In this document: in pieces, positions 1 through 64,000 of the stretch
Layout of the letters: each line of letters opens with the position of its first letter
Numbering within the stretch: the first letter of the stretch is position 1
DNA from: Fibrobacter succinogenes
Lineage (GTDB): Bacteria; Fibrobacterota; Fibrobacteria; Fibrobacterales; Fibrobacteraceae
Direction of reading: 5' to 3'
DNA length: 64,000 nt
Assembly: GCA_902791475.1 (NCBI GenBank)
Contig: CADAWC010000028.1
Coordinates: forward strand, 1-64,000
Position numbers and translations under genes: made by a program
Notes under the pieces: model-generated
The model's input: the letters and a program-made list of their open reading frames with translations, nothing else
The model's database searches: none
What the model was told of the DNA's origin: nothing

Positions 1-1200
1 TTCGTTAGTTTCTTCGATTGTCACAAAGGATTTATTGGCAGAGGCGAACAAGTCCTGCATAAACACCTTGCCGCTCGGGGCGAACTTTTCGTCAAGGTCA
101 GTCACGGTAAGTTCTGCATTGTCGCCACCCTTGAGGTTCTTCCAGATTTCTTCATAGATGTCGTCAGTTTTTGTTTCCTTGTTGGCCTGCACCGGGAAAC
201 GCACCACCACATGCTTCTTGTACACCTTGGCGAGGTTCTCGTTCACGGGCGTGAACGGGATTTCCATCTTGGTTTCGGCTTCGCCGCACTTGATGGTCAC
301 GGTGATGATAGCCTTTTCGTTGTCGCGGACTGTATCCACGATGGCGCAAGACTTGTCTTCTAGTTCTGCATTCCAGCTGCTGTAGGCGTCGTTGAACTTG
401 CTGTCGATATCTTCGCCGAACTTGTCCGTTGCAGAACTCAGGTTCTTGAGGGCGTCATCGATATCCTTCTGGTTTTTGGACGATGCAGAGCTCAAGTTCG
501 CGAGAGCATCGTCAATATCCTTCTGGTTCTTGGACGATGCAGAGCTCAGGCCCTTAAGAGCGTCGTCAATGTCCTTTTGCTGCTTGGCAGAAGCGCTGCT
601 CAACTTGGCGTTGATGTCCTTTTCGCTCTTAGCAGAGGCTGCGCTCAAAGCGTCATTGATAGACTTCTTGATAGCGGCTGTATCGACACTTACGCCATTT
701 GAACCATTCGAACCGTTGGAGCCGTTCTTTCCAGCTTCTCCCTTCAAGGATGCAAGCCATTCCTGTTCGGAGCCCTTGAAACCGTTATCCTTTGCGATTT
801 CATAAGCGGACTTGCCATTCGTACCGCTGGAACCGTTCGCGCCGCTGGAGCCGTCGGAACCATTCTTGCCGTTGTAGACAACACCGATTGTATCGTTGCC
901 ATCGCAAATAATCGCAATGCCGGACTTGTCCTTGAGTTCCTTGGATTCGCAACGGTACTGGATGGCTTCATGGTCGTTCATGGCGACCCATTCGCCTTCA
1001 GAGCACACGTACATCGTAGCCTTGGACTTTACAAAAGCCATGGAGCCTTCGGTCGAATCGCTACAGTCTTCATCATTCAATGAAGTAACCGTGGTGAACT
1101 GGTTGCCATCCTGAGAATACAACAGGTCATCGCCGCAACCGGCGAAATAGAAAGCCATTGCAGAAATTGCAAGACCAAGCTTGATGGATTTATTTTTCAT
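1..1200 (-). CDS. Collagen-like surface lipoprotein, C-terminus beyond the window edge (partial)
   Basis: The frame opens with ATG at 1198-1200 and stays open to base 1, so 400 residues are visible and the C-terminus is missing. Residues 1-22 form a lipoprotein signal peptide (hydrophobic core, lipobox FAGC, lipidated Cys22). Around residues 120-180 there are two short collagen-like Gly-X-Y tracts (GSNGSNGSNG type) separated by a segment reading AYEIAKDNGFKGSEQEW, a linker seen in bacterial collagen-like proteins. Then come about four 18-residue repeats (SSASSKNQKDIDDAL type; 54-base period, about 427-602), predicted helical, and a more globular region. I infer an outer-membrane-anchored rod or stalk. 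No enzymatic motif is visible. It is transcribed away from the HD-family gene across an AT-rich divergent spacer. Confidence 0.85.
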   Translation of the reverse strand, partial: MKNKSIKLGLAISAMAFYFAGCGDDLLYSQDGNQFTTVTSLNDEDCSDSTEGSMAFVKSKATMYVCSEGEWVAMNDHEAIQYRCESKELKDKSGIAIICDGNDTIGVVYNGKNGSDGSSGANGSSGTNGKSAYEIAKDNGFKGSEQEWLASLKGEAGKNGSNGSNGSNGVSVDTAAIKKSINDALSAASAKSEKDINAKLSSASAKQQKDIDDALKGLSSASSKNQKDIDDALANLSSASSKNQKDIDDALKNLSSATDKFGEDIDSKFNDAYSSWNAELEDKSCAIVDTVRDNEKAIITVTIKCGEAETKMEIPFTPVNENLAKVYKKHVVVRFPVQANKETKTDDIYEEIWKNLKGGDNAELTVTDLDEKFAPSGKVFMQDLFASANKSFVTIEETNE

Positions 1201-1497
1201 TTTTCGTTTCCAATTATTTACATTTTGGTAAAAACCTGTACAAATTTAGTTTTTTTTAAATTTATCGTAAAGAGTTTAGGGCATAACCCATTTGGGCTAT
1301 AGCAAATCCAAAAAATTTTAGTAACATGGCATTTTTAACCCGATAAAAAGATTTTTCGACACATCCCATCATTTTTTGCGTAAAAAACAGGCTTTTTCCC
1401 TCCTTTTAAAAAAAACAGTCGATTTTTTAACTAAGCTTTATGTATATTCAAGTCATGGGCATCAACAATGCTCGAAGTTTTTAAAAAAAGGTTAATA
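1201..1497. other. Divergent AT-rich intergenic region
   Basis: This spacer separates two divergent genes and contains no credible gene. It holds runs of A and T and one imperfect inverted repeat at 1283-1300 (ATAACCCA / TGGGCTAT) that could be an operator or weak hairpin. I could not fix a promoter with confidence. Confidence 0.4.
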
Positions 1498-2022
1498 ATG
1501 CTTTCTTATCAAGACGCCTACAAAATTGCAGAATCCGTCCACAAAGGCCAGCAAGACAAAGCCGGTGGCCCATACATCGATTTCCTCCAGAATGTCGCCG
1601 ACTATCTCAAGAACAAAGGCGAATCCGAAGATGTCCAGGTTCTCGCTATTTTGCAGGATTCCATTACTTCTGCCACTAAAAAGACTCCGGACGACATGAT
1701 CAAGATGGGCGTACCGGCCGACATGGTGGACCTCATCCAGAAGATGACCTACCACAAGAACCAGGCATGGATTGACGAATACAGCTGCCACCTCATGGAA
1801 AAGGGTGTACCGGCCGAAGACGCCACCTACGACGCCCGCGAAAAGGACTTTGTACGCTTTGTCGAAACGCTCAAGGACAACCCGACGGCCGCAAAGGCAA
1901 AGAGCGCCATTTTGAACGTGCTCATGGACGACAAGTACATCCACCGACAGGAACGCCGCGAACTCAAGACGAAGTTCCGCCTCAAGAAGTACAAGGCTGC
2001 CATCCAGGCACTTGGAGTTTAA
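1498..2022 (+). CDS. Degenerate RelA/SpoT-type HD-domain protein
   Basis: A 174-residue soluble protein. The start at 1498 is preferred to an upstream ATG at 1468 because AAGG lies about 8 bases before it and the domain begins at once (YQDAYKIAE). The first 90 residues follow the N-terminal (p)ppGpp hydrolase domain pattern: HKGQxDKAGGPYI resembles HxGQxRKSGEPYI, and GVPADMVDLIQKMT resembles the later helix before lTr. Key metal ligands are missing: the usual HP is FL, and the HD pair of LLHDVVEDT reads ILQDSITSAT. This suggests a non-catalytic member, perhaps a ligand sensor. Family placement is by pattern only. A strong terminator follows directly. Confidence 0.65.
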   Translation: MLSYQDAYKIAESVHKGQQDKAGGPYIDFLQNVADYLKNKGESEDVQVLAILQDSITSATKKTPDDMIKMGVPADMVDLIQKMTYHKNQAWIDEYSCHLMEKGVPAEDATYDAREKDFVRFVETLKDNPTAAKAKSAILNVLMDDKYIHRQERRELKTKFRLKKYKAAIQALGV

Positions 2023-2028
2023 AAAAAT

Positions 2029-2052
2029 GCCCGCCGCGAGCGGGCTTTTTTT
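2029..2052 (+). terminator. Rho-independent terminator after the HD-domain gene
   Basis: Perfect 6-bp stem GCCCGC (2029-2034) / GCGGGC (2040-2045), 5-base loop, then seven T residues. It begins seven bases after the stop codon. Confidence 0.9.
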
Positions 2053-2138
2053 ATTGCCACGCCAACACCGATTTACTAATTTTACACCGTAATTTTTTTA
2101 GCCCCAACGGGCACAAACCCCTAAAAAGGAACACAACA

Positions 2139-3245
2139 ATGGCAAATAAAGTCTATAACTTTAGCGCAGGACCGTCGGTCTTGCCGGAACAGGCACTCAA
2201 GGAAGCATCTGCTGCATGCATCGACTTCGAAAACAGCGGCATCAGTATCCTCTCCATGAGTCACCGTTCAAAGCCGATTGAAAACATGTTCGCCCAGACG
2301 GAAGACTACCTCCGTGAATTGATGGGCATCCCGGAAGACTACGACATCGTGTTCCTCGGTGGTGGTTGCTCACTTTTGTTCTGCATGCTCCCGATGAACT
2401 TCCTCGACCAGAACGCTACGGCCGACTATGCTTTGACCGGCGTTTGGGCAAACAAGGCTTACAAGGAAGCTAAGCAGTTCGGTAACGCTCTCGCCGCTTG
2501 CGACACCAAGTCTGAAACTTACAGCCGCATCGACAAGAACTTGAAGCTCAGCGACAACGCAACTTACCTCCACGTGACCGCAAACAACACGATTTACGGT
2601 ACGGAATGGCACAACTTCCCGAAGCCGAAGTCCGGCTTCCTCATGGCAGACGTGAGCTCCGACTTCCTCGCCCGTAAGATCAACGTGTCTGACTTCGGCG
2701 TTGTGTACGGCGGCGCTCAGAAGAACATCAGCTGCGCTGGCGTGACTGTCACGATTATCAAGAAGGGCCTTCTCGGCAAGGTGAACCGCACCATCCCGAC
2801 GATGCTCAACTTCCAGACCCACATCGATGCAAAGAACATGTTCAACACACCTCCGGTCTTTGCCGTGTACGTGATGAACCGCACCCTCAAGTGGCTCAAG
2901 GATTTCGGTGGCGTGGACGCTATCGAAAAGGTGAACCGTTCCAAGGCCGCCCTCCTCTACAGCGCACTCGACAACTCCAAGGTGTTCGTCGGTACGGCTG
3001 CCAAGGAAGACCGCTCCATCATGAACGTTCCGTTCGTGTTCAACAAGGACGTGGTTGCAGCTGACAAGGCTGACGATCTCGCCAAGGAATTCCTTGAATT
3101 CGCAAAGGCTCGCGGTCTGCAGCAGCTCAAGGGTCACCGCTCTGTGGGTGGCTTCCGCGCTTCTATCTACAACGCTATGCCGGTCGAAGGCGTGCAGGCT
3201 CTCGTTGACTGCCTCGGCGACTTCGAAAAGAAAGTTCTTGGGTAA
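2139..3245 (+). CDS. serC: Phosphoserine aminotransferase
   Basis: A 368-residue PLP-dependent class-V aminotransferase converting 3-phosphohydroxypyruvate and glutamate to phosphoserine, the second step of serine synthesis; it may also serve vitamin B6 synthesis. The N-terminus YNFSAGPSVLPE, the SMSHRS segment, the glycine-rich FLGGGCS and the Schiff-base lysine context GGAQKN (about residue 195) are characteristic of SerC. The C-terminal GHRSVGGFRASIYNAMP is also typical. Length matches the family (about 360). An AAGGA Shine-Dalgarno lies before ATG 2139. It stands alone between two terminators, so it is probably monocistronic. Confidence 0.97.
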   Translation: MANKVYNFSAGPSVLPEQALKEASAACIDFENSGISILSMSHRSKPIENMFAQTEDYLRELMGIPEDYDIVFLGGGCSLLFCMLPMNFLDQNATADYALTGVWANKAYKEAKQFGNALAACDTKSETYSRIDKNLKLSDNATYLHVTANNTIYGTEWHNFPKPKSGFLMADVSSDFLARKINVSDFGVVYGGAQKNISCAGVTVTIIKKGLLGKVNRTIPTMLNFQTHIDAKNMFNTPPVFAVYVMNRTLKWLKDFGGVDAIEKVNRSKAALLYSALDNSKVFVGTAAKEDRSIMNVPFVFNKDVVAADKADDLAKEFLEFAKARGLQQLKGHRSVGGFRASIYNAMPVEGVQALVDCLGDFEKKVLG

Positions 3246-3345
3246 TTAGCCCAAAACTTGGACTTGAGCGAAAGCGAAAGTCCAATGTTTTAAGGTTAAT
3301 TGAGACGAGATGCCGTGCCCAGCGCGGTATAATGCATTTGAGAAG

Positions 3346-3372
3346 GTCCCGGCCTATGGCCGGGGCTTTTTC
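3346..3372 (+). terminator. Rho-independent terminator after serC
   Basis: Stem CCCGGCC (3348-3354) / GGCCGGG (3358-3364) with a three-base loop, followed by GCTTTTTCG. About 100 bases after the serC stop. Confidence 0.85.
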
Positions 3373-3391
3373 GTTTAAGGGCTTCGTTTAA

Positions 3392-3444
3392 GGGAGATGC
3401 CCGATCATCCCCGTCAAGCGAGGACAGGCGTCGGGCATGACAAT
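3392..3444 (+). repeat. Palindromic ATGCCCGA...TCGGGCATGACA element, long-loop form
   Basis: Outer stem ATGCCCGA (3397-3404) / TCGGGCAT (3431-3438) followed by GACAATGG. The loop contains CATCCCCGTCAAGCGAGGAC, which recurs in the long copy at 55900-55990. Member of the dispersed family ending CGGGAATGACA described at several places in this window. Confidence 0.75.
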
Positions 3445-3460
3445 GGGAGTATAAAAGAAG

Positions 3461-3497
3461 AACCTCCTCATGGAGCATGAGGAGGTCCTATTTTTTG
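3461..3497 (+). terminator. Strong hairpin with T-tract
   Basis: Nine-bp perfect stem ACCTCCTCA (3462-3470) / TGAGGAGGT (3478-3486) with a 7-base loop, then CCTATTTTTT. It works best as a plus-strand terminator, though the minus strand also ends in a T-rich run. Confidence 0.6.
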
Positions 3498-3906
3498 TGT
3501 TAGGAGTACGCCATTACGGCGCCTTGGAGGAGGATTTCGTGGCACGTATGTCCCCGTGCCGGGTATTTCACAAGGTCCAACAACCAAAACACGACCTTGT
3601 AAAACCACCGAGATAAGTTTAGAACCTTCTTTTTGTTCTCAAAATTACTAACCCATGTACACCCAAAGGCTTTCACTTTCTCGTTTTAACATGAATAAAG
3701 ATACTCTTTTAAATTGCGAATGTCAATAGAAAAAAGCAATTTTTAATATATTTTTGCAAAATATCACATTTTCAAACATACTCAAAATGTTCTCAAATTT
3801 TTAGCAAAGTTTTCAAAAGTACAAAAACAGAGAAAAAAGACCAATAAAATTCTATTTTTGACCAATTCATCGATGTAAATAACTCAAAAATTTCAGAAAC
3901 TGCGTT

Positions 3907-3950
3907 TTTTACGTGAAAACCAGAGAAACAATTAAATTTTTCACGTAAAA
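3907..3950. repeat. ACGTGAAA palindrome, copy 1
   Basis: Perfect 13-bp arms TTTTACGTGAAAA (3907-3919) and TTTTCACGTAAAA (3938-3950) around an 18-base loop. Related palindromes lie at 4087, 49942 and 50131. Confidence 0.8.
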
Positions 3951-4086
3951 ACACATACAAAAGAAGAATTTTTCCACAAAAAACAGCTGAACATCCACTT
4001 TTTAGAGTTCATTCAAGTCAGAAAAGCCCCATTTCAACGAGAATCAACCGGCAAAGCCGGCCAAAAACAACGAACAACATAATTTT

Positions 4087-4126
4087 TTACGTGAAAACCA
4101 GCAATAATCTTGCTTTTTTCACGTAA
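4087..4126. repeat. ACGTGAAA palindrome, copy 2
   Basis: Arms TTACGTGAAAA (4087-4097) and TTTTCACGTAA (4116-4126), loop 18 bases. It lies about 180 bases from copy 1, similar to the spacing of the second pair near 50 kb. Confidence 0.75.
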
Positions 4127-4163
4127 TTTTGACCATTTTTTGAAATTTTGGTTTTTCAACACA

Positions 4164-4191
4164 CAAAAAAAATGCCCGCACAAAGGCGGAC
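4164..4191 (-). terminator. Terminator of the GerW-like gene
   Basis: On the minus strand GTCCGC / GCGGGC (one G-U pair), loop of six, then ATTTTTTTTG. It lies 36 bases beyond the stop codon of the gene at 4227-4562. Confidence 0.8.
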
Positions 4192-4226
4192 ACTACAAAC
4201 ACAAGAGTGTGCTCAGCGATAACGGA

Positions 4227-4562
4227 TTAGTTGTCCGCAGGCTTCTTCGCAAATTTATTCGTAATATCAGGCACAATGTCCATGATTTTCGACACAAGCG
4301 AGCTATCCTTAGTAATCGGCATAATGCGCACGTCATCGCCCTTGATAACGAGGAATGCGACCGGATCGACCGAAGCGCCACCGCCAGATGCAGATGTATC
4401 GCCCTTGTTCTGGTGACCGCCAAAGCCAAAGCCCACGGAAACGCGGCTTACAGGCACAACTGTTGTTTCACCCGCCTGGATAGGTTCACCAATGACTGTT
4501 TCCGCTTTCGTGATGAAGCGGAGCTTTTCTAAAAGAGTTTCAGCAAGTTTTTCAATAGCCAT
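4227..4562 (-). CDS. GerW/YtfJ-family protein
   Basis: A 111-residue protein of the GerW (Bacillus YtfJ) family. The pattern is clear: an amphipathic N-terminal helix (LAETLLEKLRFI), TVIGEPIQAGETTVVPVSRVSVGFGFGG, a glycine-rich GGGASVDPVAFLVIKGDDVRIMP block, and a C-terminal helix. The family is named for a spore germination protein but is widespread in non-sporulating anaerobes, where its role is unknown. No signal peptide is present. It is transcribed alone on the minus strand and ends at a good terminator. Confidence 0.85.
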   Translation of the reverse strand: MAIEKLAETLLEKLRFITKAETVIGEPIQAGETTVVPVSRVSVGFGFGGHQNKGDTSASGGGASVDPVAFLVIKGDDVRIMPITKDSSLVSKIMDIVPDITNKFAKKPADN

Positions 4563-4581
4563 GGCTCTAATATAGATTATA

Positions 4582-4610
4582 GACGAGAGACGAGAGACGA
4601 AAGACGAAAG
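4582..4610. repeat. GACGAGA/GACGAAA short tandem repeat
   Basis: Four consecutive heptamers (GACGAGA GACGAGA GACGAAA GACGAAA). Related tracts occur at 7312-7341, 7399-7437 and 47795-47873, often in inverted pairs. Function unknown. Confidence 0.7.
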
Positions 4611-4627
4611 AAATACATAAAAAAGAG

Positions 4628-4731
4628 GCTAGTGGTTAATAAACAGTGGTTAGTTTTTCATAATCGCGGCAAAGCCGCCAAACTAGTCCTATCTACTGCA
4701 TACTGTTTACTGTCTACTGCGGCTAAAGCCG
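4628..4731. repeat. AGTGGTTAGT / ACTGTTTACTG dispersed repeat
   Basis: Contains AGTGGTTAATAAACAGTGGT and, in the opposite sense, ACTGCATACTGTTTACTGTC, plus two small hairpins GCGGCAAAGCCGC (4654-4666) and GCGGCTAAAGCCGC (4720-4733). Similar sequence fills 42245-42327 and 52077-52270. Confidence 0.6.
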
Positions 4732-5601
4732 CTAATACCTAGCCCCGTAGACACGGTCGCTCGCGGTAAAGAATTTGCGTTCCAAATCCGTCCAATCGAG
4801 ATACCCCCACACCGCCACAACGCGCCCTCCCGGGAGTCGTGTCGCCATGCCGTTAACGCCCTCGCCGGCATTAAAATACAACGTCGACGTTTCGCGGTAA
4901 ATACCTTTAGGCTGAACGATGTTCAGCTGGCGTCCCCAAGCGATAAAGTCATTTTCTTCCACGAGATCCCAGCTGCGGGCGACATTCCACTGCAAGTCGG
5001 CGTCTCTATAGACTTGTGCAAGCACCGGGAAATAAGCTTTCACGCCAAGAAAATACTTCGTCAATATGGACGTATGCCCCGGTTCGCGGTGTTCAAACGG
5101 GAGGCTCAGGAATTCCTGCGGGAATCCGCCATGTCGAGCGTTCGGGAACTGGTGGACATAAGTTTCAAGATCGCTGCGCTCATAACGACGGAAGCTATCG
5201 TGCTTAAAAATGAAGATTCTCGAACCAGAACGAATACTTTGCTCCAGGAAGGATCCACGCAAAATCGGGACAATCCCCTGAAAACGTCCGCTGTTCATGT
5301 AATAATCGAGAGCATACACATCGCTCTTGAACTCAAGAATCGTCACTTCCAACGTGTCGCTCATTTTCATCGGATAACGTAAATCGACTCGTCTCACAAG
5401 CGCCTTGATATCATCACTCGGATTTTCGTCGATACGGATATCATCCATCGGCCACACATAGTTGTCGTAGTAAAGCTGCGTATAATCGACAAATTCATCG
5501 ACTTTCTTTTCACAAGCACAAAACATAAGCGCTAACGCACTAACGCAAACAAACTTAGGCAACACAGAAAACAAACGATTCATACTCCTAAAATTTAGCA
5601 T
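4732..5601 (-). CDS. Hypothetical lipoprotein in the psd operon
   Basis: A 289-residue lipoprotein: hydrophobic signal segment followed by lipobox FCAC and then a soluble domain rich in aromatic and acidic residues. I do not recognise a catalytic motif. The ATG at 5601 is kept because it lies three bases after the upstream stop (likely translational coupling); an internal ATG at 5583 would also give a complete signal peptide but has only one base between AGGAG and the codon. It is third in the minus operon psd - Fe-S protein - lipoprotein, so a role in the envelope is plausible but unproven. Confidence 0.7.
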   Translation of the reverse strand: MLNFRSMNRLFSVLPKFVCVSALALMFCACEKKVDEFVDYTQLYYDNYVWPMDDIRIDENPSDDIKALVRRVDLRYPMKMSDTLEVTILEFKSDVYALDYYMNSGRFQGIVPILRGSFLEQSIRSGSRIFIFKHDSFRRYERSDLETYVHQFPNARHGGFPQEFLSLPFEHREPGHTSILTKYFLGVKAYFPVLAQVYRDADLQWNVARSWDLVEENDFIAWGRQLNIVQPKGIYRETSTLYFNAGEGVNGMATRLPGGRVVAVWGYLDWTDLERKFFTASDRVYGARY

Positions 5602-5604
5602 ACA

Positions 5605-6435
5605 TCAATCGCGTTTGCGGACTTCAGCGTAATTACAATACTCATAAAGCGGGCACTTCGCGCAATGCGATGTCAGCTCGCGGCAAATAAAGCCCTCGCT
5701 CCCATTTTCCAGAAAGAACTGGAGGGAATGCGCCGCAAAATACGGGTTCTCCGGGGCAAGCGCCATAAAATACTCATTTGCAAGCTTTTGCTTTTGGGCA
5801 GGTTCCAGTTCTGCAAAGCTAGACTCCTTTGCAGGCCCGAGCATCGCAAGGAAACGGCGAGCCCCCATCGTCAGCGGCAAGGACGGCATTTTTGAACCAT
5901 CTCGGCAGGTAAGCCCAAGGCCTAGCGGCTGCGGAGCAAGCATGCGATAAATCGCAGCACACGCTTTAGGGCGCGGATTCGAGCGTCCCATGAAATAGAT
6001 TTCGCCCAAGTCACGCCACATTTCTTCGGGAGTGCGTTCACGAACCCAAGCGACCAAATCCGGGTGATGGCGCACAAAAAGCCCAACGCTCCAGAAAATT
6101 CCGGAGACATGTTCAAAGACTGTCCAGTTGCGGCTATTGAACGTCTGCTCCACGACCTCTTCGATTTCGCCCCCTTTCGGCACGGGGAGCGACCAAAGCT
6201 TATCGCCCGGGAAACGCTCGTGCAACTTCACGAGGAGGCGCAAAATATCGGGGTAAGAACGATCCTGAAACAAGACCGTTCCAAGCAACGTCCACGCAAT
6301 CTGTTCATTCGCCGTGGGCATTTTTTGAGCAACATAAACTATGGGGTCAGCGCACTTGAAAAGAAGCGCTACAAAGGCTTTCGAAGCCTTAAATAGCGCT
6401 GGTTCATCGTGAATAAAACGCTTTACCGAGACCAA
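5605..6435 (-). CDS. Endonuclease-III-like protein with C-terminal Fe-S cluster motif
   Basis: 276 residues. The C-terminus reads CRELTSHCAKCPLYEYC, exactly the C-X6-C-X2-C-X5-C spacing of the 4Fe-4S loop of endonuclease III and MutY. The N-terminal two thirds are helical, as in HhH-GPD glycosylases, but I cannot find a convincing LPGVGxKTA helix-hairpin-helix or the catalytic Lys/Asp. It may therefore be a divergent or inactive DNA-repair homologue. The start is TTG at 6435, immediately after the psd stop (TAG TTG), with GAGG a few bases upstream, implying coupling to psd. The nearest internal ATG would remove 38 residues. Confidence 0.65.
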   Translation of the reverse strand: MVSVKRFIHDEPALFKASKAFVALLFKCADPIVYVAQKMPTANEQIAWTLLGTVLFQDRSYPDILRLLVKLHERFPGDKLWSLPVPKGGEIEEVVEQTFNSRNWTVFEHVSGIFWSVGLFVRHHPDLVAWVRERTPEEMWRDLGEIYFMGRSNPRPKACAAIYRMLAPQPLGLGLTCRDGSKMPSLPLTMGARRFLAMLGPAKESSFAELEPAQKQKLANEYFMALAPENPYFAAHSLQFFLENGSEGFICRELTSHCAKCPLYEYCNYAEVRKRD

Positions 6436-7293
6436 CTAGAGAGCCTCGCCCACCTTCACCGCCTGTCCAAGACGGGACTTGAACAAGTCCGGATGGCGTT
6501 CGCGAATTTTCTTGTCGACCACGAGAATTACGGTGCTGCCCATTTCAAAGCGGCCAAGTTCATCGCCACGGTCAAAAGAGAACTGCTGATTCGGGATCCA
6601 GTCCAAGCGCTTTTTATCACGCGGAAGCTTGCCTGCGTTCGTCAAGATATTGTCGTTATACACGACGCCAATGCGGCCAACGTTTGTCGCACCGACCTTG
6701 ACCACGAGCACTTCGGAACCGTCCGCCAAGCGGAGTTCACTCGTCAAGCGTTCATTGATGCTGAAAAGACCTTCAACACGTTCGACACTGCCTGCGTTGA
6801 CCGGCCAAAGCGTACCCGGGCAATAGCTCGAAAGCACGAGGTCGCCCTTGACGGGGCTATGGATGCGGTGGTAGTTGAACGGAGCCAAGTAAATCGTCGC
6901 AAAGGCGCCGCCCTTGAAACGTTCTGCAAGTTCTTCGCTACGCAAAAGGCTCTGGAGCGTGTAAGTCTTGCCCTTCGCCTGGATCAAGTTCTGGTCATCG
7001 CCATCGAACGTTCCCGTCTGCGAAAGCACGCCATCGACCGGGCTTACGATTTCGGCACCATCGGCAACAGGGCGCATACCCGGCTTGAGCTTGCGGATAA
7101 AAAGTTCACCGATGTTCTTGTAATGGCTGAGCGGGTATTCCGATTCAGACATGTCGAGCTTGTAATAGCTAGCAAAGGCGTTGCGAGCGATTTTGCTCAG
7201 GAACGGGATGCGCAAACGCGTAAAGGCACCGAAAATGCGGCTTGCGGCATTCTTCGGCAAAAGCTTCATAAAAACGTAGAAAGGAGTGTTCAT
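6436..7293 (-). CDS. psd: Phosphatidylserine decarboxylase proenzyme
   Basis: 285 residues. It decarboxylates phosphatidylserine to phosphatidylethanolamine at the inner membrane. Diagnostic features are FNYHRIHSPVKG (active-site His region), PVDGVLSQTG, and near the C-terminus FEMGSTVILV, which carries the GST autocleavage site where the serine becomes the pyruvoyl group of the small subunit. Length fits the family (280-320). AAGGAG lies just upstream of ATG 7293. It leads a three-gene minus operon. Confidence 0.96.
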   Translation of the reverse strand: MNTPFYVFMKLLPKNAASRIFGAFTRLRIPFLSKIARNAFASYYKLDMSESEYPLSHYKNIGELFIRKLKPGMRPVADGAEIVSPVDGVLSQTGTFDGDDQNLIQAKGKTYTLQSLLRSEELAERFKGGAFATIYLAPFNYHRIHSPVKGDLVLSSYCPGTLWPVNAGSVERVEGLFSINERLTSELRLADGSEVLVVKVGATNVGRIGVVYNDNILTNAGKLPRDKKRLDWIPNQQFSFDRGDELGRFEMGSTVILVVDKKIRERHPDLFKSRLGQAVKVGEAL

Positions 7294-7311
7294 GATTGCA
7301 ATAATAGATTT

Positions 7312-7441
7312 TTAGACGAAAGACGAAAGACGAGAGACGAGAGAAAATGCAATAAGAACAGTTCATTTTTTTTCGCGTAGCACCTTAAAAATCTTTAGTC
7401 TCTCGTCTGTAGGTTCGAAGAGCCGTTCTCTCGTCTAAATC
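7312..7441. repeat. Inverted TCTCGTC-type repeat region
   Basis: Left part: GACGAAAGACGAAAGACGAG followed by AGACGAGAG. Right part (7399-7437): TCTCTCGTCTGTAG ... GTTCTCTCGTCTAAA. The right part matches 47818-47873 except for its centre, so this is a dispersed element with inverted ends. Confidence 0.65.
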
Positions 7442-8276
7442 AGTGGTTTTCGAAATGCGCGACATCGGTGTTGAGCAGTTTCCAGAGTCTAGCGGCAAAC
7501 GGCGTTGCCCATTCCTTTTCAGGCGCCACGCGGGTCGTCGTTGCGGCGGTAAATTTGGAGTAAGTGAGGGCGACAAGTTCACCGTAGCGGGCATCCCACA
7601 TGCTCCACACGATTTGCCATTTGAAGCCGCCTTTTTTGCCCAAATCCGGATCCATCTCCACATTCAGCACAAGCGGAATTGTCAAATAACGCAGTTCATA
7701 GCGGCTCGCGATTCCGTTCAACAAGTCCTTTAGCTTAAATGGCAATTGGCGCGCAATCGTCTGTTCCACGCCATCGCGCTCTTCCCACGGAGTCACGTCA
7801 TCCAGGCGTTTGCCTTCCACGAATTTTTCAGCTAGAATCTTTGCAGACAAAGAATCAACATAAGCGGAATCCGCATCCGGCACGCGCATACCGACAATCA
7901 TCAAGTCTCGTTGCATTTTCGGGAACGCTTTTGCAAACAAAGAATCTTCGACGCGTGCAAGGTCAAAGTCTAAAGCATCGGCACTGAAGCTGTGGCACAT
8001 TTTGCAATCTTCGGGGCGAGTCGCCGTCACCTTGAGCGCAGGGAAAACGCCCACAACGGCATTAGAATCGATACGGCTAAACGCAACCTGGTTCCATTCG
8101 CGGTAGAACTTTTCGTCCGTGATTTTCAGCACGATATCGCCTTGCGTGCCACATTCCGTGCACGGAGCGTCCGCCATGTCGCCGCCTTCGGGAGCGCTAT
8201 CGCGCGAACCTGCACAAGAGACGAATAGCGTTGACGCGAACAATAAAACCATGAACGACAAATGATTCTTTTTCAT
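7440..8276 (-). CDS. Hypothetical lipoprotein with a CxxCH motif
   Basis: 278 residues from ATG 8276, chosen because GGAG sits 7 bases upstream; an ATG 12 bases earlier overlaps that site. Signal peptide with lipobox VSCAG. The mature part begins with an acidic linker, then CTEC, then a CKMCH motif about residue 95. CxxCH is the covalent c-heme attachment pattern, but a single copy can arise by chance and I see no other cytochrome feature; the paired CxxC motifs could equally bind metal. The remainder resembles no family I can name. It is followed by the TCTCGTC repeats and preceded by a palindromic element. Confidence 0.65.
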   Translation of the reverse strand: MKKNHLSFMVLLFASTLFVSCAGSRDSAPEGGDMADAPCTECGTQGDIVLKITDEKFYREWNQVAFSRIDSNAVVGVFPALKVTATRPEDCKMCHSFSADALDFDLARVEDSLFAKAFPKMQRDLMIVGMRVPDADSAYVDSLSAKILAEKFVEGKRLDDVTPWEERDGVEQTIARQLPFKLKDLLNGIASRYELRYLTIPLVLNVEMDPDLGKKGGFKWQIVWSMWDARYGELVALTYSKFTAATTTRVAPEKEWATPFAARLWKLLNTDVAHFENH

Positions 8277-8297
8277 AAAGAACTCCAAGCAAAGGGG

Positions 8298-8323
8298 ATT
8301 CCCGGTTAAACCGGGAATGACAA
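8298..8323 (+). repeat. ATTCCCGG/CCGGGAATGACA palindromic element
   Basis: Arms ATTCCCGGTT (8298-8307) and AACCGGGAAT (8309-8318), then GACAA. A short-loop member of the dispersed family. Confidence 0.8.
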
Positions 8324-8340
8324 AAGCAATAAGACTCGTG

Positions 8341-8778
8341 CTATTCTAGCATTATAGTAAATGGGCCGTCGTTGACGAGGCTCACTTGCATATCGGCACC
8401 GAATTTTCCGGTTTCGACAATGGCAACTTCTTTTTTGCACTGTTCGATGATGTACTCGTACAGTTCATTGGCTAGCGTCGGGTTGCCAGCACCATTGAAT
8501 GTCGGGCGATTGCCCTTGTTGCAATTGGCATACAACGTAAATTGGGAAACAAGCAAAAGCGAACCGCCAACATCCTTGATGGAGAGGTTCGTCTTTCCGT
8601 TTTCGTCGGCAAAGATGCGAAGCGCAAGCATTTTCTTGATGAAGCGGTCGGCGATTTCGCGGGTATCGCCCTCACCTACGCCAATCAGCACAAGGAATCC
8701 CTTGTTATCAATTTTACCGACAGTTTGACCTTCAATATCGACTTGAGCCTTAGTGACTCGTTGGATGAGGAATTTCAT
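8341..8778 (-). CDS. dtd: D-aminoacyl-tRNA deacylase
   Basis: 145 residues from ATG 8778. It hydrolyses D-amino acids mischarged on tRNA, and glycyl-tRNA(Ala). The family signatures are intact: MKFLIQRVTKAQVDIEG at the N-terminus, SLLLVSQFTLYA (catalytic SQxT motif) near residue 80, and the C-terminal NDGPFTIMLE (GPxT motif). The frame is open upstream for another 38 codons, but that part is the translated palindromic repeat at 8803-8826 and is not dtd; the family length of about 145 supports 8778. Confidence 0.96.
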   Translation of the reverse strand: MKFLIQRVTKAQVDIEGQTVGKIDNKGFLVLIGVGEGDTREIADRFIKKMLALRIFADENGKTNLSIKDVGGSLLLVSQFTLYANCNKGNRPTFNGAGNPTLANELYEYIIEQCKKEVAIVETGKFGADMQVSLVNDGPFTIMLE

Positions 8779-8802
8779 AATGATTGTTTTCCAAGAGGGA
8801 GG

Positions 8803-8826
8803 TGCCCGCTTTCGCGGGCATGACAA
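8803..8826 (+). repeat. TGCCCGC/GCGGGCATGACA palindromic element
   Basis: Arms TGCCCGC (8803-8809) and GCGGGCA (8814-8820), tail TGACAAA. Same family as 8298-8323 with a different stem, so the stem pairing is kept while its sequence changes. Confidence 0.8.
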
Positions 8827-8836
8827 AAATAATAGT

Positions 8837-9955
8837 TCAGGATGGCAAGATGAACGATGTTTCAAAAAAATTTTGAATGGCAGCAGAGTCATTCGTGACA
8901 GTTAATGCGAGGCGCAAGAGGACGGCGGCTTTGGCTGGGGGTAAATCGTAAGCGGCAATCGTTCCTGGCACAAGGAGCTGTTCTGGGACAATGCGACCGC
9001 GATTGATTCGCGTCGAAACCACGATGGGGATATTCTTTTTTGCGATAGCATCAGCAATCGCATCCGCCCACGCTTGTGAAAATTCACCAGCGCCCGCACC
9101 AGCAATGACAAGGCCCGCCGAGCGCTCCGCCGCAAAGCGCACCAATTCTGCATCGGCATCGGCGTTAAAGTAAAGAACGGTAACGCGCGGCAATTCGCGC
9201 AAGTTCGAGATATCGAACGATTTTTTTGCATTTACGAGATGGCGATCCCGGAACGAAGTCCGGGATGACAATTCAGCAAACGCATCCAAATCATTCGCGT
9301 GAATTTTTTGCACCGAGCGAGCGTTCATTAATTTGCCTGCAAAGGCTACGTAAACGCCTACGGTATATTCCGCATTTACGAGAAGGTGATGCCCGCCTCC
9401 TGCGACTTCGCTCAAGACAGACTCTGGCGGGCTTGACAATGTTGAATCCGGCGATTTTCGCACACTAAGCTCACACAAGTCCACAGCACTTTTCACGGCA
9501 AAGAGGAGGTTTGCGGGGCCGTCAGGTTCCGATGCGGTAGCGGGGCGCATCGAGCCAGTCATAATCACGGGTTTCGCGGCTTTTTCAACGACACTCGAGC
9601 AGTCCTCACTCTTACCCGCGACTTTCGAAGCAGAACCTCCCAACGTGAGACTCAAGAATAAAGCTGTTTCTTCCATCGTATCGGTCCCGTGCATAACCAC
9701 GATACCGTCAACGTCCTTGCGCTGCAAAAGCTCTCGAATCCGGCGAGCCAAAGCAATCCAAAGTTCAGAAGTGATATCGTCCGAATTGATATTGCAAAAT
9801 TGCTCCACACAAATGTTCGCCACATTCCTCAATTCTGGAATCGCATCAATCAGCGTTTGCGCCTTGATTGAGCCCGACTTGTACCCAATATTTTTACCTA
9901 GCTCGCCCGCGCCAGCAATTGTACCGCCCGTCGCGAGAATCACAATATTTTTCAT
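8837..9955 (-). CDS. ansA: L-asparaginase (type I/II fold) with repeat insertions
   Basis: 372 residues, longer than the usual 325-350. It hydrolyses asparagine to aspartate and ammonia. N-terminal ATGGTIAG and internal MHGTDTMEETA carry the two catalytic threonines and the Asp; VIMTGSMRP continues the active site. There is no signal peptide, so it is probably cytoplasmic. Two segments look foreign to the family: about SVRKSPDSTLSSPPESVLSE (with AGGGHH after it) and LSSRTSFRDRH. At DNA level these coincide with palindromic elements at 9386-9440 and 9245-9270, read through in frame. The ATG overlaps the stop of the upstream metallopeptidase gene (ATGA). Confidence 0.93.
   Translation of the reverse strand: MKNIVILATGGTIAGAGELGKNIGYKSGSIKAQTLIDAIPELRNVANICVEQFCNINSDDITSELWIALARRIRELLQRKDVDGIVVMHGTDTMEETALFLSLTLGGSASKVAGKSEDCSSVVEKAAKPVIMTGSMRPATASEPDGPANLLFAVKSAVDLCELSVRKSPDSTLSSPPESVLSEVAGGGHHLLVNAEYTVGVYVAFAGKLMNARSVQKIHANDLDAFAELSSRTSFRDRHLVNAKKSFDISNLRELPRVTVLYFNADADAELVRFAAERSAGLVIAGAGAGEFSQAWADAIADAIAKKNIPIVVSTRINRGRIVPEQLLVPGTIAAYDLPPAKAAVLLRLALTVTNDSAAIQNFFETSFILPS
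9245..9270 (+). repeat. Palindromic element inside the asparaginase gene, copy A
   Basis: Arms ATCCCGGA (9245-9252) and TCCGGGAT (9259-9266), tail GACA: the same form as the intergenic elements. It is translated on the minus strand as part of SSRTSFRDRH. Confidence 0.8.
9386..9440 (+). repeat. Palindromic element inside the asparaginase gene, copy B
   Basis: GGTGATGCCCGCC (to 9397) pairs with GGCGGGC (9426-9432), followed by TTGACAAT. The loop includes CTGCGACTTCGCTCAAGACA, a variant of the CTTCGCTCAGGATGACA repeat at 17388-17404. Confidence 0.7.
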
Positions 9956-10971
9956 TTTACAGACTCCAACAAATCCCGTGCGGTCATTCCATAATGCTTT
10001 TTCAAAGCGCCATCTGTTCCAAGTTCATGCAAATCCTGCAAACACTTTGCAAAATTGCGGAACGCATCTGCTCCGCCGCCATCACGCCACAAAAGTTCTT
10101 GGACCATTCTCTTCGAGAACCAGTAAAGTTTCTTTGCCTTTTCCGTATTCGATTCATTCACAAAAGGGTCCGTAAGCGATTTGAGATTCGGGTACGATCC
10201 AATCGGGCGTGGTTCATCATTATGCGAGCCATCAACCACCTGCGCAATGCCCTCGTTCATCCACAGCGGAACCTGCGCGCGAGTCATCGAACGAACAAAG
10301 GAATGAGTCAATTCATGGAACAACACCGGACGATAAACTTCGCGATACGCCATCAAGTTCACCGGCACACGCAACTTGCCATCAAACACAGCAGCCACCC
10401 AATCCGGGCGCGGCCCCACACCTTGATATTCCTTCTCCTGGTACAGTACCAAGCTCATCTTGTTTTCGGGCAAGAAATCGAACAAATTACTAATCGAATC
10501 GTAAGCCACTTCCAAAACGGCAAGCGCTTCCATCACATCTTTTTTAGAGGGGCTACCGTCAAATTCCAAACGGAAATGCATCGACTTCTCGACGCCGAGA
10601 TTTTCCATTTCCTGTTCCAGACGTTTCGCCTTCTCTGCGAAATAATCTAGTTTTTCACTTTTAAAATCCAACGACTCGATATAGTTCAAACATTCCTTGT
10701 AGCGTTCCTGTTCCAGCAACAGTCCCGCCAAATGCATCCGCAAATTCGTATCGTTCGGTTCCGTTTTTAAAAGCTCACGGACATTTCGTTCAGCACATTT
10801 CCAATCGCCTGCGGCAAGGCATTCATTCGTTTCCTTGATAATCGCTTCATGTTTTTCAAATTTCGCGTTTTCCCGACTATAGGTTATAAACCCGAACGCC
10901 ACAAAAATAAAGCAGACAATAAAGACGATTGCCCATATACCCGATTGAGACCTCTTTCTACTTTTAGCCAT
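9952..10971 (-). CDS. Membrane-anchored TPR protein with HExxH metallopeptidase domain
   Basis: 339 residues. A single N-terminal membrane anchor (about residues 12-31) with positive residues before it places the rest outside the cytoplasm. Residues 40-100 form TPR-like helices (LAAGDWKCAERNVRELLKTEP and LLLEQERYKECLNYIES types). The C-terminal half has HELTHS (about residue 225) and a downstream WMNEGIAQ, the gluzincin arrangement of two His plus a Glu for zinc (peptidase MA-like clan). Its stop overlaps the asparaginase start, so the two are probably co-translated, although a functional link is not obvious. Confidence 0.8.
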   Translation of the reverse strand: MAKSRKRSQSGIWAIVFIVCFIFVAFGFITYSRENAKFEKHEAIIKETNECLAAGDWKCAERNVRELLKTEPNDTNLRMHLAGLLLEQERYKECLNYIESLDFKSEKLDYFAEKAKRLEQEMENLGVEKSMHFRLEFDGSPSKKDVMEALAVLEVAYDSISNLFDFLPENKMSLVLYQEKEYQGVGPRPDWVAAVFDGKLRVPVNLMAYREVYRPVLFHELTHSFVRSMTRAQVPLWMNEGIAQVVDGSHNDEPRPIGSYPNLKSLTDPFVNESNTEKAKKLYWFSKRMVQELLWRDGGGADAFRNFAKCLQDLHELGTDGALKKHYGMTARDLLESVK

Positions 10972-11039
10972 AAATAACGCACCAAAATATTTTTTTATAA
11001 TTCTAGTAAAATTTCAACACCGCACACCAAAAATTTTTG

Positions 11040-11675
11040 ATGTTTAATCTCTACCCACAGCTCAAAGAACTCATCGTTTGGCTTTACGATGTTATCAACT
11101 GCGGAATAGACTATCAAGGTACAGCAGCCGTTAGCGGTGTTATTCTCGTTGCACTCATTCTTTCACTCGTCATAATCGGGCTGATTCTCAATCTTATTGA
11201 GAAGATGGAATTTACTTTTTTTTGCTACTTCTTCGGATACAAAGCCGCATTCAACATCGTCAATTACGTTACCATTCCAGGCACAATTATCCATGAACTT
11301 TCGCACGCATTGTTCGCTGTTATCACCGGTGCAAAAGTCAAAGAAATCAGTTTTTTCGACAACGACAAAAAATCACTCGGACACGTAACCTATCAAGCCA
11401 AAGGTCCGTTCTTTTTACAAGCGGTCCAGCACTCGCTTACAGCATGTGCACCAATCATTGTTGGACTCGCAAGCTTCGTCCTCATTTCATATCTTTTCCT
11501 TACAACCGTATACGGAACATCTGTTCAAATCTTTTTCATCTATCTAGCGGTTTCCATTGTCAATCATTCCTCGATGAGCATTGCCGATCTAAAGCTTTAT
11601 TTTAAAGGGATTTGGGCGGTTGCAATCCCTCTTTACGCCATCATCTTCATATTTTGCAGAACGATACTTCCCTAA
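11040..11675 (+). CDS. Integral membrane metalloprotease-like protein (HELSH)
   Basis: 211 residues, with four to five membrane segments. The motif IPGTIIHELSHALFAVITGA places HExxH at the end of a membrane helix, as in site-2-protease-like (M50-type) enzymes; a later DLKLYFKG could supply the Asp ligand. This fits small membrane zinc metalloproteases of unknown substrate. ATG 11040 is preferred over the adjacent TTG at 11037. It runs divergently from the metallopeptidase gene to its left. No clear Shine-Dalgarno is visible. Confidence 0.7.
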   Translation: MFNLYPQLKELIVWLYDVINCGIDYQGTAAVSGVILVALILSLVIIGLILNLIEKMEFTFFCYFFGYKAAFNIVNYVTIPGTIIHELSHALFAVITGAKVKEISFFDNDKKSLGHVTYQAKGPFFLQAVQHSLTACAPIIVGLASFVLISYLFLTTVYGTSVQIFFIYLAVSIVNHSSMSIADLKLYFKGIWAVAIPLYAIIFIFCRTILP

Positions 11676-11777
11676 TCAGTTGTTATTTGCCAACAGCATC
11701 ATTACTTTGCACCTTTACAAGCAATATGTATGTGCGGAGTCCTGAAAATTAAAGTATATTTCACCATAGGTTTGGTT

Positions 11778-12608
11778 ATGGCAGAAATCTTTGATTACGA
11801 TGACTACCGGGATATGATCAAGGATTATTACTTGGAGCATAAGAAACACAACTCCTTGTATTCCTTCAGTACTCTCGGCAAGACGCTTGGCTTGGATTCA
11901 AGTCACGCTTACTACATTGTTCAGAAAAAGCGCAATCTCCCCGTCCACGCAGTCCCCGCCGCAAAAAAAATGCTCGGGCTCGACGGTCGCGGAGCCGCAT
12001 ACTTCGACTTGTTGATTGTCGCATCGCGCACAAAATCCGAAAAGACAAAAGCTGAAATTCTGCAAAAGGCGTTCCAGCTGCGCGACGTGAAACGCCATTT
12101 GCTCAAGGACAACGAGCTCAAGTATCTCAGCGCCTGGTGGACAATCGTCGTAAGAGCGCTTATCGAAGTGAAACACGGCAACGTGGACATTCCGGAAATT
12201 GCAAACAGCGTAATTCCGCCTATCACCGAAGAACAGGCGCAAGAAAGCATCGAGATTTTAAAGTCGCTCGGATTTATCCAGCCGATTAACAACAACAGCA
12301 AAGTCCGCCTCGCCGACCCGCACATCACGGTTCAAGGCGCCGAAAAGGCAGAAGCCATCCGCAGTTTCCATTCAAAGGTCATGCAGTTTGGCATTCGCTC
12401 TTTAAGCGAAATCCCGCCAGAAAACCGAGATATTTCGACCATCACCATGGCGGTCGATTCCAAGGGCTTCGAAGACCTCAAGAAGATGCTCAAGGAATTC
12501 CGCAAAGAAATCCAGATCCGCGTCGATAAGTGCATCGTCCCCGATCGCGTTATGCAGTTGAACCTCGCCCTATTCCCCGTCGCACTCAATAAAAAGAAGG
12601 AAAAATAA
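11778..12608 (+). CDS. TIGR02147-family regulator, copy 1
   Basis: 276 residues from ATG 11778, where the family sequence begins (MAEIFDYDDYRDMIKDYYLEH). Residues 10-70 look like a helix-turn-helix: FSTLGKTLGLDSSHAYYIVQ then KKRNLPVHAVPAAKKML. The C-terminus ends VMQLNLALFPV, equivalent to VYRLNLQLFPL in the other two copies. The family (Fibrobacter 'second paralogous' family, related to DUF4423) is abundant in Fibrobacter and thought to regulate transcription. The stop is followed after one base by the ATG of a lipoprotein gene, an arrangement repeated in the other two loci. It is the most divergent of the three copies. Confidence 0.88.
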   Translation: MAEIFDYDDYRDMIKDYYLEHKKHNSLYSFSTLGKTLGLDSSHAYYIVQKKRNLPVHAVPAAKKMLGLDGRGAAYFDLLIVASRTKSEKTKAEILQKAFQLRDVKRHLLKDNELKYLSAWWTIVVRALIEVKHGNVDIPEIANSVIPPITEEQAQESIEILKSLGFIQPINNNSKVRLADPHITVQGAEKAEAIRSFHSKVMQFGIRSLSEIPPENRDISTITMAVDSKGFEDLKKMLKEFRKEIQIRVDKCIVPDRVMQLNLALFPVALNKKKEK

Positions 12609-12609
12609 A

Positions 12610-14145
12610 ATGAAAAATTTTAACAAGCTTCTTTATTTGGTACCCTTTGGACTCCTCGCTGCTTGCGGAACAGGCAACGACACCGCAGGGAATACGACGG
12701 AAATCGAAAACGCCATCGCGATTCGAGTTTTTGACGACGGTGCACCGGCTGCCAAAGTACGCTACCAGGTGCTCCCCTCTTGGTACGTAGCCGACACTGC
12801 CGAAACAAGCGCCGTAAAGTACACCTACGAAGGCGAAACCGATACAAACGGTTGGGTGCATATCGACGGCCACCAGAACGGATCTTACACCATCAATTTC
12901 ACTAAGGGCGATTCTTCCATCGTCTTGCAGTACACGCTCAACAACCTGAACCACGAATACACGCTCGACAGCGCATCGCTCGAAGCGGTAGGCACGGTCA
13001 AGGGTCTCGTCGATTTGCCGGACTCCGCCAATTACGCCTGGGTTGCCGTTCAGGGCGTGAACACCATCGTCAAGACCGATACACTCGGACAGTTCGTCAT
13101 CCAGAAGGCTCCATGCGGGAACCTCACCGTGAGCGCCTGGGATTCCGATGAACTCGGAGCCATTGGCAAGACATCCGCAGTTGTGACCTCGAACAACACG
13201 ATTGACCTCGGCCTCATCGAAAACCCGAACAAGGTCGTTCCTGAAAACGCCATCCGCTTTATGCCATCCGATTTGATTTCGGACTGGATGCGCCCGCTCA
13301 GTTTCCCGACCGTTCTCGTTCTGCGCCTGACCGAAGAAAACTTTGACTTCTCTAAGGCAGAGAAGGACGGTAGCGACATTCGCCTCTACGACGGAAGCGG
13401 CAACCTCATTCCGTTTGAAATCGACGGCTGGGACACGACCATCAACAGTGCAACCCTCAACATCCGCGTCGAAAGCGCAGCTGATACCGTCAGACCGTGG
13501 ATGCTCATGTGGGGCGACAAGAAGGCAAAGAAGATTGAAGACGTCGATGTTTGGGAAGGGCTCAGCGATTCGCTTATCAGCGCTCTCAACAGCGTCGAGG
13601 TTTTGAATTTCGAAGCAGGCACCGACTTAAACGCACTGCCCGCGCCACTTGACTACAACTGGTACGTACAACCGCACGATAGTGCAACGGTCAAGAACAA
13701 CCTTGACCAAAAGCCGACCAACGGCATCGAAAAGGCTGACAGCACCATCTTCGGCAAGAACATGCTGCATGTGCAGTACCAGGCGAACAAGCTCGGACGC
13801 TACGTTGTCATCGGGACGCGCATAGCCGCGCACCAGCACGACTTGAGCAGACTCGACTCCGTGGAAGTTTGGCTCAAGGGCAGCGGGGATTTCGAAGTAT
13901 TCCTCGAGACGATTGTAGAATCCGATACAAACTACAAGACCTCGTATAAAGGAAGTGTCAACGAAGAATGGACTCGTGTCGCCATCAAGCCATCCGATTT
14001 CACAAATCCGGACAAAAAAAGCTACCACGGCTGGGACGTGACACGCAACAAGATTACGCGCTTTACCATCTTTGTGTACAACGGCACGGATATCTGGATT
14101 GATAACGTCAGAATGTACGGGATCAATTTAGACGACTTGCTGTAA
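12610..14145 (+). CDS. Surface lipoprotein with DUF2341-like and carbohydrate-binding-like domains
   Basis: 511 residues. Signal peptide with lipobox LAACG (Cys20). Residues 35-110 form a beta-rich region with VRVFDDG/NGWVHIDG features; 130-200 resembles a carboxypeptidase-regulatory-like beta sandwich (GTVKGLVDL...DTLGQFVIQKAPCG). Residues about 225-315 fit DUF2341 (FPTVLVLRLTEENFDFSKA, DIRLYDGSGNLIPFEIDGWD). The last 170 residues end in DIWIDNVRMYGI, the closing strand typical of jelly-roll carbohydrate-binding modules. I infer an outer-membrane glycan-binding protein. It is coupled to the TIGR02147 regulator one base upstream, with AAGGA as ribosome site. Confidence 0.8.
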   Translation: MKNFNKLLYLVPFGLLAACGTGNDTAGNTTEIENAIAIRVFDDGAPAAKVRYQVLPSWYVADTAETSAVKYTYEGETDTNGWVHIDGHQNGSYTINFTKGDSSIVLQYTLNNLNHEYTLDSASLEAVGTVKGLVDLPDSANYAWVAVQGVNTIVKTDTLGQFVIQKAPCGNLTVSAWDSDELGAIGKTSAVVTSNNTIDLGLIENPNKVVPENAIRFMPSDLISDWMRPLSFPTVLVLRLTEENFDFSKAEKDGSDIRLYDGSGNLIPFEIDGWDTTINSATLNIRVESAADTVRPWMLMWGDKKAKKIEDVDVWEGLSDSLISALNSVEVLNFEAGTDLNALPAPLDYNWYVQPHDSATVKNNLDQKPTNGIEKADSTIFGKNMLHVQYQANKLGRYVVIGTRIAAHQHDLSRLDSVEVWLKGSGDFEVFLETIVESDTNYKTSYKGSVNEEWTRVAIKPSDFTNPDKKSYHGWDVTRNKITRFTIFVYNGTDIWIDNVRMYGINLDDLL

Positions 14146-14477
14146 CTAGTTATTCGCTCAGAGTTACTAGTTGATAGATACAGGGTTGTTGTGAAAAAAA
14201 TGGCCGTTTGGGATTGGAAACTCTATTCGGCCAAGGTCACTAGGTAAAAAAATCATGAAGAATAGTGATCCGAGTCTCCATCCGATACAGAAGCATCAAT
14301 TCTCCAACACTAATTGACACCATTGAATCCAATCCCAAATCGGCTGTATTTGGACACCCGTAAACTATCTTTATTTACGGCTTATTTCTCAAATGGCAGT
14401 TTTTTGACCATTGACAAAATGTCAAATAATTGACAATACCGCCCAAACACGCAAGTCGGATAACAAATATTTACGTC
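14146..14477. other. Intergenic region with a long inverted repeat
   Basis: No credible gene. AACTAGT (14145-14151) pairs with ACTAGTT (14166-14172). A separate inverted repeat joins CCGTTTGGGATTGGA (14204-14218) to TCCAATCCCAAATCGG (14328-14343), enclosing about 110 bases. An 18-codon frame from GTG 14191 lies inside but has no supporting ribosome site. This could be a small structured RNA; the function is unknown. Confidence 0.4.
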
Positions 14478-14510
14478 TATAAAAGCCCACAAAAATGCAA
14501 TATGCGGGCC
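14478..14510 (-). terminator. Hairpin after the MATE gene
   Basis: On the minus strand GCCCGC pairs with GTGGGC (one G-U) around a 14-base loop, then TTTTATAG. The T-tract is short, so it is a moderate terminator. Confidence 0.55.
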
Positions 14511-14514
14511 TTTC

Positions 14515-15864
14515 CTAGAATTTTGTGCGTTTTACGTAATAGATGTAAATGCCAGCAAGGACAGATATCGTAGCCACCCAGCTGAGCGGGTAAATCACCA
14601 TCAGAGAAGCAAAAGAATTGTACTTGGGGAACACAAGGAGAACCCAGGTAATGCGGATACCGCAAACCCCGACCATACAAGTAAGCGCTGGCAAAAGCGA
14701 CTGTCCCATGCCTCGGAGCGCGCCCGAGAACACATCTAGGAACACGTTTATGAAAAGGAGGCCCACCACGACGTACATGCGAATCGCACCAATTTCGATA
14801 ATGCCCTGGTCAGAGGTAAACACAGAAAGTAGTGGGTGCGCAAAAAGGCAACAGAGAAGACTCAACACAATCGTCGATGAACCGCCAAGCAAGAGCGTCC
14901 AGCGCACGGTACTGCGGCAACGCGCCATGTTCCTTGCACCGTAATTTTGTCCCACGAACGTCACGCAAGCATGCGAGAAAGAATTGAGCCAGTAGTAAAC
15001 GATGAACTCGTAATTGAGCGCAGCCGCAGAAGCCGCCACCGTCGCAGAACCGAGACTATTGATAGCCGACTGGAGGCAGACATTGCTAAACGAGAACACA
15101 ACGCCCTGAAGCCCTGCCGGGAGCCCCACACGCATGATGCGTCCTAAAAAGAACGGAGTAACACGCAGTTTCCAGAATTCGAGCTTGAACGGTCCCATTT
15201 CATGTAGCAAGAAGTAGCACAACGTAAGCCCGCTAATGGCGTTTGCAAATACGGTCGCTATCGCGACGCCCGACACGCCAAGCCCAAAGCCTGCGACAAG
15301 AATCAAATTCAAGACAACATTTATCGCCCCTGCGACAAGGAGCACGTATAGCGGGCGTTTCGTATCGCCTTTTCCACGCAAGATGGCCGCTATAAAATTG
15401 AACAACATCACAAAGGGCATGCCCGCAAAATAAATTCGCAAGTAGCGTACCGCCATGTCCAAGATGTCCAATGGCGTGGAAATCGCCGAAAGGATGGGCC
15501 TTGCAAAAAAGACGCCGATAAACGAAAGCAGGATTCCGCTAAAGAACGAAACAATAACGGAGGTGTGTACGCTGCGCGTCACGGAACGGTAACTGCGTTC
15601 GCCAACGGAATTGGCGACCACCACGTTCACGCCAACAGAAATCCCTACAAACAAGTTGATGAGCAAGTTTATCACGAACGTGTTGGCACCGACAGCAGCA
15701 AGCGCCTTGTCGCCTGCAAACTGCCCGACCACGGCAATATCGGCCGCATTGAACAGCTGTTGCAAAATGCTTGTCGCCGCAAGCGGAACGGCAAACCTCA
15801 AGATTTTTCTTCCGAGAGGGCCGTTCAGCATATCCATATTCGTCTTTAACGCATCTGTTGCCAT
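14515..15864 (-). CDS. MATE-family multidrug/sodium antiporter
   Basis: 449 residues from ATG 15864, with AGGTG five bases upstream; earlier in-frame ATGs add a charged stretch absent from the family. Twelve membrane segments are visible. The N-terminus LNGPLGRKILRFAVPLAATSILQQLFNAADIAVVGQFAG is the classic MATE start, repeated in the second half (LPAGLQGVVFSFSNVCLQSAINSLG). It likely exports cationic drugs or metabolites using Na+ or H+. It stands alone on the minus strand opposite ychF. Confidence 0.92.
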   Translation of the reverse strand: MATDALKTNMDMLNGPLGRKILRFAVPLAATSILQQLFNAADIAVVGQFAGDKALAAVGANTFVINLLINLFVGISVGVNVVVANSVGERSYRSVTRSVHTSVIVSFFSGILLSFIGVFFARPILSAISTPLDILDMAVRYLRIYFAGMPFVMLFNFIAAILRGKGDTKRPLYVLLVAGAINVVLNLILVAGFGLGVSGVAIATVFANAISGLTLCYFLLHEMGPFKLEFWKLRVTPFFLGRIMRVGLPAGLQGVVFSFSNVCLQSAINSLGSATVAASAAALNYEFIVYYWLNSFSHACVTFVGQNYGARNMARCRSTVRWTLLLGGSSTIVLSLLCCLFAHPLLSVFTSDQGIIEIGAIRMYVVVGLLFINVFLDVFSGALRGMGQSLLPALTCMVGVCGIRITWVLLVFPKYNSFASLMVIYPLSWVATISVLAGIYIYYVKRTKF

Positions 15865-16034
15865 ATAGCACCTGAAAACCGCGGCAAATTTAGATTTTTT
15901 GGTAGCCTCATCAAAGGGCATTTTTCTACCTTTACATCGCAAAAATCAGGTGACTAGAATCGCTATAGGATAAAGCGATTGCTGGCGCCACAAAATTAGT
16001 CGGCGGCAAATTCCGCCACAAATCGGAGATTATC

Positions 16035-17132
16035 ATGGGTTTTAAATGCGGCATCGTAGGCCTCCCGAACGTAGGCAAGAGCACAATCTTCAACGCAATC
16101 ACTAACGCAGGCGCAGAATCCGCCAACTATCCGTTCTGCACCATCGACCCGAACGTCGGCATGGTCAGCGTCCCGGATGCCCGCCTCGATGAACTTGTGA
16201 AGGTCTACAACCCGAAATCCATCGTCCCAGCTGTTACAGAATTCGTGGACATCGCAGGTCTTGTAAAAGGAGCTTCCAAGGGCGAAGGTCTCGGCAACCA
16301 GTTCCTCACCCACATCCGCGAATGCGAAGCCATCATGGAAGTGGTGCGCTGCTTTGATGATGAAAACATCATCCATGTGAACGGTTCCGTGGACCCGATC
16401 CGCGACGTCGAAGTGATTGAAACGGAACTTATCCTCAAGGACTTGGACACCGTCGAAAAACGCCTTGCTACCGAAGCAAAGTCTGCACGTACCGGTAACG
16501 CCGAAGCCAAGGCTCGCCTCGCCGCTTGCGAACTTTTGAAGACGACGATGGAAGAAGGCCGCGCCGCCCGCACCGTGATGCACGACAGCGAAGAAATGGA
16601 AGGCATCGTCAAGGACCTCGGACTCCTTACCGCAAAGCCGCTCTTCTACTGCGCAAACGTCAAAGAAGACGACATCCTCACCGGCAACGCTTACGTGGAT
16701 AAGCTCAAGGAATACGCTTCCAAGCACGGTCACGACGTCATCGTCATCAGCGGCAAGATCGAAGAAGAACTTTCCGCCATGGATCCGGCTGACAAGATTG
16801 AATTTCTCAAGGAACTCGGCATGAAGGAATCCGGACTCGATTCCGTTGTCCGCAAGGGTTACGAAATCCTCGGACTGCGCACGTTCTTCACCGCTGGCGA
16901 AAAGGAATGCCGCGCCTGGACGTTCCACGCTGGTTTCAAGGCACCGCAGTGCGCAGGTGTCATCCACACGGACTTCGAACGTGGCTTTATCCGCGCCGAA
17001 ACTTTGAGCTACGCCGACTTCCTCAAGCACGGCAGCTGGAACGCCGCCAAGGAAGCAGGTCTTGTGCGTACCGAAGGCAAGGAATACCTCGTGCAGGATG
17101 GCGACATCATGTACTTCCTGTTCAACGTGTAA
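16035..17132 (+). CDS. ychF: Redox-regulated ATPase/GTPase YchF (OLA1 family)
   Basis: 365 residues. An Obg-family P-loop protein that hydrolyses ATP in preference to GTP and associates with ribosomes and stress responses. G1 GLPNVGKST (residues 8-16), G3 [10 protein letters not shown], and the C-terminal TGS-like domain [18 protein letters not shown] ... [10 protein letters not shown] match the family throughout, and the length is standard (about 365). The start [17 protein letters not shown] has GGAG upstream. Probably monocistronic. Confidence 0.97.
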
Positions 17133-17177
17133 TGGCGCCGGTGGCGCAGTAGGCAGGATCGCCAAAACAAAACTTGT

Positions 17178-17338
17178 CATGCCCCACTTGATGGGGCATC
17201 GCCTTTTTAAACGAAAGGGAGATTCCCGCTCGGAGGCGGGAATGACAAAGGAGCCGAGTGATGCAGAAACATGCTTGCATGTTTCTATATCCGAGGCGAA
17301 CTAGTCAAGCCCCGTAGGGGAATGACAGAGCATGAGAA
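17178..17338. repeat. Cluster of palindromic elements downstream of ychF
   Basis: Contains TGCCCCACTTGATGGGGCA (17179-17197), ATTCCCGC (17222-17229) / GCGGGAAT (17236-17243) + GACA, a GCTTGC-core hairpin (17262-17297, listed separately) and CCCCGTAGGGG + AATGACAG (about 17311-17329). Four hairpins of at least two families are packed into 160 bases. Confidence 0.65.
17262..17297 (-). repeat. GCAAGC-core hairpin element, copy 1
   Basis: Stem GAAACAT (17266-17272) / ATGTTTC (17279-17285) around GCTTGC, followed by TATATCCGAGGC. The same architecture with other stems is at 54060, 54119 and 57685. Confidence 0.65.
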
Positions 17339-17340
17339 AA

Positions 17341-17366
17341 GGTCGCGAGCAATCGCGACCTTTCTT
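17341..17366 (+). terminator. Hairpin terminator between ychF and the convergent operon
   Basis: Perfect 8-bp stem GGTCGCGA (17341-17348) / TCGCGACC (17353-17360) with GCAA loop, then TTTCTTATT. It is followed by CTTCGACTTCGCTCAGGATG, another repeat tail. Confidence 0.75.
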
Positions 17367-17406
17367 ATTGAAATCATTAGATCCTTCGACTTCGCTCAGG
17401 ATGACA

Positions 17407-17991
17407 CTACTTCCGAGCTTTCTTCCGTTCACGGCGAGCAATCACCATCGGGCGAACAAGCGTTGCGATGTTCATCGCCGTTCCGATTAAAATGAGGAAG
17501 CTTGCGCAGTAAAGCCCAACGCCCCCCTCAACTTTTAATAGCGGGATTCCAAGCGTAGCCCCGATTTGCGAGAGCTTCATCAAGAGCGACCACAAAGAAA
17601 TCATGGACAAAAGTCCCATCACGATTGACGCTAACGGAACAATCCAGGCAAACACAGCCGCCAAAACGATTGCCGCTACGATACCGTACAAATGATGGAC
17701 AGGTTCCATCTTCGGGTAATTTGGCATTTGCGTCTTGAAATGATCCAGAATCTTCGGATTTTCCTTGACCATGCGATTCATCTGGTTCAAAGCCGAAGAT
17801 TTAACCGATTCATCCAAATCAACGCCCGATGCAATCTGGTAAAAAGTCATTTGAGCAATTGGCTTGCTATCGTCTTTTGCCGAGCAAGAAACATTTGCCA
17901 AAGGCATCAACAAAGCAAGCAATACGAGCAAATACGGGAATGCAGTCAGTTTCTTGAAAATGCTTTTTTCCTTATTAGAATTATCACTCAT
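17407..17991 (-). CDS. Hypothetical four-helix membrane protein
   Basis: 194 residues with four predicted membrane segments (about 18-37, 98-122, 124-145, 160-182) and a basic C-terminal tail RRERKKARK that should be cytoplasmic. The loop after the first helix (about 40-95) is extracytoplasmic. No known family is recognised. The ATG overlaps the stop of the upstream FGE-domain gene by one base (TAATG), so the two are translated together and may function together in the envelope. Confidence 0.7.
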   Translation of the reverse strand: MSDNSNKEKSIFKKLTAFPYLLVLLALLMPLANVSCSAKDDSKPIAQMTFYQIASGVDLDESVKSSALNQMNRMVKENPKILDHFKTQMPNYPKMEPVHHLYGIVAAIVLAAVFAWIVPLASIVMGLLSMISLWSLLMKLSQIGATLGIPLLKVEGGVGLYCASFLILIGTAMNIATLVRPMVIARRERKKARK

Positions 17992-20471
17992 TATCTTTTT
18001 TCCTGGAGAATTCTTTCGAGCGGGAACACACAGCGGAAGCCAATGAAATCAGACCAATAGCGAGGATCTTCATCATCACGCACGGTCATGTTCAACTTTT
18101 TCACCTTGTCCTTCCAAGAACCGCCCTTCAGCACCTTACTCGTTCCCCAATAAGAGCCCGTCGGATTCGAATCTTCAATAGAGAACGTAATGGCAAAGTA
18201 GTTATCACGAGTCCATTCAGCAACGTTGCCCGACATATCGTAAAGGCCCCAAGCATTCGGAACTTTCGAAGCGACATCGTGCGGACCATAGGCTTCATCG
18301 CCCTTGCCTACCTTCAAGGAGTTTTCTGCATAAATAGCATACTTGCTCACACTCATGACATCATCTGCAGTCCAGAGAACGCCATCGTTGCTTCCGGCAC
18401 GACCAGCAAATTCCCACTGGGCTTCAGTCGGCAAATCACCACCAAGAACCTTGCAAGCGTACTGAGCATTTTCCCAAGTGATATTCTGCACCGGTTTCTT
18501 TTCGCCCTTGAACACAGACTTGTCCGGATAGCGCTTTGCAGAATCCAAACGAGCCATGATCTTCTGGAAAAATTCTTGAGTCACTTCGGTTGTATGGATT
18601 GCAAACGGAGACATGGACACAACTTTACCACGGAAGCGGAACGAGCCAGAATCAATAACAGCAACAGTTCCGCGGGTCGCGTGTTCAACAATTGTTGCAC
18701 ACGGAGCAGTCTTAACTGTATCCTTCGGAGCAGAAGACGATGAACTTACGATTGCAGATGAAGAAGACGATTCCGTTCCCCTTCTGAGCCATTCCACCAC
18801 TTCCTTTTCCATAGCGATGTGTTTCGGCAAAATAAATTCACCCATGCCCACGTAAAGGGAATCGCCAAGTCTGAAACCAAGCTTTTCGTAACGGTACTGG
18901 AAGCGACCAACGAGGCTCCCTTCCTTAAACACCCAAACCGGCTTATTGTTCACCAAGAACAAAGTCGTCACGAGATTGGAGTTTCCGGAGACAAGTTTTT
19001 CAACGAGCGTATCCATCGAAATTCCATCGACAACGCCTTTCCACGTCACCTGGACACGGCCATGATCGGCACCAAAGTTCAAGCTCAAGGAATCCACCTT
19101 AGTCACAATAACAGTTTTCTTCGCTGTATCTGCCGCAGCCTTTTTAGCTTTGCCCTTCGTCACTTTCTTTGACGTTTCCACAGGAACGGTTATTGTATCC
19201 GTCCTGACAATTTTTTCGATGGCAACAGGCATCATGTTAATCTGAACCGGGAGCGCCTGGAGGCTATCAAGCTTTGCGTGAAATGCCTTATAAATGTTGC
19301 TGACTTCCCCAAGTTTTTTGTTGCGCCACAATGTCTGGGCTTCTTTACGCTTGAGGTTATAGTGAGAAACATAGCCTCGATAGTCCTTGTCCGATTCGGC
19401 AAGTCCAAGAGAATCCGCAGGCTTAATTGCCGGATAGAATTTCGAGAATTCCATCGTGTCCACGCGGTTCACATTTTTTTCAACATCTGCAGAGAACGTA
19501 TCATAAAGAGATTCTGTTTCTTCAAGCGTTTGCAGAGCGTACACCTTATCAAGCGTGACAGACGTCTTTGCCGAAGTAGAGGATTTAGAATCCGAAGAGG
19601 CAGCACTAGAAACAGGAACTGCGCTAGAGCTAGAAACACCTGCATCAAAGTCAGGAATAACGATTTCCGAACTGGAACTAGAACCCACAAGAACGGCCGC
19701 CGGAACAGCTTCGCTAGAGCTCGAGCTTTGCATAGCCACAACCGCAGCAGCTTCGCTTGAACTAGAAGCAACAACAGCTGAATCCGGGCACGGGAACTTC
19801 ACATTGAACGTGAGCACTTCACCCGGTTTGAGCACAGCGGCATCCACATATGGAAGCTGATCCGGAGCGCCAAACGAGAAAATATAAACGCCATTTTCAG
19901 CAGGATAAAGCGCACGGGTGCCCGGTTTCATTTTAGAATTCAGAGGCAGGACTTCCAAGTTCTTTTCGTCCGACTGGATTTGCACCATGCCCGGATGATT
20001 GCTTTCCTTCAGAACTTGCCACTTGCCATTCTTCATGAACAGGAGCTTCGAGACTCGAGGAGAATAAACATATTCGGCATCAAAATAGATGTCCGCTTCA
20101 TCCTGGAAAGCTTTGTACTGGCGAGAAGCGTACAGGCGCATTCCAAACACTTCGCGTGTCCCCAAGTGATTTTCCTTGAGGCTAAACGCATGGAGCTTTT
20201 TATATTCTTCTGGTTTTGCCTCACCCGAGAACCACAAATACTCTTTCGCCGATTTCTTGTGGCGGAGATAGAGACGATTGGGAAGCAACGGGAATACCGG
20301 TTCCTGAGAAATGGCGACAGAGCTATCCAATGCAATAGCCATATCCGTCGCATGTTCTAGAACATTACCAACTTTGAAATTACTCGGATTCAATTTAAAG
20401 TTGCGATCTTCATCTGCCATGGTAATTGCTGGCACCAGCAATAAAAGCGGAAGCAATCGGGAAATGTTCAT
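17991..20471 (-). CDS. Secreted protein with serine-rich linkers and C-terminal FGE-sulfatase domain
   Basis: 826 residues. Signal peptide (MNISRLLPLLLLVPAITMADE). Residues 30-235 form a beta-rich N-terminal domain; 240-300 is a low-complexity linker of repeated SSSS-E/A blocks; a middle helical/beta domain follows to about 580; another SSSS linker; then a formylglycine-generating-enzyme-like domain (about 610-820) with TEVTQEFF, NITWENAQYACKVLGGDLPT, AQWEFAGRAG, YDMSGNVAEW and VLKGGSW ... GFRCV. In bacteria such domains often bind or act structurally rather than as true sulfatase activators. The architecture indicates an exported surface protein. It heads a two-gene minus operon. Confidence 0.85.
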   Translation of the reverse strand: MNISRLLPLLLLVPAITMADEDRNFKLNPSNFKVGNVLEHATDMAIALDSSVAISQEPVFPLLPNRLYLRHKKSAKEYLWFSGEAKPEEYKKLHAFSLKENHLGTREVFGMRLYASRQYKAFQDEADIYFDAEYVYSPRVSKLLFMKNGKWQVLKESNHPGMVQIQSDEKNLEVLPLNSKMKPGTRALYPAENGVYIFSFGAPDQLPYVDAAVLKPGEVLTFNVKFPCPDSAVVASSSSEAAAVVAMQSSSSSEAVPAAVLVGSSSSSEIVIPDFDAGVSSSSAVPVSSAASSDSKSSTSAKTSVTLDKVYALQTLEETESLYDTFSADVEKNVNRVDTMEFSKFYPAIKPADSLGLAESDKDYRGYVSHYNLKRKEAQTLWRNKKLGEVSNIYKAFHAKLDSLQALPVQINMMPVAIEKIVRTDTITVPVETSKKVTKGKAKKAAADTAKKTVIVTKVDSLSLNFGADHGRVQVTWKGVVDGISMDTLVEKLVSGNSNLVTTLFLVNNKPVWVFKEGSLVGRFQYRYEKLGFRLGDSLYVGMGEFILPKHIAMEKEVVEWLRRGTESSSSSAIVSSSSSAPKDTVKTAPCATIVEHATRGTVAVIDSGSFRFRGKVVSMSPFAIHTTEVTQEFFQKIMARLDSAKRYPDKSVFKGEKKPVQNITWENAQYACKVLGGDLPTEAQWEFAGRAGSNDGVLWTADDVMSVSKYAIYAENSLKVGKGDEAYGPHDVASKVPNAWGLYDMSGNVAEWTRDNYFAITFSIEDSNPTGSYWGTSKVLKGGSWKDKVKKLNMTVRDDEDPRYWSDFIGFRCVFPLERILQEKR

Positions 20472-20539
20472 ATGCGCTCCAATCTTATTAAGGATCTTCT
20501 TCTCAAAAAAAATAATTTCTTCTAATCAAATTAGTTCCA

Positions 20540-23500
20540 TTATTTTGTAGAATTAGCTCCCATTTCGAGCAAATAACCGCCATTTGAACCGCCCACAGGT
20601 CCCAATTCAACCTTCCAATCCGCTAAACGGATAATATCGGGGTGATGTTCGATGACTATGACCGTATCGCCACGGGCCGAGAGCCTGCGCAAAAGGTTCC
20701 AAAGGATCTGGATATCCTTCAGGTGGAGGCCTGTTGTCGGCTCGTCAAGCAGGTAGACCATTTCTGTTGCCGGACGGCGGCAAAGTTCTGCAGCAAGCTT
20801 CAAGCGCTGGGATTCACCACCACTAAGCGTCGTGACCGGTTGACCGAGTTTCACATACGGGAGCCCCACATCGCGGAGGCACTCGAGCTTCGGCAAAATC
20901 TTCGGCTGGTCCTTGAAGAATTCACAGGCTTCGACGACGCGCATGTCGAGCACATCGGCAATGTTCTTGCCCTTGAACGTGACTGTTAGGGTTTCCTGGT
21001 TATAGCGTTTGCCGCCGCAAGCTTCACAAGTTTCCCAAATGTCCGAGAGGAAGTGCATTTCGACAGCGATGGCGCCGCGTCCTTCGCAAACGGGGCAACG
21101 CCCACGCGCAAGGTTGTAACTGAAACGACCGTAATCAAAGCCTTTAACCTTGGACTGTTCAAGCTTGGAGAATAGCTTGCGGATATCGTCAAACACCCCC
21201 GTGAAGCTCGCCGGCGTACTGCGCGGCGTACCTGAAATCGGGCTCTGGTCCACAAGCAATACTTCGCCGCTCTGCTTTTTGCGACCGCGCGCTTGGAACT
21301 GCTTTTTGAGCGCCGGGAAGATTTCATCCACGACAAGTGAACTCTTGCCCGAACCCGAAACGCCACAAACAACGCTTACCGCCTTTTTCGGGAACTTCAC
21401 AGACAAATTCTTCAAGTTATTTGCCTTGAGGTTCTTGAATTCGTAAAATTCCGTATCGTCCGTGATTTGCACGGGATCCAGCTGGTTTGCGACTGGAGTC
21501 GAATACGTGAGGAACTTGACCGTTTCGCTACGCGGGAACTGCTGCAACGCATAAGGTTTTGCAAGTTCTGCAGGCGAGCCTTCGGCAACAACTTCGCCAC
21601 CGAAATCACCCGCTCCCGGGCCCATATCGATAATGTGGTCTGCGGCCTGCATCATCTTAAGATCGTGTTCCACAACCACGAGCGTATTGCCAAGGTCACG
21701 CAAGCGGTAAAGCGTGTCGAGGAGCTTCGCGGTATCGCTTTCGTGGAGGCCGACGGTCGGTTCGTCAAGCACATAAAGCACACCTTCGAGGCCACTACCA
21801 ATCTGACTTGCCAAGCGGATGCGCTGGGATTCACCGCCCGAAAGCGTATCGCCCGCACGGTCAAGGCCAATATAGCCAAGGCCCACACTAATCAAGAAGT
21901 CCAGGCGGCCGATGATTTCGCGAAGGAGCGGCGCGGCAATCGTTTTTTTGCTTTCGGCGGTCACAGAAGTCGCATTTTCTTCTTTTGCAAAATCGACTTT
22001 TGCAAACCAGTCGCGGGCTTCGGCAATGCTCATGTGATGCACATCCATGATATTCTTGCCCAAGATGCGCACCGCAAGATATTCAGGTTTCAAGCGTTCG
22101 CCGTGGCAATCCGGGCATTCCTCACCATCCTTGAAGTGGCCAAGGCCAAGGCAAGTTTCGCAAGCACCCCAATGCGTGTTGAAACTGAAATGTTTCGGGT
22201 TGAGCGCCGAATCCATGTACCAGCCGCATTCCGGGCAGCCCGGCTTTTCGCTGGCCGAGAGGCGTTCTTCACCATCGCAATCCACATAAAGGATTCCGTT
22301 ACCATCGCGGTAGCCGCGTTCAAACGCTTCGACGAGACGAGCGCGGTTTTCTTCCTTGACCACCACGGAATCAACCACGGCAAGCAACTGCTTTTCGCGT
22401 GTCGGAACTTTGGGCAACGGAAGTTCCACGAGCTTTTTACCGAGATATGCCTTGCGGTAACCCTTCTCCGTCAAAATCTTGGACAACTTAATTTCGTCCT
22501 TGATTTCGAATGGGGCAAGTACCGTCACCATCTTATTGAGGTCGCGGTCAAAAGCAAATTGCATCAAGTCGCCAGCGGCATAAGAGCTGACCGGCTTTCC
22601 GCAATGGAGGCAGTGGGCGGTTCCTACGCGAGCCCACAAAATGCGGAAGTAATCGTAAATTTCCGTGAGTGTTGCGACCGTACTGCGCGGGCTCTTGCTT
22701 GCGCTCTTCTGGTCAATCGCAATCGCAGGCGCCAAGCCCGAAATAGAATCGATGCTACCGCGGTCGGGACGGCCCAAGAAGCGGCGAGCGTACGTGCTAA
22801 GCGTTTCGACAAAGCGGCGCTGGCCTTCGCTAAAGAGCGTATGGAACGCAAGGCTCGACTTGCCCGAGCCCGAAACACCCGTAATCACGGTGAGCTTGTG
22901 GCGCGGAATCGTGACGTCGATGTTCTTGAGGTTATGCTTGCGCGCTCCGTGAACTTCGATATCAAGCGAGTAATCCTCGCCCTTCTCGTCCGTACGGACA
23001 AAGTGTTTGTTTTCACCGTGCTTTTTCGCGAGTACCGGAGCCAAGTAGCGCCCCGTCTCCGACTTTTTGCACTTGGCAATTTGTTCGGGAGTTCCCGTAG
23101 CGATAATGCGACCGCCGTTTACGCCCGCATCCGGGCCAAGGTCAATAATCCAGTCCGCGCACTTGATCACATCGAGGTTGTGTTCAATCACCACGACGCT
23201 GTTGCCGAGACTACGCAAGCGATTCAAACATTCAAGCAATCGGCGGATATCTTCAAAATGGAGGCCCGTCGTCGGTTCATCGAGCAAGTAAAGCGTCTTG
23301 CCCGTCCCCGGGCGGCGCAGTTCCGAAGCAATCTTCACACGTTGCGCTTCGCCACCACTCAAAGTTGTGGAGGGTTGCCCAAGCGTAAGATAGCCAAGGC
23401 CCACTTCGCAAAGGAGCTTGAGCGGTTCTGCAATTTTCGGAATGTCCTTGAAAAATTCAGCCGCATCGCTGATGCTCATGTCGAGCACTTCGGAGATGTT

Positions 23501-25831
23501 CTTGCCCTTAAAATAAACTTCACGAGTCGCTTCGTTAAAGCGCTTGCCGTCGCACACATCGCAAGTGACTTGTACACTCGGCAAAATATGCATGTCGATG
23601 ACCTTCACGCCCGCGCCTTCGCAAGCATCGCAACGACCGCCCTTCACGTTAAAGCTGAAGCGGCTCTTCGTGTAGCCACGCACCTTACTTTCTTCCATGC
23701 CGGCAAAGAGGTCGCGAATGTCATCCCAAATTTTCGTGTAAGTAGCAGGGTTGCTTCGCGGAGTGCGTCCAATCGGCGTCTGGTCAATTTCGATGACCTT
23801 GTCGATGTTTTCGAGACCTTCCAAGTGGTCAAACTTGCCGACCGGTTCTTCGGAATTGTAGAACACGCGAGCGAGTTCACGGCGCAAAATTTGGTTCACA
23901 AGCGTACTCTTGCCCGAGCCAGAAACGCCCGTGACTACCGTAAATGCACCGCCAAGCGGGATTTCCACATCAATGTTCTTGAGATTGTTTTCGCAAGCAC
24001 CGCAAACCTTGAGCTTTGGCGTATTCTTGTCAATTCTCATGCGCTGCGCTGGAATTTCAATCGACTTGCGACCGCTCAAATAGGCACCCGTAAGTGATGA
24101 CTTGTTCTTTTCCAGTTCTTCGACCGTGCCAGCCGCCAAAATGCGACCGCCCTCGACACCCGCGCCTGGGCCCACGTCAATCACGCAGTCCGCATGACGC
24201 ATCGTATCCTCATCGTGTTCCACGATGAGAAGGCTGTTGCCTTGGGCTCGCAAGCGCTCGAGCATCTCGAGCAACTTATCGTTGTCACGTGGGTGCAGCC
24301 CGATACTCGGTTCATCAAGCACATAAAGCACGCCCTGGAGCCCCGCCCCCACGGCGCTTGCGAGCCTGATACGTTGCGCCTCACCGCCCGAAAGCGTCGA
24401 AGCCTTGCGGCTAATATCCAAATAGCCAAGCCCAACCGCCTTCAAGAATCCAAGACGCCCGCGAATTTCCTTGAGCACTTCGCGACCGATGCGCTGCTCC
24501 TTCGGCGAAAGCTTTAACTTGTCAAAAAACTCAACGGACTTTTCGACAGACCATTCCGTCATTTCGCATATGTTGTGGCCGTGGAAATCGACCGCTGCAG
24601 CAATACGGTTGATTCGCGTGCCATGACATTCCGGACAAACGCCAATTTGCATGTACTTTCGGAAGTGGTAAATATGCCACATGTCCCAAAGTTCCTGCAT
24701 AATCGAGACCACGCCGCGTTCGCTCCCGCTCGGAGTCCCGTACAGCACGGCATCCTGTTGCGCCTTCTTGAGTTTACACCACGGCGTATCCAGCGAAAAG
24801 TGCATTTCGTTTGCAATCGTGCGCAAATTGCGCCAACCAAAATCGCTAAAGATAATGCAGCCGTCATCCTTCTTTTGCGGGGCAAGGCACCCCTCTTTCA
24901 ACGACAGATTCGGATTCGGCACAATCAAGTTAATGTCGAATTCGCAACTTTCGCCAAGGCCCTTACACGCGGGGCATTGCCCCTTCGGGTCATTAAAGCT
25001 AAAGAATCGCGGTTCAAGTTCCGGAATAGAAATTCCGCATTTGGGGCAAGCGAGCTGCGTACCCTGCAAGCGGTATTCTTCCTTCGCGGCACCATCCGAG
25101 CCCGCCTCCTGCGATGTCAGCAAGAACGATACAAGCTTTCCGTCCGTGAGCTTCAAGGCCCCTTCAATGGCCTCGCGCAAACGGCTCATGTTCTTGCGTT
25201 CCAGCGTCAAGCGGTCAATCACCACTTCAATGGTGTGCTTTTCGTAACGCACCAACAGCGGCACATCTTCGAGCCTGTAAATCGTCCCGTCTACACGCAC
25301 GCGGACAAACCCATTTTCCTTGAGTTCGGCAAGTTCCTTGCGGTATTCGCCCTTGCGTTCCTGCACAATCGGTGCCATCACCAAAATTCGCTTGTTTTCA
25401 TCACTAGCGTACAAGTTATCGACAATCTGGTCGACGGACTGTGCCTGAATTACCTTGCCGCACTTGGGGCAATGCGGAACACCGAGGCGCGCAAACATCA
25501 AGCGGTAATGGTCCAAAATTTCGACCACCGTACCCACCGTACTGCGCGGGTTCCTGTTCACCGTTTTTTGGTCAATCGAAATCGTCGGTGAAATTCCGCG
25601 AACGCTTTCCACATCCGGGTGCTTCATGCGCCCGATGAACTGGCGTGCGTACGCCGAAAGCGACTCCACAAAGCGGCGCTGCCCTTCCTGGAAGACCGTA
25701 TCAAAAGCAAGGCTCGACTTGCCCGAGCCCGAAACGCCTGTGACCACGACAATCGAGTCGCGGGGAATCGTCAAATTGACATGGCGGAGGTTGTGTTCAT
25801 GCGCATCGCGGATTTCAATAGATTTCGTCAT
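20540..25831 (-). CDS. uvrA: Double-length excinuclease ABC subunit A (two UvrA units fused)
   Basis: 1763 residues, nearly twice normal UvrA (about 940). Two full UvrA sequences are joined in one chain. Unit 1 begins [16 protein letters not shown] and unit 2 begins around residue 955 with [18 protein letters not shown]. All four ATPase sites look intact: four TGVSGSGKS or CGVSGSGKS Walker A motifs, four TLSGGE signatures and four LLDEP/VLDEP Walker B motifs. Zinc-binding CxxC pairs occur in each unit. UvrA normally acts as a homodimer that finds DNA damage and loads UvrB, so this is a covalent pseudo-dimer. Long fused UvrA proteins are known from Chlamydia. The reading frame is continuous, so this is not two genes. 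Monocistronic, minus strand. Confidence 0.95.
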
Positions 25832-25959
25832 GCCTCAAATATAGGAAAAGACCGCCAAATTGTCTAAAAAATAGTGAACATTTGGATAGAATGTAGATAG
25901 AAACAGCCACGATTTCTCGTGACTGTTCTTCCTCCTCACAATATAACTCTCAGATTTCT

Positions 25960-27792
25960 TTAGTTACCACACTGGTCATAGGATCCGAACTTATCCACGA
26001 CAAATTCGCCATCCACAGGGAACTGAAGTCGCACGGACGTAATTTTTCCGATGACATCTTCAATCTTTTCACTAGATTCCTCGTCAATATTCTTGAAAGC
26101 CTTCCAAGAAACCTTGCCCCACGTCATGTCGTCGGAATATTCAACTTCAGTATACCAGTATTTATTTGCAGCGGCATCGGTGACAAGAGCGATTCTAATG
26201 AAGTTGTAAGTACTGTAATGGATGCAAAAGCCATCCCATGCGCTGATATCAGCCGGTTCATTATTTGAACTTACAGTATTAAAGCCAATCGTCGCAACAC
26301 TATCCAAATTATAGAGAAAATCATCAGATTTCACGTATGCCGTAAACTTATGATGTTTATTCAACAAAGATGCAATGACATTTCCGTTATCATCAGCTTC
26401 AACATCGTCGGGGAACCCGAAACTATACGTATCCATTTCATCCGGAGAGTTGGTCCAAACGCCACCAGCCGTTGCACCGGAAATACCGAGATCCACATGG
26501 TCGCCGTCAACGGATGCATCCCACAAGAAGCTCTTTCCAGACTTGTAGCTAGAAGACTGTGTCGGTTTCACTTCTTCAAATTCACCTGATTCCTTAACAG
26601 AAAGGTTTTCCGGCACCAAGGCGCTAATACGTCTGATTTCGAAACGTGTTCCAGCCTTGTTTTCCTTTGCAAATTTCAAGCGAACCTTCGCCAAATGCTT
26701 CAGGATATCGTCAGAACCATTCAAGACATCGGCAAACACAGCACAGTTCTTTTCCATATCGTCGTTCTTTGCAAAAGTCATTGTCTTGACATTCTTTTCA
26801 AGAGTTCCCGTCGAGGAATCCCCAGGAACAAGTTCCATCACAATATCCATTTGCGATTCATATTCCAAGCACAGGCCCTTCCACAAGCTAGACACATCGG
26901 CCGTATAAATGAAATCCTTGTCATTTTTAGTGGTTTTCCCAGCAACAAGGAATCCAAAACCAACATCCGGATTTGAACTAGAACCCTCGAAGACTACATT
27001 TCCATAAAGGCCTTCATTATAATAGATTCTTTCTGCCATATCCGAAAAATCACCTTCGCCATCCCAGTCAAAGTAAGCTTCGGAAGAATTTTCAAAGAAA
27101 GCCAGCTCGCCAGAAGTACCCTTATCGCCTTTTTCAAAGCCAGTCTCTACGCGGGACTTGCCATCCTTACCAATCCACATATCCGAGCGAACATAAGGAG
27201 TCAGGCGCTGGATGCTAAATTCACCCGATGCACCCGATTCGCCCACAAAGACCAGCTGCACAGAGCGCACCTTCTTGACAACGTCAGAACCATCCGTATC
27301 ATCCGACTTCTTCATCTTGAAATCTTCCCAAGATGCGCAATGACTTTCGGATCCAGAATCCTTCATATTCAGGCTGACAAAAGGCACATCCTTATCTACA
27401 GAAGAGCTTGCGTAGTCTTCCGTGTCAAGGCGAACTTCCACAACAAAGTCAGACTTGTACGAGACGCACAAACCATCGCCACCCTGAGAAAGATCGGTTG
27501 GAGAGCCATCCGGGTTGGAAACATCATAGGCGATACCAGCACGGGCAAGGTCATCCCCGGACTTTTTCAGCGAAACACGGCCGAGCAAAGCGCTCTTGGT
27601 ATTTTCCAGCTTAATATCGGATCCCTTCATGACATTCCAATCCTTAAGATTGGCAGTCTCATTCCAGAATGCATTTTTTTCTTCGGTGGTTCCATAACTT
27701 TTGGAAGCCACGGAATCATCTGAACACGCCGTTAATGCAAGGGCCCCTAACAACCCCAAACACAAAACGTTAGTTCCAATGTATTTATTCAT
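25960..27792 (-). CDS. Lipoprotein with three divergent WxGxCxxY modules
   Basis: 610 residues from ATG 27792, with GAGGG upstream. Signal peptide with lipobox LTACS, then three tandem modules of about 190 residues. Each has an aromatic-Gly-Cys core (GDGLCVSYKS, LWKGLCLEYES, AWDGFCIHYST), a later Cys-x-x-W or W-D/E-x-F segment, and a closing strand such as GEFSIQRLTPY. These resemble, at lower identity, the modules of the 54-64 kb cluster. Probably surface-exposed and possibly glycan-binding (inference). The start is one base after the stop of the TIGR02147 regulator, so both share a message. Confidence 0.78.
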   Translation of the reverse strand: MNKYIGTNVLCLGLLGALALTACSDDSVASKSYGTTEEKNAFWNETANLKDWNVMKGSDIKLENTKSALLGRVSLKKSGDDLARAGIAYDVSNPDGSPTDLSQGGDGLCVSYKSDFVVEVRLDTEDYASSSVDKDVPFVSLNMKDSGSESHCASWEDFKMKKSDDTDGSDVVKKVRSVQLVFVGESGASGEFSIQRLTPYVRSDMWIGKDGKSRVETGFEKGDKGTSGELAFFENSSEAYFDWDGEGDFSDMAERIYYNEGLYGNVVFEGSSSNPDVGFGFLVAGKTTKNDKDFIYTADVSSLWKGLCLEYESQMDIVMELVPGDSSTGTLEKNVKTMTFAKNDDMEKNCAVFADVLNGSDDILKHLAKVRLKFAKENKAGTRFEIRRISALVPENLSVKESGEFEEVKPTQSSSYKSGKSFLWDASVDGDHVDLGISGATAGGVWTNSPDEMDTYSFGFPDDVEADDNGNVIASLLNKHHKFTAYVKSDDFLYNLDSVATIGFNTVSSNNEPADISAWDGFCIHYSTYNFIRIALVTDAAANKYWYTEVEYSDDMTWGKVSWKAFKNIDEESSEKIEDVIGKITSVRLQFPVDGEFVVDKFGSYDQCGN

Positions 27793-27793
27793 A

Positions 27794-28627
27794 TCAGCCC
27801 TCATTATTTTTATGTGTATTTTTAGACAAAGGGAACATCTGCAAGTTCAATCGATAAACTTGACACGGTTCCTTACTCATGTTGGCAATCGCCACAATCT
27901 TTCTGCGACAGGAGTCCAGCTCCCGCACAATCTGTTCGTAAGTTTCTCGGTCAATCCCCATGGTCACACCGGAAACGTCGCGGTCATGAACATCAAACTC
28001 ATCAATGGCTTTCTGTGCAAAGCCCGCCATTTCACGGTGCATCGAGCGAACAACCAAAGGCATCACTTCAGAATTACCGACCAAGGCCTTATCCGTTTGC
28101 TCATAGACATTTTCGGACTTGCGTTGCAAAATCCCGACTCTCACCATAAAATCCAGGGAATTACGGACTTCATCGGCAGTGATCGGATTCCAGCACATTT
28201 GGGCAACATCTTCGGGAGTAGCCCCAGGCATCATCGTCACCAGTTCACGCAGAACCGGATTTTTCCAGGATTCAAAATACGTGAACGCATCCCCATCGAC
28301 CACTCGAATTTTGTTAGCGTCCGCAATATTTTTCATGTTTGCAAAGGCGGTCTTTTTCGTTTCGTCATCCTTCGCTTGGTTATACCGCACCAAATTGCGA
28401 AAATAAGCATTTTCAAAGCCGCCCAAATTCATAGCCGCAGCGACTCTTTCAATCCCCAACTCGCTAAGGCTGCTCTTCCCTTCACACACCAACTTCAAGT
28501 AAGTTGGCGACGTAAAGCCAGCCAGACGCGCGAATTCACGCCACGTAAACGAGCTAGTCCTCTTACGCTCATCATAAAAATCCTGCATGCAGCAGCGATA
28601 ATCACGATATTCTGTTACTGGTTTCAT
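27794..28627 (-). CDS. TIGR02147-family regulator, copy 2
   Basis: 277 residues from ATG 28627; an upstream TTG at 28639 is less likely. N-terminus MKPVTEYRDYRCCMQDFYDE, helix-turn-helix candidate FTWREFARLAGFTSPTYLKL (residues about 25-45), C-terminus VYRLNLQMFPL. It is closely related to the copy at 62434-63261. The message continues into the modular lipoprotein gene (TGA T ATG). A promoter with a perfect inverted repeat lies just upstream (28666-28712), which suggests autoregulation. Confidence 0.88.
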   Translation of the reverse strand: MKPVTEYRDYRCCMQDFYDERKRTSSFTWREFARLAGFTSPTYLKLVCEGKSSLSELGIERVAAAMNLGGFENAYFRNLVRYNQAKDDETKKTAFANMKNIADANKIRVVDGDAFTYFESWKNPVLRELVTMMPGATPEDVAQMCWNPITADEVRNSLDFMVRVGILQRKSENVYEQTDKALVGNSEVMPLVVRSMHREMAGFAQKAIDEFDVHDRDVSGVTMGIDRETYEQIVRELDSCRRKIVAIANMSKEPCQVYRLNLQMFPLSKNTHKNNEG

Positions 28628-28665
28628 AAAACCGCCCAATAAGAAACTTTTCTCTCCATGACTTT

Positions 28666-28712
28666 AATATAACATATTTTGTATCATTAGACAAGTTTCC
28701 AATGATACAAAA
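28666..28712 (-). promoter_or_regulatory. Promoter and operator of the TIGR02147 copy 2 operon
   Basis: On the minus strand: -35 TTGTCT (28689-28694), 17-base spacer, -10 TATATT (28666-28671). A perfect 12-bp inverted repeat TTTTGTATCATT / AATGATACAAAA occupies 28677-28688 and 28701-28712, one arm in the spacer and one just upstream of the -35, an ideal place for a repressor. Confidence 0.7.
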
Positions 28713-28745
28713 TTAAAAAAATTCACTTTTTTTTGCCTAAAGGAC

Positions 28746-28774
28746 TTGACTGAATCAAAACAAGTTTTTAAATA
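28746..28774 (+). promoter_or_regulatory. Putative promoter of tRNA-Asp
   Basis: TTGACT (28746-28751), 17-base spacer, TAAATA (28769-28774), 34 bases before the tRNA. Confidence 0.5.
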
Positions 28775-28808
28775 TGGTTCACCGATTGAGAAATCAATCG
28801 AACCACTT

Positions 28809-28884
28809 GGGGTGGTAGCTCAATTTTGGTTAGAGCACCGGCCTGTCACGCCGGAGGTTGCGAGTTCAAGCCTCGTCTATCCCG
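28809..28884 (+). tRNA. tRNA-Asp (GTC)
   Basis: Full cloverleaf: acceptor GGGGTGG / CTATCCC (two G-U pairs), D-loop AGCTCAATTTTGGTTAGAGC, anticodon stem CCGGC/GCCGG with loop CTGTCAC (anticodon GTC), T-arm GTTCAAG. Discriminator G; CCA is not encoded. Followed by a terminator. Confidence 0.95.
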
Positions 28885-28888
28885 CGAA

Positions 28889-28921
28889 AAAGCACTTCTC
28901 TCTGAGAAGTGCTTTTCGTTT
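28889..28921 (+). terminator. Terminator after tRNA-Asp
   Basis: Stem GCACTTCTC (28892-28900) / GAGAAGTGC (28904-28912) plus flanking A/T pairs, then TTTTCGTTT. A second hairpin CCTCTC/GAGAGG followed by CTTTTCGTTTTTT lies about 35 bases further on. Confidence 0.85.
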
Positions 28922-29094
28922 GTTGAGCGCAGCGAAACAAACAAACATCTCACCTCTCAAAAGAGAGGGCTTTTCGTTTTTTAGCCATTTTCCACCCTCC
29001 ACAAGCCATTTCAATCCATAGTCGCAATTGTACGAACACGTTTCAACTCCTCCTTCAAAAAATGTTTATATTAAAAATCAAGAAGGAGTTTTTT

Positions 29095-30819
29095 ATGAAG
29101 AACATTCATAAATACATACTTATCGTTTTAATCTGCGGGCTTATTTTCTTTATTCTCGGCTACCCCTGTCGAGAACTTTTCAAGATTTCTGACACGACCG
29201 AAGTCCGCATTGTGGCGGCCCTCCCCCTGCTTTTCGGTATTTCATTTGGATTTGCAGGCGTCCTCGGCTGCGCGATTGCAAACCTCATCGCCGACATCAT
29301 GTCAGGCTATGACGCCATCATCTTTATCCCAGGATTTTTCGTCCAGATTATTTACGGTTACGTCCCCGCCGTGATTTGGAACAGGCTCCGCAAAAACGAC
29401 AAGAACAAGTTCAAGCTCGACAAGATTTACAAGAACGTGCAGTACATGCTCATCGTCATCCTAGATTCGCTTGCGGCAGCGTTCATGGTCGTAAGCGTCA
29501 TCAAACTAAAATTTGACGAACACTATTTTTCGATGCTCTCGGCAAACATTTTCTTCAATCAATTTATCACGATGGTGATTATAGGGTTTCCGTATCTAAT
29601 CTGCGCCTCGCTCATTTGCCAGCGAAAAATGCGCAAAAAGCAAAAAAAATCCACAAAGTTCATCTTTTCTTTTTCGCTCAACGAAAAATTCATTTTGTTT
29701 TTCCTCGCCACAAGCATCATCATTTCAGTAGCATTTGGAATTACAAGCTACCCAAGCATTGCACTTAAATACGGCGAGAACAATCTTTACCTCTGGAATT
29801 ACGTTTACTTTTACATCGGCACATTGCTGAACATCGGTATCTGGGTTTCACTCGGGTTCCTCTACTACATGGAGCGTACCGTCACAAAGCCTATCGAGAG
29901 CATGAGCGAAATTGCCAAGACATTCGGGCAAAATACGGACATTTACGAAAGAATCCACAACACTCTGCAAAAATGCCACCAGTACATCTATTTTACCTCT
30001 GAAGTCGGGAAACTCGCACGTTCCTACGAAGAAATGGCCAAGGAACTAGACGATTACGTCAAAAATCTGACCGAAGCGACAGCAACGCAGCAAAAAGTCC
30101 ACACGGAGCTTTCCATTGCAACGGCAATCCAACGAGCCTCGCTTTCAAAGCCCGTCAACGTCGAAGGTTTTGAAAATTACGCCATGATGCGCCCCGCCCT
30201 CGAAGTTGGCGGTGACTTTTACGACAACCTCATGCTAGACGACGACCATTTGGCCCTCGTGATCGCAGACGTCTCAGGCAAAGGCGTCCCTGCCGCACTC
30301 TTTATGATGGTCTCCAAGATTGTGCTGAGACACAACCTGCAACACGGCCTCTCGCCTGCCGAAGCGCTCAGCCGCGCAAACGACGAACTCGCCGAGCACA
30401 ACGTTCACGACATGTTTGTCACATGCCTTTGCGGCGTGCTGAATATCAAGACTGGTCACCTCGTCTACGCCAACGCAGGTCACGAAAAGCCGTTCATCAA
30501 GCACGCTAACGGAGATTTCGAAGTCGCTACCCTTAAAAGCGGATTCGTCCTCGCCGGCATGGAAGGCTACAAGTACAGGGAATTCGAAGTGCAGCTTAAG
30601 CCAGGCGATACGATTTTCACCTATACCGACGGCGTTCCCGAAGCTACAAACGAAAAGGACGAAGAATTCGGCATGGAGCGCCTCAAGAAAGTCCTGAACG
30701 AAGCGAAAGACGATTCCATCCGCCTCCTGTGCCGTAAAGTCCGCATGGCGGTCAAGGAATTTGCCGGGAACGCCCCGCAATTCGACGACATCACAATGCT
30801 CGCATTCAAGATGAAATAG
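29095..30819 (+). CDS. Membrane sensor with SpoIIE-type PP2C phosphatase domain
   Basis: 574 residues from ATG 29095, with AAGGAG six bases upstream. The N-terminal 275 residues hold seven or so membrane helices; the first block (FGISFGFAGVLGCAIANLIADIMSG) resembles transporter-like sensory membrane domains. A linker near 280-340 (TKPIESMSEIAKTFG) is HAMP-like. The C-terminal domain is a PPM/SpoIIE phosphatase (RsbU type): ALEVGGDFYD, LVIADVSGKGVPAALFM, IFTYTDGVPEA and FDDITML carry the metal-binding aspartates. It should dephosphorylate an anti-sigma antagonist or similar partner; no partner gene lies next to it. Confidence 0.88.
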   Translation: MKNIHKYILIVLICGLIFFILGYPCRELFKISDTTEVRIVAALPLLFGISFGFAGVLGCAIANLIADIMSGYDAIIFIPGFFVQIIYGYVPAVIWNRLRKNDKNKFKLDKIYKNVQYMLIVILDSLAAAFMVVSVIKLKFDEHYFSMLSANIFFNQFITMVIIGFPYLICASLICQRKMRKKQKKSTKFIFSFSLNEKFILFFLATSIIISVAFGITSYPSIALKYGENNLYLWNYVYFYIGTLLNIGIWVSLGFLYYMERTVTKPIESMSEIAKTFGQNTDIYERIHNTLQKCHQYIYFTSEVGKLARSYEEMAKELDDYVKNLTEATATQQKVHTELSIATAIQRASLSKPVNVEGFENYAMMRPALEVGGDFYDNLMLDDDHLALVIADVSGKGVPAALFMMVSKIVLRHNLQHGLSPAEALSRANDELAEHNVHDMFVTCLCGVLNIKTGHLVYANAGHEKPFIKHANGDFEVATLKSGFVLAGMEGYKYREFEVQLKPGDTIFTYTDGVPEATNEKDEEFGMERLKKVLNEAKDDSIRLLCRKVRMAVKEFAGNAPQFDDITMLAFKMK

Positions 30820-30909
30820 ATTACGCTATTCCAATTTAGACCAAGACTTTATTATTTATTTGACACATTTTAAGTTATTTTCTTATTACAAGACAAGGAG
30901 AAAATAACA

Positions 30910-32142
30910 ATGAAAACCATTAAGCTTACCGCAATGGCTTTTGGCCTTGCCGCTGCAAACGTTTTTGCGCAAGAAGCCACAACAGCCCAAACAGCAAATC
31001 AGCCTGCAGTCGAACCTACAAAAGCTACAGACGTAACAGTCGAAAAGAAAGGACCGGAATTAAAAGTGTCCGGCAAAGCGGAGTTCGACGCATACGCACA
31101 AGCATCAACTGCTCAAGACCAAAGAATTTATCACAGCTACGCATCCACTATTGACGTAGACTTCAATGTCAAATTCAACAAAAACTGGTCCGCCTTTGCA
31201 GAAATTGAAGCCGATGGAGATGACGAAGCCCCACACGTTACCTACAAAAAGGCATACGTTCAATACAACAGAGGTGACAACTTCATACTACGTGTGGGTG
31301 ATTTTACGTTCTCTGAGGGTGCATTCACATTCTACAATTATGATGACGCCGGGATCTATGCCGCAGGCATGAGAGAACACGACATTCGCGGTCTAGACTT
31401 GCAGTTTAACGGGTTGCAATTCGGTGTGGGTTTTGGCCGTGGAAACAACGACGTCTCTTGTCTGAACTCGGAATCATTTCCTTGCGATTACGGCGAATCC
31501 AAAAGTTACGATGTCCACTTAGCTTACCAATTTGACATTGCAGGCCAAACATTCCGTCCGTTCGTCCACTACAAAAGCTGGCAAAATAAAGATGCCAACG
31601 AACTCCATGCCGGTTTGCATACAGATCTTTTATTAGGTCCCTTTGACATTCACGCCGTTTACGGCTTACATGCAGACCGCTTGAAAAAATCCTACCCCAA
31701 CGCCACGCACGCCTTGTTAGCCGAGCCCACATTGAATCTTGGCCGCGTGTTCATCAAAACAGGCATATTCTTCGCTTTCTTTGACGACGACATGGATAAG
31801 GCAACTATCCATGAAACCAGCGCTACTTATTATGAAATCCCTGAATACAAGTTCGCCTACGGCGAAGTCGATTTCAAGGCTCTTGACGTATTCACGATCG
31901 GTCTCATAGGTGAATGGCATACCAACACGCTCGACAACTCGAAGGAACTCGGCTCTGTCAATTTCGGCACCCGACTTTACTTCAACCCCGTCAAGAATCT
32001 TGATATGACCGGTTTCGTAAAGGCCATCATCCCCGTGGGCGATGACTGGAAAAAAGGAGAACACAGTAATTGGGTATCCACCACCGATTACGGCAAAGAC
32101 GTATCGTTCAACTTTGGTCTAGAAACCGTATTCAAATTCTAA
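30910..32142 (+). CDS. Outer-membrane beta-barrel (porin-like)
   Basis: 410 residues. Sec signal peptide ending NVFAQ, a Thr/Ala-rich acidic linker (22-50), then alternating beta-strands (LKVSGKAEFDAYAQ, WSAFAEIEADG, ...) ending in the outer-membrane signature Phe (FNFGLETVFKF). A phosphate- or carboxylate-type porin is possible but substrate is unknown. AAGGAG precedes ATG 30910, and TTGACA occurs at 30860. Monocistronic; a terminator follows. Confidence 0.82.
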   Translation: MKTIKLTAMAFGLAAANVFAQEATTAQTANQPAVEPTKATDVTVEKKGPELKVSGKAEFDAYAQASTAQDQRIYHSYASTIDVDFNVKFNKNWSAFAEIEADGDDEAPHVTYKKAYVQYNRGDNFILRVGDFTFSEGAFTFYNYDDAGIYAAGMREHDIRGLDLQFNGLQFGVGFGRGNNDVSCLNSESFPCDYGESKSYDVHLAYQFDIAGQTFRPFVHYKSWQNKDANELHAGLHTDLLLGPFDIHAVYGLHADRLKKSYPNATHALLAEPTLNLGRVFIKTGIFFAFFDDDMDKATIHETSATYYEIPEYKFAYGEVDFKALDVFTIGLIGEWHTNTLDNSKELGSVNFGTRLYFNPVKNLDMTGFVKAIIPVGDDWKKGEHSNWVSTTDYGKDVSFNFGLETVFKF

Positions 32143-32161
32143 ACCACTCCCAAACTCCACA

Positions 32162-32195
32162 AAAATCCTCGGTGATATACTGAGGATTTTTTCTT
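32162..32195 (+). terminator. Terminator after the porin-like gene
   Basis: AAATCCTCGGT / ACTGAGGATTT (one G-U) with a GATAT loop, then a run of T. Confidence 0.85.
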
Positions 32196-32221
32196 ATATT
32201 AACCACCAAAAGGAGAGCTTA

Positions 32222-32815
32222 TTGCGCGATAAGGAACGCGGGTTTGCACGTGTTTTCTACGACCCGGCGCAACGACTTTACGCCAACCGTGACGGCATCG
32301 AAAACGTCCAGGTAAAAGCCATGCCGGTCATGGTTCTCAAGCGCGGTTTCCGCAACACCAAGAAAATCCTAGAATGGATTTACAAGAACACCAACATCCG
32401 CTTGCAGAGCTACAACAACACGCCACAAGGAACGTCCGTCACGGAATACCGCTACAAGGATGTTTCAGAAGAAGAGCAGCTGCTCATCAACAGCTACAAC
32501 GAACTTGAGCGAAAGTACAACGTCAAGTCCTCCGAAGTTCTCGTTGTCTCCATGCACAGCGAAGCAAAATCCGGCATCAAGAACATCAAGGACGAGCGAT
32601 CCGCATGGAACAAGGTCGGCGGCAAAAAGCTCATTCAGGACAAAGTGAACATCGTGAGTGCCTACCGCATCAAGGGACTCGACACGATGGCAGTAATCCT
32701 CGTCGATGTGGAAGAACCGACCGAGACAAGCAAGCGCGAAGACTGGAAACGCCTTCTGCTTGTTGGCGCCACCCGCGCCAAGAAACTGCTGACCGTCATC
32801 CGAAAGAAAGTGTAA
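32222..32815 (+). CDS. C-terminal fragment of a UvrD/Rep-type helicase
   Basis: 197 residues from TTG 32222 (AGGAG upstream). It starts inside the helicase fold: FYDPAQRLY corresponds to motif III (usually GDxxQxIY); later VNIVSAYRIKGLDTMAVILVD is motif V and LLLVGATRAKKLL is motif VI. The Walker A and B motifs and the first RecA domain are absent, and a transcription terminator sits directly upstream. It cannot be an active helicase by itself. It is probably the remnant of a superfamily-1 helicase after an upstream deletion, though the good ribosome site means it may still be translated. Confidence 0.7.
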   Translation: MRDKERGFARVFYDPAQRLYANRDGIENVQVKAMPVMVLKRGFRNTKKILEWIYKNTNIRLQSYNNTPQGTSVTEYRYKDVSEEEQLLINSYNELERKYNVKSSEVLVVSMHSEAKSGIKNIKDERSAWNKVGGKKLIQDKVNIVSAYRIKGLDTMAVILVDVEEPTETSKREDWKRLLLVGATRAKKLLTVIRKKV

Positions 32816-32846
32816 AATTAAGGGCTTTGATTAGTCGCCCCGCCTC

Positions 32847-32875
32847 TTGACAGGCTAATAGCTATTAGCTATTTT
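32847..32875 (+). promoter_or_regulatory. Promoter of the TetR operon with palindromic operator in the spacer
   Basis: -35 TTGACA (32847-32852), 17-base spacer, -10 TATTTT (32870-32875). The perfect 16-base palindrome GCTAATAGCTATTAGC (32854-32869) fills the spacer; TAGCTATTTTAGCTA overlaps its end. This placement fits autorepression by the TetR protein encoded downstream. Confidence 0.7.
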
Positions 32876-32927
32876 AGCTAACACACATTAGCCATAAAAG
32901 CCGTAAACTTCAAAAACAAGAGGCGCC

Positions 32928-33521
32928 ATGTCCACTAAAGAAAAAATTCTCGAAACAGCATTAACGCTATTTGCCAAAAACGGATACGATGGCACAAGCG
33001 TGGAGCAAATCGCCCAGGATGTCGGCATCAAGGCGCCGTCGCTTTACAAGCATTTCAAAGGCAAAGAAGACATTCTGAATTCGCTGATCGACATTGCCGA
33101 AGCGCGTTACGAGGAATCATTTGGCACCGCGAAAAAAGTCGGTACAATCCCCGAAAACATCGACGGATTCATCCACGAAATGATGAAAAGAATCCGCTTT
33201 ACGATGAGCGACCCGATTATCAAGAAGATGCGCATTTTCTTGGTGCAGGAACAGTTCCGCAGCGAGCGCCTTGCCGAAATCACGACAAGGCATCAAGTGG
33301 ACGGACTTTTGCAAATGTACCAGAAAATTCTCGAAACGCTGATGGCCGCAGGCGTAATCATCAAGGACGACCCAGAAATGCTCGCGACAGAGATTACTGC
33401 ACCTGTAGCACTCTGGATTTCTAAAGTCGATCGCCAGCCGAAATGCGAAAAAGAAGCGCTCAAATTCATCGAGAAGCACTTACAACATTTTTTCAAGACA
33501 TACGCAAATGGAAACAGATAG
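32928..33521 (+). CDS. TetR/AcrR-family transcriptional repressor
   Basis: 197 residues. The N-terminal 50 residues are a canonical TetR helix-turn-helix (ILETALTLFAKNGYDGTSVE, QIAQDVGIKAPSLYKHFKGK). The C-terminal ligand domain (60-190) is typical in length and helical content. It starts a probable four-gene operon with a GNAT acetyltransferase (14-base overlap), a flavoprotein and an ACT-domain protein, and likely represses it through the palindrome at 32854-32869. Ligand unknown. Confidence 0.93.
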   Translation: MSTKEKILETALTLFAKNGYDGTSVEQIAQDVGIKAPSLYKHFKGKEDILNSLIDIAEARYEESFGTAKKVGTIPENIDGFIHEMMKRIRFTMSDPIIKKMRIFLVQEQFRSERLAEITTRHQVDGLLQMYQKILETLMAAGVIIKDDPEMLATEITAPVALWISKVDRQPKCEKEALKFIEKHLQHFFKTYANGNR

Positions 33522-34050
33522 ATTTTTACTGCGCCCGTGGCGCGAATGTGATGCCGAAGCTTTGTTCAAATATGCAAGTGACCCAGATGTCGGACCGCGC
33601 GCCGGTTGGGAACCGCACAAGAGCGTAGAAGAAAGCTTGCAAATCATCCGCACAATTTTTGGCGGTGATCACATGTGGGCCATTGAACTGAAAGAGACAG
33701 GAGAACCCATCGGTTGCATCGGCTACCTGCTCAAAGGCGAAAGCAACATCGACATTGGCGAGAACGAAGCCGAAGCAGGCTACTGGATCGCAAAACCTTA
33801 TTGGAACAAAGGAATTTGTACAGAAGCCTTGAAGTTGATGATAGACTATTGCTTCAATGAAAAACACCTTGACGTTCTCTGGAGCGACTTTTTCATCGAC
33901 AATCCCGCCTCCGGACGCGTGATGGGAAAATGCGGATTCCGCGAAACTGGCGAAATGCGTTACTGCGAAAATCTTTATGGTGGCAGCAAGCGCCCCGTGA
34001 AAGTGATGAAACTGGACCGCACCAAACAAAAGACAAGGCTGACGCACTAA
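33508..34050 (+). CDS. GNAT-family N-acetyltransferase (RimJ/RimL type)
   Basis: 180 residues. METDRFLLRPWRECDAEALF is the standard start of RimJ-like acetyltransferases; EAGYWIAKPYWNKGICTEAL is the acetyl-CoA binding motif (here GKG-like as NKGICTEA), and NPASGRVMGKCGF is motif B. Acceptor unknown. It overlaps the end of tetR by 14 bases, indicating co-transcription and coupling. Confidence 0.9.
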   Translation: METDRFLLRPWRECDAEALFKYASDPDVGPRAGWEPHKSVEESLQIIRTIFGGDHMWAIELKETGEPIGCIGYLLKGESNIDIGENEAEAGYWIAKPYWNKGICTEALKLMIDYCFNEKHLDVLWSDFFIDNPASGRVMGKCGFRETGEMRYCENLYGGSKRPVKVMKLDRTKQKTRLTH

Positions 34051-34095
34051 TAAGTAACACTTTTCAAGACCTCAGGTGTTACAAATAAAAAGGAG

Positions 34096-34119
34096 ATTCT
34101 CGCAGCAGCGAGAATGACA
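34096..34119 (+). repeat. ATTCTCGC/GCGAGAATGACA palindromic element at a gene start
   Basis: Arms ATTCTCGC (34096-34103) and GCGAGAAT (34108-34115), tail GACAA. It is preceded by AAAAAGGAG, and the ATG at 34114 is formed by its right end, so the element seems to supply the start region of the next gene. Confidence 0.75.
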
Positions 34120-35268
34120 ATAAAAATGACTTTAGTTTTGAACACATTGGAATCGGACGATTGCACGGAACAAATTAACGCTCTATTTGCGGATAAAAAT
34201 GAAGAAATAGAAATCATCAACACCGCAGACTTGAAAATCATGCATTGCATGGGTTGCAACAACTGCTGGCTAAAAACTCCAGGCATTTGCGCCATCAAGG
34301 ACGATTACGAAATCATCCTCAAAAAATTGGTCGCAGCCGAAAACTTCTGGGTTGTGGCAGATACGAAATTTGGTTTTATTGACTACCGCGGCAAGCGAGT
34401 CTTGGATCGCATCGTCCCGATGCTAAACATGTACATCGAAATCCGCGACGGCTGGGAACGCCACCAGTTGCGTTATCATCCGCTGAATTTCGGATTCATT
34501 TACAAGGGCAACGGGAACCGAGAACTGCTCGAAGAATGGAGTATGCGAGTCGCCAGAAATTTGGCAGGGCATTCGCTCGGCGTTATTAGTTTAGACAAAG
34601 CCGCCGAACACGTCATCATAATTAACGGAAGCCCGCGCGTCAAAAAGAACAGCAACACGAATAAGATTATCCAAGCTTTTGCCGAAGGACTCGAAAAAGC
34701 GGGAATCACGCACAAGCTTTATTCACTTTCGAACCATGCCGAATGGGACGAAGCCCGCGAAGCATTCATGACGAACGACAACATCATCATCGCCGTGCCA
34801 CTTTTTGTAGAATGTCTGCCGAGTTTGTTGCTTGAATTCTTAAGCACTCTCCCAACAGAACGCAAACAACCGGCAAAACTCTCGTTCATTCTCCACGGCG
34901 GATTCGACGAAGGTCACCAGCTGCGACTCGGTGAAAAATTCTTACAGTCGCTCCCGGCTCAACTCGGCTGCTCTTGCGGTGGTGTTCTTGTGAAAGGCGG
35001 CAGCTTTTTGCTACGCAATCGCGAAAACAGCTACATCAAAAAGATGACCGACAAGATGCTAGCCTCTTACACAACCATGGGACAATCTTTCGCCCGCAAC
35101 GGAAGCTTCTCAAGTTCAGAAGCAAAGAAATTTACAGGCTTCGAAAAAAATCCAAAAATAGGAATCCTGCTTTTCAACCTCATTTTCAAGCGCATCGTCA
35201 AAAAGAACTTTGAGCGGATTGCGCAGGAATGGGGCTGCACAGAACCGCTAGACCGTAAACCATATTAA
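34114..35268 (+). CDS. Two-domain flavodoxin-like / NADPH-dependent FMN reductase protein
   Basis: 384 residues. The N-terminal domain (1-160) has a flavodoxin-like start and CMGCNNCWLKTPGICAIKDD, the cysteine pattern of iron-sulfur flavoproteins. The C-terminal domain starts at about residue 167 with VIIINGSPRVKKNSNTNKII, the FMN-phosphate loop of a second flavodoxin fold. A tandem of this sort suggests an oxidoreductase with intramolecular electron transfer. The start is uncertain: ATG 34114 lies in a palindromic repeat, ATG 34126 would shorten it by four residues. Third gene of the TetR operon. Confidence 0.82.
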   Translation: MTIKMTLVLNTLESDDCTEQINALFADKNEEIEIINTADLKIMHCMGCNNCWLKTPGICAIKDDYEIILKKLVAAENFWVVADTKFGFIDYRGKRVLDRIVPMLNMYIEIRDGWERHQLRYHPLNFGFIYKGNGNRELLEEWSMRVARNLAGHSLGVISLDKAAEHVIIINGSPRVKKNSNTNKIIQAFAEGLEKAGITHKLYSLSNHAEWDEAREAFMTNDNIIIAVPLFVECLPSLLLEFLSTLPTERKQPAKLSFILHGGFDEGHQLRLGEKFLQSLPAQLGCSCGGVLVKGGSFLLRNRENSYIKKMTDKMLASYTTMGQSFARNGSFSSSEAKKFTGFEKNPKIGILLFNLIFKRIVKKNFERIAQEWGCTEPLDRKPY

Positions 35269-35285
35269 AACAAAGGATCAACTTA

Positions 35286-35651
35286 ATGAAACTAAAGAAA
35301 TTGGAATACAAACTAACCGTCTGTAAAGTAGCGGACATTAAAGATATTGATACGGGCAAGGATTTCTATTTCGTTGGAAAAACCGACGAAGAAATATCCC
35401 TCGTATGCAAAACAGATGATACTCCCCCAAATACAACTGAACGAGATGATGGATGGCGAGGTTTCCGCATTCAGGGAGTACTTGATTTTTCTCTTATAGG
35501 CATTCTTTCAAAGTTGTCAGCTATTCTTGCTGAAAATGACATCGGAATTTTTGCGATATCCACTTTCAATACGGATTATATTCTTGTGAAAGCGGAGAAT
35601 TTTGAGAAGGCGCTGAAAGTGTTGTCAGATGCGGGGTATGATGTAGTGTGA
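35286..35651 (+). CDS. ACT-domain protein
   Basis: 121 residues. FRIQGVLDFSLIGILSKLSA followed by ILAENDIGIFAISTFNTDYILVK is the ACT fold seen in stand-alone amino-acid-binding proteins (CASTOR-like/ACT_7 type). The first half is a smaller companion domain. It starts 17 bases after the flavoprotein stop and has GGA upstream. Probably the last gene of the TetR operon, acting as an amino-acid sensor or binding subunit (inference). Confidence 0.85.
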   Translation: MKLKKLEYKLTVCKVADIKDIDTGKDFYFVGKTDEEISLVCKTDDTPPNTTERDDGWRGFRIQGVLDFSLIGILSKLSAILAENDIGIFAISTFNTDYILVKAENFEKALKVLSDAGYDVV

Positions 35652-35742
35652 TTACCAGAATCTTCCTTGTGGCGCATAACAGAAGCACGAAAGGAATATG
35701 GAAACCGATACTAACAAATTCCGAAAAAAGATCGAAAAGGAC

Positions 35743-35778
35743 TTGACGAGAACTTTAAAATAGTGTACATTTGTACAC
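35743..35778 (+). promoter_or_regulatory. Putative promoter and operator of the GyrI-like gene
   Basis: TTGACG (35743-35748) and, about 15 bases on, the inverted repeat GTGTACA-TT-TGTACAC (35763-35778), which overlaps where the -10 should be. A repressor site is likely. Confidence 0.55.
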
Positions 35779-35799
35779 GTGTTGTAAGAAGGAGATTTC

Positions 35800-36138
35800 A
35801 TGCCTTTTGACTTTAAAAAAGAATATAAAGAATTCTACATGCCGAAAGGCAAACCCGAAATCGTCACAGTCCCAAAGATGAACTACATCGCAGTACGTGG
35901 CAAGGGCAACCCGAATGAAGAAGAGGGCGAATACAAAAAATCCATTGAACTTCTGTACGGCATAGCCTACACCATCAAGGCAAATGTTGCCGCAATGGAT
36001 AAGTTCATTGCCGACAATGGCTACGAAAACGACATTTCGGACACAAGGCGCCACCACGAGATTTACCTTTCTGACGCACGTAAAGCCGCCCCAGAAAAGT
36101 TAAAGACTGTTATCCGCCACCCAATTAAAAAGATCTAA
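35800..36138 (+). CDS. GyrI-like small-molecule-binding protein with internal deletion
   Basis: 112 residues. The start MPFDFKKEYKEFYMPKGKPE and the end HHEIYLSDARKAAPEKLKTV are the two ends of a GyrI-like domain protein that is normally about 210 residues. The central part, including the conserved aromatic pocket (WWQ region), is missing: the sequence jumps from LYGIAYTIK to AAMDKFIADNGYEND. The frame is kept, so this is an in-frame deletion and not a frameshift. AAGGAG precedes the start and the promoter looks intact. It may be a pseudogene or a reduced protein. Confidence 0.78.
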   Translation: MPFDFKKEYKEFYMPKGKPEIVTVPKMNYIAVRGKGNPNEEEGEYKKSIELLYGIAYTIKANVAAMDKFIADNGYENDISDTRRHHEIYLSDARKAAPEKLKTVIRHPIKKI

Positions 36139-36188
36139 TACAAATTCGATATCCGTCCGACGGGCACAACAATCTAAAAGGAGAAATC

Positions 36189-36776
36189 ATGGAATTAAAA
36201 TTTTGTCAGAGCTGCGGAATGCCGCTCACACCGGAAATCTTGGGCACTAACGCCGATGGCAGCAAAAATGATGATTACTGCATCTACTGCTACAAGGACG
36301 GCGCCTTCACCGGCGATTTCACGATGGAACAGATGGTCGAATTCTGCTCGCAGTTCGTCGATGAATTCAACAAGAATACAGGCAAGAATTTTACCCGCGA
36401 AGAGTACAAGGTGGAACTCCGCAAGTATTTCCCGACTCTCAAGCGTTGGAAATCAAGCGACGCAGAGCTCCCGCATGCCAATTCGCCCATCAAGCAAAAG
36501 CTGATTGAAGAAGTCAACGCACTTAACATCAAAGACATGCCAACCATCGACAATCTCTTCGTTCTGCAGGGCTCGTTCATCAATCAGGAATACAAGATCA
36601 ACGGCAACAGCGTCAAGCTTTTGGACGATAATGCGAGCTACTGGGGCAACCAGGTCGAAAAGCAAAATGCCGAAGGCCGCTGCTTCGGAATCGCCTGCGA
36701 CGAACATTACATTCTCGTAAGCGAATATGGCAAGAACGGTGCCGATGCAGAAATCATCGTATTCAAAAAGAGGTAA
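36189..36776 (+). CDS. Putative zinc-ribbon domain protein
   Basis: 195 residues. The N-terminus FCQSCGMPL ... GTNADGSKNDDYCIYCYKDG is the putative zinc ribbon (PF12674-type), with CxxC and CxxC zinc ligands; GDFTMEQMVEFC continues the domain. The C-terminal 100 residues are of a different mixed fold and not recognised. AAGGAG before ATG 36189. It follows the GyrI-like gene by 50 bases and may share its promoter; these two families are often neighbours in anaerobes. Confidence 0.85.
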   Translation: MELKFCQSCGMPLTPEILGTNADGSKNDDYCIYCYKDGAFTGDFTMEQMVEFCSQFVDEFNKNTGKNFTREEYKVELRKYFPTLKRWKSSDAELPHANSPIKQKLIEEVNALNIKDMPTIDNLFVLQGSFINQEYKINGNSVKLLDDNASYWGNQVEKQNAEGRCFGIACDEHYILVSEYGKNGADAEIIVFKKR

Positions 36777-36823
36777 CAGCGCCCCACCTCCAGTAGAAGT
36801 CCGCCCATCCCTAGCCCATTCAC

Positions 36824-36852
36824 TTGCCAAACCGCTTTACTTTAGCTATATT
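36824..36852 (+). promoter_or_regulatory. Promoter of tRNA-Ala
   Basis: TTGCCA (36824-36829), 17-base spacer, TATATT (36847-36852), 20 bases before the tRNA. Confidence 0.65.
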
Positions 36853-36871
36853 CAGCCCACCATCCAATTAT

Positions 36872-36944
36872 GGGGATATAGCTCAGTTGGTAGAGCGACA
36901 GGTTCGCAATCTGTAGGTCATGGGTTCGACTCCCACTATCTCCA
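36872..36944 (+). tRNA. tRNA-Ala (CGC)
   Basis: Acceptor GGGGATA / TATCTCC, D-arm AGCTCAGTTGGTAGAGC, anticodon loop TTCGCAA (anticodon CGC), T-loop GGGTTCGACTCCC, discriminator A. The third acceptor pair is G-U, the alanine identity element, which supports the assignment. CCA is not encoded. Confidence 0.92.
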
Positions 36945-36950
36945 CGTAAA

Positions 36951-36981
36951 AGAGGCAAGCTTACGCTTGCCTCTTTTTTAC
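36951..36981 (+). terminator. Terminator after tRNA-Ala
   Basis: Perfect 10-bp stem AGAGGCAAGC (36951-36960) / GCTTGCCTCT (36965-36974), TTAC loop, then TTTTTTA. Confidence 0.92.
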
Positions 36982-37016
36982 TCTATATTGCCAAATTCAA
37001 TGAACGGCAAAGCCGC

Positions 37017-38264
37017 CTAAATATCCCATTTTACACCAAGCTTAAGCTGCGTGAGCACAGTGCTTTCGCGGTACAATCCCTTGTAGAAATTGGGCAAATC
37101 CATGTGTTTGTAGTTGCGTTCGAGCCCTAAATAAAAAGTCATCATCTTGTATTTCCACGAAGCTGAACCGCCCCAAGTGCCATTGAACTTCTTGATTTTT
37201 TTGAAATCCTCGTCCGGTCCGCCAACAGCGAATCCATAGAACAAATTCATTTTCGCTTCAACGGAAAAGCGGTTCTTAAACTTATACGAAATTCTAGAAC
37301 GGAAAACCGGACCAAACCAATTGCCCATCGTCTGGCGGTAGACAATACTTTCTACAGAAGGTTCCGCAGGAGAATTCGCCTCATACATTTCATATTCATC
37401 ATCGGTCATTTCGGCGCCATGGTCACTCAAATACTGCCAGTATTCATTATAAGCACTAACAGATTGTTTGTAGGTCGCATAAGATTCCATAAACGATTTG
37501 TAGTCAAAAGCGGAATCCGCTTCAAATTTTGCCCCGACATAAACCGTTCCATTCAAACCTTCCGAAACAGTCCTGTGCCACGACGCATAAGCCGCAAGAG
37601 ACATCGGGCCTGATGTTTGGTAATACGCCCAGGCAACAGCGCCGACGCGCTGCTTTTCAAAGCGGAACAAATCCTTTTCGAACCAGAGGTAAAAATCCGA
37701 AGAAAGTTTCTTGCCCTCGATATTGAAATCGTAACCCGCGTCCAGAAGCATTCCATGCCCCATCAGCGTGTATTCCAAGCCCAGCACAAGGTTCCAATCG
37801 TTCGTATCAAGAACCGACATTTCATCGTTATTCAAGAAATAATCGCCCTGCACCGAAGCGGCAAACGTATGCGACCAGGTTGCCGTTGTATAATCAAAGT
37901 ACGGGTTCACATTCAAGAAGAGGTCACCGCCTTTTTCAGCTTCCTCCAAACCCGTTTCCTTGTAGTGCATGCCATAAAGACCAAGCTCGCCAGCCACATG
38001 GAATTCCCACGGACTTGCCTCACTTGCAGCACTAGAATTTTCGCCATCCGTTAAGCCAAGTGCAGATTTGTAATCGCGAATAATTCCCTGAATTTCATCC
38101 GTGTACTCACCAGGCAACGCAACCGCCTCTTCAAAAGCCTTGAGAGCCGATGTAATATCACCAGCCTCCTCAAGCTTCATCGCTCGGTAATACGCTTCCT
38201 CCTGCGTCTCAGCATAGAGCGCAGTTGCAAGCACAAACATTATCAAACCAAACCAACGGATCAT
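37017..38264 (-). CDS. Outer-membrane protein with N-terminal TPR segment
   Basis: 415 residues. Sec signal peptide (to about ALYAET), a TPR-like segment AYYRAMKLEEAGDITSALKA, then a poly-strand barrel-like region (WEFHVAGELGLYGMHYKETG, WSHTFAASVQGDYFLNN, ...). Strands of alternating hydrophobic and polar residues and aromatic girdles support an outer-membrane barrel. It begins directly after the stop of the proline-rich secreted protein (TAG ATG), so they are coupled. Last gene of the minus kinase / sigma-54 cluster. Confidence 0.75.
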   Translation of the reverse strand: MIRWFGLIMFVLATALYAETQEEAYYRAMKLEEAGDITSALKAFEEAVALPGEYTDEIQGIIRDYKSALGLTDGENSSAASEASPWEFHVAGELGLYGMHYKETGLEEAEKGGDLFLNVNPYFDYTTATWSHTFAASVQGDYFLNNDEMSVLDTNDWNLVLGLEYTLMGHGMLLDAGYDFNIEGKKLSSDFYLWFEKDLFRFEKQRVGAVAWAYYQTSGPMSLAAYASWHRTVSEGLNGTVYVGAKFEADSAFDYKSFMESYATYKQSVSAYNEYWQYLSDHGAEMTDDEYEMYEANSPAEPSVESIVYRQTMGNWFGPVFRSRISYKFKNRFSVEAKMNLFYGFAVGGPDEDFKKIKKFNGTWGGSASWKYKMMTFYLGLERNYKHMDLPNFYKGLYRESTVLTQLKLGVKWDI

Positions 38265-38780
38265 CTACTTTTTCGGGAAAGGTCCCTTCTCCCATTCATG
38301 CGGGTTCTGCTTTTCCCAGGGATTTCGTTCAATCGGACGAGGACCGAACGGGCGCATCGGTTCCATGCGACCTGGGCCAAACGGGTTCATAACGCCCTGC
38401 GGTCCCTTGTGCTGTTCCTTTTCGTCCAATTTCTTTTCGCGGACAAACTCATCCTTCGGCTTTACGACATCCTTTTCTTGTTGCTTTTCGGCAACAGGCG
38501 GTATTCCTGCAACCGTAGGCTTTGCAACAGCTTCGCGCAGTTCCTTCTTTTCTGCAGCCGAATTGTTCCTCAAGTCCCTGAGAATTTGTTCGCGGGCAAT
38601 GCGGCGTTCTTCACGCATTTTCTGCCAGTCCACATTTTCCTTTTCGGACATTTTCGGAACTTTATCCAAAGTCTCGCGAGCCTCGACAGGAGTCGGGACG
38701 CTTGCTTCTGGGCGAGAATCTATTTCGCCTGCCATGGCGGTCGCCGCCATCACAGCAGAAGCCATTACAATCTTCTTCAT
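38265..38780 (-). CDS. Proline- and charge-rich secreted protein
   Basis: 171 residues from ATG 38780, with AAGGAG eight bases upstream. Cleavable signal peptide (KKIVMASAVMAATAMAGE). The mature part is highly charged, with a predicted helix (WQKMREERRIAREQILRDLR) and a C-terminal stretch rich in Pro, Phe, Gly and Arg (NPFGPGRMEPMRPFGPRP). Low complexity and disorder are likely. No family recognised. It is coupled to the outer-membrane protein gene and probably assists it or links it to the cell wall (inference). Confidence 0.72.
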   Translation of the reverse strand: MKKIVMASAVMAATAMAGEIDSRPEASVPTPVEARETLDKVPKMSEKENVDWQKMREERRIAREQILRDLRNNSAAEKKELREAVAKPTVAGIPPVAEKQQEKDVVKPKDEFVREKKLDEKEQHKGPQGVMNPFGPGRMEPMRPFGPRPIERNPWEKQNPHEWEKGPFPKK

Positions 38781-38823
38781 GGTGAGTCTCCTTAAATTGA
38801 GCTTCAGCATTTTAAAAACATCC

Positions 38824-40278
38824 CTATACCTTAAAGTCTTCTTTTTTCAAGCCCAGGCGTTCCATGATTTCACGGAGCACCTTGCGGTCAATACCAAGAA
38901 TCGTCGATGCAAGCGTGAGGTTTGCATTCGTGTCCTTGAGTGCGCGAGAGATGACTTCGCGTTCGACCGCTTCGCGGGCTTCCTTGAGCGTGCGCGGCGA
39001 TTCCTTCGCCTGCCCCTGCATATCATCAAGTCCTAAATCCTTGGGCTGGATGACTCCATGCACAGCCTGCACCAAGCCTTTCTGCACACGGTTTTCGAGT
39101 TCGCGCACGTTACCCGGCCAGTGGTAACCGAGCAGCGCCTTTTCGGCGTTTCGGCTCAGGTGGAATTTTCCACGGCCATATTCTGCACCATAGCGCTGGA
39201 TAAAATTCTCCGCCAAGAGCACCACGTCCTGACCGCGATCGCGCAACGGCGGGAGTTCAAGCGGCAGCACCTGAATGCGGAAGTATAAGTCTTCGCGGAA
39301 ACGCTTTTCACGCACCGCCTCTTCCAAATCCACATGCGTTGCACTTATCACACGCACGTTCACCGGAATTTCGCGGTTATCTCCCACACGCGTGATGTGT
39401 TTTTCTTGCAACACGCGCAAAAGCTTCACCTGCATGTTGAGCGGGAGCTCGCCAATTTCATCGAGGAAAATCGTACCGCCGTCGGCTTCTTCGAAAAAGC
39501 CCTTCTTGTTCTCAATGGCGCCCGTAAACGAACCCTTGGCATGCCCGAACATGAGCGATTCCATCAAGTGTTCCGGAATGGCACCGCAGTTCACCGCAAT
39601 GAACGGCTTTTCGGCACGTGGACTATGCTTGTGGATGTAACGCGCCATCACTTCCTTGCCCGTCCCCGTCTCGCCACGGATAATCACCGGAAGCGGGAGC
39701 GGCGAGAGTTTATCGGCCATCGCAATCACATCGACCATCGCCTTCGAAGAATAGACAATTCCATCCTTGCGGACAACATTCTTAAGCGTATCAAGCGATT
39801 CCTTGTCGCGCAAACGGTCGTAAGCGGCAAACGCAAACTTTTCACAGACCGCCACAAACGAATCGAACAGAGCGCTATCTTCATCGGTGAACGGTTCCTT
39901 GCGGGCGGCACGCTGCAAATAGAGATACCCGGCCTCAGATTCCGGCGTCCTAAACGGCGACACCATAATGCTTGTGAGCTGGTTCTGCACAATCGACTTG
40001 GACAAGTCCGCCGATTCGTCATCGAGCTGGTTCCACACCACGGCACGCTTTTCATTTTTCGCAAGCTTGACTGCCGAAATTGAAATCGAGACCTTCTCCG
40101 GATTCGAGAAATGAAGCGGTTCTTCGCCACCAATATCTAACACGGCGGCATCGGCATGCAAAACGCCTTTAGCCACTTCGAGAATTTTCGGGAAAAGAGC
40201 CTCCGGCTGTTCTTCATCTAAAAGAGTCTTGACCACATCAAGCATCTTTTCTGTGGCGAGCATGGATTCCGATTTCAT
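38824..40278 (-). CDS. Sigma-54-dependent transcriptional activator with GAF domain
   Basis: 484 residues. GAF-type sensory domain (about 20-165), AAA+ domain (about 185-420) with Walker A GETGTGKE, sigma-54 contact loop GSFTGA (the usual GAFTGA with Ala to Ser), Walker B GGTIFLDEIGELPL and VRVISATH, then a Fis-type helix-turn-helix at the C-terminus (LTLASTILGIDRKVLREIME). It should activate RpoN promoters. I did not find a clear TGGCAC-N5-TTGC promoter near it. It follows the kinase gene closely (26 bases), suggesting a signalling unit. Confidence 0.94.
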   Translation of the reverse strand: MKSESMLATEKMLDVVKTLLDEEQPEALFPKILEVAKGVLHADAAVLDIGGEEPLHFSNPEKVSISISAVKLAKNEKRAVVWNQLDDESADLSKSIVQNQLTSIMVSPFRTPESEAGYLYLQRAARKEPFTDEDSALFDSFVAVCEKFAFAAYDRLRDKESLDTLKNVVRKDGIVYSSKAMVDVIAMADKLSPLPLPVIIRGETGTGKEVMARYIHKHSPRAEKPFIAVNCGAIPEHLMESLMFGHAKGSFTGAIENKKGFFEEADGGTIFLDEIGELPLNMQVKLLRVLQEKHITRVGDNREIPVNVRVISATHVDLEEAVREKRFREDLYFRIQVLPLELPPLRDRGQDVVLLAENFIQRYGAEYGRGKFHLSRNAEKALLGYHWPGNVRELENRVQKGLVQAVHGVIQPKDLGLDDMQGQAKESPRTLKEAREAVEREVISRALKDTNANLTLASTILGIDRKVLREIMERLGLKKEDFKV

Positions 40279-40304
40279 AACAAAGCCCTTTTGCGTTTGC
40301 GCTG

Positions 40305-41507
40305 CTATTCGGCAGAGGGCACCGGGAGCTCCATAAGCAAGCTATCCACCTTCAAATCCGGGGCTTTCTCGCTTTCTACAGACGGCTCAATGTTCCTCGA
40401 CCGCTTTAACAGCCGGTCCCCTGTCGCATCGATACCGAAACTCATTGTTCCACTCGTAAGCAACAGCACTATCAAGAGTAATATAAGTCCCGAAACGCCC
40501 AAAACAGTCCATTTCAGCCAATTATTTTTCTTACAGATGACAAACGGAAGGCCCTTTTCGAGGGTCACTGGAACTTTTCGCCCCACATTCAGGTTGCATT
40601 CCGAGACTTTTAGGGTTTGGATATATTGGGTAACGCAACCCGCGAGCGCAATCTCCCCATGCGACACTTTATCAAGTGCAATTTCCAAGATTTCATCAAG
40701 CTCGTCAAAGTCTTCGACGCGGTCCGAGAAGTCCGCACAGAGAAGCCCCGACCAAAGTGGCTCCAGCGCCGAAAGCTGTTGCGCGCCTTCGGGCGAATCA
40801 AAGGCGCCCGTCGCATAAAGCTTTTCCGAGATATTCAAGTCCTGCACATTCGCCATCTGCTCTGCAAACCGCTCATAGCCATCAGCAGTAATCAGGTCCT
40901 CGCCCGCAATCCAGCGATACAGCAAAAGCCCAAGGCTAAAGAGGTCGCTCTTTTCATCGGCAGGCTTGCCCTGGAAACGCTCCGGAGCCGCATACGCAAG
41001 CGCGCCCGGCCCGACAATGCCGCAGTCAATCAAGACCGTACGCAGTCCAAGTCCAGTGTTTTCCGCACGTTCACCGGCAGCATGCGCACTTTCATCTACC
41101 GCAAAAATCACATTCGCAGGGCTCAAATCTCCATGTGACACATTCTGTTTGCGCAAAGCAGCAAGCGTAGCCGCCACCTGCCTAAGCGCCACAAGCGCAA
41201 CCGCCACCGGCATCCGTCCAAGCGTTTCCGAAGATTCGCCATCTATATAATCATAAATCAGGTAGGGCGTTCCATCACGGTTACCCCATTCTTCAATGCG
41301 ATAGAGCCCCGGCTCACGCACCTTGCAGGCACGTTCCACAACGCCTTCGTCAAACGAGAATCCGTCGTTATACCACTTGAGCACATATGGTGCGCCGCCC
41401 ACGTTCAACAGGTAAATCGAGGCTTCGCCACCACGATGCAGCAAGGCGGCTCCCTTCACGGAGTCCAGTAACGATCTTCCAGATTTTTTCATGGCACGCC
41501 CGCTCAC
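40305..41507 (-). CDS. Membrane-anchored serine/threonine protein kinase
   Basis: 400 residues from GTG 41507, which overlaps the upstream stop (GTGA); an ATG at 41492 is the alternative. The kinase fold covers about 15-270: glycine loop HRGGEASIYLL, Lys in YVLKWY, catalytic loop HGDLSPANV (HGD in place of HRD), metal-binding DCG in place of DFG, and AAPERF (APE). A single membrane helix follows (LKWTVLGVSGLILLLIVLLL, about 330-350) with a short extracytoplasmic tail. The Asp and Asn of the active site are present, so activity is possible. Neighbours: TPR lipoprotein upstream, sigma-54 activator downstream. Confidence 0.88.
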   Translation of the reverse strand: MSGRAMKKSGRSLLDSVKGAALLHRGGEASIYLLNVGGAPYVLKWYNDGFSFDEGVVERACKVREPGLYRIEEWGNRDGTPYLIYDYIDGESSETLGRMPVAVALVALRQVAATLAALRKQNVSHGDLSPANVIFAVDESAHAAGERAENTGLGLRTVLIDCGIVGPGALAYAAPERFQGKPADEKSDLFSLGLLLYRWIAGEDLITADGYERFAEQMANVQDLNISEKLYATGAFDSPEGAQQLSALEPLWSGLLCADFSDRVEDFDELDEILEIALDKVSHGEIALAGCVTQYIQTLKVSECNLNVGRKVPVTLEKGLPFVICKKNNWLKWTVLGVSGLILLLIVLLLTSGTMSFGIDATGDRLLKRSRNIEPSVESEKAPDLKVDSLLMELPVPSAE

Positions 41508-42226
41508 AGTTTACCTGAATAAACCATCGCCTTGAGCGAGTCTTCGGCTATGCGCGTCCACTTGGCAAGTACCGCATCTTGCGGCAATGCATCACGCCCC
41601 ATCGACCAAATATCCCATGCGGATTCATAGTCGTGAGCGTTCCAGTAGAGGTTTCCGAGGTTCACATACGCCGATGCAAATTTCGGTTCCTTGGTCACGA
41701 TGTACGCATAAATTTTCTTGGCACCATCGGTGTCGCCATGCCCAGCCATGATTAGAGCCTTCAGATTATAGCTAAAGTAATTTTCCGGGTCCAGCTGAAT
41801 AGACTGGTCCAAAAGCGCCATCACATTCGCCTGGGCATTCTCGGCAAGCATCGCGCGGGCAAGGTAAAATAGCGCTGTCGAATACATAGGCTTCGACTTT
41901 TCGCTAGAATCGACTACGGATAAAATCTTGAATTCGCGAACCGTGCGTTCCCAGAGCGCAAGTGTACTTTCTTTTAGGCGTTCCTTGTCTTCGGCAACGG
42001 CGTAATAGGCAATAGCAAGGCCATAGCGGGCATCGCGATTTGCAGGTTCAGCATCCAACACTTTCGAGAAGTTCGCTACAGCACGGTCGTAATCGCCAAT
42101 GCGGAGAGCTTCGTCACCACGTTTCAAGTCATTCCCGTTGCAAGCACAAAGAACCGCCGCAACAAAAATTGCGAACAAGGCCCCAATAGCGCCACACAAA
42201 CGATTATGGACAACCCGACATTGCAT
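41504..42226 (-). CDS. TPR-repeat lipoprotein
   Basis: 240 residues. Signal peptide with lipobox LCACN, then at least four TPRs (GDEALRIGDYDRAVANFSKV, LDQSIQLDPENYFSYNLKAL, YAYIVTKEPKFASAYVNLGN, YWNAHDYESAWDIWSMGRDA). Such proteins scaffold envelope complexes. It opens the minus cluster with the kinase (overlap of four bases) and the sigma-54 activator, and may present a signal to the kinase tail outside the membrane (inference). Confidence 0.85.
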   Translation of the reverse strand: MQCRVVHNRLCGAIGALFAIFVAAVLCACNGNDLKRGDEALRIGDYDRAVANFSKVLDAEPANRDARYGLAIAYYAVAEDKERLKESTLALWERTVREFKILSVVDSSEKSKPMYSTALFYLARAMLAENAQANVMALLDQSIQLDPENYFSYNLKALIMAGHGDTDGAKKIYAYIVTKEPKFASAYVNLGNLYWNAHDYESAWDIWSMGRDALPQDAVLAKWTRIAEDSLKAMVYSGKL

Positions 42227-42244
42227 GCTAGAAGTATATATAAA

Positions 42245-42327
42245 ATTTTAGTTATTAGTTAGTAGCATTGTTTATTTGTCAGCAGCTTACCGTTGACTAT
42301 TGACCAATGACCATTGACTAATGACCA
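42245..42327. repeat. TTAGTTATTAGTTAGT / TTGACTATTGACCAATGACC repeat
   Basis: Low-complexity tracts of the AGTTAGT and TGACCATTGAC type. They resemble the repeat regions at 4628-4731 and 52077-52270. Confidence 0.5.
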
Positions 42328-42328
42328 A

Positions 42329-42362
42329 ACAAAAAACGCCCTCCGGGATTTCCAGAGAGCGT
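42329..42362 (-). terminator. Terminator of the DUF3332-like gene
   Basis: On the minus strand ACGCTCTCTGG pairs imperfectly with CCGGAGGGCGT around AAATC, followed by TTTTTTG. Confidence 0.7.
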
Positions 42363-42386
42363 CCAAAGACTAAATCGTTAAATTGA

Positions 42387-42824
42387 TTACTTTTCGATTT
42401 CGTACTGAGCAACGAGGTTGCCTTCAGCATCGAGAGCACGAACGACGTTTTCATCGCGCTGGAGAGTGAGATTCGTGGTTTCACCCTTGGATGTCGTGTA
42501 CTGCACAGAGAGGGAGCCGTCTTCGTTCTTCACAGCGGCAACGGAGTTACCCTGTTCGTCCTTCTGGTAGTAGGAGTCGTCTGCAGCAAGCGGATTGGAA
42601 CCGGTCCAGAATTCAACCGTGTTGAGGACGAGGAAGTCCACAAGACCGATACTGATTTCATAAACCGGAACAACCCACATCAAGAAATGGACGCAGGAAT
42701 TGAGCCACTTATTGCCCAAAGTGCCGTTCCAGCGGAGGAGCTTCTTGGTGAGACCATAGCTACCATGGCAGCCAGAGAGGACGAGAACGCTTGCGCAAAG
42801 AAGAGCGGCAATAGCTTTTTTCAT
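42387..42824 (-). CDS. DUF3332-like lipoprotein
   Basis: 145 residues. Signal peptide with lipobox LSGCHGS. YGLTKKLLRWNGTLGNKWLN and the two hydrophobic segments FLMWVVPVYEISIGLVDFLV, followed by EFWTGSNPL, match the DUF3332 pattern. The C-terminal 60 residues are polar with an SLSVQYTTSKGE beta strand. Function unknown. It is monocistronic with its own terminator and GGAG before ATG 42824. Confidence 0.82.
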   Translation of the reverse strand: MKKAIAALLCASVLVLSGCHGSYGLTKKLLRWNGTLGNKWLNSCVHFLMWVVPVYEISIGLVDFLVLNTVEFWTGSNPLAADDSYYQKDEQGNSVAAVKNEDGSLSVQYTTSKGETTNLTLQRDENVVRALDAEGNLVAQYEIEK

Positions 42825-42934
42825 GATTATAAACTCCTTATATTTAAGTGTTTTTGTTTTTCAAAAATATAAGAAACAATACGGAAATTTGCTAGTGGAA
42901 CGCTATTTATCACATGGTAAAATAACAATTACCT

Positions 42935-43300
42935 TTACAATTCCGTGAGCAGCCTCACATGCGGTTCCAGCACTCGCATTCGCTTCAAATGCTCCGGTTT
43001 TACCCAACGGAAATCGTCATACCCATATATATGGAAAAAATTCTTGCACAACTCTATCCCATACGCCAAGAGGCGCCCACCTTCGCCATAACTAAAATCA
43101 ACCGCTCCCCAAGGGGCTAAGCTCCGCAAATTTACCGTCAAACGTTCAAAAAAAGCCCTTTCCAAGGCGTCTTCAGCGGTTTCTCCATCTTCTAAAACTT
43201 CTGTCGGAAGCTCCCAAACGCTAGGATACGAGGCCGAGGCTGCCCTTTTACACACCAAAATCCGCCCTTTCCGCCTAACAATTCCGCAAACAGCCAGCAT
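42935..43300 (-). CDS. NUDIX-like protein with degenerate Nudix box
   Basis: 121 residues from ATG 43300, chosen for AGGAGG eight bases upstream. It follows the Nudix fold of MutT-type 8-oxo-dGTPases or MutY C-terminal domains (LAVCGIVRRKGRILVCKR, then YPSVWELPTEVLEDGETAED, ALERAFFERLTV). The Nudix box GX5EX7REUXEEXGU is damaged: the Gly is missing (PTEV) and REUxEE reads RAFFER. Catalysis is doubtful. It runs divergently from the solute-binding protein gene. Confidence 0.75.
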   Translation of the reverse strand: MLAVCGIVRRKGRILVCKRAASASYPSVWELPTEVLEDGETAEDALERAFFERLTVNLRSLAPWGAVDFSYGEGGRLLAYGIELCKNFFHIYGYDDFRWVKPEHLKRMRVLEPHVRLLTEL

Positions 43301-43420
43301 TTTAACCCCTCCTGAGATACCTATCACAACTTTTTGCTTGCATTTCTTTTATTTTTTTAATAAATCTACAAATATCATACATACTTGATACAATTGATGC
43401 ATATGGAAAGGAGGTGAACA

Positions 43421-44971
43421 ATGAAATCTTTAACGAAGTTCGTTAGCATTGTCACAGCATTAGCAGTTTCATCTATTTTCGCCGCAAAAGCCCCAACCGC
43501 AAAGCCTGCCCCAAAACAAGAAGCTCTGAGCGTCTGGATTATGCCAAACGGCGCATCGCCACAAGAAAAACTTGAACAGAGATTAAACCTCTTTACCAAG
43601 AAAACGGGAATCAAGACAAAAGTCACCGTTCTGGACTGGGGTGTAGCCTGGAACCGCATCACGACGGCACTTGCCACCGGCATAGACGCACCAGACGTAT
43701 TACAGCTCGGCACAACATGGGTCCCGTACTTTGCTTCCCGCGGCGAAATCAAGCCTTTGAACGAATGGCTCACACAAATTGATTCCACGAGGTTCGTTCC
43801 CGTCAGCTGGAACACGACTCATATCGACTCCGACACGACCATCTATTCCGTTCCGTGGTTCATCGATATCCGCCCAATTTTGGCCAACAAACGCATTCTC
43901 AAGAAGAACGACATCAATCCTGACGATGTCTCTACATTTGATGGATTCGTTAAAGCCATCCGCAAGGTGAACAACAGCCACGAAGTGCTCGACGACGGCA
44001 CCAAGGTCCGCGCATTTGCATTCCCGGGAAAGAACGACTGGAATATCCCGCACAACTTCGCCCCGTGGATCTGGAGCAATGGCGGCAATTTCATCGAAAA
44101 AGACGCTAATGGCAAATGGAAAGCGAGTATCCTCACCCCAAAGACCATTTACGGTATCGCAAAGTACTTGAGCTTTGTGCTTGATACGCTTGTAAGTACA
44201 GATGCTTTGCAGATGAATACGGCCCAGATTGTGCAACACTTTAATGCGGGTGAACTCGCCTTTATCGTAAACACATCCGAAGTCATCATGCAGACGCGAA
44301 TCGAAGGCGAAAAAGGCGGCCTTTTGAACACGAGAATCGGTAACGACAGCGTCATGGCTCTTCCCATACCGAAGGGCACGGAAGGCTCCGTCAGCTTCAT
44401 CGGCGGCAGTAACCTCGCCATCCCGACAGGCAACAAAAAGCAAGAATCTTTGGATCTTTTACTTTATCTCACCAACGATGAAAACTTGGATGCATATACA
44501 AAGCAAATAGGCATGCTCCCCGCATCGAAGAAGGTTCTTGCCAACTGGTCCAAGGACGACGACTACAAGACGCTTGTTCCTATGCTCGGCACAGGGCGTG
44601 CCTACACAGCCATTCCAGAATGGGGCGATATTGAACAGATTCTCGGATCCATGTTCAGCGCCATTTGGGACCATCTCGAAATCCCGGCGCTTTACTCCGA
44701 AGAAAAGATTTATGAAATCCTCGCGAATTATTCAAACGACATAAACAAGCACCTGAACCACCCGATTTCCGGAGACCTCACATTCGCAGAATTCCGCGAA
44801 ACCTGGCACAAGGCCCTGGGCATCAAGGACGGAAACCAGAACAAGGATATCGAAGAAAAAACAAAGCCGACCGAAGAAAACGATTCCGGTTTCAGCCGTA
44901 CCCCGTGGATTTTCGCCATCGCCGTGCTCTTCGGGTTCATTTTTGCGTTCACCCGTAGGAAAAAACACTAA
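43421..44971 (+). CDS. Family-1 solute-binding protein with C-terminal membrane anchor
   Basis: 516 residues. A signal peptide, then a family-1 (sugar-type) extracellular solute-binding domain: LSVWIMPNG, KKTGIKTKVTVLDWGVAWNRITTALATG, APDVLQLGTTWVPYFASRGEIKPLNEWL. Unusual is the C-terminus: an acidic linker, a membrane helix (WIFAIAVLFGFIFAFT) and RRKKH, so it stays tethered to the inner membrane. No ABC permease genes follow. Instead a Cache/HAMP/GGDEF cyclase starts 48 bases downstream. The ribosome site AAGGAGGTGA is near perfect. I infer a receptor feeding the cyclase. Confidence 0.9.
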   Translation: MKSLTKFVSIVTALAVSSIFAAKAPTAKPAPKQEALSVWIMPNGASPQEKLEQRLNLFTKKTGIKTKVTVLDWGVAWNRITTALATGIDAPDVLQLGTTWVPYFASRGEIKPLNEWLTQIDSTRFVPVSWNTTHIDSDTTIYSVPWFIDIRPILANKRILKKNDINPDDVSTFDGFVKAIRKVNNSHEVLDDGTKVRAFAFPGKNDWNIPHNFAPWIWSNGGNFIEKDANGKWKASILTPKTIYGIAKYLSFVLDTLVSTDALQMNTAQIVQHFNAGELAFIVNTSEVIMQTRIEGEKGGLLNTRIGNDSVMALPIPKGTEGSVSFIGGSNLAIPTGNKKQESLDLLLYLTNDENLDAYTKQIGMLPASKKVLANWSKDDDYKTLVPMLGTGRAYTAIPEWGDIEQILGSMFSAIWDHLEIPALYSEEKIYEILANYSNDINKHLNHPISGDLTFAEFRETWHKALGIKDGNQNKDIEEKTKPTEENDSGFSRTPWIFAIAVLFGFIFAFTRRKKH

Positions 44972-45019
44972 CCAGTTGCAAATTCGTTAGTTATATTTCA
45001 AGAAAAGACGCAAAGAACT

Positions 45020-46720
45020 ATGGGTTTAAAATTTTCCAATCTCACAAACAGCATCATAATCAAGAGTTTACTGCTCTTGATTGTCTCAATGCTTGTCATC
45101 GTGATGATTGGAACTTACGTTTTCACCCAGAGGCAAATGAAGACCACGCTTAAACTGAGTTACGATACCAACGAAACCCAGTTACAGCAACTCGCAAACA
45201 CGGTCAACAACGAAATGGAGCAGTTTGCAAGTCGTCTGACTTTGTTGGCAAAGACTTCCGAAATTCAAAGCATGGACAAGCTCATAGCGGCCGGTTACCT
45301 CAAAAGCTTCAACATATCGTCGCTATTCATTTCGGGCGAATCCATATCGCTCTTTGACCGTAGCTACAATCTTGTCTGCAACAACTCCATGCTAGGCACA
45401 ACCAAGATAACCTACCCTATCGAGTTCAATAGAATTTCTCCTCACAGGCCGACCATTTCTCCATGGTTCCGCGACACCGACGGCACTCCCAAGCGAGCCT
45501 TTGGCGTTGTCGTTTCGGACAGAGCCATGGGTGATGGAAGACTGGTATCAAACTTTTCGATTCGCCGACTCTGGAAATACTTTTCGGAATACAAAGTCGG
45601 GCAAAATGGCATTCTCATCGCATGCAATGGCCAAGGCGAAATCCTTTACCACCCGGATATGAGAACTTGGCTTGACGGAGTCCACAAGATTACGGAACTC
45701 GGACTTGGCGACATGAACATCAAGCAGGATAGCGATAATTCCATTCGTTTCGTAAAGCTGGACAATGGAAAATCCTACCTCATCAACAGGACCTTCAATC
45801 CAACCTACGATCTTGGCCTTATTGCTCTGCAGCCCAAGACTGAAATCGACGCGATGGTCTCGTCGGTACAGCACGTGAGCCGCATTATTTTGTACTGTTC
45901 CATCATCGCCATTTTGCTCGTTTCTCTTTGGCAAATCCTGATTGTCTGTAAGCCGCTCAACAACTTGATTGACCACATCACCCAAATTACCGAAGGGAAT
46001 CTCAATATTGGAGAATTCAAGGCGAAGAGCAGCCAGGATGAAATTGGACGCCTCGCCAAAGTATTCAACCAGATGCACGCAACAATCAAGCGGCAGATTG
46101 AAGAACTGAACGCACACAGAGAATTGCTGGAAAAAGAAGTCAAGGAACGCACCTACGAGCTCGAACAAGCTAACAAAAAGCTTGACTTGATTTCGAGAAC
46201 GGATGAACTGACGCAATTGCCAAACCGTCGTGACATGCACAAGACTATCGAAAAAGAAGTGGAACGCGCCAATCGGTTCAAGAAGGCCTTCAGCATTATC
46301 TTTATCGATATTGACCACTTCAAGGATGTGAACGACACGTACGGACACGCCACAGGCGATGCCGTGCTCAAGTCGGTCGCAAGCACCATTCGCAGCTTGT
46401 TGCGCAAGTACGACGTGCTCGCCCGCTACGGCGGCGAAGAATTCCTGACGCTTTTGCCAGAAACAGAATTAAAAGACGCCGCACACGTTGCAGAACGATT
46501 CCGCAAGCAAATCGAGAACCAGACCATCTTCTTTGGCGGTCAGGAAATCAAAGTTACCATTACACTTGGTGTTGCCCAGTTCGATAGCAGCCAGGGCGCA
46601 GAAAAGTGCATTCAGCTCGCTGACAAGGCGCTTTACGAAGGCAAGGAACATGGCCGAAACAAGGTCATCCTCTGGGAAGACGACAAGGCTGTTGAAAGCA
46701 CCGACAAGCCTATTGCATAA
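45020..46720 (+). CDS. Diguanylate cyclase with Cache and HAMP domains
   Basis: 566 residues. Membrane helix (about 13-33), extracytoplasmic Cache sensor (40-285), second membrane helix (287-307), HAMP (310-362), coiled-coil, then GGDEF (about 395-555). The active site reads ARYGGEEF and is intact; the c-di-GMP inhibitory site RxxD is present five residues upstream (RKYD). It makes c-di-GMP from two GTP. It follows the anchored solute-binding protein gene, probably as an operon. Confidence 0.95.
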   Translation: MGLKFSNLTNSIIIKSLLLLIVSMLVIVMIGTYVFTQRQMKTTLKLSYDTNETQLQQLANTVNNEMEQFASRLTLLAKTSEIQSMDKLIAAGYLKSFNISSLFISGESISLFDRSYNLVCNNSMLGTTKITYPIEFNRISPHRPTISPWFRDTDGTPKRAFGVVVSDRAMGDGRLVSNFSIRRLWKYFSEYKVGQNGILIACNGQGEILYHPDMRTWLDGVHKITELGLGDMNIKQDSDNSIRFVKLDNGKSYLINRTFNPTYDLGLIALQPKTEIDAMVSSVQHVSRIILYCSIIAILLVSLWQILIVCKPLNNLIDHITQITEGNLNIGEFKAKSSQDEIGRLAKVFNQMHATIKRQIEELNAHRELLEKEVKERTYELEQANKKLDLISRTDELTQLPNRRDMHKTIEKEVERANRFKKAFSIIFIDIDHFKDVNDTYGHATGDAVLKSVASTIRSLLRKYDVLARYGGEEFLTLLPETELKDAAHVAERFRKQIENQTIFFGGQEIKVTITLGVAQFDSSQGAEKCIQLADKALYEGKEHGRNKVILWEDDKAVESTDKPIA

Positions 46721-46752
46721 ATAAGATTCGCAAAATTTCTATTTTTGCGCTC

Positions 46753-47790
46753 ATGAACATCGACTTCAACCGTAGACTATCCATCGCTCCGATGCTTGAC
46801 TGCACGGACCGTCACGAACGTTATTTTTTGCGTTTGCTTTCCAAGCACATTTTGCTTTACAGCGAGATGGTTGTCTCTACGGGGCTTCTCCATTGCGAGA
46901 ACAAGGACTTGTTCCTCGGGCACGAACCGTTCGAGCACCCGGCAGTGTTACAACTCGGCGGTAGCAATCCGGCGGATCTTGCCGCGGCCTCAAAGCTTGT
47001 AGAAGCGGCAGGCTTTAGCGAAGTCAACTTGAATTGCGGCTGCCCATCGGACCGTGTGCAAAACGGGAACTTCGGCGCTTGCCTCATGAAAGAAAAGAAC
47101 GTCGTTGCCGATTGTTTCAAGGCGATGCAGGACGCCGTTTCGATTCCGGTTTCTATCAAATGTCGCATTGGTGTTGATGACCTGGACAGCTGGGAATTTT
47201 TCACAGATTTTATCCAAACCGTGCGTGATGCGGGCTGCAGAATTTTCATCGTGCATGCGCGCAAAGCCTGGCTCAAGGGACTCTCGCCTAAAGAAAACCG
47301 CGAAGTGCCACCGCTCCATTACGAGTTCGTCCACCGTCTGAAGGCCGAGATGCCTGAGCTGAACTTGAGCATCAACGGCGGTATCAAGACGCTCGAACAG
47401 ATTGAAGAACAGCTCAAGGATTTGGACGGCGTGATGGTCGGTCGCGAAGCGTACGAGAATCCGTGGTTCCTGCACGATGCCGACGCAAGAATTTTCGGTG
47501 ATGTCCGCCCCGAGAGTAACGATCCGGCTGAGATTATTGCTGGGAACGCAATCCCCGCCACGCGAAAGGCGCTCCTCGAAGCCTACCTCCCCTACGTGGA
47601 GAAACAGACAGCCGAAGGCTGCCCCGCGACAATTCTCGTGAAGCACCTCTACGGGCTTTTTGCAGGACTCCCTGGCGCCCGCAAATTCCGCGCCACGCTC
47701 AGCAACGAGAGCCCGCGCGCCCACCTTTACGGAGGCGCCGCCGCCCTCATCCGAAAAGCGATGGAACTCGTCGGTGAGACAAGTGACTAG
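46753..47790 (+). CDS. dusA: tRNA-dihydrouridine synthase (DusA type)
   Basis: 345 residues. FMN-dependent reduction of U20/U20a in tRNA. RLSIAPMLDCTDRHERYFLR at the N-terminus, NLNCGCPSDRVQNGNFGACL with the catalytic Cys, and HARKAWLKGLSPKENREVPP are DusA signatures; SINGGIKT and VMVGREAYENPW bind FMN phosphate. Length fits the family. It follows the cyclase by 32 bases. Confidence 0.95.
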   Translation: MNIDFNRRLSIAPMLDCTDRHERYFLRLLSKHILLYSEMVVSTGLLHCENKDLFLGHEPFEHPAVLQLGGSNPADLAAASKLVEAAGFSEVNLNCGCPSDRVQNGNFGACLMKEKNVVADCFKAMQDAVSIPVSIKCRIGVDDLDSWEFFTDFIQTVRDAGCRIFIVHARKAWLKGLSPKENREVPPLHYEFVHRLKAEMPELNLSINGGIKTLEQIEEQLKDLDGVMVGREAYENPWFLHDADARIFGDVRPESNDPAEIIAGNAIPATRKALLEAYLPYVEKQTAEGCPATILVKHLYGLFAGLPGARKFRATLSNESPRAHLYGGAAALIRKAMELVGETSD

Positions 47791-47794
47791 AGAC

Positions 47795-47873
47795 TAGAGA
47801 CGAGAGAAAACAAGCAATCTCTCGTCTTTCGTCTGTAGCCCCCAAAGCGGGCGTTCTTTCGTCTAAAATTCTT
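47795..47873. repeat. Inverted TCTCGTC-type repeat, second locus
   Basis: GAGACGAGAG (47795-47804) and TCTCGTCTTTCGTCTGTAG ... GTTCTTTCGTCTAAAA. It matches 7399-7437 on both sides of a variable centre (CCCCCAAAGCGGGC here). Confidence 0.65.
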
Positions 47874-47882
47874 CCCTACCCC

Positions 47883-47911
47883 TTGACAACCGAATAAAAT
47901 TTTTCTCTATT
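47883..47911 (+). promoter_or_regulatory. Promoter of the small basic protein gene
   Basis: TTGACA (47883-47888), 17-base spacer, TCTATT (47906-47911). Confidence 0.55.
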
Positions 47912-47953
47912 TGGTGGCGTATTTTTAAGTTTAACCTTTAACGGAGATACAAC

Positions 47954-48070
47954 ATGCCTTGCGGAAAGAAAAGAAAGCGCAGGAAGATTGCGACTCACAA
48001 GCGTAAGAAGCGCCGTCGTCGTGACCGTCACAAAAAGAAACTTCGCTTATCCGTTAGCATTTTCTTGTGA
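47954..48070 (+). CDS. Small basic AURKAIP1/COX24-type ribosomal protein
   Basis: 38 residues: MPCGKKRKRRKIATHKRKKR, then RRRDRHKKK and a short hydrophobic tail. The KKRKRxKxxTHKRKKRxRxxRHKKK pattern is the bacterial AURKAIP1/COX24 (mS38-like) domain, a very short ribosomal small-subunit protein common in Bacteroidota and relatives and easily missed by gene finders. It has GGAG ten bases before the start, its own promoter and a terminator 14 bases after the stop. The extra nine residues LRLSVSIFL after the usual end are unusual. Confidence 0.87.
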   Translation: MPCGKKRKRRKIATHKRKKRRRRDRHKKKLRLSVSIFL

Positions 48071-48083
48071 TTTCCTGTAAAAG

Positions 48084-48110
48084 ACGGAGTGTAAAAGCTC
48101 CGTTTTTTCG
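48084..48110 (+). terminator. Terminator of the small basic protein gene
   Basis: ACGGAG (48084-48089) / CTCCGT (48098-48103), then TTTTTCG. Confidence 0.85.
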
Positions 48111-48206
48111 TTTTTCATTTAGAAAAGTGACCATTTTTAGCGACAAAAAGACATCTGTTGATTCACAAATCAAACGATAAATAGGGATACCCCCAAAGGA
48201 AACCAA

Positions 48207-49166
48207 ATGATAGATCGCAACAAACACTTCCTCCGCCTCATGGACTGGAGTGAAGAAAAAGTTCTCGAAACCATCGAGATTGCCTCGCGTCTCAAGGCTG
48301 AAGTTCACGCTGGTAAGGTCTCTGACCGACTCCACGGCCAGAACATCGCCATGTTCTTCGAAAAACCGTCGCTGCGAACTATTACGACTTTCCAGGTGGG
48401 CATGAACCAGCTCGGCGGCCACGCCGTGCTCCTCTCCCCGGATTCTATTGGTCTCGGCAAGCGCGAAAGCGTCAAGGATGTCGCCCGCTGCCTCAGCCGC
48501 TGGGTCAACGCCATTGTGGTCCGTTGCTTCAAGCAGCAGCTCGTCGAAGAACTAGCTGAATACGGTTCCATCCCGGTCGTGAACGCTTTGACAGATGACT
48601 ATCATCCATGCCAGGCAATCGCTTTTGCCCAGATGATCAACGAAAACCTCGGCGGATTCAAGAACGCCGATGGCAAGCCGAAGACAGTCGCCTTCATCGG
48701 TGACGGCAACAACGTTGCGAACTCCTTCCTCGCCCTTGCAGCAAAGGTCGGCATGAACTTTACGCTCGCCTGCCCGAAGGGTTTTGAACAGCCCGCCAAG
48801 GTTGTCGAAGAAGCGGAGGCCGGCTTGAAGAAGCACGGTTGCCAGTATCGCGTATTCCACGATCCGAAGGAAGCTGTCAAAGACGCCGACATTCTCTATA
48901 GCGATGTCTGGGTTTCTATGGGTCAGGAAGGCGAAAAGGCTACAAAGCAGAGCCACTTCTTGCCGTTCCAGATCAACGACGAACTTTTGAAGCTTGCACC
49001 TTCTCACTGCAAGGTCAGCCACTGCTTGCCGGCTCACCGCGGCGAAGAAATCACAGACTCCGTGATGGACAATCTCGACGTGAACATGAGCTTCGAAGAA
49101 GCCGAAAACCGCTTGCACGCTCATAAGGCTGTACTCTGGCAGGTGATGACGCCGTTCAACAAGTAA
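48207..49166 (+). CDS. argF: Ornithine carbamoyltransferase (or close relative)
   Basis: 319 residues. It transfers carbamoyl phosphate to ornithine giving citrulline in arginine synthesis. Carbamoyl-phosphate motif EKPSLRTITTFQVG (usual STRTR is SLRTI here), DYHPCQ and HCLPAHRGEEITD are present; the C-terminal His-Cys-Leu-Pro motif indicates ornithine specificity. The altered STRTR motif is reminiscent of acetylornithine carbamoyltransferases (xSLRT), so an alternative substrate cannot be excluded. GGAA and AAGGA precede ATG 48207. Confidence 0.9.
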   Translation: MIDRNKHFLRLMDWSEEKVLETIEIASRLKAEVHAGKVSDRLHGQNIAMFFEKPSLRTITTFQVGMNQLGGHAVLLSPDSIGLGKRESVKDVARCLSRWVNAIVVRCFKQQLVEELAEYGSIPVVNALTDDYHPCQAIAFAQMINENLGGFKNADGKPKTVAFIGDGNNVANSFLALAAKVGMNFTLACPKGFEQPAKVVEEAEAGLKKHGCQYRVFHDPKEAVKDADILYSDVWVSMGQEGEKATKQSHFLPFQINDELLKLAPSHCKVSHCLPAHRGEEITDSVMDNLDVNMSFEEAENRLHAHKAVLWQVMTPFNK

Positions 49167-49195
49167 GCGGTAATTACAAGTTCCTTGATCACGAA

Positions 49196-49231
49196 AAAAC
49201 TCTCAGTCTCCTTGTAGACGAGAGTTTTTTA
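49196..49231 (+). terminator. Terminator after argF
   Basis: AACTCTC (49198-49204) / GAGAGTT (49220-49226) and TTTTTAC. Confidence 0.8.
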
Positions 49232-49242
49232 CATTTACATCT

Positions 49243-49845
49243 ATGAAAAAAAATATCCTTTTTTTTATTCTCTTTTCCGCCCTCGCTATATACGCTCAAG
49301 AAAACAATCCTAACACAAATACGCGAGAACAGACAAATCAAACAGTTCAATATGTTCCCGTCCAACAAAATCCTCAAGGACAGCCGGTTCATTACATAAT
49401 AGTTCCTCAAAACGGATATGTTCAACCAAATCCATACCAATTTTTTGAAGACAGCACAGCCTACTACCAAGAAATGATTAAAACATATACGATGAACGGT
49501 ACATCCAAACGCAATATTGGTCTAGGGATGATTATCGGTGGTTCCATAGGATTAGCAGCAGGAATTGGTTTTATCATAGCCAAAACACCAGACAAAGATG
49601 ATGAAACCTCCGAAACTCTCAAAAATATTCTGGGATCCGGTTTAATCACTGGTGGAACCGTTTTATTTGGTATAGGCATCGCATACAGAATTGTCGGCAC
49701 AGCAAAACTAGACAAAGCAGACCGATTCAGGCAAAAACTGAATTTTCACCTTGTTAGAAAACAACAAATAATGACACTCCATATACAGCCAAAACTAGAT
49801 TTCTATAATCATCGCTATGGAGGTCAATTGGCTTTAAATTTCTAA
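49243..49845 (+). CDS. Hypothetical secreted/outer-membrane-associated protein
   Basis: 200 residues. Signal peptide (MKKNILFFILFSALAIYAQ), a Gln/Asn/Pro-rich segment (22-70), then two glycine-rich hydrophobic hairpins (NIGLGMIIGGSIGLAAGIGF and ILGSGLITGGTVLFGIGIAY) and a C-terminal half that ends LALNF, typical of outer-membrane proteins. It may be a small barrel or lipid-inserted protein. No family recognised. The gene starts only 12 bases after the argF terminator and has its own terminator. Confidence 0.7.
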   Translation: MKKNILFFILFSALAIYAQENNPNTNTREQTNQTVQYVPVQQNPQGQPVHYIIVPQNGYVQPNPYQFFEDSTAYYQEMIKTYTMNGTSKRNIGLGMIIGGSIGLAAGIGFIIAKTPDKDDETSETLKNILGSGLITGGTVLFGIGIAYRIVGTAKLDKADRFRQKLNFHLVRKQQIMTLHIQPKLDFYNHRYGGQLALNF

Positions 49846-49866
49846 TCAAGGTATAAAAAAATTTTC

Positions 49867-49891
49867 GCCCGGCATCATCGCCGGGCTTTTT
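49867..49891 (+). terminator. Terminator after the secreted protein gene
   Basis: Perfect 7-bp stem GCCCGGC (49867-49873) / GCCGGGC (49880-49886), then TTTTTC. Confidence 0.9.
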
Positions 49892-49941
49892 CATTGTCAG
49901 TCAAGCTAAATCATAAAAACGAATTTTTTGAAAAAAGGCTT

Positions 49942-49987
49942 AAATTACGTGAAAAACAACAGATTTTTTAGAAATTTCACGTAATTT
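49942..49987. repeat. ACGTGAAA palindrome, copy 3
   Basis: Perfect arms AAATTACGTGAAA (49942-49954) and TTTCACGTAATTT (49975-49987). Confidence 0.8.
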
Positions 49988-50130
49988 CATTACGTTATCT
50001 GCACTATTTTAAAATTTCAGCAATCAAATCAGCTGAAAAATTCAATTTTAGCCCAATTTTAGACACAAAAACAGAGACAGGGAACAAAAAAATCTCAAAT
50101 TCAGTGGGAAAAACGTTAATTTATTTAAAA

Positions 50131-50174
50131 TTTTACGTGAAGAAACGGCAATTTTTTCAATCTTTCACGTAAAA
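50131..50174. repeat. ACGTGAAA palindrome, copy 4
   Basis: TTTTACGTGAAGA (50131-50143) pairs with TCTTTCACGTAAAA (50161-50174) with one unpaired base. It ends 66 bases before the bioB start. Confidence 0.75.
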
Positions 50175-50239
50175 AACAGTACTATTTCAAATTTTCAGTT
50201 AAATAGCTATATTTGGACTCGTTTTAAAAGGAGTTGCGA

Positions 50240-51211
50240 ATGTCCTTCATTCAGGATCTTAAGGAAAAAGTTCTCGGCGGTCACGAAATCAACCGCGAAG
50301 AGGCAATCAAGCTTTTGAGCGAAAACTTGCAGGAACTCTGCGATGCCGCCAACGAGATCCGCGAAAAGTTCCACGGCGACGATTTTGATTTTTGTTCCAT
50401 TGTGAACGCCCGCAGCGGGCGCTGCTCCGAAAACTGCAAGTACTGCGCCCAGAGCAGCTACTACCACACCGGTGCCCCCGAATACAAGCTGCTCAGCGCC
50501 GACGAAATCGTGGCCGACGCGAAGAAGAAAGAAGCCGCGGGCATTCCGCGCTACTCCATAGTCACCTCAGGCCGCACGCTCTCGAGCCGCGACGTGGAAC
50601 AGATTTCCGAAGCCATTCGACGCCTCAAGAAAGAAACCAAACTTTCCGTATGCCTTTCGGCAGGCCTCTTGAACAGGGAACAGTTCGACAAGCTCAAGGA
50701 AGCAGGCCTCACCCGCTTCCACAACAATCTGGAAACGTACCGCCGCCACTTCCCGGATGTTTGCACAACGCACACCTACGACGATAAAATCGGCGCACTC
50801 CAGAACGCCCTTGCCGCAGGTCTTGAAATTTGCAGCGGAGGCATCATGGGCCTTGGCGAAACGATGGAAGACCGAATCGACATGTGCCTGGATTTACGCA
50901 AGCTCGGCGTGAAGTCCACTCCGGTAAATGTGCTGAACGCAATCCCGGGCACGCCTTACGAGAACCTCCCGAAGCTCACGAACGACGAGTTCTGCCGCAT
51001 TGTTGCCATTTACCGATTCATCAACCCGAAGGCATTTATCCGCCTTGCAGGCGGTCGTGGCGTACTCGGCGACGACGGCAAGCGAGCATTCAAGAGCGGT
51101 GCAAATGCAGCCATCACGGACGACATGCTCACCACTGCCGGCGTAAACAGTTGCAAGGACTTCGAGCTTGTGAAAGGTCTCGGATTCAAGCCGCACGGAT
51201 TTATTGAGTAA
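50240..51211 (+). CDS. bioB: Biotin synthase
   Basis: 323 residues from ATG 50240, with AAGGAG seven bases upstream (an in-frame TTG six bases earlier is not used). Radical-SAM enzyme inserting sulfur into dethiobiotin. The cluster motif CSENCKYCAQSSYY (CxxxCxxC) is intact, with NARSGRCSENCKYCAQ preceding the auxiliary cluster ligands; NNLETYRRHFPDVCTTH and GRGVLGDDGKRAF continue the family. No other bio genes are next to it. Confidence 0.96.
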   Translation: MSFIQDLKEKVLGGHEINREEAIKLLSENLQELCDAANEIREKFHGDDFDFCSIVNARSGRCSENCKYCAQSSYYHTGAPEYKLLSADEIVADAKKKEAAGIPRYSIVTSGRTLSSRDVEQISEAIRRLKKETKLSVCLSAGLLNREQFDKLKEAGLTRFHNNLETYRRHFPDVCTTHTYDDKIGALQNALAAGLEICSGGIMGLGETMEDRIDMCLDLRKLGVKSTPVNVLNAIPGTPYENLPKLTNDEFCRIVAIYRFINPKAFIRLAGGRGVLGDDGKRAFKSGANAAITDDMLTTAGVNSCKDFELVKGLGFKPHGFIE

Positions 51212-51260
51212 GCTCACAGAAAATTTTTCTTGAGAGCCGTAATTATTTAAATTTAATTTG

Positions 51261-52076
51261 ATGGCTTTCAAAAGTCGCATTTTAACGGGAATTTTAGTGG
51301 TATGCAGTTTGGTGTTACTCGCCAACTGCGCTTTTCCCGTGCGCCCAGGATACGACAGAAAGAGCGGTACATACAAGCGGTATAGGGTCGTCACCACGAC
51401 TCCAGACACAGTTGATTCCACCGCAGTAGACCCGCAAGAAGAACTTGTCCTTGAAGAAAAACTCGCCGCATCCCCAAATACAAGCGCAGACTCGCTTGCA
51501 ACCGTTGAAAAAGATGCAAGCCCCAAAGATTCTACAGTGCATTTGTCTGCAACACAAAGCAAGCGTGATTCGGCGACTGTACAGAAAGGCTCCATAAAAG
51601 CCGATTCCGCAAAAAAGGAAGCAAACAAAAAAGAACTCGCTACAAAAGCTGTAGCAGCAAAAACTGAAACCGCCAAAAAAACTACAAAACAGGCAAAGCC
51701 CGCATCAAAGCCTACGAACCTTGAAAAATACGCCAAGGAATGGCTTGGAGCCAAATACGTTTACGGGGCTGCGAACAAAAAGAAAACGGACTGTTCTGGC
51801 TACGTGATGCAAGTCTACAAGGGCTTTTACAACATTTCGCTCGACCATAACGCACAACGTATTTACGATGACGGGCGCGGCTATTCTATCAGGCGCTCAA
51901 AATTGCAAGAAGGCGATCTCGTATTTTTCGGAAACTTCTGGAAAATTAGCCACGTCGGCATTTACTTAAAAGGAAACCGATTCATTCACGCCAGTACAAG
52001 CAAAGGCGTGGTGATTACCTCCATGGACGATAACTATTGGTCGTCTAAATACAAAGGTGCAAGGCGGTTTAAGTAG
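51261..52076 (+). CDS. NlpC/P60-family peptidoglycan hydrolase lipoprotein
   Basis: 271 residues. Signal peptide with lipobox LANCAF. Residues 25-155 are a low-complexity Lys/Ala/Thr/Ser-rich linker. The C-terminal 110 residues are an NlpC/P60 domain: AKEWLGAKYVYGAANKKKTD-CSGYV holds the catalytic Cys, and ISHVGIYL the His. It should cleave peptide bonds in peptidoglycan at the periplasmic face. ATG 51261 is preferred to the TTG at 51258. Confidence 0.92.
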   Translation: MAFKSRILTGILVVCSLVLLANCAFPVRPGYDRKSGTYKRYRVVTTTPDTVDSTAVDPQEELVLEEKLAASPNTSADSLATVEKDASPKDSTVHLSATQSKRDSATVQKGSIKADSAKKEANKKELATKAVAAKTETAKKTTKQAKPASKPTNLEKYAKEWLGAKYVYGAANKKKTDCSGYVMQVYKGFYNISLDHNAQRIYDDGRGYSIRRSKLQEGDLVFFGNFWKISHVGIYLKGNRFIHASTSKGVVITSMDDNYWSSKYKGARRFK

Positions 52077-52270
52077 GTGTTAGTGGTTAGTATGCAGTGG
52101 GTAGTAAACAGGAATAAATTTAGTGGTTAGTAAACAGTATGCAGTAAACAGGATAATAAAATGAAAAATTAAAGATGAAAAATTAAAAAAGAAATTTTTA
52201 TTCTTAATTTTTAATTTTTAATTCTTAATTCATAAATCCTAACCACCAACCACTAATCACTGTTTACTAT
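52077..52270. repeat. AGTGGTTAGT / ACTAACCACTAA inverted repeat region
   Basis: TTAGTGGTTAGTATGCAGTG and TTAGTGGTTAGTAAACAGTA at the left, TAACCACCAACCACTAATCA and CTGTTTACTATC at the right, in inverted order, around an AT-rich centre with AAAATTAAAGATGAAAAATT and TTTTTAATTTTTAATTCTTA. A larger version of the repeat at 4628. Confidence 0.65.
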
Positions 52271-52280
52271 CTTTCTTCTC

Positions 52281-53153
52281 ATGAAGAAAATAGCATTCCA
52301 GGGCCGTCGCGGGGCCTATAGCGAAAGCGCCGCCTACCACCTGTTCGGAAACGATATCGAAGTCGTGCCGATGGACACGTTCGAACAAATTTTCCAGGGC
52401 ATTGAAACAGGTGTCGTTGACGGTGGCGCCATCCCTATAGAGAACTCGACAGCGGGTTCCATTTACGACAACTACGACTTGCTTTACAAGTGGCGTCATC
52501 CGATTGTCGCCGAAGTCAAGTTGCAGATTGAACATACGCTCTGCGCATTGCCGGGCACAAAGCTCGAAGACCTTACCGAAGTGTTGAGCCACCCGCAGGG
52601 ACTCGCCCAGTGCAGCCGCTTTTTCGGACAGCACCCGAACATCAAGAGCACCGCATTTTACGATACCGCAGGCAGTGCCGAAGAAATAGCAAAACGCGGC
52701 GACAAGCACATCGGTGCAATCGCAAGCGCTTATGCCGCCAAGTTCTACGGTCTTGACATCTTGAAACAAGGACTCGAGAATCTGCCGGGCGTGAACTTCA
52801 CGCGTTTTTATGCCATTCAAAAAACGGCCATTGAATTGCCTGACTTCAAGGCAAACGAAACTGGCAAGCCGCCCATCAAAACAACACTCCTGTTGATGTT
52901 GAGCGATTCCAGCAAGTCTGGCGCTTTGTACGAAGCGCTCGGTTGCTTTGCCAAGCGTAAGCTGAACCTCACGCGCATCGAGAGCCGCCCGCATCCGGAC
53001 CGCCCGTGGGAATACATTTTCCACCTTTCGTTCGAAGGCAATCCGAAGGACCCGAATGTCGTTGAAGCGCTCAAAGAATTGCAGCAGTACACCGACTTCA
53101 TCTACCGCCTCGGAAGCTTCCGCGAAGGAACAACAGAGAAACTGAGCTATTAA
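52281..53153 (+). CDS. pheA: Prephenate dehydratase with ACT domain
   Basis: 290 residues. Converts prephenate to phenylpyruvate in phenylalanine synthesis. Catalytic domain to about residue 185 (IAFQGRRGAYSESAA, GGAIPIENSTAGSI, GVNFTRFY with the catalytic Thr of the TRF motif), then a regulatory ACT domain (GALYEALGCFAKRKLNLTRI, ESRPHPDRPWEYIFHLSFEG) carrying the ESRP motif that binds phenylalanine. No chorismate mutase domain is fused. Upstream lies the AGTGGTTAGT repeat. Confidence 0.96.
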   Translation: MKKIAFQGRRGAYSESAAYHLFGNDIEVVPMDTFEQIFQGIETGVVDGGAIPIENSTAGSIYDNYDLLYKWRHPIVAEVKLQIEHTLCALPGTKLEDLTEVLSHPQGLAQCSRFFGQHPNIKSTAFYDTAGSAEEIAKRGDKHIGAIASAYAAKFYGLDILKQGLENLPGVNFTRFYAIQKTAIELPDFKANETGKPPIKTTLLLMLSDSSKSGALYEALGCFAKRKLNLTRIESRPHPDRPWEYIFHLSFEGNPKDPNVVEALKELQQYTDFIYRLGSFREGTTEKLSY

Positions 53154-53295
53154 GCACAATTGTCACCCCGGCCGCTGTGCCGGGGTCACCACATGCGAAA
53201 AACGTGATTACAAAAATTAATTGATCCTATCGCCTTCGGCTCCAGGATGACAAGATCAGAATGATGAGGCCGGGGAGACAACGCAAGGAGATTAT

Positions 53296-54021
53296 ATGGC
53301 TTACACACGTACTGATAGAAAACCTGAAGAATTTCGCAATCTCAAGATGACCACGGGCTTTATCTCTAGCGCCGATGGTTCCGTACTCATTGAAATGGGA
53401 CGCACACGCGTCATCTGCAACGCAACGCTCCTCCCGAAAGTTCCGGACTGGCTTGCCGGTCGCGGCACGGGCTGGATTACGGCTGAATACAGTTTGCTCC
53501 CGCAGAGCACGGGCAAGCGTGTAGAACGCGAGCGCAAGGGCGCGAGCGGTCGCACGCAGGAAATCCAGCGCTTGGTGGGCCGTTCGCTGCGCGGCGCAGC
53601 CGATCTCGCCGCACTCGGCGAGAACGCCATCGTCGTGGACTGCGATGTGATTGAAGCCGATGGCGGCACGCGAACGGCAAGCATCATCGGTGGCTTTGTC
53701 GCACTCGCGATTGCAGTGAAGAAAATCAAGGAACGCCTCGGCATCACGCAGCAAATCTTGAAGCATGGCATTACAGCAATCTCTGTAGGCGTTGTCAGCG
53801 GCAAGCCGCTTTGCGACCTCTGCTATGTCGAAGATTCAGCCGCCGACGTCGATATGAACGTCGTGATGCAAGATGCCAAGAACTTCATCGAAGTGCAAGG
53901 TACCGGCGAACACGCGAGTTTTGACCGCAACATGCTCAACACGCTCCTCGACCTCGGCGAAAACGCCTGCAAGGAAATCTACAAGAAGCAGATGGAATTG
54001 ATTGGCGGCGAACTGCCGTAG
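53296..54021 (+). CDS. rph: Ribonuclease PH
   Basis: 241 residues. Phosphorolytic 3'-5' exoribonuclease trimming tRNA 3' ends. Start RTDRKPEEFRNLKMTTGFIS, RTRVICNATLLPKVPDWLAG, GSVLIEMG, TRTASIIGGFVALAIA and EDSAADVDMNVVM match the family throughout, and length is typical. AAGGAG precedes ATG 53296. Palindromic repeat elements lie between pheA and this gene. Confidence 0.97.
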   Translation: MAYTRTDRKPEEFRNLKMTTGFISSADGSVLIEMGRTRVICNATLLPKVPDWLAGRGTGWITAEYSLLPQSTGKRVERERKGASGRTQEIQRLVGRSLRGAADLAALGENAIVVDCDVIEADGGTRTASIIGGFVALAIAVKKIKERLGITQQILKHGITAISVGVVSGKPLCDLCYVEDSAADVDMNVVMQDAKNFIEVQGTGEHASFDRNMLNTLLDLGENACKEIYKKQMELIGGELP

Positions 54022-54059
54022 TTATGACTTAACTGGATGGGGCTACGCCCCAACTCTTT

Positions 54060-54098
54060 GGCTCGGTTATGACCATGCAAGCATGGTCGCAACATTGA
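54060..54098 (+). repeat. GCAAGC-core hairpin element, copy 2
   Basis: GGCTCGGTTAT then stem GACCAT (54071-54076) / ATGGTC (54083-54088) around GCAAGC, followed by GCAACATTG. Related to 17262, 54119 and 57685. Confidence 0.7.
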
Positions 54099-54118
54099 CG
54101 CTTCGCGTCTTGCTAAAC

Positions 54119-54165
54119 GGCTCAGCCATATTTGTGCAAGCACAACTGCGGCATTCGCCTTGGGG
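54119..54165 (+). repeat. GCAAGC-core hairpin element, copy 3
   Basis: GGCTCAGCCATA, stem TTGT (54132-54135) / ACAA (54142-54145) around GCAAGC, then CTGCGGCATTCGCCTTGG. The right flank matches the reverse complement of 57685-57700. Confidence 0.7.
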
Positions 54166-54218
54166 CATACTAGCCTTCTGAGTTGTCTTCCGCCTTCGGC
54201 GTCAGGATGACGGGGAAT

Positions 54219-54250
54219 CAAAACGGACGTGCTCTTGCACGCCCGTTTTT
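54219..54250 (+). terminator. Bidirectional terminator between rph and the lipoprotein cluster
   Basis: ACGGACGTGC (54223-54232) / GCACGCCCGT (54237-54246), one mismatch, then TTTTGC; on the other side an A-run. It can end both convergent units. Confidence 0.7.
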
Positions 54251-54251
54251 G

Positions 54252-55808
54252 CTACTTGGAAGTGATTTCACGCGTTTCAAAAGAGCACGCGCCATTAGCG
54301 GAATATTTCCCAATACCTGCCAAATTAAATCTGCATTGTTCTTGATCTACAGTGCCCTTTATAGCAAACTGGATAGCACCAACAGCTCGCCCCATATCAG
54401 GATCATTCGGCGCAATTTCATTCCAGGTAAAGCATTTTTCGACAAGACCTTTGGACTTTGGCAAAGCGACCTTAGGAGAGTTCTCGTAAGGAACATCTTT
54501 TACAACAAAGTTCAGGTAAGCATCCTTTTCGGAATAGTAAGTGACGCAAACACCACCCCAGTCTTGGATATCTTCAAAAACGTAATCGCCATCATTAAAG
54601 CCCGCAATATTAAACGAGACCCCGCCAACAGCGTATTCGGCCCCTTTCAAGATAAAATCCATCGTTCCACAAAAACCGAGACATGTCTCAATAAGACCTC
54701 CATACACTTCATATTCAAACTCCCCCGACAGTTCCACCGGATATTCAATATGAGTATAAGCGTCACCAGGAGACTCATCAAATTGTTCCAACCATCCCGC
54801 GTATCTGCTACGGTCATTATAGCCTGTTTTCACATGGGTTCCGTCAACCCCTTTCCACAGACAAGTCAAGGAATCATCATCAGGAAAATTTACATTGACG
54901 CCATCATTAGCAAAACCCCAATCATACGAAGATTCGTCCGGCTCGTAAGTGCTGATTCCCCTAATATTGAAAGTTCTCTTATCAACATCACCACGGCTAT
55001 CAATCTTAAACATGATGGACACGATTTCCTTTGCAGCCTCTTCTCCCGTATATACCTGGCGATTGATTGAATATTGGGAATATTTCCAATGTGTTATATC
55101 GAAATTGCTCCATTTTGCACATACAGTTTTAGGCTCGTTAATCCAATACAAATCACGAAGTGTAGGATCAAAAGAACCTCCGTTCGCCGTTATATTTAGA
55201 ATGCCCACAGGATATGCTTCGAACGGCAATATTTCGCTATTGGAATCAATTCCATCAATATTAACCTTCAAATAGACGTACATCCAATAATCAGATTCGT
55301 AAGTGACACAGATACCACCCCAAGACGAGACATCCGCCGTAGCGCCGTCCCTAGCAAGTTGGATTTCAAAACCCGCCCAAGGTTTAAACATTGAAGTATC
55401 GAATTCAACCGACCCACAAAGGCCATCGCAATGTTTAAAGACAGAAGCCAAAGGAGTCGATGAATTTTCAAGTTCGACAGGGAAAACAACCTTCGATTTA
55501 CCCTGTTGGCCAAACAAGTCATCGCCAAAGGTTCGCCAAAAGCCTGTGCTATCGTCTCCTGTATTGACCTTGTAGTCTACAGCTGGATCCCACAAATTAT
55601 AGCGGCGGGCCTTTACCGCACCACTTGAAGACAACGCTCCGTTTGAAGAAGATTCTATTACGCCGCCGTCACTCGAAAGAGCATCTACAGACGAGCTGCT
55701 TTCGCCAGCATTCGGCTCGGCAAACGGAACTGAGGGATTGTCATCAGAGCAGGCTACAAAGCCAAGCAACAAGGCTGAAGATGCGACTCCCAGGAATTTC
55801 TTAAACAT
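54252..55808 (-). CDS. Modular surface lipoprotein A (two WGGxCVTY modules)
   Basis: 518 residues from ATG 55808. Lipobox VACS and the SDDNPSVPF leader shared with its neighbour, then poly-serine linkers (GESSSSVDALSS). Two modules follow. Module A (about 70-310): NLWDPAVDYKVNTGDDSTGF, HCDGLCGSVEF, SSWGGICVTYESD, VCAKWSNF, RTFNIRGISTY. Module B (about 320-510): LTCLWKGVDGTHVKTGYNDR, ETCLGFCGTMDF, QDWGGVCVTYYSEKD, KCFTWNEI, FNLAGIGKY. Each has four conserved Cys, so disulfides are likely outside the cell. Fold and ligand are unknown; a jelly-roll glycan-binding module is my inference. It lies last in the minus cluster and shares its leader with the gene at 56034. Confidence 0.85.
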   Translation of the reverse strand: MFKKFLGVASSALLLGFVACSDDNPSVPFAEPNAGESSSSVDALSSDGGVIESSSNGALSSSGAVKARRYNLWDPAVDYKVNTGDDSTGFWRTFGDDLFGQQGKSKVVFPVELENSSTPLASVFKHCDGLCGSVEFDTSMFKPWAGFEIQLARDGATADVSSWGGICVTYESDYWMYVYLKVNIDGIDSNSEILPFEAYPVGILNITANGGSFDPTLRDLYWINEPKTVCAKWSNFDITHWKYSQYSINRQVYTGEEAAKEIVSIMFKIDSRGDVDKRTFNIRGISTYEPDESSYDWGFANDGVNVNFPDDDSLTCLWKGVDGTHVKTGYNDRSRYAGWLEQFDESPGDAYTHIEYPVELSGEFEYEVYGGLIETCLGFCGTMDFILKGAEYAVGGVSFNIAGFNDGDYVFEDIQDWGGVCVTYYSEKDAYLNFVVKDVPYENSPKVALPKSKGLVEKCFTWNEIAPNDPDMGRAVGAIQFAIKGTVDQEQCRFNLAGIGKYSANGACSFETREITSK

Positions 55809-55866
55809 ACCTTTCTCATTCACTTTGTCTATAAATTGTAATATATAATATTTCATTAAAAAAGGT
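55692..55866 (-). repeat. Near-identical duplicated leader, copy 1
   Basis: About 175 bases covering the upstream region and signal peptide codons of this gene. It matches 57486-57662 at almost every base (only a few differences), evidence of recent duplication or gene conversion. Confidence 0.85.
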
Positions 55867-55995
55867 GATCCCGGCACAAGGCCGGGAAGACAGATTAAAG
55901 GGGATTCCGGCTCGTCCCCGTCATCCCCGTCATCCCCGTCAAGCGAGGACAGGCGCGAGGACAGGCGCGAGGACAGGTAGGCCGGAATGACAAAT
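55864..55995. repeat. Nested palindromic element, longest copy
   Basis: Two elements in tandem: ATCCCGGCACAAGGCCGGGA (about 55867-55886), then ATTCCGGC (about 55904) ... GCCGGAAT (about 55981) + GACAAAT. The inside holds GTCATCCCC and GCGAGGACAG each repeated about three times. Confidence 0.7.
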
Positions 55996-56033
55996 TGCTC
56001 GCGATTAGTTCGCGAGCATTTTTTTTAACAGTC

Positions 56034-57602
56034 TTACTGGATTGTCATCCCTTTCTTGCCAGAGACAAACGGATCTTCGCCTTGTTTGCAGACATTTTGC
56101 GCATCAACATACTTACCGACGCCGATAATATTAAACCTGCTTTCTAAGCCAGCCTCACCGTAAGTAACAAACAAAATCGAATTGAAATGAGCCGGATTAC
56201 CAGGGGTTTCCGCGTAGGTAGCGAAATCATTCCACTTAGAACATACCGTATTGACCTCGACACTCTTGGGCAACAAGATCCTAGGCATTATCGCAACTTT
56301 TTTAGCAAAAGAAGTGGTCGTATCGCTGAACATTACCACATCCATATCCGACTCCGAAGCGTAAGTCACGCACACACCACCCCAAGAAGAAGCATCGCCA
56401 AAAGCAACATATGTGTACGAACCATTTATAATTTCTCCCGCAATGTTAAACCCGACTCCCGCAACACCTGTATTCTTAAACTCCAACATACCGCAAACGC
56501 CTTCACAATAATCCATAACAGGATCTTCATCAGCGACATAAGTATATTCTAACGATTTAGGAAAAACGATTTTTGCATTTGGTTCATCGCCAAAGCTAAA
56601 CCAATATCCAGAAACTTCCGAACCGTTATCAATTCCGGTTTCTACACGATAATTATAATTTCCAACCGCCTCCGGAGCATACCACATATTGCTAATGACC
56701 TTCGAAGTTACACAATCGCCACTGCTAGAAGGTGTAGAAGACGAACTATTCGGATTTGAAGCAACGACTTTGCACGATCCGCCTGCAACGTACTTACCGA
56801 TCGAAACAATCTTAAACGGTCCAATCATAGACTCACCGCTTCTTTTCCCGAATTTAATGTTCCGGACTTTCTTGGCAGCCTCAGCACCGGGGATTGGATT
56901 TTCTGCATCGTCATAATCAAAATCATTCCAGGTAAAGCATTCTTCTACCAAATCATCTGATTGGCCCAATTCAACAATCACTTCCGTATTTTCGTCAACG
57001 CCAAGTTTCATGAACAAATTCAGACTCGAAGCAAACGTAACGCAAATGCCGCCCCAATCGCTAATATCGACAGACTTTGGAACTTCTACACTTTCACCAG
57101 GGTTTTCAAAACCGGCCACATTGAACGCCACGCCCACATTAGCTTCACGTGCAGTACCTCTCTTGACATACATCTTTCCACAAAGGCCACCGCAATGATC
57201 CACAATGTACTGCATACAATCCGAACCATCATTGGGGCAATCCACATCCCATACAACACGAGACAAGCCACCTTCGTTGGAATCATCATAAGAATACCAA
57301 TACCCGGCACCACTCTCAGCATTTAAGCCAAAGCCCGTATTTACGACAGATTCGCCCTTTTTGCCATTCCACAAACATGCCGTGGGATCCACAAGAGCGT
57401 CAGCACTGCTCGACGATACGCTAGCAACACTACTGCTTGAGGCGTCATCCGCAGTTTCACTACTTCCTGGAGCGGGTTCAATAGATGAGCTGCTTTCGCC
57501 AGCATTCGGCTCGACAAACGGAACCGACGGATTGTCATCAGAGCAGGCTACAAAGCCAAGCAACAAGGCTGAAGATGCGACTCCCAGGAATTTCTTAAAC
57601 AT
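56034..57602 (-). CDS. Modular surface lipoprotein B (two WGGxCVTY modules)
   Basis: 522 residues from ATG 57602. The first 35 residues are nearly identical to lipoprotein A (MFKKFLGVASSALLLGFVAC), followed by a Ser-rich linker. Module 1 (about 85-280): CLWNGKKGESVVNTGFGLN, DHCGGLCGKMYVK, SDWGGICVTFASS, ECFTWNDF, FKIVSIGKY. Module 2 (about 300-510): VISNMWYAPEAVGNYNYRVE, DYCEGVCGMLEF, SSWGGVCVTYASESDMDVVM, VCSKWNDF, FNIIGVGKY. Module 2 is more like the third module of the next gene than like module B. Role as for lipoprotein A. Confidence 0.85.
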   Translation of the reverse strand: MFKKFLGVASSALLLGFVACSDDNPSVPFVEPNAGESSSSIEPAPGSSETADDASSSSVASVSSSSADALVDPTACLWNGKKGESVVNTGFGLNAESGAGYWYSYDDSNEGGLSRVVWDVDCPNDGSDCMQYIVDHCGGLCGKMYVKRGTAREANVGVAFNVAGFENPGESVEVPKSVDISDWGGICVTFASSLNLFMKLGVDENTEVIVELGQSDDLVEECFTWNDFDYDDAENPIPGAEAAKKVRNIKFGKRSGESMIGPFKIVSIGKYVAGGSCKVVASNPNSSSSTPSSSGDCVTSKVISNMWYAPEAVGNYNYRVETGIDNGSEVSGYWFSFGDEPNAKIVFPKSLEYTYVADEDPVMDYCEGVCGMLEFKNTGVAGVGFNIAGEIINGSYTYVAFGDASSWGGVCVTYASESDMDVVMFSDTTTSFAKKVAIMPRILLPKSVEVNTVCSKWNDFATYAETPGNPAHFNSILFVTYGEAGLESRFNIIGVGKYVDAQNVCKQGEDPFVSGKKGMTIQ

Positions 57603-57662
57603 ACCTTTCTCCTTCACTTTGTCTATAAATTGTAATATATAATATTTCATTAAAAAAGGGGA
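57486..57662 (-). repeat. Near-identical duplicated leader, copy 2
   Basis: Partner of 55692-55866. Confidence 0.85.
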
Positions 57663-57684
57663 TTCCGCCCCGGAATAAAAGCAA

Positions 57685-57729
57685 CCAAGGCGAACGCTGC
57701 GAAAATGCTTGCATTTTCATAGCTGAGCC
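57685..57729 (-). repeat. GCAAGC-core hairpin element, copy 4
   Basis: CCAAGGCGAACGCTGC, stem GAAAAT (57701-57706) / ATTTTC (57713-57718) around GCTTGC, then ATAGCTGAGCCG. The reverse complement matches copy 3 in its flanks. Confidence 0.75.
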
Positions 57730-57805
57730 GAAGGGCTTTGTACTTGTACAAATCCGGGGTGACAAAAAGGCTGGGAAGACATAAAGGGAATTGCTAGCAA
57801 GCTGT

Positions 57806-60115
57806 CTAGTTTCCAGTGACGAAATGTTCTTCTATAGGGCACTTTAAACTGTAATCATATTCCGCGTAAGTTGCATACTTGCCGAGTCCGTGAATATTGA
57901 TTTTTTTCCGGGTTCCTTTTTCCCCATAAACCACAAAGTTCACGGTCGTGAGATTCTTGGGGTCAACAAGTTTTCCATCGTCTGACTTAAATTCGTCCCA
58001 CGTCAAGCAGCGTGTCACCACCTCAGAACTCTTGGGAAGCGTCGCCTTAGGCAACTTGGGAAGCAGACTAATATCATGAACACCACTGCTATTCATCACG
58101 ACATCCATATCGGTCTCACTAGCATAAGTCACACAAATGCCGCCCCAAGACTTATCCACATCGCCACTAAGCAAGATGCTATCATTGTGATCAAATCCAG
58201 CTACATAAAATCCGAATCCCGCAAAATAGTCATCCTTAAATACGGCAGTTCCGCAAACGCCATCATCGTACAGGTTAGAACGACTCCCTCCACATGAATC
58301 AGGGAATTCAACTCCACCATCATCAATCAAACTAGCCAATTCTTCATCAGAGAAAGGCTGAATAAAGTTTGACTTATTCTCATCACTTGCATCTTCAATT
58401 CTATACCAACGTCCAGCCTCATCACTCCCAGACCAATTATAATCAGTAAACACATAGCCAAAAAATTCCCACAAATTCATCAGCAACACGCACTGTTCTT
58501 CGACATAAAGTTTATGATGCTTGGTTGTATCGACACTTGAACTGCTACGGATCCATGCCGAAGACGAGCTTTTCGGGGTGATAACAGGCGTTTCAATAGA
58601 GCACGCGCCATTATCGGAATACTTCCCTATACCCGCCAAATTAAATCTGAATTTTTCATAATCTACAGTACCCTTTACCGCAAACTGGATAGCACCTACT
58701 GCACGCCCCATATTGGGATCATTCGGTGCGATTTCATTCCAGGTAAAGCATCTTTCGACAAGTTCATTGGACTTCGGCAATGCGACCTTAGGAGAATTCT
58801 CGTAAGGAACATCTTTTACAACAAAGTTCAGGTAAGCATCCTTTTCGGAAAAATAAGTGACACAAACACCACCCCAATCCTGAATATTTTCAAAAACATA
58901 ATCATCAGTATAGCCTGCAATGTTAAATGAAATACCGCCAACAGCGTAATCAGAGCCATCCAGATTAATATCCATCGTTCCACAAAAACCAGCACACTCC
59001 CAAATAACGCTCGCAAACATATCAGGGCCAAACTCCATCGACGGATACGCAGGGTATTCAATATGAGCATAAGAGTTAGCAGGAGACTCATCAAAAGGCA
59101 CCAGCATACCCGCGTATTCGTCACGGTCATTATAGCCTGTATTCACATGGGTATCGCCCAAGCCCCCTTTCCACAGGCAGGTCAATGTATCATCGACAGG
59201 GAATCTCTCGTAAAATTTTTCATCCGGATACTTCCAGCCTTGTGTGGCATTACTTGGATCATAAGTACTAATACCCTTAATATTAAACACCTTATTTTCG
59301 TCATCACCGCGACTTTTAATTACAAACATTATGGACTGAATTTCTTTAGCCGCCTCATCCCCAGTATAAACTTTGCTAATCTGCGAAGAGCCACTATTTT
59401 TCGCCCAAGAGCTAACATCAAAACTGCTCCATTTCATGCATTCAGTTTGAGCTTTGTTTGTACTGAACAAATTGAAAAGCGTAGGCGCAGGAGATTCCCC
59501 AATAGTCGTTTCACTTAAATAATTAGCGGAATACGCTTCAAAAGGCTTCGTTAAGCTATTGGAATCAAATCCATCAACTTGAACCTTTAAATAAACACTA
59601 ATTGAATAATCAGATTCGTAAGTAACACAAATACCGCCCCAAGACGTGACATCCGCCGTAGCGCCGTCCTTGGCAAGCGGGATTTCAACACCCGCCCAGG
59701 GACCGATCATTAAGTAATCGGGTTCAATCGATCCGCACAAACCATCGCAATGTTTAAAGACAGAAGAAAGCGGCGTCGATGATTTTTCAAGTTCGACAGG
59801 GAAAATAATCTTCGATTCGCCCTGAAGACCAAACAGGTTGTCGCCAAAGGTTCGCCAAAAGCCCGTGCTATCGTCTCCCGTATTGACCTTGTAGTCTACA
59901 GCAGGGTCCCACAAATTGTAGCGGGCCGTTTTTACAGCACCAGTCGAAGAAGACTCGATTACGCCACCATCGCTCGAAAGAGCGCCTACAGACGAGCTGC
60001 TTTCGCCAGGAACCGGAGGCACCCAAGCTTCAGGTTGCGACGGATTGTCATCGGAACAGGCGACAACACCAAACAGCAAGGCTGAAATCACGCCACCAAA
60101 AATTCCCCTAAACAT
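57806..60115 (-). CDS. Modular surface lipoprotein C (three WGGxCVTY modules)
   Basis: 769 residues. Lipobox VVACS, leader SDDNPSQPEAW, Ser linkers. Modules 1 and 2 are very close to modules A and B of the gene at 54252 (NLWDPAVDYKVNTGDDSTGF; TSWGGICVTYESD; QDWGGVCVTYFSEKD; KVALPKSNELVERCFTWNEI). A further SSSS linker leads to module 3 (SWGGICVTYASETDMDVVMN ... RCLTWDEF ... INIHGLGKY), related to module 2 of the gene at 56034. The protein is a mosaic of modules found in its neighbours. Module 3 keeps GVCG but its preceding region is altered (SCGGSRSNLYDDGVCG). Confidence 0.85.
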   Translation of the reverse strand: MFRGIFGGVISALLFGVVACSDDNPSQPEAWVPPVPGESSSSVGALSSDGGVIESSSTGAVKTARYNLWDPAVDYKVNTGDDSTGFWRTFGDNLFGLQGESKIIFPVELEKSSTPLSSVFKHCDGLCGSIEPDYLMIGPWAGVEIPLAKDGATADVTSWGGICVTYESDYSISVYLKVQVDGFDSNSLTKPFEAYSANYLSETTIGESPAPTLFNLFSTNKAQTECMKWSSFDVSSWAKNSGSSQISKVYTGDEAAKEIQSIMFVIKSRGDDENKVFNIKGISTYDPSNATQGWKYPDEKFYERFPVDDTLTCLWKGGLGDTHVNTGYNDRDEYAGMLVPFDESPANSYAHIEYPAYPSMEFGPDMFASVIWECAGFCGTMDINLDGSDYAVGGISFNIAGYTDDYVFENIQDWGGVCVTYFSEKDAYLNFVVKDVPYENSPKVALPKSNELVERCFTWNEIAPNDPNMGRAVGAIQFAVKGTVDYEKFRFNLAGIGKYSDNGACSIETPVITPKSSSSAWIRSSSSVDTTKHHKLYVEEQCVLLMNLWEFFGYVFTDYNWSGSDEAGRWYRIEDASDENKSNFIQPFSDEELASLIDDGGVEFPDSCGGSRSNLYDDGVCGTAVFKDDYFAGFGFYVAGFDHNDSILLSGDVDKSWGGICVTYASETDMDVVMNSSGVHDISLLPKLPKATLPKSSEVVTRCLTWDEFKSDDGKLVDPKNLTTVNFVVYGEKGTRKKINIHGLGKYATYAEYDYSLKCPIEEHFVTGN

Positions 60116-60146
60116 ACAACACTCCTTTATTTTGTTTATACCCTAT

Positions 60147-62441
60147 TTAAAGAATAGCCGGTTCTTGGCATTTTAAATAAGATGTACCATCCAGTTTTTG
60201 ATACGGGGCAACACCCAAAATATTGAATGAACTGCTGAAATTTACGTCAGCGTAATCATAGAACAAAATCGACGATATCTTGGAAGGATCAATAGGTGCC
60301 CTTGTTTCTCTGTCAACAAATTCATTCCAGGATTTACATTCAATCTTGGCATAACCATCAGTCTGTGGCAACGTCACGCCCGGCAATTTAGATACATTTG
60401 CAAAATCATTTTGTTCAGCATCATTTATAGCAATATGTAAATCATTCTCTGAAGCATAAACAATGCACATGCCGCCCCAATATTTGAGACTTTTTGCCTG
60501 CAACTTGCCATTTTCATCTTTATCAGCAATGTTAAATCCGAAGCCAGCATTTCCAGCACCTTTATGTATGACACAAAGTCCCTGACAACGGTTTAGAACA
60601 GGTTGCAACGAATCCTGACCTAACTCGCTATTCGCTTGTACAGGATAAGTCATATTGACTTCGTCGTTGTCCTTGAATGCATACCAATGGCCACCATCAC
60701 CTGTCGCTGTCGAATACCCCGTTTTCACACTCAAATAACCATCCGGACCATACCAAACCGGACTGAGATTCTTGAAAGAGCACTCATCTTTATACACTTT
60801 GCTACTGCTGGAACTGCGCGGGGTTCGGCTCGAAGAACTTATCGGCGTGTAAGAGGTTTTGGGGATGGAGCAAGCCCCATTAGCAGAATATTTTCCAATA
60901 CCCGCTATATTAAACTGGTTCCTATCACCATCTTCATAGCTCTTTACTATAAACTGAACCGAGCTTACCGCAGACCCCATATTAGGATCATTCGGGGCTA
61001 GGTCACTCCAAGTAAAGCATTTTTCTACAAGCGCCACCGAAGCAGGGAGAATGGCTTTTGGAGAATCTTCATACGGAACGCCTTTTACAACAACATTTAA
61101 GTAAGCATCCTTTTCGGAATAGTAAGTGATGCAAATGCCACCCCAATCCTTGATATCGGCAAATTTAGCTTCTCCATAGCAAGTATTACCTTCACAAGAA
61201 GTCAATGTATCTTCAGCAATATTGAACGCTACAGCAGATGCGGCATAATCCGCTTTTTCCAAAGTAAACTCCATCGTTCCACAAAAGCCTTTACATTCAA
61301 CGATAATCGGCTCATACATATAGGGTTCATACTCCATTTCCCTATACGCGGGGAATTCTATTTTAGAATACGCCCCCTCGGGAGAAGCATCGAAATCATA
61401 CAGCATTCCGACAAATTCACCCCGATCATTATAGCCCGTATTGACTATTCCTGATCCATCCAAGCCTTTCCACAGGCAAGTCAAGGAATCGTCGTTTGTA
61501 GTAACCAGGCCTAAATCCCGTTCATTCGTACCGCCATCGCGATTCCATTGCGGAAGATTTTCATCGTAAGTACTGATACCTAAGATATTGAATTCTCCCG
61601 AGCCATCGGAATTACCCATAAATACAAAGTTGATTGCCTTGACTTCTTTAGCAGCCTCTTCGCCTGAATAGATCTTGCTCAATTTTGCCTTATTGTATTC
61701 CGCCCAACTGGACGTTTTAAAGTCGCTCCATTTGGCACAACGCGTAATGGCGACATCAGAACCAAGCATATTCTTAAGCGTCGGCGCACCCGTCACTGTT
61801 TTCGGAAGCGTAATGCCCGGATAGGCCATAAACGGAGACGCATAGGCAATCGTATCTATGCCGCCGACATCCACATTGAGATAGACACTCACCGGGTATT
61901 CAGAGGCATACGTCACACAGATACCGCCCCATGCAGAGATATCCACCGTTGAATTTTCTTCGGCAAGCGTAAAGCCAATACCCGCCCAAGGCATCATCTC
62001 CGAGCCATGCAACTCAACTGTACCACACACGCCTTCACAATATTCAAAAACAGGATCCAAGAAATCTGCAGTATATTCATTACCCATTTCCACAGGCCAA
62101 GTTATACGAGAATAATAATCATCGCTAAAACTGAACCAATACCCCGTATTTTCGTTATACGTATTGATCTTGTTGTCCGTTTTACCATTCCACAAGTCAA
62201 ACTTCGGAACAGCCTCTACACTGCTAGAGGATTGGACGGCAGAAGAGCTTTCGATAGCAGAGGAGCTGCCCACAACAGACGAACTGCTTTCGCCATAAAC
62301 AGACGAGCTACTTTCACCATAGGCAATCGGATTGCCATCTTCCGTGACTCCCGCTGTATTGTCATCCGAACACGCCACAAAGCCGAACACAAACGAGCAT
62401 GCAGAAATGCACGCCGATATGTTAAGAAGTTTCTTAAGCAT
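60147..62441 (-). CDS. Modular surface lipoprotein D (three WGGxCVTY modules), coupled to regulator
   Basis: 764 residues. Lipobox FVACS, then three or more GESSSSVYGESSSS-type linkers. Module 1: FDLWNGKTDNKINTYNENTG, EYCEGVCGTVELHG, SAWGGICVTYASE, RCAKWSDF, FNILGISTY. Module 2: LTCLWKGLDGSGIVNTGYND, ECKGFCGTMEF, KDWGGICITYYSEKD, KCFTWSDL, FNIAGIGKY. Module 3: WYGPDGYLSVKTGYSTATG, RCQGLCVIHKG, KYWGGMCIVYASEND, ECKSWNEF, FNILGVAPY. Its ATG lies inside the end of the TIGR02147 gene (8-base overlap). It is the founder-like gene of the cluster, the only one here directly coupled to a regulator. Confidence 0.87.
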   Translation of the reverse strand: MLKKLLNISACISACSFVFGFVACSDDNTAGVTEDGNPIAYGESSSSVYGESSSSVVGSSSAIESSSAVQSSSSVEAVPKFDLWNGKTDNKINTYNENTGYWFSFSDDYYSRITWPVEMGNEYTADFLDPVFEYCEGVCGTVELHGSEMMPWAGIGFTLAEENSTVDISAWGGICVTYASEYPVSVYLNVDVGGIDTIAYASPFMAYPGITLPKTVTGAPTLKNMLGSDVAITRCAKWSDFKTSSWAEYNKAKLSKIYSGEEAAKEVKAINFVFMGNSDGSGEFNILGISTYDENLPQWNRDGGTNERDLGLVTTNDDSLTCLWKGLDGSGIVNTGYNDRGEFVGMLYDFDASPEGAYSKIEFPAYREMEYEPYMYEPIIVECKGFCGTMEFTLEKADYAASAVAFNIAEDTLTSCEGNTCYGEAKFADIKDWGGICITYYSEKDAYLNVVVKGVPYEDSPKAILPASVALVEKCFTWSDLAPNDPNMGSAVSSVQFIVKSYEDGDRNQFNIAGIGKYSANGACSIPKTSYTPISSSSRTPRSSSSSKVYKDECSFKNLSPVWYGPDGYLSVKTGYSTATGDGGHWYAFKDNDEVNMTYPVQANSELGQDSLQPVLNRCQGLCVIHKGAGNAGFGFNIADKDENGKLQAKSLKYWGGMCIVYASENDLHIAINDAEQNDFANVSKLPGVTLPQTDGYAKIECKSWNEFVDRETRAPIDPSKISSILFYDYADVNFSSSFNILGVAPYQKLDGTSYLKCQEPAIL

Positions 62442-63261
62442 GATTTTTTCCCTCCTCCCACGTCAGCGGGAACAACTGTAAATTCAATCTGTAGACACGA
62501 CCGACGCCACGGCCTTTCAAAGCGATTTGAGCGATGCGCTTACGGCAAGCATCAATTTCTTGCACAATTTGCTCGTAATCTTCGTCCGAAATTCCCATGG
62601 TAAGTCCAGAATAATTACGTTCCGTCGCAGAAAATTTTTCAAGAGCCTCATCCGCAAAATGAATCATTTCGTGATGCAAAGAACGCATCGCCACGGACAT
62701 GATTTCTGGAGAACCCGTGAGATGCCTATCGACCTGTTCGTAGGCATCGCCATTTTTCTTTAGGAGTCCCGCATTTACCATAAAATCGAGCGACTCGCGG
62801 ACTTCCCCCGCGGAGGCATCCAAACAACAACGCCTCGCTATTTCACCCGGAGTCGCTCCTGGCATCACCGGCGCTAGCTCTCTCACCACCGGATGTATCC
62901 AAGTTTCAAAATACTTATACGCATCGCCATCGACAACTTTTACCGCATTGTCTTTTGCAAGTTTAAGCATCGCTTCAAAAACGGTTTTGCGATCGGCATC
63001 CGTTTTAGCATGGCAGCATTCCACCATCAACTTAAAATAGTCAAGCTCGTAACCCACTAAATGCATTGCGGCACCGACTTTTTCTGCACCAACGGATGAA
63101 AGGCGCGTTTTGCCTTCACAGACCAACTTCAAGTACGTCGGCGATGTAAAACCCGCTGCACGCGCAAATTCACGCCACGAAAACGATGATACGCGTTTCC
63201 GCTCATCGTAATAGTCCTGCATGTAGCAGCGATAATCCTGATACTCCGTAATCGGTTTCAT
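62434..63261 (-). CDS. TIGR02147-family regulator, copy 3
   Basis: 275 residues from ATG 63261. MKPITEYQDYRCYMQDYYDE, helix-turn-helix candidate FSWREFARAAGFTSPTYLKL, LSGLTMGI-type core (YSGLTMGISDEDYEQIV) and C-terminal VYRLNLQLFPL. Very similar to copy 2. The first gene of the transcript that includes lipoprotein D and perhaps the genes beyond. Its promoter (63269-63310) carries GTATCAT in the same position as copy 2. Two Cys-rich stretches (VECCHAK, RRCCLD) are specific to this copy. Confidence 0.9.
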   Translation of the reverse strand: MKPITEYQDYRCYMQDYYDERKRVSSFSWREFARAAGFTSPTYLKLVCEGKTRLSSVGAEKVGAAMHLVGYELDYFKLMVECCHAKTDADRKTVFEAMLKLAKDNAVKVVDGDAYKYFETWIHPVVRELAPVMPGATPGEIARRCCLDASAGEVRESLDFMVNAGLLKKNGDAYEQVDRHLTGSPEIMSVAMRSLHHEMIHFADEALEKFSATERNYSGLTMGISDEDYEQIVQEIDACRKRIAQIALKGRGVGRVYRLNLQLFPLTWEEGKNHA

Positions 63262-63268
63262 AATAACA

Positions 63269-63310
63269 AATATACATTGCATTTTTCAAAAGTGCAATAT
63301 TTCATGATAC
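63269..63310 (-). promoter_or_regulatory. Promoter and candidate operator of TIGR02147 copy 3
   Basis: Minus strand: -35 TTGCAC (63292-63297), 17-base spacer, -10 TATATT (63269-63274). GTATCAT (63304-63310) ends six bases before the -35, and the inverted repeat ATTGCA / TGCAAT spans the -35 and spacer. A second GTATCATGAAA lies near 63373-63384. Confidence 0.6.
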
Positions 63311-63390
63311 TATTTATCGAAATTTTATCAATTTTAAACATTTTTATTTAAAATTTAAAAATCACAATGTATTTTCATGATACGTAAGAA

Positions 63391-63425
63391 GCAAAAAAAA
63401 GGAACCCACTCGAACGAGCGGGTTC
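63391..63425 (-). terminator. Terminator of the partial lipoprotein gene at the right edge
   Basis: Minus strand: GAACCCGCTCG / CGAGTGGGTTC (one G-U) with a two-base gap, then CTTTTTTTT. Confidence 0.9.
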
Positions 63426-63446
63426 AATATGTTAGGAAAAACCAAC

Positions 63447-64000
63447 CTAGAAAGAAGTCACTTTCGAGGAATCAATAGAGCAAACGTCTTTGGTATCATA
63501 CATGCCAACAGCAATGATATTGAAGCGGATTTGATTAAATACATTTTCACTCGAATAAACTTCGAACTTGATGTCGGTCGCTTTTTCCGCCAATCCTGAG
63601 CTAGAGAAATCGTCCCAAGCGATGCATTTTTCGACAGGCGTTGCAGCAGCTTCCATAACATTTTCCGTTTCGAGCGAATCCGAGGCCAACACAACACGCA
63701 TATCTTTTTCGGCCATGTAGTACACACAAATTCCGCCCCAATCGCTAATATCCGTTGCAGTTACAACAGTATCTCCATTATCACCTTTAACGGCCATTTT
63801 GATTCCAATACCCGCATACGCACGGGACGCGCTGCCCATATCCAAAGAGACTCTTGCCGAAAGCCCACCTTCAAACAATTCATCGTCAGTCAGCCATTCG
63901 ATAGAGTTCTTGTAGCTCGGAGCGTCTGCAGACCAATACAACAGAGAAGCACCACCATCATTACGGTCATTGTAGGAATACCACAATCCGCCTTTTATTC
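63447..64000 (-). CDS. Modular surface lipoprotein E, C-terminal part (partial)
   Basis: The frame is open to the right edge; 184 codons are visible up to the stop at 63447 and the N-terminus is missing. It holds one module: LWYSYNDRNDGGASLLYWS, ISDWGGICVYYMAEKDMRVV, KCIAWDDF, IRFNIIAVGMYDTKDVC. The CxGxCG motif region reads FEGGLSARVSL here, so two of the usual cysteines are absent. It lies upstream of the TIGR02147 regulator in the same direction and has its own terminator, so it is a separate transcript. Confidence 0.82.
   Translation of the reverse strand, partial: IKGGLWYSYNDRNDGGASLLYWSADAPSYKNSIEWLTDDELFEGGLSARVSLDMGSASRAYAGIGIKMAVKGDNGDTVVTATDISDWGGICVYYMAEKDMRVVLASDSLETENVMEAAATPVEKCIAWDDFSSSGLAEKATDIKFEVYSSENVFNQIRFNIIAVGMYDTKDVCSIDSSKVTSF

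Follow-up and report, generated by a model that had tools for sequence, protein, structure and literature searches.

Recurrent pairing of TIGR02147 regulator and lipoprotein genes in Fibrobacter suggests a repertoire of self-regulated operons

The window analysed here, a stretch of 64,000 nucleotides, is part of contig C28 of a 3.86 Mb Fibrobacter genome. Three loci in this window combine a gene for a TIGR02147 regulator with a directly following lipoprotein gene (Table 1), and the open reading frame coordinates confirmed an earlier note on this DNA, which had reported these arrangements with gaps of 1, 1 and -8 bases. A fourth pair is located just beyond the window, where the regulator occupies C28:64828-65628 and its lipoprotein reaches to about C28:63447. 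The lipoprotein of the target pair consists of the lipobox FVA-C, the mature start CSDDNTAGVTEDGNPIA, a Ser-rich linker and three CBM-like repeats. The TATATT box of the promoter predicted for this pair ends 7 bases before the regulator ATG. In pair 1, the lipoprotein has the mature start CGTGNDTAGNTTEIENAIA and a marginal DUF2341 match; its regulator represents a divergent subgroup, and no operator repeat was found in the search upstream of the regulator gene (11778-12608).

Table 1. Features of the regulator-lipoprotein pairs and of neighbouring genes, given as window positions
Feature	Position	Strand	Evidence or remark
Pair 1 regulator, TIGR02147	11778-12608	+	PF14394 and TIGR02147 profile matches
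Pair 1 partner lipoprotein	12610-14145	+	lipobox; 1-base gap after regulator
Pair 2 partner lipoprotein	25960-27792	-	lipobox; 1-base gap; three divergent CBM-like repeats
Pair 2 regulator, TIGR02147	27794-28627	-	PF14394 and TIGR02147 profile matches
Pair 2 operator inverted repeat, ATTTTGTATCATT-n12-AATGATACAAAAT	28676-28713	-	
Additional lipoprotein	54252-55808	-	CBM-like repeats as in target
Additional lipoprotein	56034-57602	-	CBM-like repeats as in target
Additional lipoprotein	57806-60115	-	CBM-like repeats as in target; 31 bp downstream of target lipoprotein
Target partner lipoprotein, 764 aa	60147-62441	-	8-base overlap with regulator
CBM-like repeat 3, target lipoprotein	60198-60779	-	repeat alignment
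CBM-like repeat 2, target lipoprotein	60885-61487	-	modelled, pLDDT 91
CBM-like repeat 1, target lipoprotein	61563-62204	-	repeat alignment; fold modelled for repeat 2
Target pair regulator, TIGR02147/DUF4423	62434-63261	-	profiles, AlphaFold2 model, fold search
Target predicted promoter	63269-63297	-	TTGCAC 63297-63292, 17 bp spacer, TATATT 63274-63269
Target proximal operator copy, GTATCATGAAA	63300-63310	-	6 bp upstream of -35 hexamer
Target distal operator copy, GTATCATGAAA	63373-63383	-	73 bp from proximal copy
Fourth pair's lipoprotein, 3' part inside window	63447-63998	-	

Profile searches assigned the three window regulators to TIGR02147 (196-304 bits, cut-off 50) and to PF14394/DUF4423 (93-104 bits, cut-off 30), and all 35 regulators of the genome exceed the TIGR02147 cut-off. 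The target regulator, for which an AlphaFold2 model with a pLDDT of 90 was obtained, comprises an XRE-like HTH at about residues 25-65 and a MarR-like winged helix at about residues 150-183. A fold search with this model yielded local matches of the N-terminal HTH to HigA-type proteins (2ict, TMt 0.61), weak MarR-type matches of the middle winged helix and no PDB entry matching the whole protein. Only weak local HTH-type matches were returned by a PDB sequence search with the regulator profile. Surface signalling through an ECF sigma factor and an inner-membrane anti-sigma factor of the FecR type was rejected, as the arrangement comprises two genes, neither component was present and the three window regulators match DUF4423/TIGR02147 only.

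Lipoproteins were recognized by pattern and not with SignalP, requiring an n-region, a hydrophobic stretch and a lipobox with its cysteine at position 14-45. The partners display this pattern of a signal peptidase II substrate, and all three window partners carry a lipobox. Downstream of 33 of the 35 TIGR02147 genes of the genome (two of them with frame-shifted partners, on contig C74), the next ORF on the same strand contains a lipobox, usually within about 15 bases of the regulator stop codon and up to about +30. The same test applied to other genes, drawn from about 260 kb of genome stretches plus the window, detected a lipobox ORF next to 11 of 230. This difference corresponds to a binomial p of about 1e-41, calculated over paralogues that are non-independent draws, and a chance origin of the pairing is excluded. 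The survey of the gene after each TIGR02147 gene had been proposed in the earlier note and came out in favour of the pairing. Counts of paralogues taken by themselves would inflate the significance, and the stronger argument is that the pairing recurs in other families and in a second phylum, evidence that is free of this weakness. The TIGR02147 family was detected in 157 of the 168 genomes searched of the phylum, and a single genome contained as many as about 60 scored copies. In other genera, families and classes of the phylum, the single best loci showed the pairing in 52 of 60 cases (44 of 61 by script and eight more by eye, with one locus at a contig end), and an independent scan of public genomes (80 loci, 91 regulators) identified a lipoprotein as the next gene for 83 regulators. 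In the second phylum, to which one of these 80 loci belongs, the family is present in 37 of 46 genomes, none of which belongs to the 168 of the first, and a lipoprotein follows 36 of 39 regulators (32 by script, four by eye).

Several loci illustrate the variation around this arrangement. The gene at L043:7001-7816 (G000:C27) is the sole TIGR02147 gene of the genome without a downstream lipoprotein and is flanked on both sides by secreted-protein genes on the opposite strand, and at L039:3446 the partner is reduced to a truncated signal peptide. Five near-identical pairs are located at contig ends (G000 C1:348-4276 and C74:2148-9957; loci L039 and L040). In two C74 copies, the lipoprotein frame is interrupted a short distance past the lipobox, and among the C1 copies one ends prematurely behind its signal peptide, which could reflect recombination, frame switching or assembly error. 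Within the same family, a genus (L136, L138-L141; genus g8 and neighbours) contains one TIGR02147 copy per genome in every carrying member. In this group the partner is a lipoprotein of 214-231 aa (VAGGTSEETNTLA), and the single-copy pair represents a minimal version suited to genetics.

The bodies of the partner lipoproteins are diverse, and the 31 complete partners of the genome fall into 13 similarity classes. Domain matches include CarboxypepD_reg, Laminin_G_3, Fib_succ_major, pectate lyase and CBM_4_9; at the sequence level, TIGR02145 was detected in only three of the 31 and a CBM family in only one. What the partners have in common is a motif that follows the lipid cysteine (AGxxTETxN / GGSETGNP); its form is AGxxTETxN in Fibrobacter, GGSETTNG in other members of the phylum and GGTETGNP in the second phylum. 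Two earlier regular expressions, too loose or too strict, were replaced by a profile that was built from one set, leaving out the first three mature residues, and was evaluated on held-out sequences. This profile separated partner from non-partner lipoproteins with a held-out AUC of 0.985, and with 0.86 for the partners of the second phylum. The motif is absent from 18 non-partner lipoproteins of the same loci. Judged by its sequence distribution, the AGxxTETxN stretch is a tag shared by the partner class, and it offers a means of predicting partner lipoproteins.

The earlier note had considered the lipoproteins plausibly ligand-binding, and for the target lipoprotein this is supported by its CBM-like repeats. 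The three repeats of about 200 residues are shared with the lipoproteins at 57806-60115, 56034-57602 and 54252-55808 and more distantly with that at 25960-27792. The model of repeat 2 (pLDDT 91) is a beta sandwich of the jelly-roll type, whose best PDB matches in a Foldseek search were CBM30, CBM11 and CBM29, with E values of 1e-5 to CBM30 and CBM11 and a probability of 1.00, but with TM-scores of about 0.45-0.5. The target lipoprotein has no Pfam match and no PDB profile match to CBM families. Because of this lack of a sequence-level match, the repeats are proposed to work like a CBM, and family membership is not claimed.

In the main regulator subgroup, a word occurs twice in the upstream region, once just upstream of a -35-like hexamer. 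For many regulators, this repeated word has 7-12 bp and its two occurrences ahead of the start codon are separated by about 60-77 bp, and direct repeats of at least 8 bp at a spacing of 69-74 bp occur in 7 of the 35 own promoters, compared with 0.26 in shuffled sequences and 2 of 94 control promoters. A strict search for a full distal inverted repeat plus a proximal half-site retrieved 17 of 204 (1.7 in shuffles), a signal that is real and incomplete, and simpler pair patterns were used for this reason. In counts that include orthologous and hence non-independent promoters, 17 of 19 GTATCAT pairs in 13 genomes lie 45-48 bp before a TIGR02147 start, all eight GTGTTCCCA pairs in 31 genomes lie 30-31 bp before such a start, and 16 of 27 GTTGCAT pairs precede one, with a 17th cut by a contig end. 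The Fibrobacter genome studied here contains three GTATCAT pairs, all of them 45-48 bp before a TIGR02147 start. The same patterns read backwards gave 2 (GTATCAT), 0 (GTGTTCCCA) and 3 (GTTGCAT) matches. For many regulators, these searches did not find an operator pair. The interval between the two operator copies is A/T-rich and contains a TGCTTAAAATT-like word that recurs.

Each operator class corresponds to one class of the recognition helix, with no exception among the regulators found: every regulator with GTATCAT has a helix of the SPx[YF]LKLVC type, every regulator with GTGTTCCCA has SSSG[LF]YLDLI and every regulator with GTTGCAT has [TS]S[SC]SYMKVVC. Partial Mantel tests of this match on 18 representatives gave p values of 0.002-0.005 for the whole upstream region and of 0.03-0.12 for two promoter sub-regions alone; in a larger set, operator sharing correlates with DUF4423 similarity too. 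An own-promoter operator that matches the recognition helix, as expected of a self-regulating operon, was thus found for three operator classes. Since operator pairs at fixed distances track the recognition helix, regulation of the own operons is strongly supported, and binding of each regulator to its own promoter is very probable. Operator pairs also stand directly before regulator-less lipoproteins (GTATCAT at L372; GTTGCAT at L404/L418, L421 and L423), including one in this genome (L421, G000:C11:84233-84310), which suggests control in trans and small regulons. A -10-like box without a Shine-Dalgarno sequence near the start was observed for 15 of the 35 regulators and 10 of 94 control genes, and starts about 6-12 bases past such a box were noted for regulators 07, 19, 21 and 26 and at window positions 63262-63275, where leaderless transcripts are probable. 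Because the TATATT box is positioned 7 bases before the ATG, the target transcript is probably leaderless.

As a whole, these observations are best explained by self-contained, self-regulated regulator-lipoprotein operons that form a repertoire of parallel switches, a reading that we consider probable. Each pair would constitute one operon, with reading frames that overlap or nearly touch and with the regulator and a lipid-anchored envelope protein produced from one transcript. The one-component regulator, consisting of the N-terminal XRE-like HTH plus DUF4423, would read its own operator through one copy beside the -35 box and another that lies roughly seven helical turns farther upstream, the latter often itself an inverted repeat. 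Binding would set the expression of the operon. Class II activators bind at the position held by the proximal copy, and for this reason autoactivation appears more likely than repression. Variation of the recognition helix would provide each paralogue family with different operators and the cell with many parallel switches. The lipoproteins, with their carbohydrate-binding or other modular domains, may serve the attachment to, or the sensing of, plant polysaccharides. The earlier note had proposed one functional system in which the regulator controls, and is perhaps informed by, its own surface protein. The recurrent coupling of a cytoplasmic HTH protein to its own lipoprotein stands, the operator pairs and their match to the helix make predicted control of the lipoprotein well supported, and the lipoproteins would presumably be displayed at the cell surface. 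For feedback in the opposite direction, from lipoprotein to regulator, a weak covariation between motif and DUF4423 is no more than a hint.

A different reading, which we place a little below an even chance, holds that the regulator senses a cytoplasmic metabolite through DUF4423 or the winged helix and that the motif is a sorting signal comparable to the lipoprotein export signal of Bacteroidetes. Metabolite sensing is common among one-component regulators, the motif is placed where a sorting signal would be, and many mature starts read CSDD-, in partners as well as non-partners, and are acidic like export signals. However, a signal read by one machine should not vary with the regulator clade, the other lipoproteins of the genome lack the motif, and the fold search with the regulator found no metabolite pocket or catalytic relative.

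It is unlikely that DUF4423 binds either the AGxxTETxN motif of its own lipoprotein before export or a peptide cleaved from that lipoprotein, and thereby gauges the export or amount of this protein. The L032-group orthologues would fit such sensing in that they all keep GTVTDTGNT as the motif, whereas their signal peptides drift down to 10% identity and their bodies to 56-81%. Motif versions follow the regulator clades, the motif is confined to partners within the loci, and a Mantel test of motif against DUF4423 similarity given the HTH (partial r 0.30, p 0.002) is suggestive only, with no correlation of the motif with the HTH given DUF4423. Yet linked genes are co-inherited and clade-specific motifs are therefore expected regardless, the lipoprotein bodies likewise correlate with DUF4423 (r 0.55), and the 67-residue HTH segment is shorter than DUF4423 and a poorer phylogenetic marker. 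We hold it to be slightly less likely still that the tag serves as a password by which the HTH proteins of dozens of parallel circuits each directly sense the synthesis or export of one surface protein; if true, this would constitute a cassette system of matched operator, tag and surface domain conserved in two phyla.

A pheromone-type circuit as in enterococci, in which the regulator binds a re-imported peptide derived from the signal sequence of the lipoprotein, would agree with the position of an HTH regulator gene next to a lipoprotein gene and has enterococcal and RRNPP precedents (PMC7117660, PMC9765709). It is very improbable here and largely refuted, since conservation within the pair is lowest in the signal peptides (10-30% among several orthologues that share a fixed motif), the partner has no conserved pro-peptide, and the regulator model shows a winged helix and long helices instead of a TPR array, with no RRNPP match. 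Equally improbable is a functionless adjacency, in which one ancestral pair was duplicated often and its genes stayed linked: the tandem near-identical pairs on contigs C1 and C74 would agree with it, whereas order and near-zero spacing are kept in a second phylum, bodies belong to 13 unrelated classes, and operator pairs precede both regulator genes and regulator-less lipoproteins. A toxin-antitoxin module was rejected because the partner gene encodes a lipoprotein.

Through self-regulated regulator-lipoprotein operons, a large gene family whose function is unknown would acquire a likely role. In the genome paper on F. succinogenes, the transcriptional control of cellulases was left unanswered and few regulators were noted in the vicinity of cellulase genes (PMC3079729). 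In envelope proteomics, 40 of the 49 lipoproteins that were quantified decreased on cellulose (PMC6851124). With about 35 cassettes whose operators can be read, the control of envelope proteins, and perhaps of fibre attachment, becomes directly testable. The match between operator and helix offers a natural specificity code for studies of XRE-type DNA recognition.

The literature searched contains no paper that mentions TIGR02147 and a single one that mentions DUF4423, as a list entry for Bdellovibrio. All 35 regulators are members of NCBIfam TIGR02147 (Fsuc_second) and Pfam PF14394 (DUF4423), whose entry describes a paralogue family of unknown function and does not describe the lipoprotein pairing, the operators or the motif. 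HigA-type antitoxins and XRE autoregulators resemble the regulators in local HTH matches (2ict) and in own-promoter binding, which is predicted here, but the pairs have a lipoprotein partner in place of a toxin gene and the regulators an extra winged-helix domain. RRNPP regulators with lipoprotein-derived pheromones (PMC9765709) likewise adjoin their partner gene, but the regulators described here have no TPR domain, their partners' signal peptides are unconserved and the phyla differ. The Sus-type glycan lipoproteins of Bacteroidetes (PMC5080379) are similar in their many parallel loci and lipid-anchored glycan-binding proteins, and the Bacteroidetes export signal (PMC5080379) is also an N-terminal sequence after the cysteine. 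In contrast, the pairs have no SusC/TonB porin, the regulator is a soluble one-component protein and the motif varies by regulator clade. The TIGR02145/FISUMP (Fib_succ_major) lipoproteins of Fibrobacter are putative cellulose-binding proteins (PMC4704652), and earlier Fibrobacter work ascribed putative functions in cellulose binding or adhesion to TIGR02145 and TIGR02148 proteins. The FISUMP domain is present in three of the 31 partners, but most partners are without it, and the common features are the N-terminal motif and the regulator. Autoregulated one-component operons are already known, and regulator-lipoprotein pairing as a control of surface proteins looks undescribed; the new element would be an extensive repertoire of regulator-lipoprotein cassettes that carry a common tag.
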